Source: Parabacteroides faecalis (GTDB taxonomy: Bacteria; Bacteroidota; Bacteroidia; Bacteroidales; Tannerellaceae). From it: DNA of 64,000 nucleotides. The notes under the pieces are model-generated. The model made no database searches. It saw only the letters and a list, made by a program, of their open reading frames with translations, and was not told the origin of the DNA. Below are positions 1 through 64,000 of the stretch, one piece after another (position 1 is the stretch's first letter; every line of letters begins with the position of its first letter). The position numbers and the translations under genes are program-made. The stretch covers positions 1 through 64,000 of the forward strand of contig NZ_JAKZMM010000016.1 of the NCBI RefSeq assembly GCF_022809355.1. Direction: 5' to 3'.

Positions 1-300
1 TAATATAGAAAATATTTCCATTACTTCTTTGATTTTTATTATTATCCCTTTGACTCTCTAAAGATAAATACTTTTTAAAAGGTCTGGAAGTTTGTAATGC
101 GTCAGCCCTGAAAAGCCATTACTTTTCATATTTTTGACAGCTGTCAAAAAGCTTTTCCATATATGTGATAAAGCTTTAGCACTACTGTCGAAAAGCTTTA
201 GCACATATATGGAAAATATATAAAGAAGGCACAATCGATCTCCATACCGGCTGGAAACCGATTAAACAAAAGTAAATCCGGCAGAATTGCTGGCAGATTT
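1..300. other. Non-coding flank with palindromic repeat
   Basis: No gene is visible in these 300 bases, which lie downstream of the response-regulator gene. The only structure is a palindromic repeat at 131-182 (listed separately), followed by further related modules up to about 224, where the arm TTTTCCATATATGTG pairs with CACATATATGGAAAA. Confidence 0.6.
131..182. repeat. 52-bp interspersed palindromic repeat, copy 1
   Basis: These 52 bases recur identically at 38646-38697. The left end is a perfect 20-bp palindrome, TTTTTGACAG followed by its reverse complement CTGTCAAAAA. It is followed by AAGCTTT-containing modules that repeat again in altered order just downstream in both copies. Both copies lie between genes. 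It looks like a REP-like dispersed repeat; its function is unknown. Confidence 0.8.
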
Positions 301-1005
301 TCAATCCGACAGGCACACGCCTACTCCTTTGAGGACTTTAATTTGGATTTGTGAATCTTGCGAAAGGTATTTTCTTAGTTTGGTCAGGAAAACATCCAGG
401 CTGCGGGAAGAGTAAAAGTCGGCAGTTCCCCATACAGACGAAAGGATTTCATCACGGCTAACGGTCTGCCCTTTTCGCCGGCACAACATCTCTAAGATCA
501 GATTCTCCTTGTGCGTCAAAGACTGCTGTTCGTCCTGATAACACAACTTGCTTTGTACCGGATAAAAACGATAAGTTCCGATGGAATAAACACTTTCGGT
601 ACTTTCATTCTCTGAAGGCGATGTAACAACCGAAGCCTGTTTCAACTTGATCAATGCCTGAATATGAGCATCCAGCTCTTCCGGTAGAAAAGGTTTCTTG
701 AGATATAGATCGGCTCCTGAATGATAACCTTGAATCACATCTTTGGCCTGGATACGACCGGAGATGAAAACAATCGCCAGACGAGGATATTGTTCCCGAA
801 TTTGCTGAACCATGGTTATACCATCCAAAACAGGCATCTCGATATCGGAAATGATCACATCAAACGTCGCTTGAGCCAGCTTTTCCAACCCTTCTTTCCC
901 GTTCGAAGCCGTGACGACTTCATAGCCGCCAATCATTTGTTCCAAACTGCTTTGGATAATGAAACTGAAATTCTTATCGTCTTCTACTAATAATATCCGA
1001 ATCAT
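301..1005 (-). CDS. OmpR-family response regulator
   Basis: A 234-residue two-component response regulator. Residues 1-120 form a receiver domain: acidic pocket VEDD near residue 7, phosphoacceptor Asp in DVIISDIEMP near residue 52, and the conserved Lys in YLKKPF near residue 104. Residues 140-234 form an OmpR/PhoB winged-helix DNA-binding domain (SLTHKENLILEMLCRRKGQT, then the recognition-helix region SRSLDVFLTKLRKYL). It follows the histidine kinase gene on the same strand with a 3-bp gap, so the two are surely cotranscribed and form a cognate pair. The target is not shown by sequence, but the divergent outer-membrane receptor gene next door is the obvious candidate. I do not assign a gene name. 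Confidence 0.93.
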   Translation of the reverse strand: MIRILLVEDDKNFSFIIQSSLEQMIGGYEVVTASNGKEGLEKLAQATFDVIISDIEMPVLDGITMVQQIREQYPRLAIVFISGRIQAKDVIQGYHSGADLYLKKPFLPEELDAHIQALIKLKQASVVTSPSENESTESVYSIGTYRFYPVQSKLCYQDEQQSLTHKENLILEMLCRRKGQTVSRDEILSSVWGTADFYSSRSLDVFLTKLRKYLSQDSQIQIKVLKGVGVCLSD

Positions 1006-1008
1006 AAC

Positions 1009-2340
1009 CTATACTTTATCCGGCAAGACCAGTACAAACTCGCTGTATTTTCCTTCAACACTATCGACATGTACGGAACCATCCATCGCCGTAATGACTT
1101 TATATACGTAATTCAACCCCAAACCGAAACCAGCTATCCGCTTGTCTTTCTTCTCTTCCAGACCGCCTCGCTGAAATTTCTCGAAGATATGCTTCTGCTG
1201 TTGTCTGGAAATACCCCAACCGTTATCCCAGACCTTGATAACGACATACCCATTTTCCTGACAAGCCGATAATCGGATCTGCACCTCTTCATGGGAATAC
1301 TTGAGAGAATTGTCTATCAGATTGCTAACTGCTTCCTTCAAATATGCTTCATCGGCCATCACTTCCAACATCTCCGGACAGTCGATCCGGAAGTCAACTA
1401 CTTTCTTTGCCTTTACTTTGTATTTACAAACCAGCTCATCTAAAAGCGGATAGATATGAACGGGAGCCAAAGTCAGCTTCAGATTCGACTGCTCCAATTT
1501 GGCAATAGTCAGAATCCGTTCCGATAGTTGCAGCAAATGTCCGCTTTCTTCGTTCAGGATCGAGAAATACTGCCGCTTCAATTCAGGCTTATTATCCAAG
1601 GCTCCGCTTTCCAACGTATGACCGGCCATCGTGATTGTATTGATCGGCGTCTTCATATCATGAATCATGGCATAGGTAAAGTCCTGTCGCAAGCGGGCAA
1701 TCTTATTCTGGCGTAAAATAATTTTCACCTGATATAAAAGACAAACTACCACCAAGATGATCAGGAAAACCGTTGCGATCAGCGAAATTCCCATCTGCCG
1801 GCATATCGCCCAATACGGATTAACAATACGGGCCTGGACCAACGTAGTTTTTCCTTCATCCAGAAAAACCGGCTGCGTTTCGATATGCTTAAAAGACAAA
1901 AGCGAGGAAGAAGCATTCACCGAACGGACCGAATCGAGCACCTGACTATGAACCTGAACATAAATGCCTTCACCGGCTAGTGCTTCTGTAAAGATAGAAT
2001 CCAACGCCGAGGCAGAAAAAGTAGATTGATAAACCGAATCAGCATAATGATTAAAGGCGACAATCAGCCGGCTGACAAGTTCCGGTCCGCTGGCTTCCTC
2101 GATATTGGCCGTTTCCTCCAAGTGGATCGTAAGCTCCGCATCCTCCGAATCAGAAACTTGATTCAGGCGATCGGCCACCTCATCCAGTACCGATTTGGGA
2201 AATAAACGAGAACAAGCCTGCCGGATTTTCCCATCAATCAACTGATAAGTATTTACCAGCCACAAGCTTTGTACAGCCACGATAGCAATCAATCCTAAAA
2301 AGGTCAATATTTTAATGTACTTCTGAGGCATACAGATCAT
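1009..2340 (-). CDS. Sensor histidine kinase
   Basis: A membrane-bound histidine kinase. An N-terminal transmembrane helix (ILTFLGLIAIVAVQSLW) is followed by a periplasmic sensor region of about 150 residues with no recognised fold, then a second transmembrane helix (SLIATVFLIILVVVCLLYQV). Next come the HisKA dimerisation domain with phosphoacceptor His in MIHDMKTPIN and a HATPase domain with N-box SNLIDNSLKYS and G-box DNGWGIS and GFGLGLNYV. It pairs with the regulator 3 bp downstream. The reading frame is open to an ATG at 2358, but a -7 promoter box (TACCTTTG read on the minus strand) lies at 2356-2363, so the transcript would begin near 2349. The start is therefore more likely the ATG at 2340 or the one at 2331. 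Confidence 0.92.
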   Translation of the reverse strand: MICMPQKYIKILTFLGLIAIVAVQSLWLVNTYQLIDGKIRQACSRLFPKSVLDEVADRLNQVSDSEDAELTIHLEETANIEEASGPELVSRLIVAFNHYADSVYQSTFSASALDSIFTEALAGEGIYVQVHSQVLDSVRSVNASSSLLSFKHIETQPVFLDEGKTTLVQARIVNPYWAICRQMGISLIATVFLIILVVVCLLYQVKIILRQNKIARLRQDFTYAMIHDMKTPINTITMAGHTLESGALDNKPELKRQYFSILNEESGHLLQLSERILTIAKLEQSNLKLTLAPVHIYPLLDELVCKYKVKAKKVVDFRIDCPEMLEVMADEAYLKEAVSNLIDNSLKYSHEEVQIRLSACQENGYVVIKVWDNGWGISRQQQKHIFEKFQRGGLEEKKDKRIAGFGLGLNYVYKVITAMDGSVHVDSVEGKYSEFVLVLPDKV

Positions 2341-2355
2341 TTGCTTCTTGTGTCG

Positions 2356-2363
2356 CAAAGGTA
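2356..2363 (-). promoter_or_regulatory. -7 promoter box of the kinase-regulator operon
   Basis: The minus strand reads TACCTTTG, an exact match to the Bacteroidetes TAnnTTTG -7 box, 15-25 bp before the plausible kinase starts. No good -33 TTTG is visible at the usual spacing. The intergenic region is shared with the divergent receptor gene. Confidence 0.55.
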
Positions 2364-2484
2364 TAACAATTCCTTAACAATCGACGTACCGATAACAATT
2401 AAATAACAAAACCATAACAACCCGATAACCTATTTGCCAGATAAAAGGACGTTCCTTTGCATCAGAAACAAAAATGATAACAAA

Positions 2485-4782
2485 ATGACAAAGTACACAA
2501 AACAAATAGGAATGATCATAAGTCTGATGACTTGTACCAGTCTGCCGTTGATAGCACAGGAAGTGAAAGGAAGAGTTATGGATGAAGCCAAACAGCCCGT
2601 TGAGGCAGCAACTGTCATCATGCAAACGCCCGATTCGATCTTTATCGATGCCGTTATCACCGATTCCCTGGGGTATTTTACCTTCCCCAAAGAGCCTACA
2701 TGTTATCGACTGGTTTTTCAACATCTCTTGTTCAAAACCTTTGAGAAGGAAAGTTGTGGTCCGGATGCCGGGATTATTACGTTACAAGGACAAGACTACA
2801 CGTTGAACGAAGTCGTAGTAAGCGGAGAACGTCCTTTGGTTAAGGCAGATAAAGGAACATTAGTCTATAATGCCCAAGTTTTGTCCGAACGGACAACAGC
2901 CCGTAATGCCTACGAATCTCTGCTGCGTTTGCCCGGTATCGTCGAACAAAACGAAGATTTGTTATTAACCGGTGCAAAAGATATGAACATACTTATTAAC
3001 GGAAAACCTTCATCTATGAACCAGGACCAGTTAATAACCTTGTTGAAAAGTACACCGGCTTCACAGGTAAAGCAAATTGAAGTCATGTACAACGCACCTG
3101 CCAAATACCGGGTAAGAGGAGCTGCCGTCAATATTGTATTAGCCAACGAGAAATCACCAGATCCTTTTTGGAAAGGCGAAGTTAGCGAGAATTACCAACA
3201 ACTGGTCCACGCCAACGGTAGTGGAAACATCAACCTGTCGTATGCCGGAAAAAAGTTATCGGCCGATATCAACTATTCTGCCGGATATGAACACAGCGAT
3301 AGTAAAATGCAAATAGATTCGCATCATACCCTGCCAGATAAGGTTTATTCCATTCAACAGCTGAATGAAACAGAAGCAAAACACGGGCAACATAATGTCC
3401 GCTTCGGACTGGATTATCAAATATCGGAAGGAAACAGTTTACATTCAGCTTATACAGGATCGTTTAAAACTCATGGCAGAACGACAACCCGTTCGAAGGG
3501 TAACTATTCGGATTCGGAGAGTTTTCGGACATCTCAGGAACAGATGCACAACGTAAACATAGATTATACCGCGGTTTTCGGTCTGAACGTTGGATTGGAT
3601 TATACTCATTTCAACAGTCCCTCCACACAAGACTTTACCAATGATCTAAATACCGAGAAACAACACTTCCTGGTAGATGAAAAGCAAACCATAGACCGCT
3701 GGAATGTTTATGCCGGACAAAACCATGAATTGCCTCGAGGCTGGGGACTTAATTATGGCATCAATTTTACCTTCGCCCAAGAAAAAAGCGGACAATTATA
3801 TCACTTGGATGCAGGAACCGATTTATCAGTTTCGAACACAGATACCCACATGCGAGAAGAAACTTATAATTTCTACGCAGGAACCGATAAATCCTTTAAC
3901 GATCAATTAACCATGTCTTTATCGCTAGCCGGAGAATATTATCGGTTGATGGATTATCAACAGTGGGCTATTTACCCGACTTTTCAACTGAGTTATCAAC
4001 CGAGTTATAAACATATCTTTCAACTGGGTTTTTCGTCTGATAAGACATATCCGAGCTATTGGGAAATGCAAGATATCACCAGTTACATCAATGGATATAT
4101 GAAACTGAAAGGGAATCTGTACCTGCGTCCTTCTACCGATTATACCGCCTCGTTTACCTACATCTTTAAAGGGAAATATATCGCCAACGCCTATTATTCG
4201 TATGTAAAAGATTTCTTCTCTCAACTACCTTACCAAAGTCCGGACGAACTGGCATTGGTTTATCAGTCCATTAATCTGGATTATCAACAAAGCGTAGGTT
4301 TATCGCTGATCATTCCTTTTTCAGTTGGCAAATGGTGGACTGTCCAATGTATGTTCGATGGCTCTTATAACCAGGATGTCTGCGACAAGTATTACAACAT
4401 CTCCCTGAACCGAAACAACTGGAGAGGCATTGTACAAATGAACAATACATTCCGCCTTTCATCCCGACCGAGTCTCCAGTTGGAATATAATCTACTGTAC
4501 GTTAGTCCGACGCTACAAGGTATCTACGATGTAAGTTCTGTCTGGAAAATGGATCTGGGATTGAAATGGACTTTCGCCAACGACAAGGCCGAACTAAAGA
4601 TTCAAGGTAACGATCTCTTCAACACCTATGTTCCGGATGGGAAAATCGATTATAAAGGACAAAAGCTCAACATGGACATGCAGAACATCAACCGCAATCT
4701 ATCCATCACCTTTACATATAGGTTCAATGGATACAAAGAAAAGAAACATAAGGAAGTTGACAGGTCGAGGTTTGGGCACTAA
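2485..4782 (+). CDS. Outer-membrane beta-barrel receptor (TonB-dependent-like)
   Basis: An outer-membrane protein of about 765 residues. It has a signal peptide ending TCTSLPLIAQ, then a carboxypeptidase-regulatory-like beta-sandwich (VKGRVMDEAKQPVEAATVIM), a plug-like domain (ITLQGQDYTLNEVVVSGE onward, with LRLPGIV and NILINGKPSS), and a long C-terminal beta-barrel rich in alternating aromatic residues. This is the Bacteroidetes outer-membrane beta-barrel family related to TonB-dependent receptors, without a SusD partner. The frame is open to 2434, but the ATG at 2485 directly precedes the signal peptide (MTKYTKQIGM) and is the better start. It is divergent from the two-component system, which may control it. 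The substrate is unknown. Confidence 0.85.
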   Translation: MTKYTKQIGMIISLMTCTSLPLIAQEVKGRVMDEAKQPVEAATVIMQTPDSIFIDAVITDSLGYFTFPKEPTCYRLVFQHLLFKTFEKESCGPDAGIITLQGQDYTLNEVVVSGERPLVKADKGTLVYNAQVLSERTTARNAYESLLRLPGIVEQNEDLLLTGAKDMNILINGKPSSMNQDQLITLLKSTPASQVKQIEVMYNAPAKYRVRGAAVNIVLANEKSPDPFWKGEVSENYQQLVHANGSGNINLSYAGKKLSADINYSAGYEHSDSKMQIDSHHTLPDKVYSIQQLNETEAKHGQHNVRFGLDYQISEGNSLHSAYTGSFKTHGRTTTRSKGNYSDSESFRTSQEQMHNVNIDYTAVFGLNVGLDYTHFNSPSTQDFTNDLNTEKQHFLVDEKQTIDRWNVYAGQNHELPRGWGLNYGINFTFAQEKSGQLYHLDAGTDLSVSNTDTHMREETYNFYAGTDKSFNDQLTMSLSLAGEYYRLMDYQQWAIYPTFQLSYQPSYKHIFQLGFSSDKTYPSYWEMQDITSYINGYMKLKGNLYLRPSTDYTASFTYIFKGKYIANAYYSYVKDFFSQLPYQSPDELALVYQSINLDYQQSVGLSLIIPFSVGKWWTVQCMFDGSYNQDVCDKYYNISLNRNNWRGIVQMNNTFRLSSRPSLQLEYNLLYVSPTLQGIYDVSSVWKMDLGLKWTFANDKAELKIQGNDLFNTYVPDGKIDYKGQKLNMDMQNINRNLSITFTYRFNGYKEKKHKEVDRSRFGH

Positions 4783-4795
4783 GTATAAAATAATA

Positions 4796-4824
4796 AAGGA
4801 GTTAAGCCAATGACTTAACTCCTT
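4796..4824. terminator. Bidirectional terminator between receptor gene and tRNA-Pro
   Basis: A perfect 11-bp stem, AAGGAGTTAAG pairing with CTTAACTCCTT, with a 7-nt loop. It lies just after the receptor stop codon and 12 bp past the 3' end of the tRNA on the other strand. It can terminate both transcripts. Confidence 0.75.
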
Positions 4825-4836
4825 CTTTGCTTTCAG

Positions 4837-4911
4837 TCGGGATGACTGGATTCGAACCAGCGACCACACGCCCCCCAGACGCGTACTCTAACCGGGCTGA
4901 GCTACATCCCG
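4837..4911 (-). tRNA. tRNA-Pro, anticodon GGG
   Basis: The minus strand folds as a complete tRNA. The acceptor stem CGGGATG pairs with CATCCCG, the D-stem GCTC with GAGT, the anticodon stem CGCGT with GCGTG around loop CTGGGGG (anticodon GGG), and the T-stem GCTGG with CCAGT around loop TTCGAAT. The CCA end is not encoded. Nucleotides 1-40 lie inside the 67-bp direct repeat that bounds the integrated element, so the gene stays intact, but everything upstream of its -7 box now comes from the element. Confidence 0.93.
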
Positions 4912-4938
4912 TCTTTTCTTTTAACGGGTGCAAAGGTA
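4872..4938. repeat. Attachment site attL (67-bp direct repeat)
   Basis: These 67 bases are identical to 11280-11346. The block runs from the anticodon loop of tRNA-Pro through its 5' half to 27 bp upstream, ending exactly after the -7 box (TACCTTTG on the minus strand). The identity stops abruptly on both sides. This is what recombination by the adjacent tyrosine recombinase would leave. The side of the crossover cannot be read from identical sequence. Confidence 0.9.
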
Positions 4939-4961
4939 TGTATTTATGCGGCTTTTTGCAA
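4931..4961 (-). promoter_or_regulatory. Hybrid tRNA-Pro promoter
   Basis: On the minus strand the -7 box TACCTTTG (4931-4938) is the last part of the repeat shared with attR. Exactly 20 nt upstream is CTTG (4959-4962), a near-consensus -33 box that belongs to the element. At the native junction (attR side) the same -7 box has TTTG at 19 nt. So the element replaces the -33 box it displaced. The boxes fit the Bacteroidetes consensus; activity is inferred. Confidence 0.65.
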
Positions 4962-5265
4962 GTTTTTTATCATGAATTCTATTCTTAAAACTGTTTTTTA
5001 TATTTAAAAACAGAATATTTACCTGTTATATAGCGTATTATATTTCTTTTCATTCTAATCTATAATTGCTTGTACTTACAATAAATATGGATTATTATTT
5101 TAGGAAAGTTTTAGAAGATCAGGTAATATTTAATATGCAATGCATGGAACTATGTATACATAGAGATAGTAAAATACAAATCGTTAATAACTAATTATCA
5201 AACAATTAATCTAAAGCAAACACTTGTTACGAGTTCATTGTATTGGATAAAACTAATGGTAATCT
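4939..5265. other. Left non-coding end of the element
   Basis: An AT-rich stretch with no gene. It holds the replacement -33 box for tRNA-Pro, a hairpin at 4991-5013 (CTGTTTTT pairing with AAAAACAG), and presumably the integrase arm-binding sites, which I cannot recognise by eye. Confidence 0.5.
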
Positions 5266-5273
5266 TATTTTTG
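5243..5273 (+). promoter_or_regulatory. Integrase promoter
   Basis: TATTTTTG (5266-5273) is a full TAnnTTTG -7 box, with TTG at 5243-5245 and a 20-nt spacer. A strong AAAAAGGAG ribosome-binding site follows at 5276-5284, just before the integrase ATG at 5295. Confidence 0.6.
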
Positions 5274-5294
5274 TAGAAAAAGGAGAAAAAAAAT

Positions 5295-6563
5295 ATGGCA
5301 ACATTTAAATTTATTATTCACACTGCTAATAAAAGAAAGAACAACACTTATCCTATATCACTAAGAATAATAAAGAACATGAAGACAAAATATTGTTCTA
5401 CAGGTATTTATGCAAAACTAGAAGAATGGGATGCTAAAGCTGAACGATTTGTGAACAATAAAAAGGTCTGCCCTATGGCTAAAGAGTATAATGCAAGACT
5501 AAATGAATTACTTGCGAAAACAGTTCAAATAAATAGAGAATTTGAATTAAATGGAATTGATTGGACATTACAGCAGTTTGCAGATAAATTTTTAGGAAAA
5601 GAGAAAAACGGATTATTCTTTTCTTATGCTGAAAAACTTATTGCTGTATCAATGGAAACAGGACATATAGGGAATGCAAAAGTTTATAAAAGCTCCTTAC
5701 ATAACATTGAATTATTTGATAATCAATTACATAATAGAACATTCCAAGAAATAAATATTAAGTATGTCAATTCCTATAATGCATTTATGGAAAAGAAAGG
5801 TTGGTGTGGAAACACAAGAAAGCATAATTTGAAAACCTTGAGAGCTATTTTAAATAAAGCTATTCAAGAAAAAGAATGTAATGCTATTAATTATCCTTTT
5901 GGAAAAGGAGGATTTTGCATAGGAGCATTAGAAGAAGAAACAGATAAAAGGTACTTATCTGATGAATCATTAAAAAAGTTAATGAGTACTAAGTCTGTAA
6001 ATAAATCAAGAGAAGTTGCTCGACACATTTTTTTGTTCTCATATTTTTGTTATGGGATGAGTTACATTGATATGGCAAATTTGACAAGTAATAATATTCA
6101 TATAGAAGGAGATAAAAAATACATATTATATAAAAGACAAAAGACAAAACATGCAAAAGGAAGTAAATTCATTAGAATTCCAATAACAGAAGAATTAGAT
6201 GCAATCATACAATGGTTTAAAGTGAATTCAAACCTAATAAATGATTATTTACTTCCTATTGTTACGATTAATTATAATGGAGAAAAGCTCTATGATCACG
6301 AACGCAGACGATTAGCCAAGTATAATTATCATCTGAAAAATTTGGGAATAGAATTGGATATTCCTGAAAAATTGACAAGCTATGTAAGCAGACATTCAAT
6401 GGCTATGAGTTTGCAAGAAGACGGAACACCTAGAGAAATTATTAGTCAGATAATGGGACATAAGGATCTAAAGACAACTAATACATATCTAGATAGTTTC
6501 AAAGATAGTAAAATAGAAGAAGTAACTAATAAATCATTATATAAGAACAAAATAGCTATATGA
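5295..6563 (+). CDS. int: Tyrosine recombinase / integrase
   Basis: A 422-residue integrase of the Bacteroidetes mobile-element type. It has an N-terminal arm-binding domain (residues 1-55), a core-binding SAM-like domain (about 110-205) and a C-terminal catalytic domain. In the catalytic part I see the beta-hairpin Lys in KRQKTKHAKG, the box II RHS motif near residue 366 (SYVSRHSMAM), the second His in IMGHKDLKTT near 389, and the nucleophile Tyr near 398 (NTYLDSF). The usual box I Arg position reads GMSYIDMA, as in many Bacteroidales integrases. It presumably catalyses exchange at the 67-bp tRNA-Pro repeat. Its last codons overlap the next gene by 4 bp (ATGA), so the two are translationally coupled. 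Confidence 0.93.
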   Translation: MATFKFIIHTANKRKNNTYPISLRIIKNMKTKYCSTGIYAKLEEWDAKAERFVNNKKVCPMAKEYNARLNELLAKTVQINREFELNGIDWTLQQFADKFLGKEKNGLFFSYAEKLIAVSMETGHIGNAKVYKSSLHNIELFDNQLHNRTFQEINIKYVNSYNAFMEKKGWCGNTRKHNLKTLRAILNKAIQEKECNAINYPFGKGGFCIGALEEETDKRYLSDESLKKLMSTKSVNKSREVARHIFLFSYFCYGMSYIDMANLTSNNIHIEGDKKYILYKRQKTKHAKGSKFIRIPITEELDAIIQWFKVNSNLINDYLLPIVTINYNGEKLYDHERRRLAKYNYHLKNLGIELDIPEKLTSYVSRHSMAMSLQEDGTPREIISQIMGHKDLKTTNTYLDSFKDSKIEEVTNKSLYKNKIAI

Positions 6564-7276
6564 GAACAAAGAAATATGATAATTATTTCCAAAAGTTAAT
6601 GACAGCTACAGAGTGCCTAGATGTCAATGAAATGGAAAAATACATATCAAAAACTACTTTAGGAGATAAAACTCTTCTCAAAAAACAAATAGAGAAAGTA
6701 AATTTCCTAATAGAAGAAAGGTTTCATTGTTATGGTGTTATAACAGAAGAGGACGATGTTGAAGCATTCAAGAAAGGATATTTTGATCTTGGTAAAATCT
6801 CATTGACTCTTATTGAGATTCAAAAGAAAATTGAAAAATTTAAAATTGAGTCTGATTCTTCTATGGGCATACGTATTAGTAAAGATTGGAATGATCCTTT
6901 ATTTTTATTACAAGACCTGTTACAATTAGAGAATACGAATTTGATAACTTACCAAAGTTTGCTACAAAAAAGATTATCAGAATCCTATGACAAAATAATA
7001 AAGCCCAAGGAACCCAAAAAAACTAGAAGAATTATTGAAGCCAAAATACCTGAAACACCTAATGACATTATAGGACTAAAGGATGTTTGTGAGATGTTGA
7101 ACTTATCTGAAAGTAAGATCTATCACCTAACCTGCCAAAGAGAAATTCCTCATTATAAGCTAGATAAGAGCAAAAAAGGTAGATTATTTTTTTCTCGTTC
7201 TGAAATAGAAAACTGGTTAAAACAGAAGCGAATAGGAACAACAGATGAGTTTTGTAATCAGTTTTATAGTAAGTAG
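6560..7276 (+). CDS. Helix-turn-helix / excisionase-like DNA-binding protein
   Basis: A 238-residue protein whose start overlaps the integrase stop by 4 bp. Residues 1-150 are charged and helical, with no fold I recognise. Residues about 168-228 form a MerR-like/HTH_17 helix-turn-helix of the excisionase family (GLKDVCEMLNLSESKIYHL, then GRLFFSRSEIENWLKQ). Such proteins next to integrases act as recombination directionality factors or element repressors. The long N-terminal extension is unusual for a plain excisionase, which is often near 100 residues, so it may also regulate replication. Function beyond DNA binding is inferred from position. Confidence 0.75.
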   Translation: MRTKKYDNYFQKLMTATECLDVNEMEKYISKTTLGDKTLLKKQIEKVNFLIEERFHCYGVITEEDDVEAFKKGYFDLGKISLTLIEIQKKIEKFKIESDSSMGIRISKDWNDPLFLLQDLLQLENTNLITYQSLLQKRLSESYDKIIKPKEPKKTRRIIEAKIPETPNDIIGLKDVCEMLNLSESKIYHLTCQREIPHYKLDKSKKGRLFFSRSEIENWLKQKRIGTTDEFCNQFYSK

Positions 7277-7320
7277 AAAAATAGCAATGATTTATTGATA
7301 TATATAATAGTTTTTATAAA

Positions 7321-8307
7321 ATGATTGATACGATTTTTTTAGAGATAAAAGAAAGGGAACTAGATGTTCCCATTTCTTTTAAAGAAGAAGTGAGTTGTAG
7401 AATTGATATTAATGAACGTTTCTCTAATGATGAAAAAATAGTTGGACACTTAAAGAATATGCTTATTGAGATAAATGGCTCAACTCTAAAGATAAGGGGC
7501 AGTTTATCAAAATGGTATGAAGGAAATAATGTATATGGAATGGCTTTTGAGAAGGTAAAAAAGGTTATAAGAGAATTAGGAAATGCATTAGGTGTTCCTT
7601 TGGAAAGAGCAAAAATAACGAGATTAGATATTGCAGATTCTTTTAATATGAAGTATAAAGCTGAACTTTATATAGATCATTTGCATTATTTAAATGGTTA
7701 TATTCGTAATCTTGCAACCTCTAACTGTGTTTATTTTGTTCAGAAAAATAAAAGTAAGGTATCTCAGACTTTAAGATTATGTTTTTATGATAAAGATAAG
7801 GAGCTAAAAGACAAAAAAGATATAGAAGGTAAATTAGCTAAAGGATCTGATTTAGGTCATTTATTAAGATATGAATTGAGAATTAAAAGCCTAAGATATT
7901 TATTTGGGCGGGAAATTAGGTGTTCAGACTTGTTTTCTGAGTTTTTTTATACAGATCTGATCGATTTATGGTTTAATATGTATGATTGCGTTAAAAAGGA
8001 AAGAAAAGGACTTAACTGTAATTTTCCTCTAAAGTTTAATGGGTTGAAAGAATTTCAAGAAAGTTGTGAACGTTTATGTGTAGGAGCTTTTAATATGCAA
8101 GAGGAACTTAATATTGCTTATTTGAGAGGTGAAGTTACTGCACAGAATAAAACTAATGTTCTAAAAAGGATAAAAGAATTAGAGAATTCTATTGCAGAAG
8201 CAGATGAAGTTGTTCCCTTAATAAAAGAACTGGATAAAAAGATGTTAGAAGCTTATGATAAACGGTTATGTGAAATAAAAAATTTCAATAAAACTTTGAC
8301 AGAATAA
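7321..8307 (+). CDS. Phage/plasmid replication initiator, gene II/X family
   Basis: A 328-residue protein resembling the replication proteins of filamentous phages (gene II/X family, Phage_CRI). The recognised points in order are: start MIDTIFLEI; SLSKWYEGNNVYG, which matches the phage HNVFG region; ITRLDIADSF, which matches ISRIDATFS; LLRYELRIKSLRYLFG, which matches the phage LVRFEARIKTRYL stretch; and a helical C terminus. Family members nick one strand at the plus origin and start rolling-circle replication. It suggests that the excised element replicates through single-stranded DNA. It is followed by a 420-bp hairpin-rich region that would be the natural place for the nick site. The family call rests on motif resemblance by eye. 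Confidence 0.75.
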   Translation: MIDTIFLEIKERELDVPISFKEEVSCRIDINERFSNDEKIVGHLKNMLIEINGSTLKIRGSLSKWYEGNNVYGMAFEKVKKVIRELGNALGVPLERAKITRLDIADSFNMKYKAELYIDHLHYLNGYIRNLATSNCVYFVQKNKSKVSQTLRLCFYDKDKELKDKKDIEGKLAKGSDLGHLLRYELRIKSLRYLFGREIRCSDLFSEFFYTDLIDLWFNMYDCVKKERKGLNCNFPLKFNGLKEFQESCERLCVGAFNMQEELNIAYLRGEVTAQNKTNVLKRIKELENSIAEADEVVPLIKELDKKMLEAYDKRLCEIKNFNKTLTE

Positions 8308-8729
8308 ATTGATATAGTATTTTTGTCTTATCTGTAAGGAACGGATAGGGCGTTTAGATAATATCTCTCTCGTTTGAGATCTGGACAATTTCAAAATATA
8401 TAGGAGAGGTAAATAGGAACGTCCATGCTTTTTTATGCTAATATCCAAAAGGTTAATAGTATAAAAGGCGTGGACTGTTTTGTTTATCTTTCTATATAGG
8501 GCAGTCCAGAGCCTCAAACGAAAAAGATAGACTAACAGTTTCACGCCTCTTTTTGTTAATGTCCTCTTTGAAACTGAGCGGAATAATAAGATTTGGTATT
8601 ATAGTAACAGCTCATTGAGAACTTATAAAATGATTGATGAGGTAAAGTTCCTACCTTTTTTTGAATAATGTTACAGTTGCTCAAGTTTAGTTGCTATTTT
8701 ATTGAATTTTTTATGAAAGGACTAATAAT
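8308..8729. other. Hairpin-rich region, candidate replication origin
   Basis: No convincing gene lies here. There is a nested inverted repeat: outer arms 8371-8386 (CGTTTGAGATCTGGAC) and 8504-8520, inner arms 8421-8436 (GTCCATGCTTTTTTAT) and 8461-8475, each nearly complementary. A separate hairpin follows, CAGTTTC at 8536-8542 and GAAACTG at 8570-8576. It sits directly after the replication initiator, the usual place of a single-strand or plus origin. The same folds could instead belong to a structured RNA. An antisense reading frame at 8266-8544 follows the inverted repeats and has no protein features. Confidence 0.5.
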
Positions 8730-9362
8730 ATGTGTGAGCAAGAAAATGAAGATTTTGGTATTGTCTATGCCTTAACTAATGAAGCTATGCCTGGATTAGT
8801 TAAAATAGGGATGAGTTCCAATTCAGAAGTGGATGTAAGGAAAGATCAATTATATTTCGGTTGTCCTGGAGTTCCATTGCCTTTTGAATGTGTTTATGCT
8901 TGTAAAATAAAGGATTATAAAAAAGCAGAAAAAGCTCTACACATTGCGTTTGCGCCAGACCGTATTAATCCGAATAGAGAATTTTTCAAAATAGACATTG
9001 AAAGAGTTATCGCTGTTTTGGAATTGTTAGGACCTAATAATGCGAAAAGGGAAATAGAAGAGGAATTAGATCGTGATATAAGCTCTGAAGAAATAAAATC
9101 TCGGGAAAAAATGAAAAAAAGAGCAGCTTTCAATTTTGAGAGAATGGAAATACCTATTGGGGCAAAATTGACTTATATAAAAGATCGTAATATAGAAATT
9201 GAAGTGGCTGAAAATAATAAAGTAAAATATGATGGGGAGATCATGTCGTTAACTGCGGTAACAAAACAGTTTTTACCTTATGTTGTGCATCCTACCCCTT
9301 ATTGGTTATATGAAGATGAGAAATTATCAGATATTTGGATTAACTCTTTAGAAAATGATTAA
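8730..9362 (+). CDS. GIY-YIG (T5orf172-type) protein with C-terminal accessory domain
   Basis: A 210-residue protein. Residues 10-100 match a GIY-YIG nuclease domain of the T5orf172 type: GIVYALTNEAMPGLVKIGMS, the Arg in DVRKDQL, the Glu in KKAEKALHIAF, and the closing REFFKI. Residues 130-208 form a second domain (GAKLTYIKDRNIEIEVAE, HPTPYWLYEDEKLSDIW). That domain resembles the small beta-rich modules (DUF4357/RAMA-like) found behind GIY-YIG and methylase domains. The next gene is a stand-alone version of it. Family members are DNA nucleases of phages and mobile elements; here the role could be restriction of competitors or element maintenance. The ATG at 8730 follows an AAAGGA ribosome-binding site. 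Confidence 0.72.
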   Translation: MCEQENEDFGIVYALTNEAMPGLVKIGMSSNSEVDVRKDQLYFGCPGVPLPFECVYACKIKDYKKAEKALHIAFAPDRINPNREFFKIDIERVIAVLELLGPNNAKREIEEELDRDISSEEIKSREKMKKRAAFNFERMEIPIGAKLTYIKDRNIEIEVAENNKVKYDGEIMSLTAVTKQFLPYVVHPTPYWLYEDEKLSDIWINSLEND

Positions 9363-9441
9363 TTTTCAATATCTTATATGCTTGATTGAAAATTCTGATA
9401 CTTTTGAAAATATTGATAATATATTAATATGCAATTGATAT

Positions 9442-9705
9442 ATGAGAAAAAGAAGAGAAAGTTATGATTTTACTAAAATGGGAATACCCATTGGGGCTAA
9501 ATTACAGTCAAAATTCAGAAAGCAAGAAAATATAGAAATTGAAGTTATAGATGCTCATAATATGATTAGATATAAAAATGAAGAAGTAACTTTAAGTAAT
9601 ATAACTAAAAGGATAACAGGAGGCAGAACACATCCTACTCCTTGCTGGACTTATAATGGAAAAAATCTTGAAAAGTTATGGAAAAAATCATTAGGAGAAG
9701 AGTGA
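9442..9705 (+). CDS. Small stand-alone copy of the GIY-YIG accessory domain
   Basis: An 87-residue protein that aligns along its whole length with residues 130-208 of the GIY-YIG protein just upstream. Shared features are an initial YDFTKMGIPIGAKL (FNFERMEIPIGAKL upstream), NIEIEV, a central turn, HPTPCW (HPTPYW upstream) and a final LEKLWKKSL. It carries no nuclease motif. It probably arose by partial duplication of the neighbouring gene and may act as a regulator, immunity partner or DNA-reading subunit. Those roles are guesses. Confidence 0.65.
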   Translation: MRKRRESYDFTKMGIPIGAKLQSKFRKQENIEIEVIDAHNMIRYKNEEVTLSNITKRITGGRTHPTPCWTYNGKNLEKLWKKSLGEE

Positions 9706-9758
9706 AACTGTAAATAAAAGGTCTGACCTTTAGAAAAATTAATGACGTGTAAAGGATT

Positions 9759-10118
9759 ATGGATTACAAAAGAAAAAAGGTAATAGACCATTTGAAAAAA
9801 GCAGGATTTGAAGATGAGCAAATAGGGATGATTCTTGATGTCATCCCTATTGAAGAGGCTTATTTGAATTTACGGAGAAGTGAAGTATTAAAAAAGGTCG
9901 TTCATATATTGGGCATTGATGAAGTCGAAAAAAGAGCTAAAAGAATGAATATGACGATTGATGTCTTTGCTAAAGAGTTTGATCGTTGGAATACTTGGAA
10001 CGAAGTAACAGTTACAAGAGTTTCAGAAGAAGAAGTGCGGAAATTAAAAGAAGCATCAGAAGAAAGGCTTATTAAATTTTTACAAGATGGAAGAGATAAA
10101 AGAGAAAATCAAGAATAG
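9759..10118 (+). CDS. Hypothetical helical protein
   Basis: A 119-residue, highly charged, predicted all-helical protein with no signal peptide, membrane segment or motif I recognise. It overlaps the start of the ADP-ribosylglycohydrolase gene by 32 bp in another frame, so the two are cotranscribed and probably act together. The frame is well supported by the coupled layout and by codon use like that of its neighbours. I see no ADP-ribosyltransferase motif, so a toxin of that class is not supported. Confidence 0.6.
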   Translation: MDYKRKKVIDHLKKAGFEDEQIGMILDVIPIEEAYLNLRRSEVLKKVVHILGIDEVEKRAKRMNMTIDVFAKEFDRWNTWNEVTVTRVSEEEVRKLKEASEERLIKFLQDGRDKRENQE

Positions 10119-10896
10119 CATAAGAGCCTATATATTAGGAGATGCTTTAGGAGTACCTTTTGAATTTCAAGAAAAGGGTTCTTTTACATGTAAAGGTTTT
10201 ACAGGTTTTGGAACATACAACAAACCTATTGGAACTTGGTCTGATGACACTACTGTAATCTTATGTTTATTAGACGCTTTAACTAAAGCTAATTTGAATT
10301 TTGATAAGGCTGAAAAAATATTCAAAGAAAATTTGAATGCTTGGTACTATGAGGATAAGTTTACAGTTGATGGTTTATTTGATATCGGTACTCAAACTTC
10401 TATTTCCATTCAAAGTAAGTTTGAGAATAGTTTGACTGATCGTATGGGAAATGGAGCTTTGTTTTATTTGCCTTTAACTTTTTGTTTTGTGTGTAAGGAA
10501 TTACAGAAAAAAGATTTTATACAGTTTTGTAAGATTACGCATAATAATTTGAACTGTTTTAATTATGGTTGGAATCTTTGTTTAGTGATCAAAAATTTAT
10601 TGAATGAAATTGCTGATAGAATAAAATTGGAAGAATTTAAAAATAGAGGAGATGTTATAAATACATTTAATCTTGTATTGAATTACTTTTATCAGTTAAG
10701 AGAAAGTGATTTATCTTTAAGAGATTGCCTGTGCAGAGTGATAAATGAAGGGGAAGATACCGATACAAACGCAGCTATACTTGGTCTTTTACTAGGATTG
10801 ATAAAAGAAGTAGATAAAAAAGATTGGTTAATGGTACGAAAACATGAGTTCGCAGATCAAATTATTGATGAATTTGTTCAGACGTTGATAGCTTAA
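10087..10896 (+). CDS. ADP-ribosylglycohydrolase family protein
   Basis: A 269-residue member of the ADP-ribosylglycohydrolase (DraG/ARH) family, which removes ADP-ribose from proteins or nucleic acids using two metal ions. The N-terminal motif is YILGDALGVPFEF, followed by the metal-binding TWSDDTTVIL near residue 42. The C-terminal metal motif is GEDTDTNAAILGLLLGL near residue 228. All expected acidic ligands look intact, so it should be active. The ATG at 10087 overlaps the previous gene by 32 bp. On a small mobile element such an enzyme could reverse an ADP-ribosylating defence or toxin, or tune a host enzyme. The substrate is unknown. Confidence 0.85.
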   Translation: MEEIKEKIKNSIRAYILGDALGVPFEFQEKGSFTCKGFTGFGTYNKPIGTWSDDTTVILCLLDALTKANLNFDKAEKIFKENLNAWYYEDKFTVDGLFDIGTQTSISIQSKFENSLTDRMGNGALFYLPLTFCFVCKELQKKDFIQFCKITHNNLNCFNYGWNLCLVIKNLLNEIADRIKLEEFKNRGDVINTFNLVLNYFYQLRESDLSLRDCLCRVINEGEDTDTNAAILGLLLGLIKEVDKKDWLMVRKHEFADQIIDEFVQTLIA

Positions 10897-11279
10897 AGAA
10901 AGAATAGAATAAAAAGGCTATTAAGAATATGGATTGTATGTATGATTATGTGAAGAGTATTTCTAAACAATATTTTCAGCATAGATAAGATTTGATTTGC
11001 CATAAATAGATTTCTATACTTTGGGAAATATAGGTTCATAATAAGTCTGAAGAAAGAAAATGTTTAATATTTTGTTGGTTATACCTATGATAGTGAGGAC
11101 CTTTATCTAAAACTTATAATAGAAAAAATGAGAAATTGTATTTTGCATAGATTTGCACGGAATTATCGTGAATGTTTTAGGAAAGTGTTACCGAAAAAAA
11201 GAAAAAGAGCTAAGCAATATTGCCTAACTCTTTCTATATTAAAGAATAAAATTCAATTGTTTTTAGGATTTAGTTCCTT
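10897..11279. other. Right non-coding end of the element
   Basis: No credible gene. A short plus-strand reading frame at 11128-11361 merely runs across the attachment site. The only structure I see is the hairpin at 11204-11233, listed separately. Confidence 0.6.
11204..11233 (-). terminator. Element-borne terminator after the tRNA fragment
   Basis: On the minus strand AAGAGTTAGGCAAT pairs with ATTGCTTAGCTCTT (two G-U type mismatches), followed by a T-rich run. It stands 46 bp past the truncated tRNA-Pro fragment. It resembles the native tRNA-Pro terminator at 4796-4824, whose arms are GAGTTAAG and CTTAACTC. It would stop transcripts entering the element from the native tRNA promoter. Confidence 0.65.
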
Positions 11280-11319
11280 CCCCCAGACGCGTACTCTAAC
11301 CGGGCTGAGCTACATCCCG
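11280..11319 (-). pseudogene. tRNA-Pro 5'-half fragment
   Basis: Nucleotides 1-40 of tRNA-Pro(GGG), from the acceptor stem to the anticodon loop, duplicated by integration. The 3' half is missing and the following element sequence does not rebuild it. The fragment keeps the native promoter, so it may still be transcribed as a tRNA-half-like RNA ending at the hairpin near 11204. Confidence 0.82.
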
Positions 11320-11346
11320 TCTTTTCTTTTAACGGGTGCAAAGGTA
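11280..11346. repeat. Attachment site attR (67-bp direct repeat)
   Basis: Identical to 4872-4938, offset by 6408 bp. It marks the right border of the element. Beyond it the sequence returns to the chromosome 11 bp before the aroB stop codon. Confidence 0.9.
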
Positions 11347-11369
11347 GAGATTTTATTCTAAATTCCAAA
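11339..11369 (-). promoter_or_regulatory. Native tRNA-Pro promoter, now driving the fragment
   Basis: The minus strand reads TTTG (overlapping the last codons of aroB), a 19-nt spacer, then TACCTTTG (11339-11346), a perfect Bacteroidetes promoter. Before integration it would have driven the intact tRNA-Pro just downstream of aroB. Confidence 0.65.
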
Positions 11370-12419
11370 ACTTTCCCGATAAAAATCCATCGCCTCCAGG
11401 ATTTGTTCCTTTTCTACATGCTGATTGATGTGTACATCTCCTACTTGCCCCAATAGGGTAAAGTTAATAACATCCCCTTCGTTTTTCTTGTCGTGTCTCA
11501 TCAACTCATAAAGCTGGTCATAGTCTTTACAAGTGAAGAAAAAGGCCGGATAATACGTTTTCAGGTAATAAATTACCTGGCTGAGTTTCTCTTTCGGGAA
11601 ACCGCATAACTTATGAGACAAGTATAATTCGCTGACTAAACCAGCAGCTACCGCATGTCCGTGTAACAAAGGTTTATTTTGCTGGAAAGACAGACTTTCG
11701 TAGGCATGACCAATCGTATGACCAAAATTCAAGGCTTTCCGAATACCTTTCTCTTTTGGGTCTTGTGCCACGATATCCTCTTTGACGGCTACAGACTGTG
11801 CTACGAGTTGATTCAGGTAGGAATAATTCATCGTATCGATATCATACAGCATGACGGGCAAATAGACATCCATCGAACTGATCAGTGCATGCTTGATCAT
11901 CTCGGCATAACCGGAAAGAATATTGGCACGATCCAGTGTACGAAGAAATTCACAGTCGATAAAGACACATAAAGGCGGATAGAACGAACCGATCTCATTC
12001 TTCAATCCGTTGAAGTTAATTCCCGTCTTACCGCCAACAGCAGCATCGACAGACGCCATCAAAGTAGTCGGTACATTGATCGTCCGAATGCCCCGTTTGA
12101 AAGTAGCACCAGCGAAACCGCCCATATCCGTAACCATACCGCCACCCAGATTCAATAATACCGAATGACGTGTTGCGCCTTCATTCGACAGTCGCATCCA
12201 GATAGACGACAATGATTCCAGGTTCTTATGCGTATCGCCGGCTTCAACCGTAATAACCGGAGCCTCCTGTAGTAAAGGAATATCTTTTACCAAAGGATAA
12301 CACTGTTCCACCGTATGCGTATCCGTCAATACAAACAACTTATCATAATCCAGATCTGCCAGAAAAGCCTGTAACTCGGCTTTCAGATCCTGACAAATCA
12401 CTACTTTCTGTTCAGACAT
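11358..12419 (-). CDS. aroB: 3-dehydroquinate synthase
   Basis: A 353-residue cytoplasmic enzyme that converts DAHP to 3-dehydroquinate, the second step of the shikimate pathway. It binds NAD and a divalent metal. Visible motifs are the nucleotide-binding region VEAGDTHKNLESLSSIW, LNLGGGMVTDMGGFAGATFKRG, PTTLMASVDAAVGGKTGIN, the metal-ligand Glu in SGYAEMIKHAL, and the His motifs in LNFGHTIGHAYE and LLHGHAVAAG. The length is normal for the family. It stood immediately upstream of tRNA-Pro before the element inserted. A TATTTTTG -7 box lies at 12445-12452 on its strand. Confidence 0.96.
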   Translation of the reverse strand: MSEQKVVICQDLKAELQAFLADLDYDKLFVLTDTHTVEQCYPLVKDIPLLQEAPVITVEAGDTHKNLESLSSIWMRLSNEGATRHSVLLNLGGGMVTDMGGFAGATFKRGIRTINVPTTLMASVDAAVGGKTGINFNGLKNEIGSFYPPLCVFIDCEFLRTLDRANILSGYAEMIKHALISSMDVYLPVMLYDIDTMNYSYLNQLVAQSVAVKEDIVAQDPKEKGIRKALNFGHTIGHAYESLSFQQNKPLLHGHAVAAGLVSELYLSHKLCGFPKEKLSQVIYYLKTYYPAFFFTCKDYDQLYELMRHDKKNEGDVINFTLLGQVGDVHINQHVEKEQILEAMDFYRESFGI

Positions 12420-12492
12420 AATCCATTGATTTTATTTCAGAAAACAAAAATAGAAGAAATTCTTTGATTTCAGACAGGAATAAAAACAAAAA

Positions 12493-12522
12493 ACCTTCCT
12501 TGTCCTCTCGGATTTGGAAGGT
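12493..12522 (-). terminator. Terminator of the first DUF6383 gene
   Basis: On the minus strand ACCTTCC pairs with GGAAGGT and is followed by TTTTTTGTTTTT. It lies about 180 bp past the stop codon of the giant secreted protein and just upstream of aroB. Confidence 0.65.
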
Positions 12523-12565
12523 CATAGAACTTTTTTATTACACTATTATCATATTAATTTAATAA

Positions 12566-12700
12566 TGTAAAAACACGCTTTCCCCCTCGCGGGTTACTCG
12601 TTACAAGAATCATATCCGAATTCATGTGCGTGTAAATTGTAATATATTCGTGTAAATATCAGGAGCCTGAGACCCCTGATATATTGTTAGTCAGATGTTA
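12566..12700 (-). repeat. Conserved 3' sequence of DUF6383 genes, copy 1
   Basis: This stretch just after the stop codon of the giant secreted protein is about 90% identical to 50360-50490 behind its paralogue. It includes a hairpin next to the stop (TATCAGG pairing with CCTGATA) and several CGTGTAAAT-like motifs. Conservation outside the coding frame suggests a functional 3' UTR or recent gene conversion. Confidence 0.65.
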
Positions 12701-15700
12701 TTATTTAACAACTACCTTGAAGCTTTCGCCGTCAACTGATACAACTACTACACCTGCAGGAGCAGCGATGGTTGCGTTGTCTGAAGAAACTACTTCGTTA
12801 GCAACTACCTTACCTAAGATTGTGCTTACGATTACGTTCTTACCTTCAGCACCCTTAACGACTACTGCACCGTTTGTACCAGCTACTACTACATTACCAG
12901 CAGCGATTTCTTCGTTAGCTGTTGCTTCAGAATCCTTATTGATATCATTGAATGTGAAGCGAGCACCCTGGTTGATGAATTCACCTGTTGTGTTATCTTC
13001 AGTAATGTCACCCTGCTGTACCCAGTCGTCAGTGAAATCACCTGTATTGTGGTTACTATTTTCGCTATAGTATTTAGCCAATACCGGTACATTGTTGTGG
13101 ATCTTGATCCATGCACCTGCAAATGAACCTACACCTGAATAGTAAGACTGAGGAGTACCATCTGCCTTATTAGGAGCATCGTTAGATTCGATCAAGAAGC
13201 TGCTTTCGCCATTTTCACCTTCAGCATCACCTGTATTTCTAAATGAGAATACAGCATTGTTGTGTTTACCATCCAACGGTACGATGTCATAAACCTTACC
13301 TAAGCTGTCTTCTGACAAGAACAACGGGTTGATGAACAACTTACCAGAACCATCTTTTGCTTCTTCTTTGATAGAAGCCAGTGTGTACGGATATTTCAAT
13401 ACATACAAGCTATCACCACGATGTACTGCTTCTACGAAGCCTAAGCGAGTGTAGTTGTCTGATTTGAACTTATCTGCATTTGTTACTTTATCAATCATAG
13501 CTGCCTGAACAGAGTCATTGAAGTTGATCAAGAAGCGACCTTCTACATAACCCGGGAACCATTCGCCGTGACCACATGAGTGGTTGATACCATGGTTAAC
13601 ACGGTCGTCGATTGTTACGTTGCAATATGTATAAGCAGGTACTGAATCAGCAGCTACTGCCAATAAGTACTGAGGCATACGAGTACCCATAGACTTAGCA
13701 ACAGCATCAATATAGAAACCTTCATTGCTTGTCGGCTTGCTCATATTCTCAGCACCTAAGTAGTTCATACCCCAACGCTGAGCTTCCTTAGATGAAGAAT
13801 CTTCGAACAAGCTTTCGTCTCCTTGTCTTTCAATTGTACGGATATCCAACGCTTTCTTATCGTTGTTTACATATTCGTCAGCGATTGTTGCATACAATGG
13901 ACGATCACCAGCAACTACAGCAAATACATCAGAAATTGTTCCACACAAATCATCCAATTTTGCTGTTCTATTGATAGCAGAAATACCCAATTTACCAGTG
14001 AACTGACGATCATTTCTTACAGCAAATACGATTTGATCTTTACCTTCTTCAAATGCTATAGGTTTAGAAGCATCTCCAGTCTCCTTAGCACTCAAGAAAT
14101 AGAAGTCAAAACCATTAGTATCTTTAGCTTTTCTCAGGTTCTTAACCACTTTAACATCCTGGTTTACAAATGTAGGATAGAAGTCATAGTTGGTTGTATT
14201 AACCAAAGCATAGTAATGCAAACCGTTGATGCAGTTGTTTTCCTTCACCTGGAATACAGCAAATGCCAAACCATTCTTACCTGCAGCGATATCAGCTTCG
14301 TTAGCAATTACGTAATTGTGCTGGTTGTCGAATGCGATGAACAAGTGATCGTTGTCGATCTGATTCTTGTCTTTCACCTTCACTTTATAGAAAGACTTAT
14401 ACAATTGAGGTGCATCTGCCTTTACACTTGTCTTTCCATATTTAACAGAATCCGATAATGTAGCATCATACAGATAACCGTCTTTCGTTTCAATTTCACC
14501 CGTAGCTTGATTAAGTTCTTCATAAGTCTGCTGAGTGAAATCAGGAACTTTTACAGAGAAGAATTCGAAACCTACTGTTTCAGATTCCATCAACTTCAAT
14601 ACATTGGTTTCATCTGTACCCAACATCAAACCGCCATTCTTGTCGTAGATGTGCTGGAACTGATAGAATTTCTCTTGACGATCTTCTTCATTCAGATTCA
14701 AATAACCCAAAGTATTGGCTTCAATCTTTGTAAACTTGATTGTATCTGAGCAAGAGAACCAATCATAAGCATGGTGATTAGAAACTTCTTCATTATTATT
14801 ATTCCAAGAGTATTCTTTATGGTTAATGATATAGAAGTTATCCTTGTTATCTTTGTCAACATACAACTGACCTTCAAATGCCAAGTCCTCAAATTCACGG
14901 TTGTAAATACGTACTGTAGGAGCTTCATTTACGTTAACGCCTTCAGTTTCATCGCAACCATAACGCTCAACCACCCACTGAGTTGCCGGCATGTGTGTAA
15001 AGTCTTGTTCACCTTCGTCCAAAACATCATATACAACATGACCTGCCATATCAGCTACCAAATAAGAACCATTTACACGTTTTTCAGTGTACTTATTGCT
15101 GTTAATACCTGTTACCAAGTTAACGAAATAAACACCATTTTCTTGAGTAGCACGGATCAATGCAGTATAATCATGATTAAACTTAACTCGTAAGTTCATG
15201 TCTGCTTGGTAATCTACCTTTCCGTTTGTAACATATGCAGGATTAGTTTTAGCGCCACCTGTTTTAGTTTGATATGCTGTTCCATCAAACTTGCAAGCTG
15301 CAGCATAGTCAGGATTTGTAGCATCTACACCCTTACCATCAGCAACACCTACTGTCAATACAGCTTTATTATCTGCAGGATCAGAGAAATTCATTGCATA
15401 CAAAGCAACGGGTACACCCTCTGCTTTTTCATACATTGCATTGAAATTATTATTATTTGGATCACTTTCCCAACCCGATACATAATCTAATCCTTCATTT
15501 ACTGTATTAAAGTAATATTCTGAAGAAGCATTTGCTAAGTGGGTATTTTCAATATTAAGATTCTCAGAATATTCAGCTTGTGACATACGAGAAGCGTTCA
15601 ATGGTTCAAATACCAAACTATCATTAGTTGGATAGTAGGTTACTTTCCAGTGATAACGAGCCTCCAAAGCATCAGGCCAATTAGGAGTATCACCCGATTT

Positions 15701-17011
15701 AGCTGCTTTATCTATATATACACGCTTGTTCTTATCAACATTACTTGATCCTTGGCTTCCATCATAATCTATATAAGCATAATAATCTGTCTTTACTTCC
15801 AAACCTGTATAATTACCAATTGCAATACCATCATACATCTTTTCAGAAACAGTCAGATATTGATAATATTTATCGCCATTGATTTCCTTAGGATCTTTCA
15901 CCTTTAACAAGACATCATAACCTGCATAGGCATTCGAATTAGTTCCAGTCCAAGCTGTAGTTGCTCCATCATAATTTTCACGCTTCAATAAATCGTAGTA
16001 TGGAGAATTTTCAGCCTCAAATGTATTACCCAACGGATTTGTTGCTAAATTTAAAGCAGCACCAGTTTCTGGATTAATGACAGTAAATTTAGCTTCATCG
16101 CCTTTCTTATCTCCAGCTACAGCATCAGTCCATTTTGAATAATTTCTAATCCAACCTGGGAATGATAAGAAAGAACCATCTGCATCAATCATAGTATTAA
16201 TTTCAGCAGCACTCAACACTTTAGCACCTGCGACAACAGGCTTTACCTTTAATGCCAAATTTGCATTTTTAGCATAGTCACCAGCATTAGCTTTTGAATC
16301 TTTTACAACAACTACAACATTTGAGTTATCATAACTAGTACTTACTCCTGCTCTTGCTTTATCAGCCAAATCAATAGAAACAGAGCTCAACTTAGCTGCT
16401 GATGCCAAATACATTACAGAATCGGCGTTATGGAAGTAAGAATATACACGACTATAATCAAACTCACTACTTTGTGTGTCTGTAGTATATAAATCCCACC
16501 AACTATTGCAACCATCCATCAAGCCATCTTGCAGGAATTTCCAATTTGCATTTGCTTTAGCTGCAGGATCCACTACACCACTTGTATTTACTTGCAAAGC
16601 ATTTTGATGATCAAAGGTCAACTCAAAACCTGTTTCTTTGTTTACAAAAGAAAAACGGCGACCATTTACTTCCACCGGATTCTTCTTAATTCGCCACAAA
16701 GAATGGGTTAAAACAGCATCTTCCACCTTTCGATAAGTCAAATATACCTTACCTGTTGAGTAATCACGTTCTGCAGTCAGCACATGAATTGATCCTTTAT
16801 CCAAATTAGAATCATCAACCTCTACCTGCAACTGGTACCAATAATTTTCATTGATTTCTTTTACTCCCGAAAAGCCATTATCTAAAGCAGCCGCATTTAC
16901 CATACGTGTACGATATGGAATTTCACCATCCTGCGGACAAACTTGAGCTGCTACCGGAAGAGAGCCTGCCAGTAAGGCTAAGGCCATCAAAGTAGAAAAC
17001 TTTTTGTTCAT
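12701..17011 (-). CDS. Giant secreted surface protein, DUF6383 C-terminal domain (A)
   Basis: A 1436-residue exported protein. A signal peptide (MNKKFSTLMALALLAGSLPV, cleavage after AAQ) is followed by a long region with no recognised fold, rich in Asp, Asn, Lys and aromatic residues, as in large S-layer or surface glycoproteins. The last 70 residues (from about EIAAGNVVVAGTNGAVVVKG to the end FKVVVK) form the DUF6383-type domain shared with the 50491-53733 protein. A Cys/His-rich stretch (HGINHSCGHGEWFPGY) has a counterpart in the paralogue. The strongest promoter upstream points away from the gene, so expression may be off in this isolate. Related phase-variable glycoproteins are known in P. 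distasonis; equivalence is inferred. Confidence 0.85.
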   Translation of the reverse strand: MNKKFSTLMALALLAGSLPVAAQVCPQDGEIPYRTRMVNAAALDNGFSGVKEINENYWYQLQVEVDDSNLDKGSIHVLTAERDYSTGKVYLTYRKVEDAVLTHSLWRIKKNPVEVNGRRFSFVNKETGFELTFDHQNALQVNTSGVVDPAAKANANWKFLQDGLMDGCNSWWDLYTTDTQSSEFDYSRVYSYFHNADSVMYLASAAKLSSVSIDLADKARAGVSTSYDNSNVVVVVKDSKANAGDYAKNANLALKVKPVVAGAKVLSAAEINTMIDADGSFLSFPGWIRNYSKWTDAVAGDKKGDEAKFTVINPETGAALNLATNPLGNTFEAENSPYYDLLKRENYDGATTAWTGTNSNAYAGYDVLLKVKDPKEINGDKYYQYLTVSEKMYDGIAIGNYTGLEVKTDYYAYIDYDGSQGSSNVDKNKRVYIDKAAKSGDTPNWPDALEARYHWKVTYYPTNDSLVFEPLNASRMSQAEYSENLNIENTHLANASSEYYFNTVNEGLDYVSGWESDPNNNNFNAMYEKAEGVPVALYAMNFSDPADNKAVLTVGVADGKGVDATNPDYAAACKFDGTAYQTKTGGAKTNPAYVTNGKVDYQADMNLRVKFNHDYTALIRATQENGVYFVNLVTGINSNKYTEKRVNGSYLVADMAGHVVYDVLDEGEQDFTHMPATQWVVERYGCDETEGVNVNEAPTVRIYNREFEDLAFEGQLYVDKDNKDNFYIINHKEYSWNNNNEEVSNHHAYDWFSCSDTIKFTKIEANTLGYLNLNEEDRQEKFYQFQHIYDKNGGLMLGTDETNVLKLMESETVGFEFFSVKVPDFTQQTYEELNQATGEIETKDGYLYDATLSDSVKYGKTSVKADAPQLYKSFYKVKVKDKNQIDNDHLFIAFDNQHNYVIANEADIAAGKNGLAFAVFQVKENNCINGLHYYALVNTTNYDFYPTFVNQDVKVVKNLRKAKDTNGFDFYFLSAKETGDASKPIAFEEGKDQIVFAVRNDRQFTGKLGISAINRTAKLDDLCGTISDVFAVVAGDRPLYATIADEYVNNDKKALDIRTIERQGDESLFEDSSSKEAQRWGMNYLGAENMSKPTSNEGFYIDAVAKSMGTRMPQYLLAVAADSVPAYTYCNVTIDDRVNHGINHSCGHGEWFPGYVEGRFLINFNDSVQAAMIDKVTNADKFKSDNYTRLGFVEAVHRGDSLYVLKYPYTLASIKEEAKDGSGKLFINPLFLSEDSLGKVYDIVPLDGKHNNAVFSFRNTGDAEGENGESSFLIESNDAPNKADGTPQSYYSGVGSFAGAWIKIHNNVPVLAKYYSENSNHNTGDFTDDWVQQGDITEDNTTGEFINQGARFTFNDINKDSEATANEEIAAGNVVVAGTNGAVVVKGAEGKNVIVSTILGKVVANEVVSSDNATIAAPAGVVVVSVDGESFKVVVK

Positions 17012-17084
17012 AATAAATTAATTTAGTATTAATAATAAGTAATTATATCCTCTTGTGTAATATTCGTCTTTATCAAGTCGGTAT

Positions 17085-17291
17085 AAAACGTGGTTTATTT
17101 TCGTCAATAAAAAGCTCGATTCTGTGAAGAAGAAAGGCTTTGTTGCCCAAAACGGGTTGTTTGTACTGTAATTGTTATGTGGTTGATAAGAAAGAGTATA
17201 TATTTGGAAAAAAATTAGGAGGTTTGTTTGCTAGTATCAAAAAAGGATTTACCTTTGCAATACGGTAAAGTCGGGAAGAAACCACCGTTTT
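17085..17291. promoter_or_regulatory. Candidate invertible promoter segment, OFF orientation
   Basis: A perfect promoter (TTTG at 17227-17230, 19-nt spacer, TACCTTTG at 17250-17257) points rightwards, away from the giant protein gene. The reverse complement of this stretch aligns with the promoter of the paralogue at 53852-53882, which faces its gene. Candidate inverted arms are AAAACGTGGTTT (17085-17096) and AAACCACCGTTTT (17279-17291); an alternative left arm is CAAAACGGGTTGTTT (17148-17162). The arms are short and imperfect, so the exact borders are uncertain. Confidence 0.6.
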
Positions 17292-17935
17292 GTTACTACT
17301 CCATTCTATCTATCCTTTTTCATATTTCAGGTATTATTCAGATAGGTTTACTATATATAATAAGGTATAGGAAAGTTCGGTTTTCATTCATGCCTATGAA
17401 TGATCCAAAAGCCGGTGTCTTTTCATAAATTCCCGGCGTATATTAATGAAAAGCCGGCGTCTTTTGCTTCAAAAGTAACGAGTATCAAAATCGATCTTCG
17501 TCAGGTTCGTTTTCGATACTCGTTGGAATTGATTATACCTATATCTGATTTTCTTTTATACCCTTCACACACCTGTTTATCTGTCTCATATTCTGTCTGT
17601 TCCTGTGAAGGGTGTGAAGGTGTCGTTCTTTTGGCTTGACCCAAAAGAACCAAAAACTCAAGATCGTATTCGTTCTTTTCTCTTGAAAGAAAAGAACCAA
17701 AAGTTCAAGGCTCACACTACGGAGGCTACGGTCTTGGTCGCTGCGCTAAAATCTCGGAAAACTCGCCTTTGGCTCAAACAGCCGAGATTTTTTTACGCTC
17801 CGCTCGGTCGACCGCTTAACGCCTCCTCCGTTAGGCCGAAACAATTGAAAATTGAAAATTTATTAGGCCGGATTACATGGGGTATTTAATTCCCCGTTGA
17901 GTTTGGTAAATGCGAGTAGAGGCGCAGCGTGCTGC
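17292..17935. repeat. Modular repeat block, left part (copy 1)
   Basis: No gene. From about 17385 to 17640 lies a module with GCCGGCGTCTTTT repeats and palindromes (CGAGTATCAAAA, CTTCACACA). It recurs in reverse orientation at about 54735-54995. From about 17662 to 17935 lies the left half of a large imperfect inverted repeat that recurs in direct orientation at 54066-54391. Hairpin units such as GTTCTTTTCTCTTGAAAG and its complement recur several times. The block is interrupted at 17936 by an IS. Confidence 0.7.
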
Positions 17936-19338
17936 ACTAGTGTCCCAAGAAAAAATTAACAGTCTATTTTCACTCTATAAATTGAGGAGTAAACTATCAA
18001 AATGTCAATTAACATCATCGAAGAGTGAAGGCCAAAGATAAGATTGATTGGCTTCTTCTTTTACGGAGTCTTCATATCGATCTAATACGTCTTTAAGTGG
18101 TTGCCTTTCAAAGAGAGAGACACTCAAAACTCTCAATAGTTCATAAGTTGTTCCTTTAAAACCATACAGTGCTTTAGCTAAAGCAACCTGGCAATAAGCG
18201 CTAACAGCTACATAAATCTGTATACTTACGGCATTGGCGGAAGTCCCATAAAATCGGGTAACATATAAATGTTGTTTTATCCATCTGAAAAACAGTTCTA
18301 TGTTCCAACGGTTTCTATAAGACTCTGCAATGGTCATGGCCGGTAGTTGAAAATTGTTTGTGAGAAAATCCAATACCTCATTTCGTTCCATACTGTAATA
18401 TTGAACTAGCCTTAAATTTCCCGGATAACCTTTTCTAGCCCATCTGTTGGAAAAAGAAATTTCCTTGTCTCCGTATATAGGAGCTACTGCTGCTGTCAGC
18501 TCTTTAATCACTGAATAAGACATTCCACGTTTCCTCCTCACTACAAAATAGGCAGAAATAGAATCGATCTCTTTCATACTGGCTGTTTTGATATAGGCTT
18601 TATCGAATACGTACATACCTCCTTTACGGTATGGATAATTTTCCATGAATGTCTGATCCCGTTCTTCATGACCGGTTATAAGGCATAGAACTGGTACTTC
18701 ACGTAAAATATCATATAGCGTATGAAGTTTTATCCCGCCACGTCCTCTTTGGGGAACACTCCAATTAAATTTAGTCAGATCCAAATATACCGTAGAGGAA
18801 TCTACAGCAAACAAGCCTGACAGATTAAAACCATCAGACAGGGTAAACAATTCTTTTTCTTCTGTTCCTACCTGAGACAGAGTGATATTCATTACCTTTT
18901 GTGCAAAATCTCTGTATATGGAAACTTCATGTGTGGCATTTGCATGCGAGAGATTGTTACGAGATATATTTTTCCCCATACCTAAGCGATAGAGTTTATC
19001 CTTGTGAGCACGTAAGCTACTTTCTATATCCCGTAAACTTTCACGTCCGGTCAACTGTGCCCACAACATCACCAGAAAATGATTCCAACAACTGTATGTC
19101 TTCATATAACTATTCCCTTCATGTTTTTTTACCAAGTACTCAAAATGATCCCGAGGTCAGAGTGAACATAGCTGATTAAAAATGTAAGCAACTTGAGCCA
19201 TATCTGTAGCAATTTGTTATTGCTGTTAAGATAGACGCAAGAAATCAATTTTAAAATCCTCCGACTGTTTTTTTCGCTGTAAATACATATTTATTAGCTT
19301 CTTATAAGCTATTGTTAATTTTTTCTTGGGACACTAGT
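17936..19338 (-). mobile_element. IS4-type insertion sequence (1403 bp)
   Basis: The terminal inverted repeats begin ACTAGTGTCCCAAGAAAAAA and match on both ends for at least 25 bp. One transposase gene lies inside. The insertion splits a repeat whose uninterrupted counterpart is at 54380-54391. The flanks are GCAGCGTGCTGC on the left and GCAGCACGCTGC on the right, 12-bp near duplicates that are each other's reverse complement. IS4-family elements make target duplications of about this length. Confidence 0.85.
18005..19201 (-). pseudogene. IS4-family transposase with in-frame TGA near its start
   Basis: A DDE transposase of the IS4 family. Recognisable parts are the N-terminal DUF4372-like region (LVKKHEGNSYM, CWNHFLVMLWAQLTGRESLR), the first Asp in FAVDSSTVYLDL, the second in YVFDKAYI, and the Y-R-E-K signature YRNRWNIELFFRWIKQHL. 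The natural start is the ATG at 19201 (MAQVAYIFNQLCSL), but codon 15 is TGA at 19159-19157, after which PRDHFEYLVKKHEGN continues in frame. Without readthrough, translation could only restart at TTG 19135 (376 residues) or an inner ATG, losing the first helix. The remaining frame to the stop is intact, so the mutation is recent or tolerated. Confidence 0.75.
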
Positions 19339-19722
19339 GCAGCACGCTGCGCCTCCATCCCAACGCGACAGGATAAAACAATAAATAACACAATAAGCCC
19401 ATTCGTTTTTTATTGATTGTTATTTGGTTGTGAAGAACGTCGTTTTGAGGCGCAGCAGCGCTACGCCTCTACAGTCGCAAGGTAAGTTCCATGGATAAAC
19501 GCAAGAGAAAAAGAAAATTGTCAATCATCAATTATCAATTGTCAATTGTTTTAGCCTCGTTCTGGTGAGCGTTAAGCGAAGGAACAAAGTGGAGCGGCCG
19601 GAGCGTCGCTGTCTGAGCCGAAGGCGAGTTTGCGGCGCGCACAGCGTAACGTAGTGACGGAGTAGCTCAGCAGACGCAGCCTTGACTTCTTTGGTTCTTT
19701 CTGGGTCAAGCCAGAAAGAACG
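19339..19722. repeat. Modular repeat block, right part (copy 1)
   Basis: No gene. This continues the repeat interrupted by the IS and matches 54392-54721 at high identity, including the stretch from CCATCCCAACGCGACAGG onward. It contains AATTGTCAATTG-type short repeats and the right arm of the large imperfect inverted repeat. Confidence 0.7.
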
Positions 19723-19766
19723 GACATGATCTTGTCCTTATGGACATGTGAGAAGGATAAAAAAAT

Positions 19767-19801
19767 AACGGCTGACTTCCTCTGATGGGAAACCAGCCGT
19801 T
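19767..19801 (-). terminator. Terminator of the Oar-like receptor gene
   Basis: AACGGCTG pairs perfectly with CAGCCGTT; on the minus strand a run of A/T with seven Ts follows. It is 22 bp past the stop codon of the receptor gene. Confidence 0.75.
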
Positions 19802-19822
19802 TCTTATTATATTGATACTTTA

Positions 19823-22800
19823 TCAGAATGTTAATCTTACACCTACTTGAGCATGCCAACGAGATGCGATATCATCTTTAGCTACCTCATTGTTGCTATT
19901 GTATGTATAAGCCGGAGTACGAGAACCATCAACTTCTGTAGCAATTGACTGTACAGACAGCGGTGATACGTTGTAAGCTGAGCTATAGCTTGCACCCCAC
20001 TTCTTATTCAACATATTCGTAAAGTTCACAACATCAAATGTAACCTGAATCTTGCTTCCACGTTCTTTCAAGTAGAAGATATCCTGAGCAATGTGCAAAT
20101 CAATCTGGTGTTCCCAGTCTGACAAGTTCGAGTTACGTTCTGCATACTGACCACGATGATTCTTTGCATAGCTGTCATTCTCAATCCAGTTACCAAATGC
20201 CTGACGGCTTTCTTCGGCAGACATAATAACCGCGCCAGTTTTCTTATCTACATAATCCACGAAATTCATCTGCTGTAATTCAGATTCTGTAGGGATATAC
20301 AACAAGCTGTTACCACGATAACCATCACCGTTAAAGTCGCTCGATTCGTTCATTGTCAAACTGTAACGGCTACCTGAGAAGGCATTATAGATCAATGCAA
20401 CTGTTGTAGCCATCCATCCGTTCAAATACTTCGGTGTTGTATAAGAAAGCTGGATCATCAAGCGATGAGGAATATCAAATTTAGAGAAACCTAATTCGTC
20501 TTCTGAATTAGTATCACGTGAGTAGTTATATTTCCAGTTAGAATAAGCAACAGAAGAAGTTCCATCGTTAACAGCTTTCGCATGTCCGAATGTATAAGAT
20601 GCCGACATATCCAAACCGAAGTTGAAATGCTTTTCTAACAAACCTGAAATAGCATACGTATAGCCCTTATTAGTATTCTTCAGGTTAATGATACTATAAT
20701 AATCGCTCTTCGCATTTGAATAGAATGGAGCTGCAGAAGCCTCAACACCTGGAATAGCATATACTTTTTCACCATTATTAGACAAAGCCAAGTTTTCAAA
20801 GAACACGTTATTCAATGTCTTTGAATAGATACCTTCTAACGTAAACTTCACATCACCCGGCAACATCTGTTCTAAAGCCAAGTTTGTACGGAATACTTGC
20901 GGATACTTGAAATCCTTATCAACTGTTACGATATCCGGTTTAGCAGCCGAACCACTCATTGACTGCAAAGCGCCTAATGGATTATCAGCATATTCACCCA
21001 AAGAAGGAGCATACTGAGTAATATTACCCTCAGCATCTTCTACCTGATTAATAGTAGTTCCCTTCAGTTCCATACCGGTATTGTTGTAGGCGTTACACAA
21101 CCATACAAAAGGAACACGACCAGTGAACAAACCAACACCACCACGAAGTAATGTCTTACGGTCTTCATCAGCATACCAACGGAAACCAACACGCGGAGAA
21201 ACCATTACCTTTGCACCCGGCATTTCACCCACACGTGCATTCAGGCCATTTTCTTCTGCATATTTATTGAAATTCGGATTCGTAGTCGGATCATTAAATG
21301 TCAACGGAATATCAAAACGGATACCGTATGTCAAATTGAAGTCACGGGTGATATCCCATTTATCCTGAGCATAGAAACCAAACTGTCCGGCTTTCATGAT
21401 CGGGGCATATTTCAAATCACCACCTGTCAACTCCGGATCAGTATATTTATAAGAGAACTGATAAGGCGTATCATTCAAGAAGTCATTCAAAGAATTGAAA
21501 TACCAAGAACCATTGGCAGCCTGAATGAACAAGTTCTGCATCCGATAGATTTCATTATGCGTACCGAATGTAAATGTATGGTTTCCTTTATACCAAGATA
21601 CATTGTCTTCGAATGTATAAATATCCTGATTCAAGTAGTTGGCACCAGAAGAATACTCAGTACCGATATTTGCCTGAATCATTGTTGTCTGGTCTGCACC
21701 CGGAACATTATTAATCTGTACAGTCGGACCCTGATAAGCCACATCACGATGGTCACGTACATAAGTAGCAGATGCACGGAACTCATTTGAGATCTGATCG
21801 GTAAAACGAGAGTTCAACTCAGCCACAATAGAGTTGGTCTTATTGTTCATCCGATAACCACTGTTATTGAACTTATAAGAAGTCGTTCCTGAACTATAAT
21901 TATCGTCGAATGAATTATTATGCTGATAACGAACAGCCAACTTATGATCCTTATTGATGTTCCAGTCGATACGAGCCAACAAACCAAAAGACTTGTTTTC
22001 TACATCACGCGCTGAATAACTTTCCTGGGAACCTGTATATTGCTGATACTTATCTGCAATTTGCTTAGCCACTTCAGGAGTCATGTAGTTATCGGTATAT
22101 CCCGGATAAACACTAGAAGGATAAGCTTCTTTCTTAGCTTCTGCACTTACGAAATAGAACAATTTATCTTTGATAATTGCGCCACCCAATGTACCACCAA
22201 ATGTACGTGTATATTGTTCAGACATCGGATACTTCTCGTTATCACGAAGCGCACTGTATTTACCATACATATTTTCATTCGTGAAATAAGAATAAGCTGT
22301 AGCCTGCAGTTTGTTTGTACCTTGTTTAGTAATAGCATTGATACCACCACCGGTAAATCCACTCTGACGAACATCAAACGGAGCAACAACAACTTGGATT
22401 TCCTGAATGGCATCCATAGAAATCGGATTAGCACCCGTCTGACCACCATTCGTTCCGGAAGCAGACAAACCGAACACGTCGTTACTTACCGTACCATCAA
22501 TCTGGAAACTGTTATAACGGTTATTTGAACCGGCAAAAGTAATACCTCCATTCTTGGAAGTCATTGCCATCGGCATATTCTTGATCACATCGTAAACATT
22601 ACGATCAACCGTCGGTGTATTGACAATTTTGCTTGTCGAGAAGTTTTGGGCAGCACCGGTTTTCGCCAAAGCATCCGCCGTAATGACGATTTCATCCAAT
22701 TCTTCCGAGCTAACCTGTAAATTCACATTCAAATCCAAAGCATTACCCAACTCCAATTGAAGTCCTGTAAAAGTAGATTTCTTATACCCTACATAAGAGA

Positions 22801-23044
22801 CTTCCACTTTATACGGTCCACCAGTACGCATACCTTGAATCGTATAACGACCGTCCATGTTCGTAACAGTACCATAAAGAGTACCCGAAGGTTCGTGTAC
22901 TGCTGTAACAGTAGCACCAATCACCGGTTCTTTATTATCATCCAGAACCAAGCCATTGATAGCTGAAGTTGTCACCTGAGCATCAGCGCAAATAACTGTT
23001 GTAGCGGCCAATGCTGTAAGCATTAATTTAGTAGAATAATTCAT
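19823..23044 (-). CDS. Oar-like TonB-dependent outer-membrane receptor
   Basis: A 1073-residue outer-membrane protein. Signal peptide MNYSTKLMLTALAATTVICA, then a carboxypeptidase-regulatory-like beta-sandwich (INGLVLDDNKEPVIGATV, to about residue 110), a plug domain (from DEIVITADAL; SFQIDGTVSND, QEIQVVVAPFDVRQSGFTGG) and a C-terminal barrel ending in VGVRLTF with a terminal aromatic residue. The FDVRQSGFTGGGINAITKQG region and overall length match the Oar-type TonB-dependent receptors of Bacteroidetes rather than SusC. No SusD partner is adjacent. The cargo is unknown; Oar-like proteins are linked to adhesion and export of large substrates in some relatives. Confidence 0.88.
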   Translation of the reverse strand: MNYSTKLMLTALAATTVICADAQVTTSAINGLVLDDNKEPVIGATVTAVHEPSGTLYGTVTNMDGRYTIQGMRTGGPYKVEVSYVGYKKSTFTGLQLELGNALDLNVNLQVSSEELDEIVITADALAKTGAAQNFSTSKIVNTPTVDRNVYDVIKNMPMAMTSKNGGITFAGSNNRYNSFQIDGTVSNDVFGLSASGTNGGQTGANPISMDAIQEIQVVVAPFDVRQSGFTGGGINAITKQGTNKLQATAYSYFTNENMYGKYSALRDNEKYPMSEQYTRTFGGTLGGAIIKDKLFYFVSAEAKKEAYPSSVYPGYTDNYMTPEVAKQIADKYQQYTGSQESYSARDVENKSFGLLARIDWNINKDHKLAVRYQHNNSFDDNYSSGTTSYKFNNSGYRMNNKTNSIVAELNSRFTDQISNEFRASATYVRDHRDVAYQGPTVQINNVPGADQTTMIQANIGTEYSSGANYLNQDIYTFEDNVSWYKGNHTFTFGTHNEIYRMQNLFIQAANGSWYFNSLNDFLNDTPYQFSYKYTDPELTGGDLKYAPIMKAGQFGFYAQDKWDITRDFNLTYGIRFDIPLTFNDPTTNPNFNKYAEENGLNARVGEMPGAKVMVSPRVGFRWYADEDRKTLLRGGVGLFTGRVPFVWLCNAYNNTGMELKGTTINQVEDAEGNITQYAPSLGEYADNPLGALQSMSGSAAKPDIVTVDKDFKYPQVFRTNLALEQMLPGDVKFTLEGIYSKTLNNVFFENLALSNNGEKVYAIPGVEASAAPFYSNAKSDYYSIINLKNTNKGYTYAISGLLEKHFNFGLDMSASYTFGHAKAVNDGTSSVAYSNWKYNYSRDTNSEDELGFSKFDIPHRLMIQLSYTTPKYLNGWMATTVALIYNAFSGSRYSLTMNESSDFNGDGYRGNSLLYIPTESELQQMNFVDYVDKKTGAVIMSAEESRQAFGNWIENDSYAKNHRGQYAERNSNLSDWEHQIDLHIAQDIFYLKERGSKIQVTFDVVNFTNMLNKKWGASYSSAYNVSPLSVQSIATEVDGSRTPAYTYNSNNEVAKDDIASRWHAQVGVRLTF

Positions 23045-23393
23045 ATAATAAAATTTAACAGATAACCTTCATTTGAGAAAGGCTCTTTCAACATTGATTG
23101 AAAAGAGCTTTCAACGACACTTAAAAACGTTGTTCTCTATATACTGAAAACGCTCTTCAGAAACAGATTAATCTTAATATTTATGCAAAAATAAAAATAA
23201 TAACACAAATCTACAATTGCATTTTTATATAAAACGTATGACAAAACCATTTCACTTACAAATCATAAGTAAACGTCCAGTTACATACATGAACAAAAAG
23301 AATAAAGTTTCATTTTCAAATATATTACTACTTTGAAAATGAAACTTTAACATATAAATACAATCTGAAAGTCAGATTGATGTACAGACCTGA
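23045..23393. other. Intergenic region between the receptor and alaS
   Basis: No gene. It contains the leader of the Oar-like receptor gene and, at 23304-23348, the alaS terminator. A GAAAGAGCTTTC-like inverted repeat occurs around 23085-23160 (AAAGGCTCTTTC, AAAAGAGCTTTC and GCTCTTC variants), possibly regulatory for the receptor. Confidence 0.5.
23304..23348 (-). terminator. alaS terminator
   Basis: A perfect 17-bp stem, AAAGTTTCATTTTCAAA pairing with TTTGAAAATGAAACTTT, about 45 bp past the alaS stop. It is followed by a modestly T-rich stretch on the minus strand. Confidence 0.7.
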
Positions 23394-26021
23394 TTATTTC
23401 AAACCAGCTGATTCCAAAATTGAATCAACGGCAACATCCAATCCTTCCGGATTTTTACCGCCAGCAGTAGCGAAATGAGGTTGTCCACCGCCACCACCTT
23501 GGATGTGTTTCGCTGCATCTTTCACCAATTTACCAGCATGCAAGCCTTCTTTTACCAAACCTTCGCTCAATGCAACCATCAAAGCACACTTGGCTCCATC
23601 TTTAATACCTCCAACGAAGAATATTTTTCCGTCCATCGGTGCTTCACCTTTAATCTGGAAAGCCAAGTCTTTGATTACTTCTACATTGGCATTTCCCTTA
23701 AAGACGATCACTTTAACACCATTCTTTTCCTGAGCATTGGCAACCAGTTCTTTCTTCAGATGCTGAACCTTTTCTTTAACGTAATCGTTAATCTGTTTCT
23801 TCAGTTCTGCATTTTCTTCGATAGACTTACGAATCGTCAAAGCCAAATTCGGCACATTGTTAAACATAGCGCGCAATTCGCGGATAGAGTCTTGCAATAC
23901 AAAAGTATAATCTTCAGCAGCTTCGGCTGTAACAGCTTCGATACGACGAATACCTGCAGCAACCGAACTTTCACCAACGACACGTAAAGAACCGATCATA
24001 CCTGTCGCCGGAATATGTGTACCACCACACAACTCAATAGAAGTTCCGTATTTAACAACGCGAACGTTATCACCATATTTTTCTCCAAACAATGCCATGG
24101 CACCTAATTTCTTAGCCTCTTCTATCGGCATGTTCCGATGTTCTTCCAATGGATAGTTGGCACGGATCTTTTCACCTACCAAACGTTCAACCTTTCGGAT
24201 TTCCTCATCTGTCACCTTCTGATAGTGTGAGAAGTCGAAACGCAAAGCACTTGGTGATACATACGAACCTTTCTGTTCTACGTGTGTTCCCAAAACTTCA
24301 CGTAAAGCTTCGTGCAACAAGTGAGTGGCCGAGTGGTTGCATTCACATTGAATACGTTTCTTGGCATCAATCTTTGCCGTAAACACAGCTGATACGTCTT
24401 GAGGTAATTTTTCTACAAGATGAATCGGCAAGTTGTTTTCCCGCTTCGTATCTATCACAACAACCTTTTCATCACCGTTGATCAACCATCCGGTATCACC
24501 AACCTGACCACCCATTTCTGCATAGAACGGAGTCTTGTCCAGAACAATCTGATACAACACCTTGTTCTTCTGTTTTACCTGACGGTAACGAAGAATTTCA
24601 GCATCATATTCAAAAAAGTCATAACCAACAAATTCAGTTTCTCCTTCTCTCAGAATAACCCAGTCACCTGTTTCTACAGCGGCAGCATTACGGGCACGTT
24701 CTTTCTGCTTCTGCATTTCGACATTGAATTCTTCAATATCGGCATCCATACCATGCTCGCGCAAGATCAGTTCTGTCAAGTCCAACGGGAAACCATACGT
24801 ATCATATAAAGTAAAGGCATCAACACCGCTGATAGTTGTCTTTCCAGCAGCCTTTGTTTCTTCCATTTTCTTATCCAGCAAACGGATTCCGGTTTCAAGT
24901 GTACGCAAGAAAGCTTCTTCTTCTTCCTTGATTACCTTTTCAATCAATGACTTCTGAGCAATCAGTTCCGGATAAGCATCCCCCATTGTCTCGATCAATA
25001 CCGGCAACAGTTTATACATAAAGGCTTCTTTCCGGTTCAGGAACGTATATCCGTAACGAACGGCACGACGCAAGATACGACGGATAACGTAACCAGCCTT
25101 TGCATTTGAAGGCAACTGACCATCAGCAATAGAGAAAGCGACAGCACGCAAGTGATCGGCAATCACACGCATAGCTACATCTACATTTTCTTCTTTTCCG
25201 TATTCCAATCCAGACATCTGAGAGATAGCCTGAATGGTCGGCTGGAAAATATCTGTATCATAATTCGAATGTTTACCCTGCAGTGCACGAACCAGACGCT
25301 CAAAGCCCATACCGGTATCGATTACATTCATCGACAGTTTTTCCAGTGAGCCATCTGCTTTCCGGTTAAACTGCATGAAGACCAGATTCCAAATTTCAAT
25401 TACCTGTGGATTATCTTTGTTGACCAGTTCACGTCCGGGAACTTGTGCTTTTTCTTCCGGCGTACGCGAATCCAAGTGAATTTCCGAACAAGGACCACAA
25501 GGACCGGTATCACCCATTTCCCAGAAGTTATCATGCTTGTTTCCATTGATAATATGATCTGCCGGAACATGTTTTGCCCAGTAAGAAGCGGCCTCATCAT
25601 CACGTTCCAGATTCTCTTCTTTAGAACCTTCGAATACGGTTACATACAGATCTTTCGGATCCAGATGTAATACATCTACCAAGTATTCCCAAGCCATATC
25701 AATGGCACCTTCCTTGAAGTAATCACCAAAACTCCAGTTACCAAGCATTTCGAACATCGTATGGTGATACGTGTCGTGTCCTACTTCCTCCAAGTCGTTA
25801 TGCTTACCGCTCACGCGAAGGCACTTCTGGGAATCGGCTCGCCGGCGAGGTTCCGGATCACGGATTCCGAGGATAATATCTTTCCACTGATTCATTCCTG
25901 CATTGGTAAACATCAATGTAGGATCGCCCTTTACCACCATGGGCGCAGACGGCACAATTTGGTGTCCTTTAGAAGCGAAGAACGCTTTAAACGATTCACG
26001 GATTTCTTTTGCTGTCAACAT
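23394..26021 (-). CDS. alaS: Alanyl-tRNA synthetase
   Basis: An 875-residue class II aminoacyl-tRNA synthetase that charges tRNA-Ala. The order is: catalytic core with [20 protein letters not shown] near residue 25 and [14 protein letters not shown] near residue 165; tRNA-recognition domain with [13 protein letters not shown]; editing domain with [18 protein letters not shown] and the zinc motif [11 protein letters not shown]; and the C-Ala domain ending in [18 protein letters not shown]. Length and all motifs are normal. It is divergent from the M23 peptidase gene, and the two share a 97-bp promoter region. Confidence 0.98.
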
Positions 26022-26061
26022 AATATATCTATCTAGTTCTCGTTAATATTCTGAAAAACAA

Positions 26062-26092
26062 TTTGCAAAAGTACAGCAAATTATTATTTTTG
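26062..26092 (+). promoter_or_regulatory. Overlapping divergent promoters of alaS and the M23 gene
   Basis: On the plus strand TTTG (26062-26065), a 19-nt spacer and TATTTTTG (26085-26092) form a full promoter for the M23 gene, 27 bp before its start. On the minus strand TACTTTTG (26066-26073) is the -7 box of alaS. The boxes overlap, so the two promoters may compete. Confidence 0.65.
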
Positions 26093-26118
26093 CAGCTATC
26101 CAAGCAACAAAATATTCA

Positions 26119-27102
26119 ATGAAACTATTTAAAAACAGGAAAACATATTATTTATACAACCCCAACACGCTGGATTATGAACGTGTTTACCCTTCGGCCA
26201 AGGATCGGCTGTTTTCTGTTCTGCGACATTTGAGTACAGGAATTGCTTTCGGTATCGCCACGTTCTTCATTATGATGCACGTCATCGATTCGCCCCAGGA
26301 ATCTCAACTGCGAAAGGAAAACAAGTTATTGCAAACCCAATATGAAGTACTGGATCTGCGTCTGAACAATGCGATGGAAATCTTGGATGACATCCAGCAA
26401 CGTGACGAGAATTTATACCGTGCCATTTTTCAGGCTGAATCAATTCCTGAATCCGTCCGCAAATCCGGATTTGGCGGAACCAACCGATATAAACATCTGA
26501 TGGAACTTAGCAACGCCGAACTGGTTGTCTCGACTACCCAAAAGATGGACATGCTTCGTAAACAGCTTTATATCCAGTCTAATTCACTGGAAGAGCTGAT
26601 TGAGATCGGAAAGAATCAGGAAGAACGGGCAAAATGTATTCCGGCTATCCAGCCCATTTCCAATAAAGATCTACGGCAAACGGCTTCTGGTTACGGCATG
26701 CGTATCGATCCTATCTATCGTACTCCCCGATTCCATTCAGGAATGGACTTTTCAGCCAAGGTTGGAACAGATATTTATGCTACAGGTGATGGGAAAGTCA
26801 CCATGGCTGGTTGGAAACAAGGTTATGGTAACTGTGTCATGATTGATCATGGTTATGGATATCAGACCTTATACGGACATATGAGCAAGTTTAAGGTACG
26901 TGTCGGACAAAAGGTAAAACGCGGAGAAGTAATTGGTGCTGTCGGAAATACCGGAAAGTCAACCGGTCCTCATTTGCACTATGAAGTGATTGTACGCGGC
27001 CGTTACGACAACCCGTCCAAGTATTATTATATGGATCTGACGCCGGAAGAATACGACCGGATGATCCAGATCGCCGAAAATCACGGTCAGGTAATGGATT
27101 AA
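26119..27102 (+). CDS. M23 family metallopeptidase (membrane-anchored LytM type)
   Basis: A 327-residue inner-membrane protein with a periplasmic peptidase domain. One transmembrane helix (GIAFGIATFFIMMHVI, about residues 38-55) is followed by a coiled-coil stretch (60-105) and a C-terminal LytM domain with intact zinc ligands: the His and Asp in FHSGMDFSA, and the HLHYEV motif (GPHLHYEV) near residue 290, with YQTLYGHM between. It cuts peptide cross-links in peptidoglycan or activates other hydrolases. It is followed after 16 bp by a MerR-type regulator gene, so the two form an operon. Confidence 0.92.
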   Translation: MKLFKNRKTYYLYNPNTLDYERVYPSAKDRLFSVLRHLSTGIAFGIATFFIMMHVIDSPQESQLRKENKLLQTQYEVLDLRLNNAMEILDDIQQRDENLYRAIFQAESIPESVRKSGFGGTNRYKHLMELSNAELVVSTTQKMDMLRKQLYIQSNSLEELIEIGKNQEERAKCIPAIQPISNKDLRQTASGYGMRIDPIYRTPRFHSGMDFSAKVGTDIYATGDGKVTMAGWKQGYGNCVMIDHGYGYQTLYGHMSKFKVRVGQKVKRGEVIGAVGNTGKSTGPHLHYEVIVRGRYDNPSKYYYMDLTPEEYDRMIQIAENHGQVMD

Positions 27103-27118
27103 GAGGAGAAATTACAGT

Positions 27119-27475
27119 ATGACCATCAAGAAAGACAAACCCCTGAAATTATACTATTCCATCAGCGAGGTGGCACAGATGTTTGATATCAATGAGTCGG
27201 CACTTCGGTTTTGGGAGAAAGAGTTCGACATGATCAATCCGCGGAAGAACGAGAAAGGGACTCGGTTCTACAAAGAGGAAGACATCGAATCCGTCCGCGT
27301 AGTCTATTACCTGCTTAAAGAACAAGGCATGACATTAGCTGGTGCCAAGAAGAAGTTACGCGACAACAAAGAGAAAGTCATCCGGCAGGTGGAAGTAGTC
27401 AACAAGCTCAAACTCATCCGGGCAGAATTATTATCTATCAAAGAAGCATTCGACAGGATTGATCCGGAGGAATAA
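27119..27475 (+). CDS. MerR family transcriptional regulator
   Basis: A 118-residue protein with an N-terminal MerR winged helix-turn-helix (YYSISEVAQMFDINESALRF, then TRFYKEEDIESVRVVYYLL) and a short helical tail rich in Lys. There is no effector-binding domain and no cysteine cluster, so it is not a metal sensor. Small MerR proteins of this form are common next to cell-wall peptidase genes in Bacteroidales. The 16-bp gap to the peptidase gene implies cotranscription. Confidence 0.88.
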   Translation: MTIKKDKPLKLYYSISEVAQMFDINESALRFWEKEFDMINPRKNEKGTRFYKEEDIESVRVVYYLLKEQGMTLAGAKKKLRDNKEKVIRQVEVVNKLKLIRAELLSIKEAFDRIDPEE

Positions 27476-27556
27476 TTTATTCAGCTTTCGCAAGGTTTTA
27501 CGCCGGAAAAGCCGTACCTTCGCCAGGCAATTACGAATTAATAAACACAATAGTAT

Positions 27557-27946
27557 ATGGAAATTACAGGAAAAATCATAGCTGTCTTGCCCGAGCAAGG
27601 TGGCGTCAGCAAGAACGGTAACGAATGGAAAAAGCAGGAATACGTATTGGAAACGCATGATCAGTATCCCAAGAAAGTTTGTTTCCAGTTGTTTGGTGCA
27701 GACCGTATTGCTCAAGCCGCTATCCAGCCAGGGGAAGAACTGACTGTTTCATTCGATATCGAAAGCCGTGAATATATGGGGAAATGGTACACCAACATCA
27801 ATGCTTGGAAAGTAGAACGTCCTGCAGCAGCTCCCATGAATGCAGCTCCTGCAGACATCACACCTGATAACATTATACCTTCTGGTGCTCCGATAGCTGC
27901 TCCAGATTTTGGTCCTTCTAATCCAGTAGATGATCTGCCGTTCTAA
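27557..27946 (+). CDS. DUF3127 domain protein
   Basis: A 129-residue protein. Residues 1-95 form a DUF3127 domain, an OB-like beta-barrel (EITGKIIAVLPEQGGVSKNG, KVCFQLFGADRI, KWYTNINAWKVE), and the tail is rich in Pro and Ala. Related Bacteroidetes proteins look like small single-strand-binding-type proteins, but the function is not established. It may be read from the peptidase-MerR operon 81 bp upstream. A strong bidirectional terminator follows. Confidence 0.85.
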   Translation: MEITGKIIAVLPEQGGVSKNGNEWKKQEYVLETHDQYPKKVCFQLFGADRIAQAAIQPGEELTVSFDIESREYMGKWYTNINAWKVERPAAAPMNAAPADITPDNIIPSGAPIAAPDFGPSNPVDDLPF

Positions 27947-27969
27947 TAATTGATAATTATAAATGACAT

Positions 27970-28007
27970 AAAACAGGCACGAATGGATAGAAGTTCGTGC
28001 CTGTTTT
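27970..28007. terminator. Bidirectional terminator between DUF3127 and rel genes
   Basis: A perfect 14-bp stem, AAAACAGGCACGAA pairing with TTCGTGCCTGTTTT, with T-rich flanks both ways between convergent genes. Confidence 0.88.
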
Positions 28008-28020
28008 ATTTATATCTTCA

Positions 28021-30327
28021 TCAATCGGCGATACGGGAAACAGACTTGATATTCTCAATCTTCGAAAGACGTACGCACAACTTCTGAATATCTTCCACAT
28101 CGTGTACTTTCAATTTGATGCGTCCCTCAAATACACCATCTTTGGCCTCAATCAAAAGGCGGATAATATATACATTAAACTCCTCAGAGATGATTTTCGT
28201 TATCTCATTCAACACACCCAATGAGTCGATACCTTTGACTTCGAGCGTTGCCTCAAAAGATGAAAGCTGATGACTACTCCATACCGTATTCAAAATACGC
28301 TCACCAAAGCTACTCTTCAAACGCATGGCAATAGGACAAGAACGCTTGTGAACAACCACATTCCCGTCGTCGTTGATAAAACCTAATGATTCATCACCCG
28401 GAATCGGTTTACAACACTCAGCTATCACATAATTACGCTCGAAGGCTTCTTCTTTCAGGATATACGGCTTCTTCTTGTCATAAACCGGTTTTTCCTTCGT
28501 TTGCGTCTCATTAACGGCCTCTTCCGGAGTCGATTTTGAATACTTAGTTGCCCGACGTAAGGCTTGCTTTACATATTTAAAGAGACCGTTTTCATCTTTC
28601 TCCCGGAAAAGCTTACGAACATTTTCCGGCAACACTACATCACCTTTCTCAACTGAATAGTACAAGTCGTCACGCTTACTGAAGCCATAATACATCGCCA
28701 GCTTATCCAAATTCTGAGCTGAAGGTTCTACTCCCGACTTCTGGCAAGCAGCTAACACTTTCGCTTCTCCGCCTTTGATCGTTTCCTTTCGGATACGACG
28801 CACCACAGCAGTAATCTTGGTTCGTGCTCTAGCCGTCGTCACAAAATTCAACCATTCCGCTTGCGGTGTCTGGGATCGGGAAGTCAATACTTCCACCTGA
28901 TCTCCGCTACTCAACTTATGACTCAGAGGAACCAGTTTATGATTTACTTTCGCACCAATACATTTGTTTCCCACATCAGAGTGCAAAGCATAAGCAAAAT
29001 CCAAAGCAGTCGCACCTTGTGGCAAGGTCTTCAATTCACCCTTTGGGGTAAAGACAAATATTTCAGATGAAAAGAGATTCAATTTAATGGTATCCAGAAA
29101 ATCCAAGGCATTTGGATCTGGACTTTCAAGAATTTCGGTGATTGTCTGAAGCCATTTATCCAGTTCCGTATCTTCCTCAACATGGTTTTCCTTATACTTC
29201 CAATGCGCAGCAAAACCTTTCTCTGCAATGTCGTCCATTCGGCGACTACGGATCTGTATTTCTACCCATTGTCCGTCCGGCCCCATTACGGTCAGATGCA
29301 ATGCCTGATATCCATTAGCCTTCGGACGACTTACCCAATCCCGAATACGATCCGGACGGATACGGTAAATATCCGTAATCGCAGAATAGATATCCCAGCA
29401 CTGGTTCTTCTCATCCACTCCTGGTAACGGATCGAAGATGATACGAACGGCATAAATATCATAAATATCTTCGAAGGCAACTTTCTTGGCCTGCATCTTG
29501 TTCCAAATGGAATAAATGGATTTCACGCGGGCTTTCATTTCATAGTTCAGCCCCATTGCCTTCAACTTGGCATCCACCGGTTCGGCAAAATGCTTGAATA
29601 AAAGTTCGCGGGCAGAAGCCGTTGCTTCCAGTTTCCGACGGATAGCTTCATACTCTTGCGGATGTTCGTATTTGAAACTCAGGTCTTCCAGTTCCGTCTT
29701 AATGGAGAATAAACCGAGGCGATGCGCTAACGGAGCATACAGATAAAGCGTTTCACCCGCAATCTTAAATTGCTTGGCAGGCAACATGGAACCTAAAGTA
29801 CGCATATTATGCAGGCGATCGGCGATCTTGATCAAGATCACACGAATATCATCACTCATCGTCAAGAGTAACTTGCGGAAGTTTTCCGCCTGTGCAGAAG
29901 CTTGTTCACCAAAGATACCACCGGAGATTTTAGTCAGTCCGTCCACAATCTGCGCGATCTTATCGCCAAACATATTGCGAATATCTTCGACGGTATATTC
30001 CGTATCTTCCACCACATCGTGTAACAAGGCAGCACAAATAGAAGTAGAACCCAATCCCATCTCACTGCAGACAATCTTGGCTACAGCGATCGGATGCATG
30101 ATATACGGTTCTCCTGAACGACGTTTCACACCGTCGTGTGCCTGCTTAGCAAAATTGAACGCCTTGGTTATACGTTCTACCTTACGGCGATGATTGGAAT
30201 TCAGGTAATCCTGTAACAGGTCATTAAACCCGTCTTGTATCATTTGTTCGTCAGGAGACAGTTTTGACGCTTCCGTTGTTCCTGCATTTGGTTTATTTGT
30301 ATTTAGCATGTCCTTCATTTCTTCCAT
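28021..30327 (-). CDS. Bifunctional (p)ppGpp synthetase/hydrolase (Rel/Spo family)
   Basis: A protein of about 768 residues that makes and degrades the stringent-response alarmones. The order is: HD hydrolase domain with ALLHDVVEDTEYT near residue 110 and IKIADRLHNMRTL; synthetase domain with KANGYQALHLTVMGPDG and VEIQIRSRRMDDIAEKG; TGS domain (EIFVFTPKGELKTLPQGATA); a helical region and Cys-containing stretch (VIAECCKPIPGDE); and a C-terminal ACT domain. Both enzymatic motifs look intact, so it is probably bifunctional. The frame opens at 30363, but MEEMKDML at 30327 is a better-looking start. Confidence 0.95.
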   Translation of the reverse strand: MEEMKDMLNTNKPNAGTTEASKLSPDEQMIQDGFNDLLQDYLNSNHRRKVERITKAFNFAKQAHDGVKRRSGEPYIMHPIAVAKIVCSEMGLGSTSICAALLHDVVEDTEYTVEDIRNMFGDKIAQIVDGLTKISGGIFGEQASAQAENFRKLLLTMSDDIRVILIKIADRLHNMRTLGSMLPAKQFKIAGETLYLYAPLAHRLGLFSIKTELEDLSFKYEHPQEYEAIRRKLEATASARELLFKHFAEPVDAKLKAMGLNYEMKARVKSIYSIWNKMQAKKVAFEDIYDIYAVRIIFDPLPGVDEKNQCWDIYSAITDIYRIRPDRIRDWVSRPKANGYQALHLTVMGPDGQWVEIQIRSRRMDDIAEKGFAAHWKYKENHVEEDTELDKWLQTITEILESPDPNALDFLDTIKLNLFSSEIFVFTPKGELKTLPQGATALDFAYALHSDVGNKCIGAKVNHKLVPLSHKLSSGDQVEVLTSRSQTPQAEWLNFVTTARARTKITAVVRRIRKETIKGGEAKVLAACQKSGVEPSAQNLDKLAMYYGFSKRDDLYYSVEKGDVVLPENVRKLFREKDENGLFKYVKQALRRATKYSKSTPEEAVNETQTKEKPVYDKKKPYILKEEAFERNYVIAECCKPIPGDESLGFINDDGNVVVHKRSCPIAMRLKSSFGERILNTVWSSHQLSSFEATLEVKGIDSLGVLNEITKIISEEFNVYIIRLLIEAKDGVFEGRIKLKVHDVEDIQKLCVRLSKIENIKSVSRIAD

Positions 30328-30420
30328 GGCACAACCTCCCAGCTTTATGATGTGTAAACACAAATATAGGAAATATTTGTTAAGGGCATACTATTTGGAC
30401 AAGAAAAAGAAAAAACAATC

Positions 30421-31938
30421 TTATCCGACCGGGATTTTCAATACTTGTCCCGGAATAATTTTGGAATCCGACAGGTTATTGGCCTGTTTCAAAGTCTGTG
30501 CTGACACTCCGGGATATTTGGATGCTATCGAATACAAGGATTCTCCCGAACGAACCTTGTGGGCGATATAACCGTCTTTCTTTTCTGCTTTTTGGGCAGG
30601 CGAAGCTGATGCAGTTTTCTCCTTCTGGGCATTCTTGACAGACAAATAAACACCACCGTTATCAACATACAGCTTCAGACGTTTTCCGCGTGCCAGCCGA
30701 TTCGATGATAAACGATTCCATTTCTTGATTTCTTGTGGTGTGACACCATAGCGATTAGCAATCGTATAGATATTCTCATTCTTCAAGACAATATGCGTCA
30801 CCTGTTCCCGTGTCGCTACTCCCGAAGTAGAACCACCGCTGATCGTAACAAGGTAAGAAGGCAAAAACTCTTCTACCCGATACTGATAGATGGAGTCTTC
30901 TTTATCAACAAACGCATACGTATCACTTGCCGGAAGTTTCAATACGGCATCACCGGTATTTCCGGGAACTATATCCCGCTTATATTGCGGATTCAAAGCC
31001 CTCAACTGTTCCAAGTCTACCTGAAGCACTTCCGATACTTGCTGCAAATGCAGCATCTTGTTCACATGAATGGTATCTGTTGCCAGAGGCAAATTGGTTT
31101 CCAACGGACAAAGGTTATGATCGCAATAATAATTCATCACATAATTAGCGGCAATAAACAACGGCACATACGAACGGGTTTCTTTCGGCAAGTAAGGAAA
31201 TATATCCCAGAAGTTCGTCTTTCCTCCCGAACGTTTGATTGCTTTATTGACATTTCCCGGTCCGCAATTATAGGATGCCATCACCAGACTCCAGTCTTTA
31301 TAGATAGCATACATATCCTTGAAATAAGCGCAAGCGGCCTCTGTAGCCTTCACCGGATCGCGACGGTCGTCTACCAAACTGTTAATCGTCAATCCATATT
31401 GTTTACCGGTCGGAAGCATGAACTGCCACAACCCACAAGCTCCAACTCGCGACAAAGCAACCGGGTTCAAGGCACTTTCAACCACAGCCAGGTATTTCAG
31501 TTCGATAGGCAAGCCATGTTTATCAAGTACTTCTTCTATGATTGGGAAATAATAGTCGGCCATGCCCAACATATAACGAACCAGATTTCGGCGCCGTTCG
31601 GTATATAGATCAATACAATCGCGTACTACATTGTTATATGGCATGGGGATAATACGGGGCAAACTAGCCAAACGACTAGCATATACCGAGTCTGGGAAAT
31701 AAACATTCTCTTCATCATCATGACAATAATCCTCCCGTTTGGTGAAATATTGCACATGCCATGAATGAAGTAAACTATCAATATCCGAATCCAGACTTTC
31801 CGGAATAATACCAACTATTTCTTCTACGATTGAATCGGCAGGCAATGTCGAACTGGGATATTCCTGTTCCAATTCTTGTCCGCATATCGGCATCGCACCG
31901 TATGCTAAACATACCAACAAAACAACTAGTCTTTTCAT
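30421..31938 (-). CDS. mltD: Membrane-bound lytic murein transglycosylase, MltD-like
   Basis: A 505-residue exported enzyme that cleaves peptidoglycan glycan strands. A signal peptide (VVLLVCLAYGAMPICGQ) is followed by an SLT domain with catalytic Glu in VVESALNPVALSRVGACGLW near residue 155 and the family motifs GLWQFMLPTGKQYG and YNCGPGNVNKAI. Two LysM peptidoglycan-binding domains follow at about 393-438 and 457-503. It is the second gene of a minus-strand run parA-parB-DUF5683-mltD with gaps of a few bases, so chromosome partition and wall remodelling genes are cotranscribed here. Confidence 0.93.
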   Translation of the reverse strand: MKRLVVLLVCLAYGAMPICGQELEQEYPSSTLPADSIVEEIVGIIPESLDSDIDSLLHSWHVQYFTKREDYCHDDEENVYFPDSVYASRLASLPRIIPMPYNNVVRDCIDLYTERRRNLVRYMLGMADYYFPIIEEVLDKHGLPIELKYLAVVESALNPVALSRVGACGLWQFMLPTGKQYGLTINSLVDDRRDPVKATEAACAYFKDMYAIYKDWSLVMASYNCGPGNVNKAIKRSGGKTNFWDIFPYLPKETRSYVPLFIAANYVMNYYCDHNLCPLETNLPLATDTIHVNKMLHLQQVSEVLQVDLEQLRALNPQYKRDIVPGNTGDAVLKLPASDTYAFVDKEDSIYQYRVEEFLPSYLVTISGGSTSGVATREQVTHIVLKNENIYTIANRYGVTPQEIKKWNRLSSNRLARGKRLKLYVDNGGVYLSVKNAQKEKTASASPAQKAEKKDGYIAHKVRSGESLYSIASKYPGVSAQTLKQANNLSDSKIIPGQVLKIPVG

Positions 31939-31942
31939 GCTA

Positions 31943-32647
31943 CTAAAACTTGATACTGCAGTTTAATCCATACGATCGGGAACTATAAGCCGTCTGTGGT
32001 GTAACCGAAGGCTCCCAATGCATGGATAAATCCGGAGATATGTCAAAATCAAACAGCTGGGCATCCACATAGGCATCAATAATAGACAACGCGTAAACAC
32101 CAACTGTTATGATAATACTTAAATCACGATAACGGCGGTAATAATCTTTCCGGTTCTTCAACTGGGTCTGGAAATTGGTATTGGTAACCCATTCTTTCGG
32201 ATCATACCCGACACCTAAGAAATCCTGCCAGCTGGTATGAAACTCTTCTACCGGTCGGTTCGGCTCTTCCGCATCCATCATAATATCCTTATAGGCAGTA
32301 GAGTAGTCCTGATAATTACGGTTATTCCACGTTACTGCATACATACAACCCATCAAACCTCCGTAAACAATGGGCAATTTCCAGAACTTCCGGTTATAAA
32401 TCTGACCTAAACCCGGAACAAGAGCCATCAAAACGGCTTTCTTCGGATCCGGTTTGAATTCCATCTTGATTTGGGCCGGCTTCGGCAAAGAATCAGCCGC
32501 CAGCATCACCGACCGCACAGTCGAATCAGCAGCTGCTTCTATCCGCGAGGAATCAGCCTTTATTTCAAACGACTTCGCATCTTGGGCAAATCCCCACGAC
32601 GAACAACTTATAAAAGCCAGACAAACAAGTAGAATCCGGTATATCAT
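31943..32647 (-). CDS. DUF5683 domain protein
   Basis: A 234-residue protein with a signal peptide (ending SSWGFAQ) and a DUF5683 domain: KKAVLMALVPGLGQIYNRKFWKLP followed by hydrophobic segments (IVYGGLMGCMYAVTW; IIITVGVYALSIIDAYVDAQLF). This is a widespread Bacteroidetes membrane protein of unknown function. It overlaps parB by 4 bp and ends 4 bp before mltD, showing a tight operon conserved in the order. Confidence 0.88.
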   Translation of the reverse strand: MIYRILLVCLAFISCSSWGFAQDAKSFEIKADSSRIEAAADSTVRSVMLAADSLPKPAQIKMEFKPDPKKAVLMALVPGLGQIYNRKFWKLPIVYGGLMGCMYAVTWNNRNYQDYSTAYKDIMMDAEEPNRPVEEFHTSWQDFLGVGYDPKEWVTNTNFQTQLKNRKDYYRRYRDLSIIITVGVYALSIIDAYVDAQLFDFDISPDLSMHWEPSVTPQTAYSSRSYGLNCSIKF

Positions 32648-33528
32648 TTCAAATTATCCAACAAGCTGATCAATTTTTCCAACTCTTCTTCTGAAGCAAA
32701 CGGGATCGTTATCTTTCCTTTTCCCTTTTTATTACAAACTAGCTGAACTTTCGTCTGGAAAAATCTCGACAAATGTTCTTTCAACAGATCAAATTCTTCA
32801 GGCAGGGTTTCCTTTTTCTTTTTCTCGTCTACCGGTTTCTGAGGCAATGTTTCTCCCTCAGCCACCGAACGGACCATTTCTTCTACCTGACGGACCGACA
32901 AACCTTCTGCCAGAATCTGCTCATAAAGAGCCAACTGTACTTCAGGATCTTCAACAGGCAATAAGGCACGTGCATGTCCCATATCAATCCGTTTATCTTT
33001 CAGTCCAACCTGAATTTCGGCCGGTAATTTCAGCAAACGAAGATAATTGGCGATTGTAGCTCTTTTCTTTCCGATCCGTTCACTCAGCTTTTCCTGAGTC
33101 AATCCGTAGGTTTCGATCAGTTTCTGGTAAGCCAAAGCGATTTCGATAGCATTCAAATCCTCACGCTGGATATTTTCTATCAATGCCATTTCTACCACAT
33201 TGTCATCAGCTGCCGTACGGATATACGCCGGAATGGAAGTAAGTCCAGCCATTAAAGAAGCCCGGTAACGACGTTCTCCTGAAATGATCATATACTGCTC
33301 TGCTCCGGTTTCCTTGAGTGTAATCGGCTGAATCACTCCTAACGAACGGATCGAAGCGGCCAGTTCTTCCAAGGATTCTTGCTCGAATACAGAACGAGGC
33401 TGTTCTGGATTGGGCTGGATTTTACTCAACTCAATCTCACTAATAGACGATGAGCCACTTGTCTTCAAGTCGTCCATCGTAATCAATGCATCCAAACCAC
33501 GGCCCAAAGCCGATCTTTTCATTACCAT
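32644..33528 (-). CDS. parB: Chromosome partitioning protein ParB
   Basis: A 294-residue ParB/Spo0J-family CTP-dependent DNA clamp. The N-terminal motif ALGRGLDALI contacts ParA. The ParB domain carries IQPNPEQPRSVFEQESLEEL, GVIQPITL and the CTP-binding motif ISGERRYRASLMAG. The central helix-turn-helix has IENIQREDLNAIE and LSERIGKKRATIANYLRLL. A short C-terminal dimerisation domain follows. The start may be the third-codon ATG. It lies 32 bp downstream of parA. Confidence 0.95.
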   Translation of the reverse strand: MVMKRSALGRGLDALITMDDLKTSGSSSISEIELSKIQPNPEQPRSVFEQESLEELAASIRSLGVIQPITLKETGAEQYMIISGERRYRASLMAGLTSIPAYIRTAADDNVVEMALIENIQREDLNAIEIALAYQKLIETYGLTQEKLSERIGKKRATIANYLRLLKLPAEIQVGLKDKRIDMGHARALLPVEDPEVQLALYEQILAEGLSVRQVEEMVRSVAEGETLPQKPVDEKKKKETLPEEFDLLKEHLSRFFQTKVQLVCNKKGKGKITIPFASEEELEKLISLLDNLK

Positions 33529-33560
33529 AAATCTCCCTTCTTAACCGACAATATCAACTA

Positions 33561-34325
33561 TTACTTATTCTTATCTATTAATTCCTGTGCCAATTGCATA
33601 TAATTCAGTGAGCCCTTCGAATCGGCATCATACAAAAGCACCGGCTTTCCATAGCTGGACGCCTCACTTAACTTCACGTTCCGTTGAATGACGGTATTAA
33701 ATACCAAATTCTGGAACGGGCGCTTTACCTCTTCATAAATCTGGTTAGCCAAACGAAGGCGTGAATCATACATGGTCAGCAGAAAACCTTCTATCTCTAA
33801 TACCGGATTTAGTTTTGACTTGATAATCTTAATTGTATTCAGCAATTTGCTAATTCCTTCCAACGCAAAATATTCACATTGTACCGGGATAATCACCGAA
33901 TCGGCTGCTGTCAGCGCATTGACAGTAATTAATCCCAACGAAGGTGAACAGTCTATCAGAATATAATCATACTTTGTTTTCAGAGGAACCAGTATGTGTT
34001 TCAATATCTGTTCGCGATTGTCCATATTCAGCATCTCAATCTCCGCACCAACCAAATCTATGTGAGATGGAATAATGTCCAAACCTTCTATTTCCGTTGG
34101 TACGACGGCTGTCTGTGCATCATTTCCGTTCACCAGACATTCATAAATGGAAACTTCCACATTTCGGATATCAACTCCCAAACCGGAAGATGCATTTGCC
34201 TGCGGATCAGCATCAACAACCAATACTTTCTTTTCTAGGGCGGCCAATGAAGCGGCTAAATTGATCGTCGTTGTTGTTTTACCAACACCGCCTTTCTGAT
34301 TTGCCAAAGCAATAATCTTTCCCAT
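33561..34325 (-). CDS. parA: Chromosome partitioning ATPase ParA
   Basis: A 254-residue ParA/Soj ATPase. The deviant Walker A box is GGVGKTTTTINLA (residues 9-21), Walker A' is VLVVDADPQANASS, and the Walker B region is YDYILIDCSPSLG. It moves ParB-parS complexes during chromosome segregation. The frame is open to 34355, but MGKIIALANQKGG at 34325 is the standard family start. First gene of the parA-parB-DUF5683-mltD operon. Confidence 0.95.
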   Translation of the reverse strand: MGKIIALANQKGGVGKTTTTINLAASLAALEKKVLVVDADPQANASSGLGVDIRNVEVSIYECLVNGNDAQTAVVPTEIEGLDIIPSHIDLVGAEIEMLNMDNREQILKHILVPLKTKYDYILIDCSPSLGLITVNALTAADSVIIPVQCEYFALEGISKLLNTIKIIKSKLNPVLEIEGFLLTMYDSRLRLANQIYEEVKRPFQNLVFNTVIQRNVKLSEASSYGKPVLLYDADSKGSLNYMQLAQELIDKNK

Positions 34326-34450
34326 AAAATTGTACCCATTAAAATCCGGGTACAAAACTAAACATTTAAAATTGAATCACATTCGTTTATTCTGAAACAA
34401 TCGTTGCATTGTTGATAACTTTCGTGAATTGTTGATAACTTATCAGACGT

Positions 34451-34825
34451 TTATTGGAGACTTTCTTCCTGTTGCCGCATTTCTTTATTTCTTTTCCGAT
34501 CCAACCAGACACCTGCAATATACAACGGTACAGCCAGTGCACAGGTTAAAACCAACGACAAATAAGGTGTCATTTCTTCCAGAATAACACGCATGGTTAA
34601 TTTATTGGCATACATGTAATAAAAAGCACCTGCGGCAAGTAGCAGATACACCAGAAACCAACCCAACCAGGAAGCTGTAGAAGGCATATTCGGTACAAAA
34701 GCAATTTTAGCTGCTTGTTGCTGACGTATCAAAGCCATGATACGGGTATTCAACGAGGCGGAAGGGCGTTCGGCCGTTCCTTCCATCAAACGGCGAGTCA
34801 GTCGGTCAAGATCCTTATTTTCCAT
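34451..34825 (-). CDS. Small membrane protein, probable anti-sigma partner
   Basis: A 124-residue protein with a cytoplasmic N-terminal helix region (about 45 residues) and two transmembrane helices (WLGWFLVYLLLAAGAFYYMY; LSLVLTCALAVPLYIAGVWL). It follows the ECF sigma factor gene with a 2-bp gap. Position and topology suggest a membrane-bound regulator of that sigma factor; no sequence motif proves it. Confidence 0.65.
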   Translation of the reverse strand: MENKDLDRLTRRLMEGTAERPSASLNTRIMALIRQQQAAKIAFVPNMPSTASWLGWFLVYLLLAAGAFYYMYANKLTMRVILEEMTPYLSLVLTCALAVPLYIAGVWLDRKRNKEMRQQEESLQ

Positions 34826-34827
34826 AT

Positions 34828-35391
34828 TTACAGCAAATTTCTCATTTCATTCTTCATTCGCTTTTCCAACGCTGTATAGAAATGTTTACGCGCCCGGAAA
34901 AGTTTTGTTTTCACATTCGATTCGGAAAGATCCGTGATTTGAACGATCTCTTCCACCGAACATTCATCCAGATAATATAATGTCAATAACAGAGCCTCAT
35001 CTTTTTCCAGTGTCTTCAATATCTGCGAGATGATTTCTTTTCTATCTTCTCTCTCCAGCAGGGAAGTAGCGGTTTCTTGTTCTGCCAGAGAGACATCTCC
35101 GGCCTCTACTTCGTCATAATCCGAAAAAAGATGTTGCCCGCGCAAAGCAGTCAAAGCCGTCCGGTAAACAATCCGATAAAACCAGGAAGAAAGCTTACTG
35201 TCAAAACGAAAGTCTGGCAGAGCCTGATACATTTTCAAGAATGCATCCTGTACTACTTCTTCGGCATCCTCCCGGTTTTCCACGATTCGAACGGCTATGG
35301 TATAGGCCATTTTCTCATATTTGGCTACCAGGCATGAGAAACTCTGCATGTCTCCCGCCAGAATAGCGGCTATCCAACGACGTTCATCCAT
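34828..35391 (-). CDS. ECF-type RNA polymerase sigma factor
   Basis: A 187-residue sigma-70 family factor with region 2 (FSCLVAKYEKMAYTIAVRIV, DAEEVVQDAFLKMYQ) and region 4 (LLLTLYYLDECSVEEIVQIT, SESNVKTKLFRARKHFY). Regions 1 and 3 are lacking, as in ECF sigma factors. It is followed by a two-helix membrane protein and preceded after 3 bp by the DUF6249 gene, so the three form an operon. Confidence 0.93.
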   Translation of the reverse strand: MDERRWIAAILAGDMQSFSCLVAKYEKMAYTIAVRIVENREDAEEVVQDAFLKMYQALPDFRFDSKLSSWFYRIVYRTALTALRGQHLFSDYDEVEAGDVSLAEQETATSLLEREDRKEIISQILKTLEKDEALLLTLYYLDECSVEEIVQITDLSESNVKTKLFRARKHFYTALEKRMKNEMRNLL

Positions 35392-35394
35392 TGA

Positions 35395-35805
35395 TTACAG
35401 TTGTTCGATCCTACGCTCAGTATCTGCATTCATTTTCTTGTCTTCCAGACGTTCTTTCATTTGCAATTTGCGGGAAAGTGCGAAATAAACAATGAAACCA
35501 AGACCGCCAAACAAAACAGCAAACGTAGGGATCACCATAAACTCAAAATCGTTTTCCGGAACCGATGGTTCAACAAACATACCTACAATCAGGCCGATTG
35601 CCAGTCCCACCATAAACAAACCATTCCGCAATGCCGGATAACGGTTTGGACTTCGTTCGGGTTCTGCCAAGATAACTCCCTTATCAATCATCTTGATGCG
35701 TTCTTCGTGACGGTTACGAAGCAGAATAACCCATCCTGTACCTAAGGCTGCAACCGGGAAAATAAAAATACCGATAACGGCTACCAATCCTATTAATTCA
35801 TCCAT
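35395..35805 (-). CDS. DUF6249 membrane protein
   Basis: A 136-residue protein with three transmembrane helices (LIGLVAVIGIFIFPVAALGT; LFMVGLAIGLIVGMFV; MVIPTFAVLFGGLGFIVYFA) and a charged C-terminal tail. The pattern matches DUF6249 proteins of Bacteroidales, which commonly accompany ECF sigma genes. Function unknown. First gene of the sigma operon. Confidence 0.85.
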   Translation of the reverse strand: MDELIGLVAVIGIFIFPVAALGTGWVILLRNRHEERIKMIDKGVILAEPERSPNRYPALRNGLFMVGLAIGLIVGMFVEPSVPENDFEFMVIPTFAVLFGGLGFIVYFALSRKLQMKERLEDKKMNADTERRIEQL

Positions 35806-35884
35806 ATCTGTAACTTTTTAAATGGTTAGTAATTAAGTTCATTTGTCCATAAGACTACACGACTTAAACTCTGGTTACAGAAAA

Positions 35885-35914
35885 GCCCGAGATTAACACA
35901 TCTTAACCTCGGGC
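35885..35914 (-). terminator. Terminator of the Gfo/Idh-DUF1080 operon
   Basis: GCCCGAGATTAA pairs with TTAACCTCGGGC (one mismatch) 27 bp past the DUF1080 stop, followed by TTTTCT on the minus strand. Confidence 0.75.
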
Positions 35915-35940
35915 TCTTTATTCAATTGTTCAACTATATA

Positions 35941-36798
35941 TTAGTCAAGAACCTTAATACGAATGTTACGATACCATACGTTATCACCATGATCCTGCAA
36001 ACCGATGAAACCTTCTTTCTTTTCACCACCGCAGTTCAACAGCAATTCGTATGCCAACGGCCATTTGTCTTTGCTGAATTTACTCTTATCCAACATTTCT
36101 TTCCAAGCCGGAGTCCACATGTGGTATTCAACAACTGGAGAATCACTGTTCAGATAATGAGCGATTGTTCCTTTGTAGCAAAGGATCTTACCCTTGTTCC
36201 ATTCGCCATAAGGTTTAGCATTCTGCGGTTTAGCCGGAATCATATCATACAAAGAAGATGATTTACGGTTACCGTCAACGCCTAACTTAGCATCTGGATG
36301 GTTTTCGTTATCCAATACCTGGTATTCCGGAGCAGAAATATATGAAGGCTGACCTTCAACTTCCTGAATCATGATAAATACACCAGAGTTGGCACCTTTA
36401 TCTACCTTCCATTCGAATTCCAATTCGAAGTTGCTGAACTTGTGAGCGAAAATCAAATCGCCACCGTCCTTAGCACCAGCTTCACCATTTCCTGAACCTT
36501 TGATGTGGATAGCACCATCATCTACAACCCAAGCTGCCGGAACATCTTCACGGTCATAACCACGCCAACCGTTCAATGTCTTACCGTCAAACAAAGTGAT
36601 CCAGCCATCGTTGTCTTTCGGGAAAGCAGACAAATCAACTGTCGGAAGATCCAATAATTTGTACTCAGGAGCTGCTGCTTCTGCTGCAGGTTCTTCTACC
36701 GGAGTTGTTTCAGCTGTTTCTGCTTTTTTGCCTCCATTACAAGATGCAAAGCACATCATCAGTGCTGCTGCACCAGCAAATAATACTGACTTTTTCAT
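35941..36798 (-). CDS. DUF1080 (3-keto-disaccharide hydrolase type) lipoprotein
   Basis: A 285-residue lipoprotein with lipobox ALMMCFASC (Cys 20) and a short acidic Ala/Glu-rich linker. A DUF1080 beta-sandwich domain follows (WITLFDGKTLNGWRGYD, FELEFEWKVDKGANSGVFI, EYQVLDNENHPDAK, GFIGLQDHGDNVWYRNIRI). Domain members include 3-keto-glucoside/disaccharide hydrolases. It lies 29 bp downstream of a secreted Gfo/Idh/MocA-type oxidoreductase. Such pairs would first oxidise a sugar and then cleave the keto-sugar, so they probably act together in the periplasm. The substrate is unknown. Confidence 0.9.
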   Translation of the reverse strand: MKKSVLFAGAAALMMCFASCNGGKKAETAETTPVEEPAAEAAAPEYKLLDLPTVDLSAFPKDNDGWITLFDGKTLNGWRGYDREDVPAAWVVDDGAIHIKGSGNGEAGAKDGGDLIFAHKFSNFELEFEWKVDKGANSGVFIMIQEVEGQPSYISAPEYQVLDNENHPDAKLGVDGNRKSSSLYDMIPAKPQNAKPYGEWNKGKILCYKGTIAHYLNSDSPVVEYHMWTPAWKEMLDKSKFSKDKWPLAYELLLNCGGEKKEGFIGLQDHGDNVWYRNIRIKVLD

Positions 36799-36827
36799 TT
36801 TACTTTTTTATTTTGTTTAAAACCTTA

Positions 36828-38312
36828 TTATCTAGGCATATCAGGCAACTTCCAACCGTCACGGTAGTTATGCTTGATCAATTCAGCTGCGAACTGCTTA
36901 GCGTTAACCGGTTCTGTCCAATCTTTGTTGAATGAAGGATGACCATCATGAATAGTGAAACCATCCTTGATACAAGTCTTGATTGTTTCGTTGTCTGCAA
37001 TATTGGTAAACTGCATGTTCTGGCCATCCCATTCCAATGTCTTGTTCAAAGCCTGCAAACGGATTGCCAATACACCCATTACCACCATTTCATTGAACGG
37101 ACCAGCTTCTTCGAAACGAGACTTCAATACACGACGGTTTTCTTTGCTTTCCTTACAAGCTGCTACCCAGTCCATTTCATGACCACCGCCCATTGCTTTC
37201 GGTACACGACGGCAAACTTTCGGAGCGTTAGGAACACGACCTGACAACAAGAACGGCTGTTGACCGTAGCAACCGCAAATCAATGTATCTTTTGTTCCGT
37301 GGAAGATTGTCAAACCACCACCAGGACCCATCAATTGTTTACCTTCTGGGAAACCTTTTGGACGATCAGGCATCATTCCGCCATCATACCAGTGAATTTC
37401 AACTTCCGGCATAGCGATCTTCGGCATGTTTTCACGAGCCGGGAATGTCAATTTAACGTGTTGAGCCTGAGGAGCACAAGCATTCAACAACAGTGTTGAA
37501 GAACCTTCTACTTTAGTAGGATAGCCTAACTTCAAGGCTTTAAACGGCTGATGCAAGATGTGGCAAGCCATATCTCCCAATGCACCTGTACCATAATCCC
37601 ACCATCCACGCCAGTTCCAAGGATGATATACAGCGTTATAAGGATTCAATTTAGCAGGACCTGTAAACAAATCCCAGTTCAATGTCTTCGGAATGCGGTC
37701 TTCTTTTTCAGGAGCGTTCAGACCCTGCGGCCAAATAGGACGGTCAGTAGCACATTCTACTTTATATACTTCACCGATTTCACCATTCCAAATCCATTCG
37801 CAAACCAAATCAGTTCCTTCATCTGAAGAACCCTGGTTACCCATCTGGGTAGCAACACCAGTTGATTTAGCTAAATTTGTCAGCAAACGAGATTCATATA
37901 CAGAGTGAGTCAACGGTTTCTGGCAATATACGTGTTTTCCCAGAGTCATCGCATCGGCAGTAATCATAGCATGAGTATGGTCGGCTGTAGCGATGATAAC
38001 CGCATCAATTGAGCTAGCCATTTCATCGTACATCTTACGATAATCCCAATATTTCTTTGCATTGGGGAATTCGTCGAATACACCTTTAGCATATTTCCAG
38101 TCAACATCGCAAAGTGCTACCAGATTTTCGGTATCCTTTACGTGACTGATATTAGCATGACCCATACCACCGATACCTACGGCAGCAATATTCAACTTGT
38201 CAGTCGGAGCTACATATCCGTGACTTTTTCCTAAAATAGAATTAGGAGCAATTGTAAACGCGGCAGCAGCTGCAGCGCTTCTCTGAAGGAATGATCTTCT
38301 ACTAATTGACAT
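36828..38312 (-). CDS. Gfo/Idh/MocA family oxidoreductase with Tat-type leader
   Basis: A 494-residue NAD(P)-dependent sugar oxidoreductase. It has a twin-arginine type leader (MSISRRSFLQRSAAAAAAFT), a Rossmann domain with KLNIAAVGIGGMGHANI near residue 40, the motif CQKPLTHSVYE near residue 131 containing the conserved Lys, and a C-terminal alpha/beta substrate domain. The leader suggests export in a folded, cofactor-loaded state. It is cotranscribed with the DUF1080 lipoprotein. A -7 box TATATTTG (38397-38404, minus strand) with ATTG 19 nt upstream is a good promoter. Confidence 0.92.
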   Translation of the reverse strand: MSISRRSFLQRSAAAAAAFTIAPNSILGKSHGYVAPTDKLNIAAVGIGGMGHANISHVKDTENLVALCDVDWKYAKGVFDEFPNAKKYWDYRKMYDEMASSIDAVIIATADHTHAMITADAMTLGKHVYCQKPLTHSVYESRLLTNLAKSTGVATQMGNQGSSDEGTDLVCEWIWNGEIGEVYKVECATDRPIWPQGLNAPEKEDRIPKTLNWDLFTGPAKLNPYNAVYHPWNWRGWWDYGTGALGDMACHILHQPFKALKLGYPTKVEGSSTLLLNACAPQAQHVKLTFPARENMPKIAMPEVEIHWYDGGMMPDRPKGFPEGKQLMGPGGGLTIFHGTKDTLICGCYGQQPFLLSGRVPNAPKVCRRVPKAMGGGHEMDWVAACKESKENRRVLKSRFEEAGPFNEMVVMGVLAIRLQALNKTLEWDGQNMQFTNIADNETIKTCIKDGFTIHDGHPSFNKDWTEPVNAKQFAAELIKHNYRDGWKLPDMPR

Positions 38313-38901
38313 AATAATTAAATTTATAGATTAGCACACTAATGTTTTTCACTTATCCATATCCTTAATTCACTATGCAGTGGACCAAGGTTGTTGCAAA
38401 TATAAGGATACATTAATTATCAACAATCATATTTCCGATAAAATCTTTAATAAAATAATTTTTTTTAACAGCAAAATCCGTCATATTTCAACTATCAAAC
38501 AGCTTTCTATTTGCAGAAAGAGATGAATCTTTGGATAAAAACAGACCCGTATTCATATCTAATAATCAGACAGACAAGTTTGTATATTATTATTTTAAAC
38601 TGGGCAACCAGTTGCTTCTTGGTATAAAGAATACGACTTTTCAATTTTTTGACAGCTGTCAAAAAGCTTTTCCATATATGTGATAAAGCTTTAGCACAGC
38701 TGTCAAAAAGCTTTACGACTACTGTGCTAAAGCTAGAAAGTAATAGGATTTTTACCATTTGCCGGCAGGATATGAAAAAATCTTACAGATATTACCCGCA
38801 ACTTTTTTCTAGTCTTGCTGTTTATATAATAAGGAATAAAATATCCGATTCGGATTCCGGGAAGAAATGATAGGCAGAAACAACCTGAAGACACCTCGAA
38901 A
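38313..38901. other. Intergenic region with oxidoreductase promoter and palindromic repeat
   Basis: No credible gene. It holds the promoter of the Gfo/Idh/MocA gene (38397-38404) and the second copy of the 52-bp palindromic repeat (38646-38697). Extra modules of that repeat follow to about 38742 (CTGTCAAAAAGCTTTACGAC, GTGCTAAAGC). A minus-strand reading frame at 38507-38758 is built from the repeat and looks spurious. Confidence 0.6.
38646..38697. repeat. 52-bp interspersed palindromic repeat, copy 2
   Basis: Identical to 131-182 and in the same orientation, including the perfect 20-bp palindrome centred on CAGCTG. The modules that follow differ between the two copies, so the repeat is built of shuffled units rather than being one fixed element. 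Confidence 0.8.
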
Positions 38902-39129
38902 ATGAAGACGTACATACGGAAAATCTACGATTTTTACCGGGAAGGTTTCCTGAGCATGAGGCTGGGAAAACTTCTCTGGCTGATCATCCTGATCAAGCTC
39001 TTCATTATTTTCTTCATCCTAAAACTCTTCTTTTTTCCTGATTTCCTGGGGAAATATAAGACGCCGGTAGAAAAGGAAGAATATGTTTCCGGGGAATTGG
39101 TCAACCGGGCTCATTCATTTATTAAATAA
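38902..39129 (+). CDS. DUF4492 small membrane protein
   Basis: A 75-residue protein with one transmembrane helix (LLWLIILIKLFIIFFILKLF). It matches DUF4492, a small protein found just upstream of cydA in Bacteroidales. It ends 11 bp before cydA and is surely in the same operon. It may help assemble the bd oxidase, like the small CydX-type subunits, but this is an inference. Confidence 0.88.
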   Translation: MKTYIRKIYDFYREGFLSMRLGKLLWLIILIKLFIIFFILKLFFFPDFLGKYKTPVEKEEYVSGELVNRAHSFIK

Positions 39130-39140
39130 CATCATGTACC

Positions 39141-40721
39141 ATGATTGCGAATATTGACACCTCATTGATCGACTGGTCGAGAGCTCAGTTTGCTCTCACA
39201 GCCATGTATCATTGGCTTTTTGTGCCTCTTACATTGGGTTTGGGTATCATCCAGGCCCTGATGGAAACGCTGTATGTAAAAACGGGTAAGGAGTATTGGA
39301 AAACGACTGCCCGTTTTTGGATGAAACTGTTTGGAATTAATTTCGCCATCGGTGTTGCGACCGGATTGATTCTCGAATTTGAATTCGGGACAAACTGGTC
39401 TAATTACAGTTGGTTTGTAGGAGACATATTCGGAGCTCCGCTTGCCATCGAAGGTATTGTGGCCTTCTTTATGGAAGCAACCTTTATAGCCGTCATGTAT
39501 TTCGGCTGGGAGAAGGTGAGCAAACGTTTCCATCTGGCTTCCACGTGGCTGACTATTGCCGGAGCAACCCTTTCGGCCTTATGGATTCTGGTAGCAAACG
39601 CCTGGATGCAATATCCGGCAGGTATGCACTTCAATCCGGACACCGTGCGAAACGAAATGCTTGATTTCTGGGCAGTAGCTCTCTCTCCGGTAGCCATCAA
39701 TAAGTTTTTCCATACGGTTTTGTCCGGTTGGGTAACAGGAGCGACCTTTGTCATCGGTTTGAGTTGCTGGTATTTATATAAGAAACGCGAACAGGCTTTT
39801 GCGCTACGGAGCATCAAGGTTGGAGCTATCTTCGGATTAGTGGCTTCCGTGCTTTTGCTTTGGACCGGTGATGGTTCGGCTTATCAGGTAGCCGACAAGC
39901 AACCGATGAAACTGGCCGCCATGGAAGGTTTGTATCAAGGTGAAAAAGGAGCCGGACTGGTGGGTATTGGAATTCTGAATCCAAACCGTAGTTCGTATGA
40001 CAGCCCGGAAGATCCATTCCTCTTCAAAATAGAAATCCCAAAGATGCTTTCACTGCTGGCTGAACGAGATGCAGATGCCTTCGTTCCGGGCATCACCGAC
40101 CTGATTGAAGGAGGATATACGGATAAAACAGGCCAGCCCGCCTTATCGGCCGAAGAAAAGATTGCTAAAGGGAAACTGGCCATTCAAGCATTAGCCGATT
40201 ATCGCCAGGCCAAGAAAGAGAAAGATGAAGCCGGTATAGCAACTCATCGGACTGTATTGGAAGAGAATTTCGCCTACTTCGGATATGGATACCTGCAAGA
40301 TCCATCGGAACTGATTCCTCCGGTCGGACTCTCGTTCTATTCATTCCACGTAATGGTCCTTTTGGGCGGATACCTGATCCTGCTCTTCCTGGCCATTTGG
40401 ATACTGCACCGGAAATCCGCTTTCCTCCAGATGCGCTGGTTACATCTCGTCGCTTTATGGAGTATTCCTTTGGCTTATATAGCGGGACAGGCAGGATGGA
40501 TTGTGGCAGAAGTAGGCCGACAACCGTGGGCAATCCAGGATATTTTGCCAACGATAGCCGGTATTTCCCGACTCGAGACGGCTTCAGTACAAACAACCTT
40601 CTTCCTCTTCCTGATTCTGTTTACCGTTTTGCTCATAGCCGAACTGCGGATTCTGATCAAGGCCATTCAAGTCGGACCGGAAACAGAAACAGCCCATTCA
40701 CAGACTAACGAATACGAGTAA
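39141..40721 (+). CDS. cydA: Cytochrome bd ubiquinol oxidase subunit I
   Basis: A 526-residue inner-membrane subunit that binds hemes b558, b595 and d and oxidises quinol at low oxygen. Visible are RAQFALTAMYHWLFVPLTLG with the high-spin heme His, the GRQPW motif (AEVGRQPWAIQ) of the quinol site near residue 458, and about nine hydrophobic helices. The quinol-binding loop (about 270-380) is long and charged. It is followed by cydB after 21 bp. It allows nanaerobic respiration in Bacteroidales. Confidence 0.96.
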   Translation: MIANIDTSLIDWSRAQFALTAMYHWLFVPLTLGLGIIQALMETLYVKTGKEYWKTTARFWMKLFGINFAIGVATGLILEFEFGTNWSNYSWFVGDIFGAPLAIEGIVAFFMEATFIAVMYFGWEKVSKRFHLASTWLTIAGATLSALWILVANAWMQYPAGMHFNPDTVRNEMLDFWAVALSPVAINKFFHTVLSGWVTGATFVIGLSCWYLYKKREQAFALRSIKVGAIFGLVASVLLLWTGDGSAYQVADKQPMKLAAMEGLYQGEKGAGLVGIGILNPNRSSYDSPEDPFLFKIEIPKMLSLLAERDADAFVPGITDLIEGGYTDKTGQPALSAEEKIAKGKLAIQALADYRQAKKEKDEAGIATHRTVLEENFAYFGYGYLQDPSELIPPVGLSFYSFHVMVLLGGYLILLFLAIWILHRKSAFLQMRWLHLVALWSIPLAYIAGQAGWIVAEVGRQPWAIQDILPTIAGISRLETASVQTTFFLFLILFTVLLIAELRILIKAIQVGPETETAHSQTNEYE

Positions 40722-40742
40722 CATCTTAAATGAAATGATTCT

Positions 40743-41867
40743 ATGGAAACATCAACTTATATATTCTTACAGCATTACTGGTGGTTTCTCATTTCGCTTT
40801 TAGGCGGACTGCTGGTTTTCCTTTTATTTGTTCAGGGCGGCCAGTCGTTGTTGTTCCAACTCGGAAAGACGGAAACCCAACGACAGTTACTCCTCGAATC
40901 GACCGGAAAGAAATGGGAACTGACGTTCACTACCCTGGTTACTTTCGGCGGAGCTTTCTTTGCTTCTTTCCCATTATTCTATTCAACCAGTTTCGGTGGT
41001 GCTTACTGGGTATGGATGCTCATCTTGCTGTGTTTCGTATTACAGGCGGTCTCATACGAATACCAGATGCGAAAAGGAAACCTGCTCGGCAAAAAGACCT
41101 ACCGCATCTTTCTGCTGATTAATGGAATTGCCGGACCCGTCTTATTGGGTACAGCCGTCGGAACATTCTTCAACGGCGCCGAATTTATCGTGAATAAAGA
41201 ACAATTAAGCGTTCTTTCTATGCCTGTCATTTCCCAATGGGCAACGCCTTGGCACGGATTAGAGGCCGTATTGAATATCTGGAATGTCTGTTTGGGAATT
41301 GCCGTCTTTTTCCTGGCTCGAGTTTTAGCCATCCTATACTTTATGAATAATATAGACGACGAATCCATCAGAAGCCAAAGCTGGAACCGCTTGTTGCCTG
41401 AAAGTATCGCATTCCTGCTGTTCTTCCTGGCTTTCCTGGCCCATTGGCTGATAGCCGATGGCTTTGCCATCAATCCGGATACACAGGAAATCTTTATGCA
41501 GCCCTACAAATATGCCCTGAACCTACTGGAAATGCCCTATGTAACCGGCATCTTACTGGTTGGTGTAATCTTGGTTTTATGGGGAATCGGGAAAACTTAT
41601 CTGAATCCTTCCTATCGGGAAGGCATCTGGTTCAGCGGAACGGGAACAGTGCTGACGGTTCTTGCCCTTTTATTGTGTGCAGGTTGGAATCATACCGCTT
41701 ACTATCCGTCAATAACCGACTTACAAAGTTCACTGACACTGCAGAACAGTTGTTCCAGTCCGTTTACCCTGAAAGTCATGAGTTACGTATCTATCCTGAT
41801 ACCATTCGTCCTGGCTTATATTTTCTATGCATGGAGAGCTATCGACTTAAAACCGGGAAAGAAATAA
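40743..41867 (+). CDS. cydB: Cytochrome bd ubiquinol oxidase subunit II
   Basis: A 374-residue polytopic membrane protein, the partner of CydA. It has eight or nine hydrophobic helices, beginning with HYWWFLISLLGGLLVFLLFV, and ends in the helix SYVSILIPFVLAYIFYAWRA. It stabilises the heme-binding subunit. It is cotranscribed with cydA and followed by a strong hairpin. Confidence 0.94.
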   Translation: METSTYIFLQHYWWFLISLLGGLLVFLLFVQGGQSLLFQLGKTETQRQLLLESTGKKWELTFTTLVTFGGAFFASFPLFYSTSFGGAYWVWMLILLCFVLQAVSYEYQMRKGNLLGKKTYRIFLLINGIAGPVLLGTAVGTFFNGAEFIVNKEQLSVLSMPVISQWATPWHGLEAVLNIWNVCLGIAVFFLARVLAILYFMNNIDDESIRSQSWNRLLPESIAFLLFFLAFLAHWLIADGFAINPDTQEIFMQPYKYALNLLEMPYVTGILLVGVILVLWGIGKTYLNPSYREGIWFSGTGTVLTVLALLLCAGWNHTAYYPSITDLQSSLTLQNSCSSPFTLKVMSYVSILIPFVLAYIFYAWRAIDLKPGKK

Positions 41868-41892
41868 ACGGAAGGAACAGGCTTATAAAACT

Positions 41893-41925
41893 AGAAACGG
41901 CGTAGCTTCCCGCTAGGCCGTTTCT
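41893..41925 (+). terminator. cydAB terminator
   Basis: AGAAACGGCGTAG pairs with CTAGGCCGTTTCT (one mismatch), 26 bp past the cydB stop. The T-run is weak. Confidence 0.65.
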
Positions 41926-42135
41926 ACATTTAACCGTTTTAAACAAAAAGAAAAAGTTAGTCAAGGTTTAACTTAATAACCATTTTAAGATGATCATAAC
42001 TATCTTTACTTAAAAAGGACAGCGAACAAATATAATAATATAAACTCGAAACAAACAAGTAAAAGCTGTCATTTTCAAGTTTTTTTACACAATCCTTGAA
42101 GATTTACATTATCTTTGCACAAATGTTTCATTCTT

Positions 42136-43050
42136 ATGGCGGATTTTGAACTGAATATTTTAGGTTGTGGCTCAGCTTTACCCACAACACGTCATTTAGC
42201 TTCTTCACAAATCATTGACTTACGGGACAAATTGTATATGATTGACTGTGGAGAAGGAACACAAGTACAAATGCGGCGGATGCGAATCAAGTTCAGCCGT
42301 CTGAATCATATCTTTATATCGCACTTGCACGGTGATCATTGCTTTGGTTTACCCGGTTTAATATCTACCTTGGGTATGTTGGGAAGGAATGGCGACTTAT
42401 TTATTCATGGTCCGAAAGAATTAGGTACCTATCTGGACGCCATGCTGCAGTTGTTTTGTCAGGGGTTGCCTTTCCATGTCCAGTTCAATCCGGTCAATAC
42501 GCAGGAACATGCGTTGATCATGGAGGATCGTTCGGTTTCCGTCTATTCGATTCCGCTTAAACATCGGATTCCCTGTTGCGGATTCCTCTTCAAGGAAAAG
42601 CAGCGGGACGCGCATATCATCCGCGAAATGATCGACTTCTACCAAATTCCGGTAAAAGATATTCAATACATCAAACAGGGAGCGGATTACATCACGCCCG
42701 AGGGGAAATGTATTCCGAATCATCTCCTGACTCGTCCGGCAACACCGGCCCGTACGTATGCTTATTGTTCGGATACAGCCTATCTGCCGGAAATCATTCC
42801 TTACATTCGTCAAGTCGATTTATTATATCACGAAGCGACCTTTAAGGATGCCGATGCTGCCCGAGCCCACGAGACGTTTCATTCAACAGCCAAGGAAGCG
42901 GCAACCATCGCCCGTGACGCCGAAGTGAAGCGATTGCTGATCGGACATTACTCTGCCCGCTACGAAGATCCGTTGCCACTCAAACAGGAAGCTGTAAAGA
43001 TTTTCCCTGAAACGACACTGGCAAAGGAAGGAATGAAAATCAACTTGTAA
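42136..43050 (+). CDS. rnz: Ribonuclease Z
   Basis: A 304-residue metallo-beta-lactamase-fold nuclease that trims the 3' end of tRNA precursors. Motifs are LGCGSALPTTRHLASSQ at the N terminus, the zinc motif SHLHGDHCFGLPGL near residue 61, a Pro-rich PGKC-like region (TPEGKCIPNHLL), YCSDTAY, LLYHEATF and LIGHYSARY. The frame opens at a TTG (42115) that overlaps a TATCTTTG -7 box (42110-42117), so the ATG at 42136 (MADFELNILG) is the true start. tRNA-Pro here lacks an encoded CCA, so this enzyme has work to do. Confidence 0.95.
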   Translation: MADFELNILGCGSALPTTRHLASSQIIDLRDKLYMIDCGEGTQVQMRRMRIKFSRLNHIFISHLHGDHCFGLPGLISTLGMLGRNGDLFIHGPKELGTYLDAMLQLFCQGLPFHVQFNPVNTQEHALIMEDRSVSVYSIPLKHRIPCCGFLFKEKQRDAHIIREMIDFYQIPVKDIQYIKQGADYITPEGKCIPNHLLTRPATPARTYAYCSDTAYLPEIIPYIRQVDLLYHEATFKDADAARAHETFHSTAKEAATIARDAEVKRLLIGHYSARYEDPLPLKQEAVKIFPETTLAKEGMKINL

Positions 43051-43098
43051 GGGAATTAGAAAATTGACAAGTCTGAAAAAGGAACAGATCATCACAAA

Positions 43099-43140
43099 AC
43101 AAGGTTTTAGACAGCTAAACGACACTATCTAAAACCTTGT
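43099..43140. terminator. Bidirectional terminator between rnz and the convergent operon
   Basis: A perfect 13-bp stem, ACAAGGTTTTAGA pairing with TCTAAAACCTTGT, between convergent genes. Confidence 0.78.
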
Positions 43141-43168
43141 ATATACCGAGAGCTTATTAACCGCTCAA

Positions 43169-44221
43169 TTATTTCATCCGGATATTCATATTCGAATACG
43201 AACCGCCATCAAAATAGATCGAACCGTTCTTACCACCGTTCACTTCATAATATACGGCATCCTTTTCTTTCTCGCTCTTGGATGGCTCAAAGCCATGTAG
43301 TTTACAATGACCATATTTCAGATTTTCTCCATCTACCCGGAAAGAAGCTGACGAAGGCAAAGCCAGTTTAACGGCGCTGTAACGTGCTTCAACATGGATA
43401 TCCTTGAATTTACCATTCACTTCATCCATCTCTAGTGTGCTATAATCTAACGATTCGACCTTCAGATCGTCTGACAGATAACCGATCTTACATGTACTGT
43501 ATTTCACATCGGCAGTCATAGACTGTACTTTCTCGGCTTCCAGCTGCCCATATTTTAACTCAAGGGCTAACTGACCGATTTCTCCTACCTGCAGATTCGA
43601 ATATTTACTGTCTGCATTCAGGGTTGAAGCAGATTGGACCGTAGCCTTGCCACAATAACCTAGATCGAAATCACCTGCCTGCAAGGAACCTAACGTCACA
43701 TTACTGTATTTGGCTTCCAACTCTAACGGCTGTTCAAAGCTTCCGCCTTCTATATTGCCATACTTGACTGTCAGCTGGCAACGGGCCGGATTCTTGGCCG
43801 GCATCAGGATATTTCCGTAATGCTGCTCCAACTTACTGGAAATCCACGAAGGCATACTGACGTAATATTGGATATCCAGTTTGCCGTTACGGATCGAAAC
43901 ATCCGACATTTCGGTGATACCCGAAATAATATTTCCTTGTTTATCAAACTTAATCTTAATCCGATCCAGATTTCTCTTGTTGTCCTGCTCATTACGCGAC
44001 TTGACTTCGACCACAACCCGGAATGCCACTTCTGCTTTGTCCCAATGGGTAATGGTGATTCCTCCGTATTTGTTGGAGATAAACAGTTCGTCACTCTTGT
44101 TGGCCGGGAAACTCTTTTCATATTCCTTCTTGTTCAGTTCATCCGGTTCTGCGGCCTGCGCTGCCAGACAGAAAAGCATACACATGCATGTGCACCAAAA
44201 TCGTAATAACGTTGCTTTCAT
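43169..44221 (-). CDS. DUF4097-like secreted beta-helix-type protein
   Basis: An exported protein of about 350 residues with a signal peptide (MKATLLRFWCTCMCMLFCLA, cleavage near QAA). The rest consists of regularly spaced beta strands with recurring KYG, KYS and EARYS units (LTVKYGNIEGG, LEAKYSNVTLG, LELKYGQLEAE, VEARYSAVKLA). This resembles DUF4097-type repeat folds. It is the third gene of an operon that begins with an ECF sigma factor. The frame is open to 44287, but the ATG at 44221 precedes the signal peptide. Function unknown, probably an envelope component controlled by the sigma factor. Confidence 0.75.
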   Translation of the reverse strand: MKATLLRFWCTCMCMLFCLAAQAAEPDELNKKEYEKSFPANKSDELFISNKYGGITITHWDKAEVAFRVVVEVKSRNEQDNKRNLDRIKIKFDKQGNIISGITEMSDVSIRNGKLDIQYYVSMPSWISSKLEQHYGNILMPAKNPARCQLTVKYGNIEGGSFEQPLELEAKYSNVTLGSLQAGDFDLGYCGKATVQSASTLNADSKYSNLQVGEIGQLALELKYGQLEAEKVQSMTADVKYSTCKIGYLSDDLKVESLDYSTLEMDEVNGKFKDIHVEARYSAVKLALPSSASFRVDGENLKYGHCKLHGFEPSKSEKEKDAVYYEVNGGKNGSIYFDGGSYSNMNIRMK

Positions 44222-44287
44222 ATTATTCTTCGTTTTTAAGTTTCTTCGTTTTATATTCGTCTTGCTAAATAGTAACCTACCAACCAA

Positions 44288-44806
44288 TCACTCTTCCTTC
44301 ACCCGATTCAATTGCTGGCAAAGGATTTGCATGCTGTTCAGACTATTCTGGTATTGCTGGTTGATGGCAAAGATACCTTCATCCGAACAGGGCAAAGTGG
44401 GTAGTACCTGATTGTCGAATTGTTGACAGGAAGCTTCTATCTGCAAGGCAGCTTCCAATAAATGCGTCACGGCTTCGGAAGGATTTTCCTTGCTGGCCGT
44501 TTCCAGTTCCATCAGATGATCTTCCAGTTGCATCCGGTAATAGGTATGTAACTCTCCCATTTCTGAATGGAGTTCGCAGACATATGCGTCAGGAGAAACC
44601 GGCTGATGCATCCAGAAAGGAACAGACAGGCAGAAGAACAAGGCAACAGCCGCGGCCAACGGAACCAGCTTATGCCATAACGGAACGATTTTCTTGGTTT
44701 CTTCCTTTTCCAGGCGGGCAGCAAAACGTTCCAAATGTCCTTCAGGTAACGGGATTTCATCCAATGCTTCCCAATTCTGCTGAATATAATCTTTTAATCT
44801 GTCCAT
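44288..44806 (-). CDS. Probable anti-sigma factor (single-pass membrane protein)
   Basis: A 172-residue protein. Residues 1-50 are cytoplasmic (start MDRLKDYIQQNWEALDEI), one transmembrane helix follows (LVPLAAAVALFFCLSVPFW), and the periplasmic part is helical and rich in Glu and Gln. It starts 22 bp after the ECF sigma gene, the usual position of an anti-sigma factor. No zinc motif is visible, so the assignment rests on context. Confidence 0.65.
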   Translation of the reverse strand: MDRLKDYIQQNWEALDEIPLPEGHLERFAARLEKEETKKIVPLWHKLVPLAAAVALFFCLSVPFWMHQPVSPDAYVCELHSEMGELHTYYRMQLEDHLMELETASKENPSEAVTHLLEAALQIEASCQQFDNQVLPTLPCSDEGIFAINQQYQNSLNSMQILCQQLNRVKEE

Positions 44807-44828
44807 ATATTTTTCTTCTCCTTCTTCT

Positions 44829-45371
44829 TTACAAAGCTTTCATCAATTCAACTAATCGCCGCTTTCCCCGCAAATATTGGCTTCGCACACTCGATGGCTG
44901 AAGCTTCAGGATTTGAGCGATTTCTTCCATGTCATATCCTTCAAACAAGTAAAGCGACAAGACCATACGTGCCTGTGCCGGTACTTTCTCCAAGGCATTC
45001 CGGACGGAAGCGACCGTCAGCAGCGTTTGTTCTTCCTGTTCGCGCAGCTCTTCCTCGTCGTCTGCCATATCTGGTAGTGTTTCTTCTAACAATTCTTCTT
45101 CCGGTAACCGCCTACGCACATAATCAATGGCAGTACGGACAGCAATCCGGCGAATCCAAGCCTCAAAACAGAGTTCGTCATGATATTGATCCAGCTTGTC
45201 AAAAATCTTCAGGAAAGTATCCTGCATCGCCTCTTCGGCTTCCGGTGCATTGCCTACTATACGTAAGCAGATCGGATAAACCAACGGGGCAAACCGACGA
45301 TACATCGCCAGCTGCGACTGGCGATACCGTTTCCGGCATCCGGCTATTAAATCCTGAACTGAATCATCCAT
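44829..45371 (-). CDS. ECF-type RNA polymerase sigma factor
   Basis: A 180-residue factor with region 2 (YRRFAPLVYPICLRIVGNAP, EAEEAMQDTFLKIFDKLDQY) and region 4 (ARMVLSLYLFEGYDMEEIAQ, QPSSVRSQYLRGKRRLVELM). First gene of a three-gene operon with a probable anti-sigma factor and a DUF4097-like exported protein. It differs clearly from the sigma factor at 34828-35391. Confidence 0.92.
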   Translation of the reverse strand: MDDSVQDLIAGCRKRYRQSQLAMYRRFAPLVYPICLRIVGNAPEAEEAMQDTFLKIFDKLDQYHDELCFEAWIRRIAVRTAIDYVRRRLPEEELLEETLPDMADDEEELREQEEQTLLTVASVRNALEKVPAQARMVLSLYLFEGYDMEEIAQILKLQPSSVRSQYLRGKRRLVELMKAL

Positions 45372-45479
45372 TTCTTTTTCTGTTTTCTATCTATAAGACG
45401 AAGGCATCAAACCAAAGGTTGCAAAATCGGATAAGAATTTGGGAGATTATTTTCCCAACAACCAGAATGCACAAAAAAA

Positions 45480-45501
45480 GGCGTGCCATTGCTGACACGC
45501 C
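45480..45501 (-). terminator. Terminator of the leucine-rich surface protein gene
   Basis: GGCGTG pairs with CACGCC; on the minus strand seven Ts follow. It lies 28 bp past the stop codon. Confidence 0.75.
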
Positions 45502-45528
45502 CTCTTACATTAGAAACAAATTAAAAAC

Positions 45529-48500
45529 TTATTTTACGATTACTTTTACACGTTTTACGTCTGAACCGCTTTCCAAAACTACTACATAAATACCAGCCGG
45601 AACATCGATACGAGTATCACCGCTGATACGCTGTCTTGCCTGTACACGACCTGCAATGCTTACAATTGTTACATCGGCATTGGCAATACCACGAACCCAT
45701 ACACAACCCTTACCTGTTGCAATAGAAGCAGCCATGATATCTTCAATACCTGTCGGAATACCTTTATACAATGCCTTGAATGTATAAGACGGTTCTTTCA
45801 GAATTACTTCCAACGGATTGCTGTCATCTGTAAAGCCCTTCCAACCAACAAATGTAACACCTGATTCGGGGAAGGCTGTTACTGTTACTACATCTCCGTA
45901 ATAATATTTCTTCGTAGATGTCCAACCTTGTATTTCTACCTTACCCATCGGTTTCAAACCCGGTGACAATGTCGTATCAGCCTTCACAACGATTGCTGTT
46001 GGGTTGGCAACAGATACAGACACTGTTTTGTTCTTGTCTGCCTTCACTGTATAAACACCATTGCTGTTCGGTTTCAGAGTTACACCGTTTGCTGTTACTG
46101 ATACTTTGTTCTTATCAGCCGCCAAAGTAGCTACAGAGAATGTCAATTCACCGTTGAATGCCACTTCTTGTGCACCTGTCTTGGTCAAGATTGCACCCTG
46201 AACTTCATCATTTTCAGGCAACGTAATGACTACAGATTCAGGATTAACATCTTTCAACTGAGCGATGGCAACGATTTCTACGGTTTCATCCGTTACAGTA
46301 TAAGTAGAACCGCTTGTGAATGGTTTACCGTTTACTGTAAAGGTCTTCATCTCACAATCTGTAAACGGAGTAGCTTTGATTGTCAAAACAGCACCCTTAG
46401 CCACTACATCTCCTGTTGCATATTCTTTACCAGAAGCGTCTGTCACAACTACCTTACAGTTTTCTGGAACGAATGTTACCAAGATAGCGTTTGAAACATT
46501 TACATACACTTTATGATCGTCACCGCCCTTTACTATTGCATAGTTATCATCATCCGGGTCAAAGATTACAGAATAAGCCTTTCCTGATTCCGGAACGATA
46601 CCTTCATCTTCCCATTTGAATTTACCAGGAATCTTCGAGCTATTACCACCACTCAATGCAGAATTAGCCAAAGTCTGCTTCTTCGCAATTAAAGAAGATG
46701 TAGTAGGCCATGTAAGATCTTTTACAGCTATTTCTGCCGGTTCAATAACTAAAGCAGCTTCATATTCATCTGCAAACGCTGCATACGTCTTATAATTTCC
46801 GTCTGCCGTATGAGCATCCAAATAAGGAATTGAAACGCAAACTGTATATGTACCTGCATTTTTCGGAGTAACAACTTCTGCTCCATTTTTATCCTTATAT
46901 GTAATCTGTACATATTCCTTTACAACAGTCTCATCAAATGGAGTTGTTTCGCCTGTGATAGTCATGTAATTAAGGTCGTATTCCTGCAAAGCCTCATTAT
47001 AAGTTACTTTTTGCTCTTTCAGTTCAACCTTATACTTATTTGTAATCTCGTGAGAGACATTATACAATACTTTATAAGTAGCATCAGCCTCAACTTTAAC
47101 ATCCGTAACAGTAACAATTCTAGTGTTTGGATCCGGAGTTACAGTTCCTAATGGTTTATCTGACTTTATCGTAGCTAATTTAACACTTCCCAAATCTATT
47201 GTCTTTGGTACTTCAATCTTAAAGGTCAATTCTGTACCCTCTTTTACCTTAGTACCCGGAGTGATTACTTTGTCTTCGTTGTAAATAGTTACGTTACCGG
47301 GGAATTTATCACCTTCATTGCCTAAGAACAAATCTACAGTGTAATCCTTCAAAGCTTCGCCATTAACAACTTCGGTTTCGATATAAGCCGGAGCATAGTT
47401 TGGATCATCGCTTGTACCGTTATTAGCAACGAACTTAACCGTTACCAAATGTGATTTATTCTTATTGGCATCTATCGGTGCATCCAAAACCTTATCTTTA
47501 TCAGGAGTATTACCTTTAGTTACTATCAAATAATTACCAGCCACAACTACAGAACCCAATGTTACTTTACCTGTATTCGGTGCAATAACATATTTGCCAT
47601 CTGCTCCAACTGTTATCGTCGGTGCTGTTTCAAAATTCAACTTCGCCGGATCAATTACCAGCTTCAAATCGGGATATGCAGCTGACAATATCGGAGCGTA
47701 TTCACCTGTTCCCGTTGCAGGGATAGATACTGTTACATTATATGTTCCGGCAGCTGTAGGCGCATCTGTTGTCGGTTTAGCTCCTTGAAGATCAGCATTG
47801 GTATAAAGTACCTGCACGCTATTTTCCAATCCCTTCGGAGAAGTTGTAAACTTAAACGTCTTCGGAGTTTTATCGTATGCCTGATGTTGTTCTTTTTTAT
47901 CAGCTTCCGGAGTAAATTTTACTCTCTGCTGATCTTTGAACTTGATTGTAATACGTGTATCAGTCTTAGGAATAGTAATATCGTATGTGTACTTAATCGC
48001 AGGATCAGTAACATTCTTCACCTCTGACTCCGGCACGATAGTCTTAGCTGTAGGCTCTTGTGCAACTCCGTCTACCATAACAGCATCAACAGCCTTAGCA
48101 CAGCTCCAAGTATCCAAACCATATACAGCTTTAGCTGTCAATTCAAAAGCAAGTTGAGTTTTACCAACGGGCAAATCTTGTCCCATCGTCCCATCTGCAA
48201 AGTTTTTTCCTCCTATTACCACTTTATCACCAACGAACGCGCCTCCGTTAATAGTAGCATTTTCAATAGTCAATCCTGTTTCAACATTTTCCGTTTCATC
48301 AAACGTTACAACAATAGCTACATTTTCACTCAGATTGTCTATCGTCAAAATCTTATTGCTCTTATTCTTCTCATCTGGAACTAAAGAAGCTGACTTATCC
48401 TCTCCATTTACAGAAATCTTTGCAGTGAATCCTGTATCTTCTGTAATAGTTACTTTGATTGTACTACCTTTTGTTACTTGATTCTTCTTTCCAGAAGTCA

Positions 48501-49962
48501 ACTCAGTAGTTTTGTTCTCATAGATTGATTCTATTTTGTATTGACCACCCTTTTGTTGAGTATTGTCAAAAGATACTTCACAACTAGCCTTTGTCAATTC
48601 CACATTGATAGATGGATTTACAATACCACTCTCTACCGTTGATGCACCTTTTTGGAAATAACCGGCAACGATAAATTCTCCACCGTCTTTCGTCATCTGC
48701 GCATCATCTGTCGCAGTTAATGCCGTAACATCTTTAAATGTTTTGATAGAATAATCTTTATAACTATCCTTCAACCAAAATTGCAAATGGTCTCCTTGAT
48801 GTACCTCGTTATCTGTTCTAGTTGCAGTACTATTTACATAACGCAAGCTTTCCGGCAATTTTTTCAATGTCAATTTAGCTGGATTAATAACGATGTTCTG
48901 CAACTTTACAGTTACTTTTCCATCATATGTAAATTCACATTCATACGTTGTCGACGTATTAATGAAAACATATTTATCACCTGAAGCCTTTGCAAAATAG
49001 AATTGTTCAGGATTTGTAGCGAACAAAGCATGTGCCTCATCTTTCGCATCGACATAGCTTCCACCGCTTAATTTACGCCAAACATATCCTGTCATTTTGC
49101 TGCTAGACAAATCTTCATTCTTTGATTCAGTCAAAAGATACCCTTTATTCTTCAAAACTTCCAAGACATTGAGTCCTTCATTTGCTGTACGTATAGTGTT
49201 TCCCCCTAAATCAAATGTCTGTGTTCCCCAAACAGGAGTAACACCGTCTGCACAAGTAATATGCTTTAAACTGTTTCCACTAACTCTCAGTGTTGACAAT
49301 TTTGTAGCTGCCTTCAGATTCAAGTCTGTAAGTTCGTTGTTTTCTATTTCAAACGTTTCAACAACTGCTAATTCTGAGAAATCACCACCACCAATTTTGT
49401 TATTAGATAAGTAAACTTCCTTCAATGTATTATTAGCACCACTAGCAAAACCTGTTCCTAAACTTGCTATTTGATTATTGGAAGCATTTATACTCACTAA
49501 AGCATTTAAGCTAGAAACATCAAAACCCGCCAACTTGTTATTAGATACATCAACTATCTTAACATCCGGTGAGTTTAACGTCAGTGAAGTTAAACCTACA
49601 CCTGATGCCGTGAATGAATTCAGATTAGGAACACCCTGTGCATCTATTTCCGTAACAGATGCATCACCTGTAACAGTAAATGTAACATTACATGGATTTA
49701 ATGTGAAATTTCCATTTGATGTATCAAATGTATATTGAGCGACCTCTACAGAATTGTTCTTGATAGTATAAACAAGACCTTTTCCACTAACTTCTGCCTG
49801 AGGTAATCCACTTATAGAAGTTGCTTTAATACCTCCCGCTGTTCCACTAAAAGTTACTGTTACTGTTCCTGTATTCTTTGGAACTTTGAATACAATGTTC
49901 GCCTTCAAAAACCCAGCCGATGTTAATAACATCAGCAATGCTAAAAGTAATCGTTGTTTCAT
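45529..49962 (-). CDS. Giant secreted leucine-rich-repeat surface protein
   Basis: A 1477-residue exported protein. Signal peptide MKQRLLLALLMLLTSAGFLK. Residues about 85-260 carry leucine-rich repeats (LTSLTLNSPDVKIVDVSNNK, LVSINASNNQIASL, NNTLKEVYLSNNKI). The middle has several MBG/YDG-like beta domains (YDKTPKTFKFTTSP with GTYNVTVSIP; TYNEALQEYDL with GTYTVCVSIP). Near the C terminus are bacterial repeat-like modules (VTFVPENCKVVVTDASGKEY, FVGWKGFTDDSNPLEV). The last 65 residues (GCVWVRGIANADVTIVSIAG to VKVIVK) resemble the DUF6383 tail of the two other giant proteins and a sorting domain. Probably an adhesin or surface-layer component. Confidence 0.85.
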   Translation of the reverse strand: MKQRLLLALLMLLTSAGFLKANIVFKVPKNTGTVTVTFSGTAGGIKATSISGLPQAEVSGKGLVYTIKNNSVEVAQYTFDTSNGNFTLNPCNVTFTVTGDASVTEIDAQGVPNLNSFTASGVGLTSLTLNSPDVKIVDVSNNKLAGFDVSSLNALVSINASNNQIASLGTGFASGANNTLKEVYLSNNKIGGGDFSELAVVETFEIENNELTDLNLKAATKLSTLRVSGNSLKHITCADGVTPVWGTQTFDLGGNTIRTANEGLNVLEVLKNKGYLLTESKNEDLSSSKMTGYVWRKLSGGSYVDAKDEAHALFATNPEQFYFAKASGDKYVFINTSTTYECEFTYDGKVTVKLQNIVINPAKLTLKKLPESLRYVNSTATRTDNEVHQGDHLQFWLKDSYKDYSIKTFKDVTALTATDDAQMTKDGGEFIVAGYFQKGASTVESGIVNPSINVELTKASCEVSFDNTQQKGGQYKIESIYENKTTELTSGKKNQVTKGSTIKVTITEDTGFTAKISVNGEDKSASLVPDEKNKSNKILTIDNLSENVAIVVTFDETENVETGLTIENATINGGAFVGDKVVIGGKNFADGTMGQDLPVGKTQLAFELTAKAVYGLDTWSCAKAVDAVMVDGVAQEPTAKTIVPESEVKNVTDPAIKYTYDITIPKTDTRITIKFKDQQRVKFTPEADKKEQHQAYDKTPKTFKFTTSPKGLENSVQVLYTNADLQGAKPTTDAPTAAGTYNVTVSIPATGTGEYAPILSAAYPDLKLVIDPAKLNFETAPTITVGADGKYVIAPNTGKVTLGSVVVAGNYLIVTKGNTPDKDKVLDAPIDANKNKSHLVTVKFVANNGTSDDPNYAPAYIETEVVNGEALKDYTVDLFLGNEGDKFPGNVTIYNEDKVITPGTKVKEGTELTFKIEVPKTIDLGSVKLATIKSDKPLGTVTPDPNTRIVTVTDVKVEADATYKVLYNVSHEITNKYKVELKEQKVTYNEALQEYDLNYMTITGETTPFDETVVKEYVQITYKDKNGAEVVTPKNAGTYTVCVSIPYLDAHTADGNYKTYAAFADEYEAALVIEPAEIAVKDLTWPTTSSLIAKKQTLANSALSGGNSSKIPGKFKWEDEGIVPESGKAYSVIFDPDDDNYAIVKGGDDHKVYVNVSNAILVTFVPENCKVVVTDASGKEYATGDVVAKGAVLTIKATPFTDCEMKTFTVNGKPFTSGSTYTVTDETVEIVAIAQLKDVNPESVVITLPENDEVQGAILTKTGAQEVAFNGELTFSVATLAADKNKVSVTANGVTLKPNSNGVYTVKADKNKTVSVSVANPTAIVVKADTTLSPGLKPMGKVEIQGWTSTKKYYYGDVVTVTAFPESGVTFVGWKGFTDDSNPLEVILKEPSYTFKALYKGIPTGIEDIMAASIATGKGCVWVRGIANADVTIVSIAGRVQARQRISGDTRIDVPAGIYVVVLESGSDVKRVKVIVK

Positions 49963-50324
49963 AAAATATAATTTTTAAGTTAATAGTCTTACTTGTGTAA
50001 TATACGTCTATCTATCTCTTTGTAATATAAAGTCTTCCTCTCCTGTTTTCACGCAGGTGGTTTGCTGCATTCGTAACTTTTACCCATTAATCATGTTGTT
50101 AACAAATGCTGATATGCCACAAAAATAGGAATAAAATTCATAATCTATCTATTTTTAGTAGATTATTTTTCACTTTTCACCGTTTTTTATACGATTTCAT
50201 CCGTGCTTCTTTATATAATGTATAAGGCACACCTGGCATTCTTCCACGCACGAAGAACAAAGCTTTTTCAAGACTGTATCCAGTCATAGGCTATCATTCA
50301 AATATACAAAAAACTATCATAATA
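49963..50324 (-). promoter_or_regulatory. Upstream region of the LRR protein gene, candidate invertible segment
   Basis: The first part shares CTTGTGTAATAT-CGTCT with the leader of DUF6383 gene A. The arm GGTGGTTT (50057-50064) and a distal CACCGTTTT (near 50179-50187) resemble the candidate inversion arms there. A -7 box TATTTTTG on the minus strand (50120-50127) faces the gene, without a good -33 box. This suggests a third member of the family, in the ON orientation, on weak evidence. No gene is present. Confidence 0.4.
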
Positions 50325-50358
50325 AAAAAGTCTCCCTATCGGAATAGAGAGACTTTTT
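50325..50358 (-). terminator. Terminator of the second DUF6383 gene
   Basis: AAAAAGTCTC pairs perfectly with GAGACTTTTT, and more Ts follow on the minus strand, about 130 bp past the stop codon. Confidence 0.75.
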
Positions 50359-50359
50359 T

Positions 50360-50490
50360 AAACACGCTTTCGCCCTCACGGGTTACTCGTTACAAGAATC
50401 ATATCCAAATTCTTGTGCGTGTAAATTGTAATATATTCGTGTAAATATCAGGAGCCTGAGGCCCCTGATAAGTTGTTAGTCATAACTTAA
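50360..50490 (-). repeat. Conserved 3' sequence of DUF6383 genes, copy 2
   Basis: About 90% identical to 12566-12700 and in the same position after the stop codon, including the hairpin TATCAGG/CCTGATA. Confidence 0.65.
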
Positions 50491-53400
50491 TTATTTAACA
50501 ACCACTTTGAAGCTTTCGCCGTCAACTGATACAACTACTACACCAGCAGGAGCAGCGATTGTAGCATTGTCAGAAGTCAATACTTCGTTAGCAACTACCT
50601 TACCTAAGATTGTGCTTACGATTACAGACTTACCTTCTGCACCCTTAACAACTACAGCACCGTTAACACCAGCTACTACTACGCTACCTTCAGCAGTAAT
50701 TTCTTCGTTAGCTGTCGGAGTACGAGTTTCGTCTTCGTTCATATTGAATACGTCACCCTTCTGGTATGTTTCATCAACAACCAAGCAACCATTTACCCAA
50801 CGCAAATAACCTTCATCATGCATCTTATAACCTGATTTATTATAACCATTAGGATCATAATCTTTCCACTGAGTCTGGATCTTGAAGTTATCATCAACCA
50901 TTGAATCTGTATACTTGAATGCGAACTTAGCTACATTGAAACCAGGAGTTGACAAATCAATTACAGAATATTTAGTTCTGTCTTCTTCATTGTTGATTAC
51001 ATACAATTTATCAGCCTTTGTCATATCAACACTATCTGTTAATACATGGATAGCATCAACAAATGCTAATTTTGCACACTTGTTACCTTCTTCAGTTTCA
51101 TTGATAAACGGATTGTTGTGAATTGAGACCTTCAAATCAGCAGCCAAAATATTAGCTGTATCAATCATGTTAATCAAATAACGACCTTGGTTGTAAGATA
51201 CTGGAACTGCATGTTTACAAGGAGGAGTTGCTGTAAAGCCGTGTTCTTCACAATACCAACCTTCTTTGTGTTCAATATTAACACCTAACAAGTACTGATA
51301 ACAAGTATTGTTACCACGATTTACATAAGCAGTATCCGCATACAATGCAGGATTGATATCCTTGAATTGTTCAACATTATCAATATTCAAGAAACTTACA
51401 GGACGTTCCAATAATGTAGAAGCCTTCGTATCTTTCTTTTCATAAACTACTTGAGCTTCATTATCTGCACGATACAATTTAATTGTATCCAAGTTAGCAG
51501 TAGTTACCAACTTACGATATTCAGGAGCCTGTACTTTTGTTACGAACATCAAAGAGTTTGCATCTTCTGCATACATTTCCATGTTCTTCCAAGTACCATA
51601 ATCGGCAGAGTTATGCTGGTATACTTTCTTTGTCGCATAAGCTTTATTAGTTAAAGCAATAACACCTCCGTCTGCATTATAAGTTTGTTTTTCTCCTTCG
51701 TCAAAACCAGTAGAGCGCAGTGCCACATAGTTATATGTTTCACCATCTGCTTTCAACTTCAATGCAAAACGTTGAGCTAAGCGGTTATTTACCTTATTAG
51801 TTTCATCACAGATATAGTAATCCAAATTAACTTTGTCGTTCATCTTAACGAATTCGTTATTACTTCTGTTCTGGAATGCATAAGGCAAAATCACCAAGGT
51901 GTCTTTCTTAGCATCAATACGACTCTTCACCGGATTCCATTCTTGCAACTCTGAAACCACCAAGATAGAGTCTGTTTCACTTGTATGTTTATCAACATTT
52001 TTATTAACCAAAGACAAGTTCCACTTCGCAGCCTTTGCTTCTTCTACTGTAGCACCGATCTGATGTGATCCAACATGGTTTTCTGTCCAGTAAACATTTA
52101 CTTCAGCATCACCTTCTGCCTTACGTATCTGACCTAAATACCAAGTAGTATTCTTCAAATCATTAGTTGTCAACACTTTGTATCCATCATTCTTCTTATG
52201 ATTTTCTACAGCTGTGATTGTGATATAATCTCCCTGATCAATTCCTGCATTTGTAGCATTCGCTGGAGCACCAGCCAAATCAACTACACGGTAATAAGTC
52301 TTACCTAAATCCTTACGTAATTCTGTAATAGTTACTGAAACAGATGGATTTTCACGGTTTGTCAAAGTAAAACCTTTAATTGTAGTAGTACCACCATAAT
52401 AAGCCGAAACAGCCCATTGTGCTTCAGGAGCTTTTTCATACAAACCGTTAGCAGGTACGAAGTCTGCCTTACCATCTCTTACAGCCAAACGACCATCTTT
52501 CTTATAAGCTTCCGCATTTGCAACAGCACCTTCAAAGTCAATTGTATAGAATTGACCTGTTAAGAATTGCTTAGGATTAACAATTGTACTTGCATCCAAT
52601 GTAGTTGCAGCCCAATTTTCTGCCGGCACTGCAGGAGTCTGATTCTCTTTAGCAATACTTAGTCCATATGTATCGTTTACATTAGCAACATACAAACGAT
52701 ACGGGAAATTCATAGTCGATAAAGAAGTTTCATGAGTTTCATCACCAACCAATACCTGAACTAAACCAGAACCATTATCAGCTTTTTTGAATTGGAAACG
52801 ACCAAAATCATCTGAGGTGTTAGAAGCAGTTGCAATATCAACCAATTTAAACTGACCCTTCAAAGAATAACCGTCAGAAGTTATTGCAGCGTCTTTATCA
52901 AACCAAATAAATTTACCATCTTCATTCATCAAATGATAAACATTATCGTTAGTAGACAGATTAGTTCCATCAACCATAGCTTTTAGAACGCCATTAAAAG
53001 CCTCAGAATGAGTTATTTCCGCTGTTTCATCTTTTAATGAAGAAATAGCCAAATTGAAACCATTTTTCAAATAGTCATTCAATTCTTTGCCCGTATAAGC
53101 TACAGTATATGCAGTTTCTACAGAAACGAACAAAGCCGCATTCATAATATATGTATCATATTCTGTAGCCTTACTAGTAGACCAAGTGAATGTAGTAGTA
53201 GCAAATTCCGCATATTGCAAATTACCATCCTTATCTCTCTTGGCAATAGCAAAATAGGGAGTCTCTTTACCATCCTGCATCAATGGAACAACTTCAATAT
53301 ATTCATCTAACCCCGTTAAAGAAAATTCAATTCCATTATTTGCAACCAAACGACCTTCTAATAAAGTCCAATAATAATCAGGAGCATCGGTAGCGACATT

Positions 53401-53733
53401 TGCAGAAGAGATAGAAGAGTAAGCACTAACACCTACATTCCCATTGGAATGATTAGCAAGAACATACTGTTCCCGAGTATTAGCTGATCCAATTTTTCCT
53501 ACATAAGCGACACGTGCATTGTTAGTAAATCCATTTAATACATGCCCATTTAAAGCTGCGACATAAGTCGGAAGAGTACCTGTAGCTTCCACAGCTTTCT
53601 CAACATCAGCAGAAGTAGCGCGAGTTTCAACCTGAGTCGGAGTTGCTAGCATCGGTTTTGCGTTACCTGCATATACTGAGAATGCAGAAGATAACAGCAA
53701 GCTAGCTACTAAAGTAGAAAACTTTTTGTTCAT
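50491..53733 (-). CDS. Giant secreted surface protein, DUF6383 C-terminal domain (B)
   Basis: A 1080-residue exported protein, paralogue of 12701-17011. Signal peptide MNKKFSTLVASLLLSSAFSV, nearly identical at its start to that of A. The long middle region is diverged and shorter, with a Cys/His-rich stretch (CEEHGFTATPPCKHAVPVSY, then NQGRYLINMID) that matches HGEWFPGYVEGRFLINFND in A. The last 70 residues are almost identical to A (VVVAGVNGAVVVKGAEGKSV to FKVVVK). A perfect promoter faces the gene, so it is probably expressed in this isolate. Confidence 0.85.
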   Translation of the reverse strand: MNKKFSTLVASLLLSSAFSVYAGNAKPMLATPTQVETRATSADVEKAVEATGTLPTYVAALNGHVLNGFTNNARVAYVGKIGSANTREQYVLANHSNGNVGVSAYSSISSANVATDAPDYYWTLLEGRLVANNGIEFSLTGLDEYIEVVPLMQDGKETPYFAIAKRDKDGNLQYAEFATTTFTWSTSKATEYDTYIMNAALFVSVETAYTVAYTGKELNDYLKNGFNLAISSLKDETAEITHSEAFNGVLKAMVDGTNLSTNDNVYHLMNEDGKFIWFDKDAAITSDGYSLKGQFKLVDIATASNTSDDFGRFQFKKADNGSGLVQVLVGDETHETSLSTMNFPYRLYVANVNDTYGLSIAKENQTPAVPAENWAATTLDASTIVNPKQFLTGQFYTIDFEGAVANAEAYKKDGRLAVRDGKADFVPANGLYEKAPEAQWAVSAYYGGTTTIKGFTLTNRENPSVSVTITELRKDLGKTYYRVVDLAGAPANATNAGIDQGDYITITAVENHKKNDGYKVLTTNDLKNTTWYLGQIRKAEGDAEVNVYWTENHVGSHQIGATVEEAKAAKWNLSLVNKNVDKHTSETDSILVVSELQEWNPVKSRIDAKKDTLVILPYAFQNRSNNEFVKMNDKVNLDYYICDETNKVNNRLAQRFALKLKADGETYNYVALRSTGFDEGEKQTYNADGGVIALTNKAYATKKVYQHNSADYGTWKNMEMYAEDANSLMFVTKVQAPEYRKLVTTANLDTIKLYRADNEAQVVYEKKDTKASTLLERPVSFLNIDNVEQFKDINPALYADTAYVNRGNNTCYQYLLGVNIEHKEGWYCEEHGFTATPPCKHAVPVSYNQGRYLINMIDTANILAADLKVSIHNNPFINETEEGNKCAKLAFVDAIHVLTDSVDMTKADKLYVINNEEDRTKYSVIDLSTPGFNVAKFAFKYTDSMVDDNFKIQTQWKDYDPNGYNKSGYKMHDEGYLRWVNGCLVVDETYQKGDVFNMNEDETRTPTANEEITAEGSVVVAGVNGAVVVKGAEGKSVIVSTILGKVVANEVLTSDNATIAAPAGVVVVSVDGESFKVVVK

Positions 53734-54074
53734 AATAAATAAATTAATATTAATAATAGAGTAATAATAAATTCTTCTTTTTCCTATAAGGCTTCCGAAA
53801 GTTCTAAAAACGGAAGCGGTGGCATTTCATTTTTAGCCACAATCAACAATGCAAAGGTAAATCCTTTTTTTATACCTGCAAATAAACTGACCTATTTTTT
53901 TATCAATTGGTTAGGTTTCTTATCAACCCCCTATTTTCAGGCGACAAAACCATGGGTTTGGATAACGAAACCTGGGTTCTATGATCGAAGTATAGCCAAG
54001 AGGTTGTTGCCAGTAGAGATTTCTATAGATGTATATATAATATAAGGTATAGAGAAAATCATAAGATCGTATTC
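53734..54074. other. Upstream region of DUF6383 gene B
   Basis: No gene. It holds a 120-nt leader, the promoter at 53852-53882, and distal sequence (CTTATCAACC, AAAACCATGGGTTT) that is homologous, in the other orientation, to the inner part of the candidate invertible segment of gene A. A clear pair of inversion arms is not visible here. Confidence 0.55.
53852..53882 (-). promoter_or_regulatory. Promoter of DUF6383 gene B (ON orientation)
   Basis: On the minus strand TTTG (53879-53882), a 19-nt spacer, then TACCTTTG (53852-53859), a perfect Bacteroidetes promoter facing the gene. The spacer ends AAAGGATT, as in the outward-facing promoter of gene A. Confidence 0.8.
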
Positions 54075-54721
54075 GTTCTTTTCTCTTGAAAGAAAAGAAG
54101 CAAAAGTTCAAGATCATGCCTGTTCTTTTGCCTTGATGCAAAAGAACCAAAAAATCAAGGCTCACACTGCGGAGGCTACGGTCTTGGTCGCTACGCTAAA
54201 ATCTCGGAAAACTCGCTTCGCTCAAACAGCCGAGATTTTTTAACGCTCCGCTCGGTCGACCGCTTAACGCCTCCTCCGTTAGGCCGAAACAATTGAAAAT
54301 TGAGAATTGAAAATTTATAAGGCCGGATTACATGGGGGTATTTAATTCCCCGTTGAGTTTGGTAAATGCGAGTAGAGGCGCAGCGTGCTGCTCCTCCATC
54401 CCAACGCGACAGGATAAAACAATAAATAACACAATAAGCCCATTCGTTTTTATTGATTGTTATTTGGTTGTACAAAACGACGCAAGGCAAGTTCCATGGA
54501 TAAATGAAGGAGAAAAAGAAAATTGTCAATCGTCAATTATCAATTGTCAATTGGATTGGCCTCGTTCTGGTGAGCGTTAAGCGTAGGAACGGAGTGAAGC
54601 GGCCGGAGCGTCGCTGTCTGAGCGAAGCGAGTTTGCGGCGCGCACAGCGTAACGAAGTGACGGAGTAGCTCAGCAGACGCAGCCTTGAACTTTTGGTTCT
54701 TTTCTTTCAAGAGAAAAGAAC
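54075..54721. repeat. Modular repeat block copy 2, with 38-bp terminal inverted repeats
   Basis: A 647-bp imperfect palindrome whose ends (54075-54112 and 54684-54721) are inverted repeats with one mismatch in 38 bp. It matches the IS-interrupted copy at 17672-17935 plus 19339-19722. Inner arms include CGCTCCGCTCGGTCGACCGC and its diverged complement. It carries no credible gene; the frames crossing it are by-products of the repeat. It may be a MITE-like or REP-type element of this genus. Confidence 0.7.
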
Positions 54722-55137
54722 GGACAATCACTTGGGTTAAGCCAAAAGAACGGACAGCCTTCACATCCTTCACAGGAACAGACAGAATATGAGACAGATA
54801 AACAGGTGTGTGAAGGGTATAAAAGAAAATCAGATATAGGTATAATCAATTCCAGCGAGTATCAAAAACGAACCAGACGAAGATCGTTTTTGATACTCGT
54901 TACTTTTGGAGCAAAAGACGCCGGCTTTTCATCCATATACGCCGGGAATTCATGAAAAGACGCCGGCTTTTGGAGCATTCATAGGCAGGAATGAAAAGAA
55001 AGGCGATAGGATGCAGAAAAACACCATTTTGCAAACTTCAGTTTACAAAACAAAGGCCAGGAAGAAAGGCTTTCCGGAAAAGAGAATTTATTGCTGAAAA
55101 ATTTCCTTAATCTGCTATTTCCAATAAAAAAAAATAG
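54722..55137. repeat. Repeat module (inverted relative to 17385-17640) and pckA upstream region
   Basis: No gene. From about 54735 to 54995 the sequence is the reverse complement of the module at about 17385-17640 (CTTCACA, CGAGTATCAAAAACG and GCCGGCTTTT units). In copy 1 the module precedes the palindrome; here it follows it. The remaining bases to 55137 are unremarkable. Confidence 0.65.
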
Positions 55138-55145
55138 TACTTTTG
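55138..55145 (+). promoter_or_regulatory. -7 box of pckA
   Basis: TACTTTTG fits the TAnnTTTG box; no clear -33 box. It implies a leader of about 130 nt before the pckA ATG. Confidence 0.5.
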
Positions 55146-55279
55146 TACGCGTTAAACAAAAAGACGCTCCGGCTTGTTCTCTATATAGTGCGGCAAGTCG
55201 GGAACAGAAAAGTTTCAGGACTGGCTAAGAAGAAAATAAATAAACATAAATAAAGTCAATCACTTAAATTATTAACAAG

Positions 55280-56887
55280 ATGGCAAATTTAGATTTAAGC
55301 AAGTACGGTATTACCGATGTGAAGGAAATTGTACACAATCCTTCTTATGATGTACTGTTCGCTGAAGAAACAAAAGCTAGTTTGGAAGGCTACGAAAAAG
55401 GACAGGTTACAGAATTGGGTGCTGTGAACGTGATGACTGGTATCTACACTGGTCGTTCTCCTAAAGATAAATTCTTCGTTAAGAATGAAGCTAGCGAAGA
55501 TACTGTATGGTGGACTTCAGAAGAATACAAAAACGATAACAAGCCTTGTTCAGAAGAAGCATGGGCTGACTTGAAAGCTAAAGCTGTTAAAGAATTGTCA
55601 GGCAAACGTTTGTTCGTTGTTGATACATTCTGCGGTGCTAACGAAGCTACTCGTTTGAAAGTACGTTTCATCATGGAAGTTGCATGGCAGGCTCACTTCG
55701 TAACAAATATGTTTATCCGTCCGACAGCTGAAGAATTGGCTAACTACGGTGAACCTGATTTCGTATCATTCAACGCTGCTAAAGCAAAAGTTGACAACTA
55801 CAAAGAATTAGGTTTGAACTCTGAAACTGCTACAGTATTCAACTTGAAGACTAAAGAACAAGTTATCCTGAATACTTGGTACGGTGGTGAAATGAAGAAG
55901 GGTATCTTCTCAATCATGAACTACCTGAACCCGTTGCGTGGTATCGCTTCTATGCACTGTTCAGCTAATACAGACAAAGAAGGTAAGAGCTCAGCTATCT
56001 TCTTCGGTTTGTCAGGTACAGGTAAGACTACTTTGTCAACTGACCCGAAACGTCTGTTGATCGGTGATGACGAACACGGATGGGATGACGAAGGTGTATT
56101 CAACTACGAAGGTGGTTGCTACGCTAAGGTTATCAACTTGGATAAGGAATCAGAACCAGATATCTACAACGCTATCAAACGTGACGCTTTGTTGGAAAAC
56201 GTTACAGTTGATGCTAACGGTAAGATCGACTTCGCTGATAAGAGCGTAACTGAAAACACTCGTGTTTCTTACCCGATCTATCACATCGAAAACATCGTTA
56301 AACCGGTTTCTAAAGGTCCTCACGCTAAACAAGTAATCTTCTTGTCAGCTGATGCATTCGGTGTATTGCCTCCAGTATCTATCTTGACTCCGGAACAGAC
56401 TAAGTACTACTTCTTGTCAGGATTTACTGCTAAGTTGGCTGGTACAGAACGTGGTATCACTGAACCGACTCCGACATTCTCTGCTTGCTTCGGTGCTGCA
56501 TTCTTGTCATTGCACCCGACTAAGTACGGTGAAGAATTGGTTAAGAAGATGGAAATGACTGGTGCTAAAGCATATTTGGTTAACACTGGTTGGAACGGTA
56601 CTGGTAAGCGTATTTCTATCCGCGATACTCGTGGTATCATCGATGCTATCCTGGATGGTTCTATCAACAGCGCTCCTACTAAGAAGATCCCGTACTTCGA
56701 TTTCGAAGTTCCGACTGCATTGCCAGGTGTTGATCCTGCAATCTTGGATCCGCGCGATACTTATGCTGACGCTGCTCAGTGGGATGAAAAAGCAAAAGAC
56801 TTGGCTGCTCGCTTCATCAAGAACTTTGCTAAATTTACAGGTAACGAAGCTGGTAAGGCTTTGGTTGCTGCTGGTCCGCAATTGTAA
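55280..56887 (+). CDS. pckA: Phosphoenolpyruvate carboxykinase (ATP)
   Basis: A 535-residue ATP-dependent PEP carboxykinase that interconverts oxaloacetate and PEP. In Bacteroidales it fixes CO2 on the route to succinate and serves gluconeogenesis. Motifs are [11 protein letters not shown] near residue 55, [15 protein letters not shown] near residue 197, MHCSANTD, the kinase-1a P-loop [11 protein letters not shown] near residue 240, the metal-binding [13 protein letters not shown], and the ATP-binding region [16 protein letters not shown]. Length is normal. Codon use is notably uniform, as in highly expressed genes. Confidence 0.98.
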
Positions 56888-56922
56888 TTTATATTACATT
56901 ACATATCAGACAATCATAAGAA

Positions 56923-56948
56923 AGAGGGTGCATTCATTGCATCCTCTT
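56923..56948 (+). terminator. pckA terminator
   Basis: AGAGGGTGCA pairs with TGCATCCTCT (one mismatch), followed by TTTTTTT, 36 bp past the stop. Confidence 0.85.
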
Positions 56949-57047
56949 TTTTTATGCTTTTTTCCAATATTTTTCCAAATTATTTCTATTTATAAACGTA
57001 CTTTAAAAAACTTTTTCTATCTTTACCGAAAATTCGCGGAAAGAGAG

Positions 57048-58154
57048 ATGAATATGCAAAAATACATACTATTTATATGGACAGTCTTATTGGGATTGGT
57101 AGCTTGCAGCAAGGATGAGAGTTATCAAATTGAAGGAAAACTCACTCAATTGCAAGACCCTACCCTGTATGTCGTATTTGAAAATGAAAGCGCGAAAGCA
57201 ATTGATACCATTACCTGTGAAACTGACGGAACCTTTAAACTCAGACATAAGACGGGCGACTTCCATACAGCCACGCTGTTCTTTGAGAACCGTACTCGCG
57301 TTGTGAATGTATTTTTGGAAAAAGGAAAGAAAATTAAAATAACAGGAGACATAACAAATCCCAAGTTATTGACAATCGAAGGAGGTAGTTCAATCAACAG
57401 TCAGCTGACCGATCTGAGAAAAGCCTCGGCTAATCTGTGGAAAGAACAGGCCAAGTTATTGTATCAAATCGATCAAAAGGCCAAGAATCCCATCGAAGAA
57501 GCCGATCTGATAGCGAAATTAACGAATATCAATCATCAGTTGGCCGAAGAAGCCGTAGTCTACATCAAAAAGCATACGGACAAAGCGGTATCACTTGCTC
57601 TGATCCAATATTTTTTCACGAATCCGGACGATACCAGGGAAGCCGATGAACTATTGGCTCTGATCTCTCCTGAACTACGTACCCACTTCCTTTATAAAGA
57701 ACTGGAAGAATACAGCGCACGTACCAAAAGGACAAATATTGGAGAAGAAGCGCCTGATTTCAAGGTTAAAAACGTACACGGACAAGAATTTAAGCTGGAC
57801 ACCGTCAAGCATAAATACACCTTGTTGGCATTTGTACCGTCCTGGGAAGGAAAGACTAAACTGACAGACCCTTACATGGTGCAAATCGCCCAAAAACATC
57901 CAGAAAAGGAATTAAACCTGCTGGTAGTCACGATGGACAACAATTGCAATCAAATACGGAATTACCTTCAATCAGACAGCATCGCATGGAATCTGGTAGC
58001 CGATTCAGCAGGTCAGGCTACAGCCTTGATGGACCTGTACAACGTCAGTGAATTGCCGCTCTGCTATCTAATAGACAAAGACAAGAAGATTCTGCTGAAA
58101 TCAGAAAACAGCCTGGAGGTAAACGACGTATTGGATGAATTGCTGGGAGAATAA
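57048..58154 (+). CDS. Thioredoxin-fold lipoprotein lacking the CXXC motif
   Basis: A 368-residue lipoprotein with lipobox LLGLVACS (Cys near residue 20). Residues 25-110 resemble a DUF4369-type beta domain (SYQIEGKLTQLQDPTLYVVF), residues 120-220 are helical, and residues about 235-368 form a TlpA/AhpC-type thioredoxin fold (APDFKVKNVHGQEFKLDTV; cis-Pro region SELPLCYLIDKDKKIL). Where TlpA has WCxxC, this protein reads FVPSWEGKTKL, so both redox cysteines are lost. It probably has a binding or regulatory rather than a disulfide role. The frame runs back into pckA, but the signal peptide sets the start at 57048 or 57054. Confidence 0.85.
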   Translation: MNMQKYILFIWTVLLGLVACSKDESYQIEGKLTQLQDPTLYVVFENESAKAIDTITCETDGTFKLRHKTGDFHTATLFFENRTRVVNVFLEKGKKIKITGDITNPKLLTIEGGSSINSQLTDLRKASANLWKEQAKLLYQIDQKAKNPIEEADLIAKLTNINHQLAEEAVVYIKKHTDKAVSLALIQYFFTNPDDTREADELLALISPELRTHFLYKELEEYSARTKRTNIGEEAPDFKVKNVHGQEFKLDTVKHKYTLLAFVPSWEGKTKLTDPYMVQIAQKHPEKELNLLVVTMDNNCNQIRNYLQSDSIAWNLVADSAGQATALMDLYNVSELPLCYLIDKDKKILLKSENSLEVNDVLDELLGE

Positions 58155-58209
58155 AATCAGGTGACACCGCATCTGCGGGAACACCAGTATTCATTTTAAA
58201 ACTTTAACT

Positions 58210-59748
58210 ATGTTGGTCAAGACTTTTGCAGCCGCCGTACAAGGTATATCGGCAACAATCATCACAATCGAAGTAAACTGTAGTAAAGGCATTCAGTTCT
58301 TTTTAGTCGGACTTCCGGACGTAGCCGTACGGGAAAGCCATGAACGTATCATATCTGCCTTACAGGAAAGCGGATATAAGTTTCCCCGCAGCCGGATCGT
58401 TATCAACATGGCTCCAGCCGATATCCGGAAAGAAGGTTCGGCCTACGATCTTCCGCTAGCCATCGGCATACTGGCCGGAGCTGAAATGATCAGTTCCGAA
58501 AAGCTTTCCCAATACATGTTGATGGGAGAATTATCGCTCGACGGCACTTTAAAGCCGATAAAAGGCGTCTTACCCATTGCGATTAAAGCCAGGGAAGCCG
58601 GATTCAAAGGATTCATCTTACCGCAGCAAAATGCCCGGGAAGCCGCTGTTGTCAATAAGCTGGAAGTATATGGCGTTACGAACATACGGGATGTCATCGA
58701 ATTCATTGATGGTAAAAAGGAACTGGAACCAACTATCGTAGATACGAGAAAGGAATTTTATGCCCGCCAACTACAGTTTGAATATGATTTTTCGGAAGTG
58801 CGCGGACAGGAAAACGTCAAACGTGCCTTGGAAGTAGCTGCAGCAGGCGGACATAACTTACTGATGATCGGTCCACCGGGAAGTGGAAAATCCATGATGG
58901 CCAAACGATTGCCCTCTATTCTGCCACCATTCACTTTGCACGAATCCTTAGAAACGACCAAGATTCATTCGGTAGCCGGGAAAATCGGGAATGAAACCTC
59001 ATTAATGACCCAACGGCCATTCCGTTCGCCACACCACACGATCTCAGATGTAGCCATGGTAGGCGGAGGTTCTTATCCGCAACCCGGAGAAATCAGTCTA
59101 GCCCACAACGGTATTCTATTTTTAGATGAACTGCCCGAATTCAACCGAAGTGTACTGGAAGTCATGCGGCAACCACTAGAAGACCGGATGATCAGTATTT
59201 CACGGGCTCGCTTTACGGTAGAATATCCGGCAGGCTTTATGTTGGTAGCTTCCATGAATCCTTGTCCATGCGGCTACTATAATCATCCCACCAAAGCCTG
59301 CGTATGCTCACCCGGAGTTGTCCAGAAATACATGAACCGGATTTCAGGTCCATTACTCGATCGGATTGACATTCAAATTGAAATCGTTCCGGTACCCTTT
59401 GAGAAGATCTCGGAACAAACACCGGCTGAGCCAAGTTCCGCCATTCGGGAACGGGTCATTGCAGCCCGAAACATTCAGGAAGAACGTTTCAAAGACCATC
59501 CGGGATTCTATTGTAATGCCCAAATGAACAGCCGGCTATTACATACCTATGCCGTACCGGATGCGGAAGGATTAAAACTACTCAAGAATGCCATGACGAA
59601 GTTGAACTTATCCGCCCGTGCTTACGACCGGATATTGAAAGTATCACGGACAATTGCAGATCTGGAAGGTTCGGCATCCATTCAGTCCAATCATCTGGCA
59701 GAAGCCATTCATTACCGGAATCTGGATCGTGAAGGATGGGGCATCTGA
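58210..59748 (+). CDS. YifB/ComM-family AAA+ ATPase (Mg chelatase-like)
   Basis: A 512-residue ATPase. An N-terminal lon-protease-like ChlI domain (residues 1-170; QFFLVGLPDVAVRES, NMAPADIRKEGSAYDLPLAI) is followed by the AAA+ module with Walker A IGPPGSGKSMMAKRLP near residue 218, RPFRSPHHTISD, Walker B GILFLDELPEF and the arginine-finger region. Then come a Cys motif (NPCPCGYY, KACVC) and a C-terminal Mg-chelatase domain (NLSARAYDRILKVSRTIADL). ComM relatives drive branch migration during natural transformation. The role in Bacteroidales is not established. Confidence 0.93.
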   Translation: MLVKTFAAAVQGISATIITIEVNCSKGIQFFLVGLPDVAVRESHERIISALQESGYKFPRSRIVINMAPADIRKEGSAYDLPLAIGILAGAEMISSEKLSQYMLMGELSLDGTLKPIKGVLPIAIKAREAGFKGFILPQQNAREAAVVNKLEVYGVTNIRDVIEFIDGKKELEPTIVDTRKEFYARQLQFEYDFSEVRGQENVKRALEVAAAGGHNLLMIGPPGSGKSMMAKRLPSILPPFTLHESLETTKIHSVAGKIGNETSLMTQRPFRSPHHTISDVAMVGGGSYPQPGEISLAHNGILFLDELPEFNRSVLEVMRQPLEDRMISISRARFTVEYPAGFMLVASMNPCPCGYYNHPTKACVCSPGVVQKYMNRISGPLLDRIDIQIEIVPVPFEKISEQTPAEPSSAIRERVIAARNIQEERFKDHPGFYCNAQMNSRLLHTYAVPDAEGLKLLKNAMTKLNLSARAYDRILKVSRTIADLEGSASIQSNHLAEAIHYRNLDREGWGI

Positions 59749-59757
59749 GCGCAGTGA

Positions 59758-60483
59758 TTACTGAGCCAGCCGCTTATTATTTTCAACCAGTAAGTTCAAC
59801 GCCTTGAGCTGTGCTTTCGAAACCTTAAGGTGTTGCAGGGAACGTTCGTACACATCCCGCCGATGGCAATCAGAACCTATAAAGGTATAATAACTCTTGG
59901 CCAGTAAATCTTCCGCCCGTCTTAACGGACTCGGACCATACGTACCAGCCAGCGACATCAGATTCAGCTGAAGAGCTATCCCATGTTCGAACAACCAGTC
60001 ATAATCTTCCGGACTCATATACCGGTAACGCTCAGGATGAGCCAGAATAGGTTGATAGCCTTCGGCCTGCAAATCAAACAAAATCTCGCGAAATCCCAAA
60101 GGAGGCATCAGATAAGAAGTTTCTACCAGTACATGCGTTCCATTGAAAGTCAACAATCCTTCTTTTCGGCGTTCTGAGAAAGCAGGATCAAGCATATATT
60201 CGGCAGCAAGCCGCAATTCAATGGACGCTGGCTGTTCAGAACAGAAACGTTCAAACCGCTCCTGAAGAAAATCAGCCCGATTGGAAGTCAATTCTTCCAT
60301 GACATGAGGTGTAAAGAAAAGGCGCTGCACGCCTATCGACTCCATCAGTCTCAATGCCTGCAACGCCTCATCCTTATTTTCTGCTCCATCGTCGACTGCA
60401 GGAAGCAAATGACAATGAATATCCGTCATTCCTTCCAGCAGTCCACTTTTCAGTATCTTTTTCTTTCCAAATAATCCAAACAT
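59758..60483 (-). CDS. Tyrosine-protein phosphatase, CpsB/CapC (PHP) family
   Basis: A 241-residue metal-dependent phosphatase of the PHP fold. Motifs are MTDIHCHLLPAVDDGAEN near residue 20, LFFTPHVMEEL, HVLVETSYLMPP, PILAHPERYRYM and FIGSDCHRRD near residue 205, which supply the His and Asp metal ligands. It removes phosphate from the tyrosine tail of the adjacent autokinase and thereby controls polysaccharide chain length and export. It starts 4 bp after the kinase stop on the same strand, so the order wza-wzc-phosphatase is one operon. Confidence 0.92.
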   Translation of the reverse strand: MFGLFGKKKILKSGLLEGMTDIHCHLLPAVDDGAENKDEALQALRLMESIGVQRLFFTPHVMEELTSNRADFLQERFERFCSEQPASIELRLAAEYMLDPAFSERRKEGLLTFNGTHVLVETSYLMPPLGFREILFDLQAEGYQPILAHPERYRYMSPEDYDWLFEHGIALQLNLMSLAGTYGPSPLRRAEDLLAKSYYTFIGSDCHRRDVYERSLQHLKVSKAQLKALNLLVENNKRLAQ

Positions 60484-60486
60484 GGT

Positions 60487-62883
60487 TTATTTTTTCTTCT
60501 TCTCATTACCATACCCGTAGCCATAGCCATAGCCGTATCCGTAACCATAACCATAGCCACCATGATGCCCTTTCACGTAGTTCAATACCAAGGAGAATTT
60601 CGGGAAACGACGTGGAAGCATTTCCAAAGCCGGAATCTGACGACGATCCAGCACGCCGGCACGGATGACACAGATAGTCAAATCAGCCAGTCGGGCTACA
60701 ATCTGCGCATCAGCCACCAATCCGGCAGGTACGTTATCTAACAAGATATAATCATAACGAGTACGCAATTCTGCGATCATGGCATCCAGGCGTTTGTTCT
60801 GCAACAATTCTGCCGGATTAGGAGGTACCGGACCCGCATGAATCACATCCAAGCCGGGAACCAGTTCATCCTGACAGATCAACGAAGTCACATCCGTTAC
60901 TTTACCCGACAGATAATTCGTGATACCTTCACCCCTATAGCCCGCCTGCTTACCCAATGTACCTTTACGGATATCCAAATCCAGTAAAACAACTTTCTGA
61001 TGTGTCAACACCAAACTAGCCGCTAAATTGGAAGAAATAAAGGTCTTACCTGCACCAGCATTCATTGAGGTAAACAACAATACCTGCATGTGTTCATCTC
61101 CACCTCGCATAAAATCCATATTCGCACGCAAAATACGGAATGCCTCAGAGACGGCATCACGGCTACCTTCCTTAACAACCAGTTTCTCCTGATTCTTTTC
61201 CAATGCCGGAATTTCACCCAATAAAGGAAGAGCCGTACGGTCTTGCACATCTTTCATGGAACGGATACGCGTATCATTAGCCCAACGCAGCCACAAAATA
61301 CCGGCAGGAATAGCCAATCCCAGGATCAAACCAGCCAGCATAATCATAGCCGATTTCGGAGCAACAGGAGCCGAACTACCCGTAGCTTCATCCAACACAC
61401 GCATGTTACTTTCCGTCATAGCCTGTGTCAACGCATTCTCTTCACGCTTATTCAGCAAGAACAAATACAAAGCCTCTTTAATCTTCTGCTGACGTTCTAC
61501 AGAAAGCACATACTTCTGCTGAGTCGGAACAGCCGATATACGTTTGGTAATCTGTTCTTCCTGCATCCGGATATTATCACTTTTAATATCTAAGCTGACA
61601 ATCAGGTTGTCGATAGCCCGAATGATTGTCTGCTTCATCGCACCCAAATTATTATTCAAATCCATAACAACCGGGTTCCGGTTACTACTGTTACTGATCA
61701 GACGGTCACGCTTCAGTAACGTCTCATTATAAACGGCAATCTGTTGTTCAATATTGGCATCCGATATTCCAGTATTGGCAGGAATCAGATCAGAAGCCTT
61801 GTTCGGGTCAGACAAATATTCCCGAATATATTTAGCCATAGTCAATTGGTTTTCAACCATAACACCTTCCTGCTGGAAACGGCTGGTTGATTCAAGATAC
61901 ATACCCGATTCAGAAGTAATATCCGTCAATCGGTTTTCCTGCTTAAACTTTTCAATATCCGCATCTACGCTACCCAATTCTTTTTCAATAATCACCAGAC
62001 GTTCTGCAATGAACTCAGAAGTATTAATCGTAATCTGGTTCTTATCATCAATGGCTGCTTCATTGTATACAGCAATCAATGTATTCAGCACATCTTCAGC
62101 CCGGGAGATAGAGACATCCTGCAGCGTCAAATTAATGATTGTAGAAGTCTTAGACGCTAAACTTGTCTGCAAGTTATTCAAATAGCTTTTAGCGACGCCT
62201 TCCAGATTAGACTTCCGAACCTGAATAGGTGTATTAAAATATTGATTGGTGTAATAGAAACTCGGATTTACGATAACTTTCCCCACAGGAGTAGAGATGG
62301 AATCTTTTAAAGCCACCTTTACCTGTTTCGAGATTTCCTGCTCTTTCCCGTTTTCATCTATTACGACAAAATCAGACAGCATAACTTCATTTTCATTCAA
62401 AGGTGTCACCTTTAATGCAAAAGACTGACTGGCCTCTGCCTCGGGGAAAGACAACGATACCGGAGACTGACGATATAATTCAATCTTCCGAAGTTGCGGT
62501 TTAATCGTATAGCTTACATCCAGATGCAAGCGCTGAGCCACCTTTTCCATCAAGCGGTAAGTCTTGAAGACCAACACTTCATTATCCACATTATTCTTAA
62601 AACCTAAAGAAGTCAGGTCTGTTGAGAATCCGAAGTTATTAGCCAAGTTACCGTTCTTATTCTCTTCTTTGATCATGACAGAGGCAGTACGCGTATACAC
62701 CCGTGGTGCTTGTAATAAATACAAGTAAGCCAAACCTGTACAGAGCACTAATGATAAAAGGAACCATTTCCAATTGACAAGGCAAATATGCAACAAGTCC
62801 ATCAGGTTTAATTCGTTCCCGTTCTCTTCCTGCCATTCGCGATCACGAATCTGTGTATTATCTGAATAATCCATTTGATTCAT
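60487..62883 (-). CDS. wzc: Polysaccharide biosynthesis tyrosine autokinase (Wzc-like)
   Basis: A 798-residue inner-membrane chain-length regulator and BY-kinase. It has a first transmembrane helix (WKWFLLSLVLCTGLAYLYLL), a periplasmic Wzz domain and coiled coils (to about residue 505), and a second helix (MIMLAGLILGLAIPAGILWL). The cytoplasmic kinase follows, with Walker A SMNAGAGKTFISSN near residue 607, Walker A' VVLLDLDIRKGTLG and Walker B YDYILLDNVPAG. The C terminus is a tyrosine cluster of eight consecutive Tyr-Gly units followed by NEKKKK, the autophosphorylation tail. It acts with the Wza lipoprotein upstream and the phosphatase downstream. The tail is encoded by a hexanucleotide repeat. 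Confidence 0.95.
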   Translation of the reverse strand: MNQMDYSDNTQIRDREWQEENGNELNLMDLLHICLVNWKWFLLSLVLCTGLAYLYLLQAPRVYTRTASVMIKEENKNGNLANNFGFSTDLTSLGFKNNVDNEVLVFKTYRLMEKVAQRLHLDVSYTIKPQLRKIELYRQSPVSLSFPEAEASQSFALKVTPLNENEVMLSDFVVIDENGKEQEISKQVKVALKDSISTPVGKVIVNPSFYYTNQYFNTPIQVRKSNLEGVAKSYLNNLQTSLASKTSTIINLTLQDVSISRAEDVLNTLIAVYNEAAIDDKNQITINTSEFIAERLVIIEKELGSVDADIEKFKQENRLTDITSESGMYLESTSRFQQEGVMVENQLTMAKYIREYLSDPNKASDLIPANTGISDANIEQQIAVYNETLLKRDRLISNSSNRNPVVMDLNNNLGAMKQTIIRAIDNLIVSLDIKSDNIRMQEEQITKRISAVPTQQKYVLSVERQQKIKEALYLFLLNKREENALTQAMTESNMRVLDEATGSSAPVAPKSAMIMLAGLILGLAIPAGILWLRWANDTRIRSMKDVQDRTALPLLGEIPALEKNQEKLVVKEGSRDAVSEAFRILRANMDFMRGGDEHMQVLLFTSMNAGAGKTFISSNLAASLVLTHQKVVLLDLDIRKGTLGKQAGYRGEGITNYLSGKVTDVTSLICQDELVPGLDVIHAGPVPPNPAELLQNKRLDAMIAELRTRYDYILLDNVPAGLVADAQIVARLADLTICVIRAGVLDRRQIPALEMLPRRFPKFSLVLNYVKGHHGGYGYGYGYGYGYGYGYGNEKKKK
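60508..60558 (-). repeat. Hexanucleotide repeat encoding the Tyr-Gly tail
   Basis: Eight codon pairs of the form TAY-GGN in tandem on the minus strand (51 bp with the first Gly codon). Third positions vary, but the unit length is constant, so slippage or unequal crossing-over in steps of 6 bp would add or remove tyrosines without a frameshift. Confidence 0.8.
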
Positions 62884-62914
62884 CGTTTTGAGGTTTTTCG
62901 AATTAGAAGCTTAA

Positions 62915-63709
62915 TTATTTAAACACAGTGACCAACAAAGAAGCTACTGCCGCTAAAACAGAAACAGCCGACAACCAGACACTCACTGAGTTGTTCTGAT
63001 TGATATCACGCTGACCAGCTTTCGCTTTATTCGGTTCTACATAAACAATATCATTCTGTTGCAAATAATAACAAGGAGATGTAAATATCTCTGACGAACG
63101 CAAATCATGGAATAAAATGGTGCGTTTACCATTTTCCTCGCGGATAACTGCTACCCGGTCACGCCGACCATAAATGGTCAAATCTCCAGCCATACTCAAA
63201 GCTTCCAGCAATGTAATACGATCACCTGTTATCGTAAATGATCCGGGACGAGCAACTTCACCCATAACGGATACTTTATAATTCAAGAATTGTACTGTTA
63301 CAACCGGATCTTTAATATAATCTCCACTTATCAATTTTTCTTTTATCAAATCGCGTAATTCCAAACGAGAAAGACCTGCCACATGGATCTTGCCTAAAAT
63401 CGGGAAGTCAATATCTCCATTGGTATCTACCAAATAACCTAGTACACGTTGTTGACCGGCACTTTCACTACCAATCTGATACGTTACTAACGGCATATTA
63501 AAAGGCAATGCCAACTCAGGATCCTTACTGTTCACCATAATGGAGAGCAAGTCATCTTCGTGAATAAACACTTCGTATTTTCGTTCAATATCCTGTTGTT
63601 TCAAAGGCACGACATCTTGCAGATATACGACCTCTTTTGTTGAGTTACAAGCTGAGAACAGGATGACCCAGCTCAACAACATCCATTTCGCGAGCTTTCC
63701 AATTTGCAT
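62915..63709 (-). CDS. wza: Polysaccharide export lipoprotein (Wza-like)
   Basis: A 264-residue outer-membrane lipoprotein with lipobox VILFSACN (Cys near residue 21). A Poly_export domain (residues 45-125; YEVFIHEDDLLSIMVNSKDP, DTNGDIDFPILGKIHVAG) is followed by an SLBB domain (VSVMGEVARPGSFTITGDRI, to about residue 215) and a C-terminal hydrophobic helix (SVWLSAVSVLAAVASLLVTV). It forms the export channel for capsule or exopolysaccharide together with the Wzc-like kinase 31 bp downstream. Confidence 0.93.
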   Translation of the reverse strand: MQIGKLAKWMLLSWVILFSACNSTKEVVYLQDVVPLKQQDIERKYEVFIHEDDLLSIMVNSKDPELALPFNMPLVTYQIGSESAGQQRVLGYLVDTNGDIDFPILGKIHVAGLSRLELRDLIKEKLISGDYIKDPVVTVQFLNYKVSVMGEVARPGSFTITGDRITLLEALSMAGDLTIYGRRDRVAVIREENGKRTILFHDLRSSEIFTSPCYYLQQNDIVYVEPNKAKAGQRDINQNNSVSVWLSAVSVLAAVASLLVTVFK

Positions 63710-63897
63710 ACTTTTGATTTTGTTTATCTGAAAATTCCGGTCTAAGTTCCGGATAAAATGAAACTCCTAGCCTATAACCCGTAAACGAAAAAATTGTTTA
63801 CTAAAGTCATCTAATTATGAAGAAACACAAAGACACGGAACTACGAGTTCATACAAATCCCGAAGTGCCGTGCCTCAATGATAGAATAATATCTTAC

Positions 63898-64000
63898 TTA
63901 TCCGATATTACCACCTGAATGTTCCGGCGTTAAAGATCCGTATTCATAAGAGACCTTCATGGAAACACCGTTATACACTTTTACTGGAACACTAATTGAA
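63898..64000 (-). CDS. Partial gene at the window edge
   Basis: The last 33 codons of a minus-strand gene that continues beyond the window. The visible C terminus reads VPVKVYNGVSMKVSYEYGSL, then TPEHSGGNIG and a TAA stop. I do not recognise it. It is upstream of the wza-wzc-phosphatase operon by about 190 bp. Confidence 0.5.
   Translation of the reverse strand, partial: SISVPVKVYNGVSMKVSYEYGSLTPEHSGGNIG

Follow-up and report, generated by a model that had tools for sequence, protein, structure and literature searches.

How is the tRNA-Pro(GGG) gene transcribed in a genome in which an integrated element begins directly upstream of it? The window, that is, the whole 64,000-nt stretch of Parabacteroides faecalis DNA analysed here, carries such an element, 6.4 kb in size, with its ends marked by a 67-bp direct repeat. 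The earlier note held that integration had cut the tRNA promoter in two at the outer edge of the -7 box and that the element had evolved a substitute for the -33 box only. Rather, comparison with related elements makes it very probable that the element supplies the 5' half of the tRNA, the leader, the -7 box and the -33 box together, remaking tRNA-Pro(GGG) after a crossover within the anticodon loop. The element and its attachment repeats comprise the following features:

4836..4911, minus strand: tRNA-Pro(GGG), an intact hybrid gene with a host 3' half and, judging from the crossover position, an element 5' half
4872..4938: 67-bp repeat, attL copy
11280..11346: 67-bp repeat, attR copy, with the tRNA 5' half, leader and -7 box stranded on the host side
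5295..6563, plus strand: tyrosine integrase, 422 aa, with Phage_integrase, SAM-like and arm-binding domains
6560..7276, plus strand: helix-turn-helix protein, excisionase-like
7321..8307, plus strand: replication-associated protein, G2P/Phage_CRI family
8730..9362, plus strand: T5orf172-domain protein
10087..10896, plus strand: ADP-ribosylglycohydrolase-family protein
5098..5113, plus strand: candidate integrase arm-type site TTTTAGGAAAGTTTTA, weak on its own
11175..11190, plus strand: candidate arm-type site at the right end, TTTTAGGAAAGTGTTA

The two copies of the repeat are identical over all 67 nt, with mismatches beyond, and the integrase gene lies beside one att site, so that an intact tRNA, a tRNA fragment and a direct repeat are found together as in tyrosine-integrase elements that target tRNA genes. 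The displaced fragment (11280-11319) corresponds to nucleotides 1-40 of the tRNA, i.e. to the 5' end of the gene, which makes this a 5'-type island. The integrase frame is open and located 383 nt from the tRNA, and is thus not disrupted by integration. The arm-type candidates are weak when taken alone, two matches with at most 2 mismatches being obtained in 5 of 100 shuffles. The attR copy of the repeat lies directly behind aroB (11358-12419), the 3' end of which precedes 22 of the 35 distinct Parabacteroides tRNA-Pro genes examined and therefore marks where this tRNA usually lies in the genus. A search of the genome returned a single tRNA-Pro gene with the GGG anticodon, tRNA-Pro(TGG) being present separately. 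We note that one relative (L060/L139, genome G026) has its integrase at the opposite end of the element and carries two ADP-ribosylglycohydrolase genes.

Promoter boxes are present at both junctions:

4931..4938, minus strand: -7 box TACCTTTG, probably element-borne
4959..4962, minus strand: -33 box CTTG, element-borne, 20 nt from the -7 box
11339..11346, minus strand: native -7 box TACCTTTG, orphaned
11366..11369, minus strand: native -33 box TTTG, orphaned, within the 3' end of aroB, 19 nt from the -7 box

At both copies the outer end of the repeat (4872-4938 and 11280-11346) coincides with the first base of TACCTTTG, and the spacings of 19 nt for TTTG at attR and 20 nt for CTTG at attL are likewise as the earlier note had reported them. 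The native -33 box lies inside the last aroB codons (11358-11369), where promoter and protein end may each limit changes in the other. The Bacteroides promoter consensus is described as TTTG/TAnnTTTG (PMC7366714). Within a sample of 31 loci of this genome (30 of the 72 tRNA matches together with L003), which contain 37 distinct tRNA genes, TAnnTTTG is found no more than 90 nt upstream of 19 genes, 16 of which have TTG at 19-20 nt, and the promoter of the host tRNA-Tyr is exactly CTTG at 20 nt. CTTG at this spacing is an ordinary host promoter form and no makeshift. The box pair at attL would probably serve as a promoter in cells.

A single box of this kind could also arise by chance in AT-rich DNA, with the tRNA being transcribed in some other way: in five of these elements, a randomly chosen position has a TTG 19 or 20 nt away with a frequency of 0.042-0.047 (about 0.042 in the window element), so that the window taken as a single case is weak evidence. 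Relatives were collected by scanning contigs with an integrase alignment, which yielded 72 loci. Seven of these are 5'-type (L061, L062, L063, L067, L068, L072 and L073), having either nucleotides 1-40 duplicated or an intact tRNA 5' end facing the integrase gene, and in 28 the 3' half of the tRNA adjoins the integrase; the latter, together with the element of genome G004, form a set of 29 3'-type controls. The remainder consist of L060, a 3'-type locus whose integrase lies at the other end, seven loci with a partial or weak tRNA piece (L082, L083, L085, L103, L115, L116 and L118), one with an intact tRNA near a partial match (L129) and 28 with no tRNA-Pro piece; L060, the seven loci with partial or weak pieces and the later 3'-type loci L189, L190, L194 and L177-L179 were omitted from the controls. 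A search of 399 genomes from the family of B. propionicigenes gave 11 matches, namely L062 and (by coordinates) L072 again, three new 5'-type elements (L195, L196 and L199), three 3'-type elements and three loci with no tRNA-Pro piece. L200 is the far end of L195, and L202 (genome G605) is that of L199. The total of 5'-type elements collected here, including that of the window, is 11. One of them, L063, lies on a contig labelled Gastranaerophilales that carries this Bacteroidales-type element together with the tRNA fragment, perhaps through a binning error.

The best relative among phage records, MT836914.1 (integrase 49% identical), contains no tRNA-Pro piece and hence gives no direct view of attP; among plasmid records, the best 20 of 30 matches all have integrases less than 31% identical. 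Scanning the viral_contigs set with a single protein returned no relative, and scanning it with the alignment returned five loci, three with a 3' or inner tRNA piece and two without any.

The left ends of the 5'-type elements are uniform with respect to the promoter. TAnnTTTG with TTG at 19 or 20 nt is present in all ten that reach the promoter (10 of the 11 elements, the contig of L063 being too short), compared with one of the 29 3'-type left ends (L110) when these are read in the same direction up to the integrase gene. Fisher's test gives p of about 2e-8 with the elements counted as independent though they are related; indeed, the ten promoters represent two lineages, and L067 and L068 are near-copies. 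The -33-like box that the earlier note suggested seeking at attL of other integrations at the same site is therefore conserved. A chance match, which the box pair of L110 shows can occur, would not be expected in ten of ten 5'-type ends and one of 29 3'-type ends, and the box has been lost in the 3'-type relative G004 (below); we judge this explanation of the CTTG box to be highly improbable, and retain the reading in which the box is part of a promoter carried by the element.

The repeats of the two types also bracket the site of recombination. Across the seven 5'-type elements compared from end to end, identity between element and host reaches tRNA nucleotides 39-40, and in two later ones it reaches nucleotide 39 (L200) and about nucleotide 45 (L202). 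In the nine 3'-type relatives for which both ends are available, identity starts at nucleotides 32-34. The stretch common to both types of repeat is thus nucleotides 34-40, the seven-base anticodon loop, and for this reason the crossover most likely lies within it:

4872..4878, minus strand: putative 7-bp crossover region CTGGGGG, the anticodon loop (tRNA nucleotides 34-40) in the attL copy, defined by the overlap of 5'-type and 3'-type repeats

A review likens the anticodon loop to the 7-bp overlap of lambda-type sites (PMC8371274). With the crossover in the loop, everything upstream of the loop on the intact tRNA would be derived from the element. By contrast, a promoter divided at the -7 box, with the host retaining that box and the element having evolved only a substitute -33 box, accounts for the exact end of the window repeat, but this end is peculiar to the window element: identity between attL and attR extends 27 nt upstream of the tRNA here and from 0 to 21 nt in six relatives. 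In L062 and L068 it amounts to 0 and 2 nt, and therefore the leader, the -7 box and the -33 box are all plainly brought by the element there. In L062, from B. propionicigenes, attL and attR have no common base next to the tRNA on the upstream side, the leader is Parabacteroides-like and the orphaned native one resembles Bacteroides leaders, as judged by eye; a search of that genome found the GGG gene once in full, besides the fragment, and the next match was 73% alike. The varying limit of identity, the restriction of the 3'-type matches to the loop and beyond, and the element-borne leaders together render the divided promoter quite improbable. What stands of the original proposal is that the element occupies the place of the native -33 box and brings a -33-like box that is conserved in relatives; the division of the promoter is not supported, given that the crossover is bracketed within the tRNA. 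For the long identities of the window (27 nt) and of G003 (21 nt), a crossover further upstream or a later gene conversion could also be envisaged.

The promoter can be traced into an element that restores the other tRNA half. The integrase of G004 is 64% identical to that of the window, yet the G004 element restores the 3' half. Its left end (L059, about 2104-2260) can still be aligned to the promoter of G003 and the first part of the 5' half, with a score of 24 compared with a best score of 15 in 1000 dinucleotide shuffles; ACTTG is aligned to ACTAG, and the 5' half is degenerate. Judged by its sequence, this stretch of a 3'-type element is the decayed remnant of a promoter and 5' half. No such relic was visible by eye in the 3'-type elements L060 and L071. 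A tree of 45 integrases, from which L080 (stop codon) was left out and which did not include the L199 integrase (apparently broken), unites the eight 5'-type rows known at that stage and three 3'-type rows in a single group of 11 (98/94), and its well-supported branches require at least three changes between the 5'-type and 3'-type labels. A second tree of 27 chosen rows, including L195 and L196, recovers the same grouping, root aside (91/89), with at least two changes. Thus the restored half has switched more than once, and the direction of the switch is evident for G004 only, from its relic.

At the right end, the orphaned host promoter faces a second conserved feature:

11202..11235, minus strand: hairpin resembling an intrinsic terminator, oriented towards the orphaned host promoter and at the distance at which a tRNA-Pro gene has its terminator

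A hairpin followed by a T run begins at nucleotides 86-88, numbered from tRNA nucleotide 1, at all ten 5'-type right ends (of the 11 elements, that of L196 was not found in the stretch examined). For comparison, the terminator starts at nucleotides 77-98 in 34 of the 35 intact tRNA-Pro genes of the genus, two of which (G004 and G026) have element-derived 3' halves. The orphaned 5' half is separated from the hairpin by some 45 nt of non-tRNA DNA, and by less in L202, where the tRNA match extends to about nucleotide 45. From the hairpin outward, the right ends of the window, G003 and L062 are 0.70-0.72 identical to that of G004 (maximum of 300 shuffles, 0.55-0.56), whereas the 45-nt spacer is 0.37-0.40 identical to the G004 tRNA 3' half, which is not above shuffles. 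Thus, the two element types differ just in the stretch that contains the 3' half, and attP looks like the shell of a tRNA gene with one half replaced. The hairpin would act as a terminator that keeps the host promoter from reading into the element.

The boxes at the left end could conceivably be a frozen copy of the host tRNA promoter, carried as homology without any role in expression. The boxes do have the usual host form, the leader of the window element is identical to that of the host, and the two ends of L073 are the same up to the -33 box apart from a few bases. However, the -33 box of the window element lies outside the repeat, each of the seven element-host promoter pairs compared shows differences, and the box pair is retained at 5'-type left ends and missing from 28 of the 29 3'-type ones. 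In addition, 3 of 9 orphaned host promoters lack the 19-20 nt spacing compared with 0 of 10 element promoters, a difference that is suggestive only (p = 0.087): six keep TTG at 19-20 nt, L200 has a spacing of 17 nt, L202 has no -33 box and L068 lacks the box pair. A copy without function is accordingly very unlikely, and we favour an element promoter that is maintained for transcription of the remade tRNA.

Decay of the orphaned promoter would tie the cell to its element, and the counts above do no more than suggest such a lock-in. L068 was set aside as an example of decay: its 5' fragment lies 35 nt behind tRNA-Ser(TGA), and an operon in which tRNA-Pro had no promoter of its own is equally likely. 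Two orphaned 5' halves have changed within the tRNA part, those of L067 (at nucleotide 5) and L200. In L202 (7275-12670), the integrase match is split into two overlapping pieces that lie in different frames; this integrase may be broken and the element fixed in place, an assembly error being the alternative. For the window genome, it is plausible that decoding of CCC and CCU codons depends on the element.

Thirteen of the 35 Parabacteroides tRNA-Pro genes are not behind the aroB end, one of them being that of G003 with its element. We do not claim these positions as scars of lost elements: G035 and G032 carry ordinary-looking genes (by eye) between tRNA and aroB, including one for a purL-like protein in G035, and relatives of the window integrase are encoded in neither. 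In G002 (L136, 2834-5600), the region upstream of tRNA-Pro resembles the end of the G003 element (93% across 175 nt, counting the tRNA), and no integrase relative was found in this interval; unrelated genes for myo-inositol-1-phosphate synthase and a PIG-L protein lie between tRNA-Pro and aroB. This region may be either a scar or a donor.

Taken together, we propose that attP, bearing the whole front end of a tRNA gene from the -33 box through the -7 box and leader to tRNA nucleotide 40, would recombine with the anticodon loop of tRNA-Pro(GGG) through the action of the tyrosine integrase. Integration would join this front end to the host 3' half and terminator, giving an intact tRNA transcribed from the element promoter. 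The host promoter and 5' half would be stranded at the far end, where transcription would run into the element for about 45 nt before ending at the element-borne terminator. A broader scheme can be put forward tentatively, and we regard it as possible rather than probable: attP would be a shell with promoter, leader and one working half, the other half having been overwritten by non-tRNA DNA of about equal length with the terminator kept, and related elements would flip the working half. With the 5' half working, the host promoter would be free to decay, locking the cell to the element for a single-copy tRNA, and the orphaned promoter would produce a short tRNA-half RNA ending at the element terminator. 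Such elements offer a bacterial clade in which the takeover of a host tRNA promoter, and its surrender, can be watched, and they make testable the old question of why nearly all tRNA-targeting elements restore the 3' half. They also suggest a toxin-free route to an element that is hard to lose, by placing the sole promoter of a single-copy tRNA gene in its hands.

Among the literature matches listed, no Bacteroidales case concerning this site or the supply of promoters to tRNA genes was found (subscription journals lay mostly outside the search), and the available part of PMC9897764 holds nothing further on promoters. As the earlier note stated, most tRNA-integrating elements use the 3' half; in the Islander survey, 159 of 3,919 mapped islands are of the 5' type (PMC4383910), in which, as here, the 5' fragment is displaced and the intact gene is restored by the island. 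Unlike the present analysis, the accessible portion of that paper does not treat promoter supply, a paired terminator or switching of halves, and the word promoter does not occur in it. Insertion at the 5' end of a host gene with supply of a new promoter is also described for dusA-specific islands, where the promoter was demonstrated by a lacZ fusion, and for SXT in prfC, which is cited in the same work (PMC8409611); these targets differ from ours in being protein-coding, with an altered N-terminus. Phages with tRNA-dependent lysogeny resemble the present element in that a tRNA-integrating element takes over tRNA supply with its own promoter, but there the tRNA is not remade and a separate phage tRNA gene complements the loss (PMC10865867). 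Another close parallel is provided by the pTN3-like elements of Thermococcales, where the 5' half of the tRNA serves as attB, cleavage is suggested to border the anticodon loop and the restored tRNA is removed from its original promoter (PMC5495485, PMC8371274), as described for the tRNA-Leu targeted by pTN3 (PMC5495485). In these archaeal elements, integration breaks up the integrase gene, and the integrase promoter is said to drive expression of the tRNA (PMC5495485, PMC8371274), whereas here a divergent tRNA-type promoter is located about 330 nt from an intact integrase gene. Indeed, the tRNA has a box pair of its own and the integrase gene is oriented away from it, which speaks against transcription from an integrase promoter. 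An element that puts a tRNA on a new promoter is therefore of a known but rare kind; what is new here is the switching of halves with a visible promoter relic, the kept terminator and the occurrence of such switching within one integrase clade.
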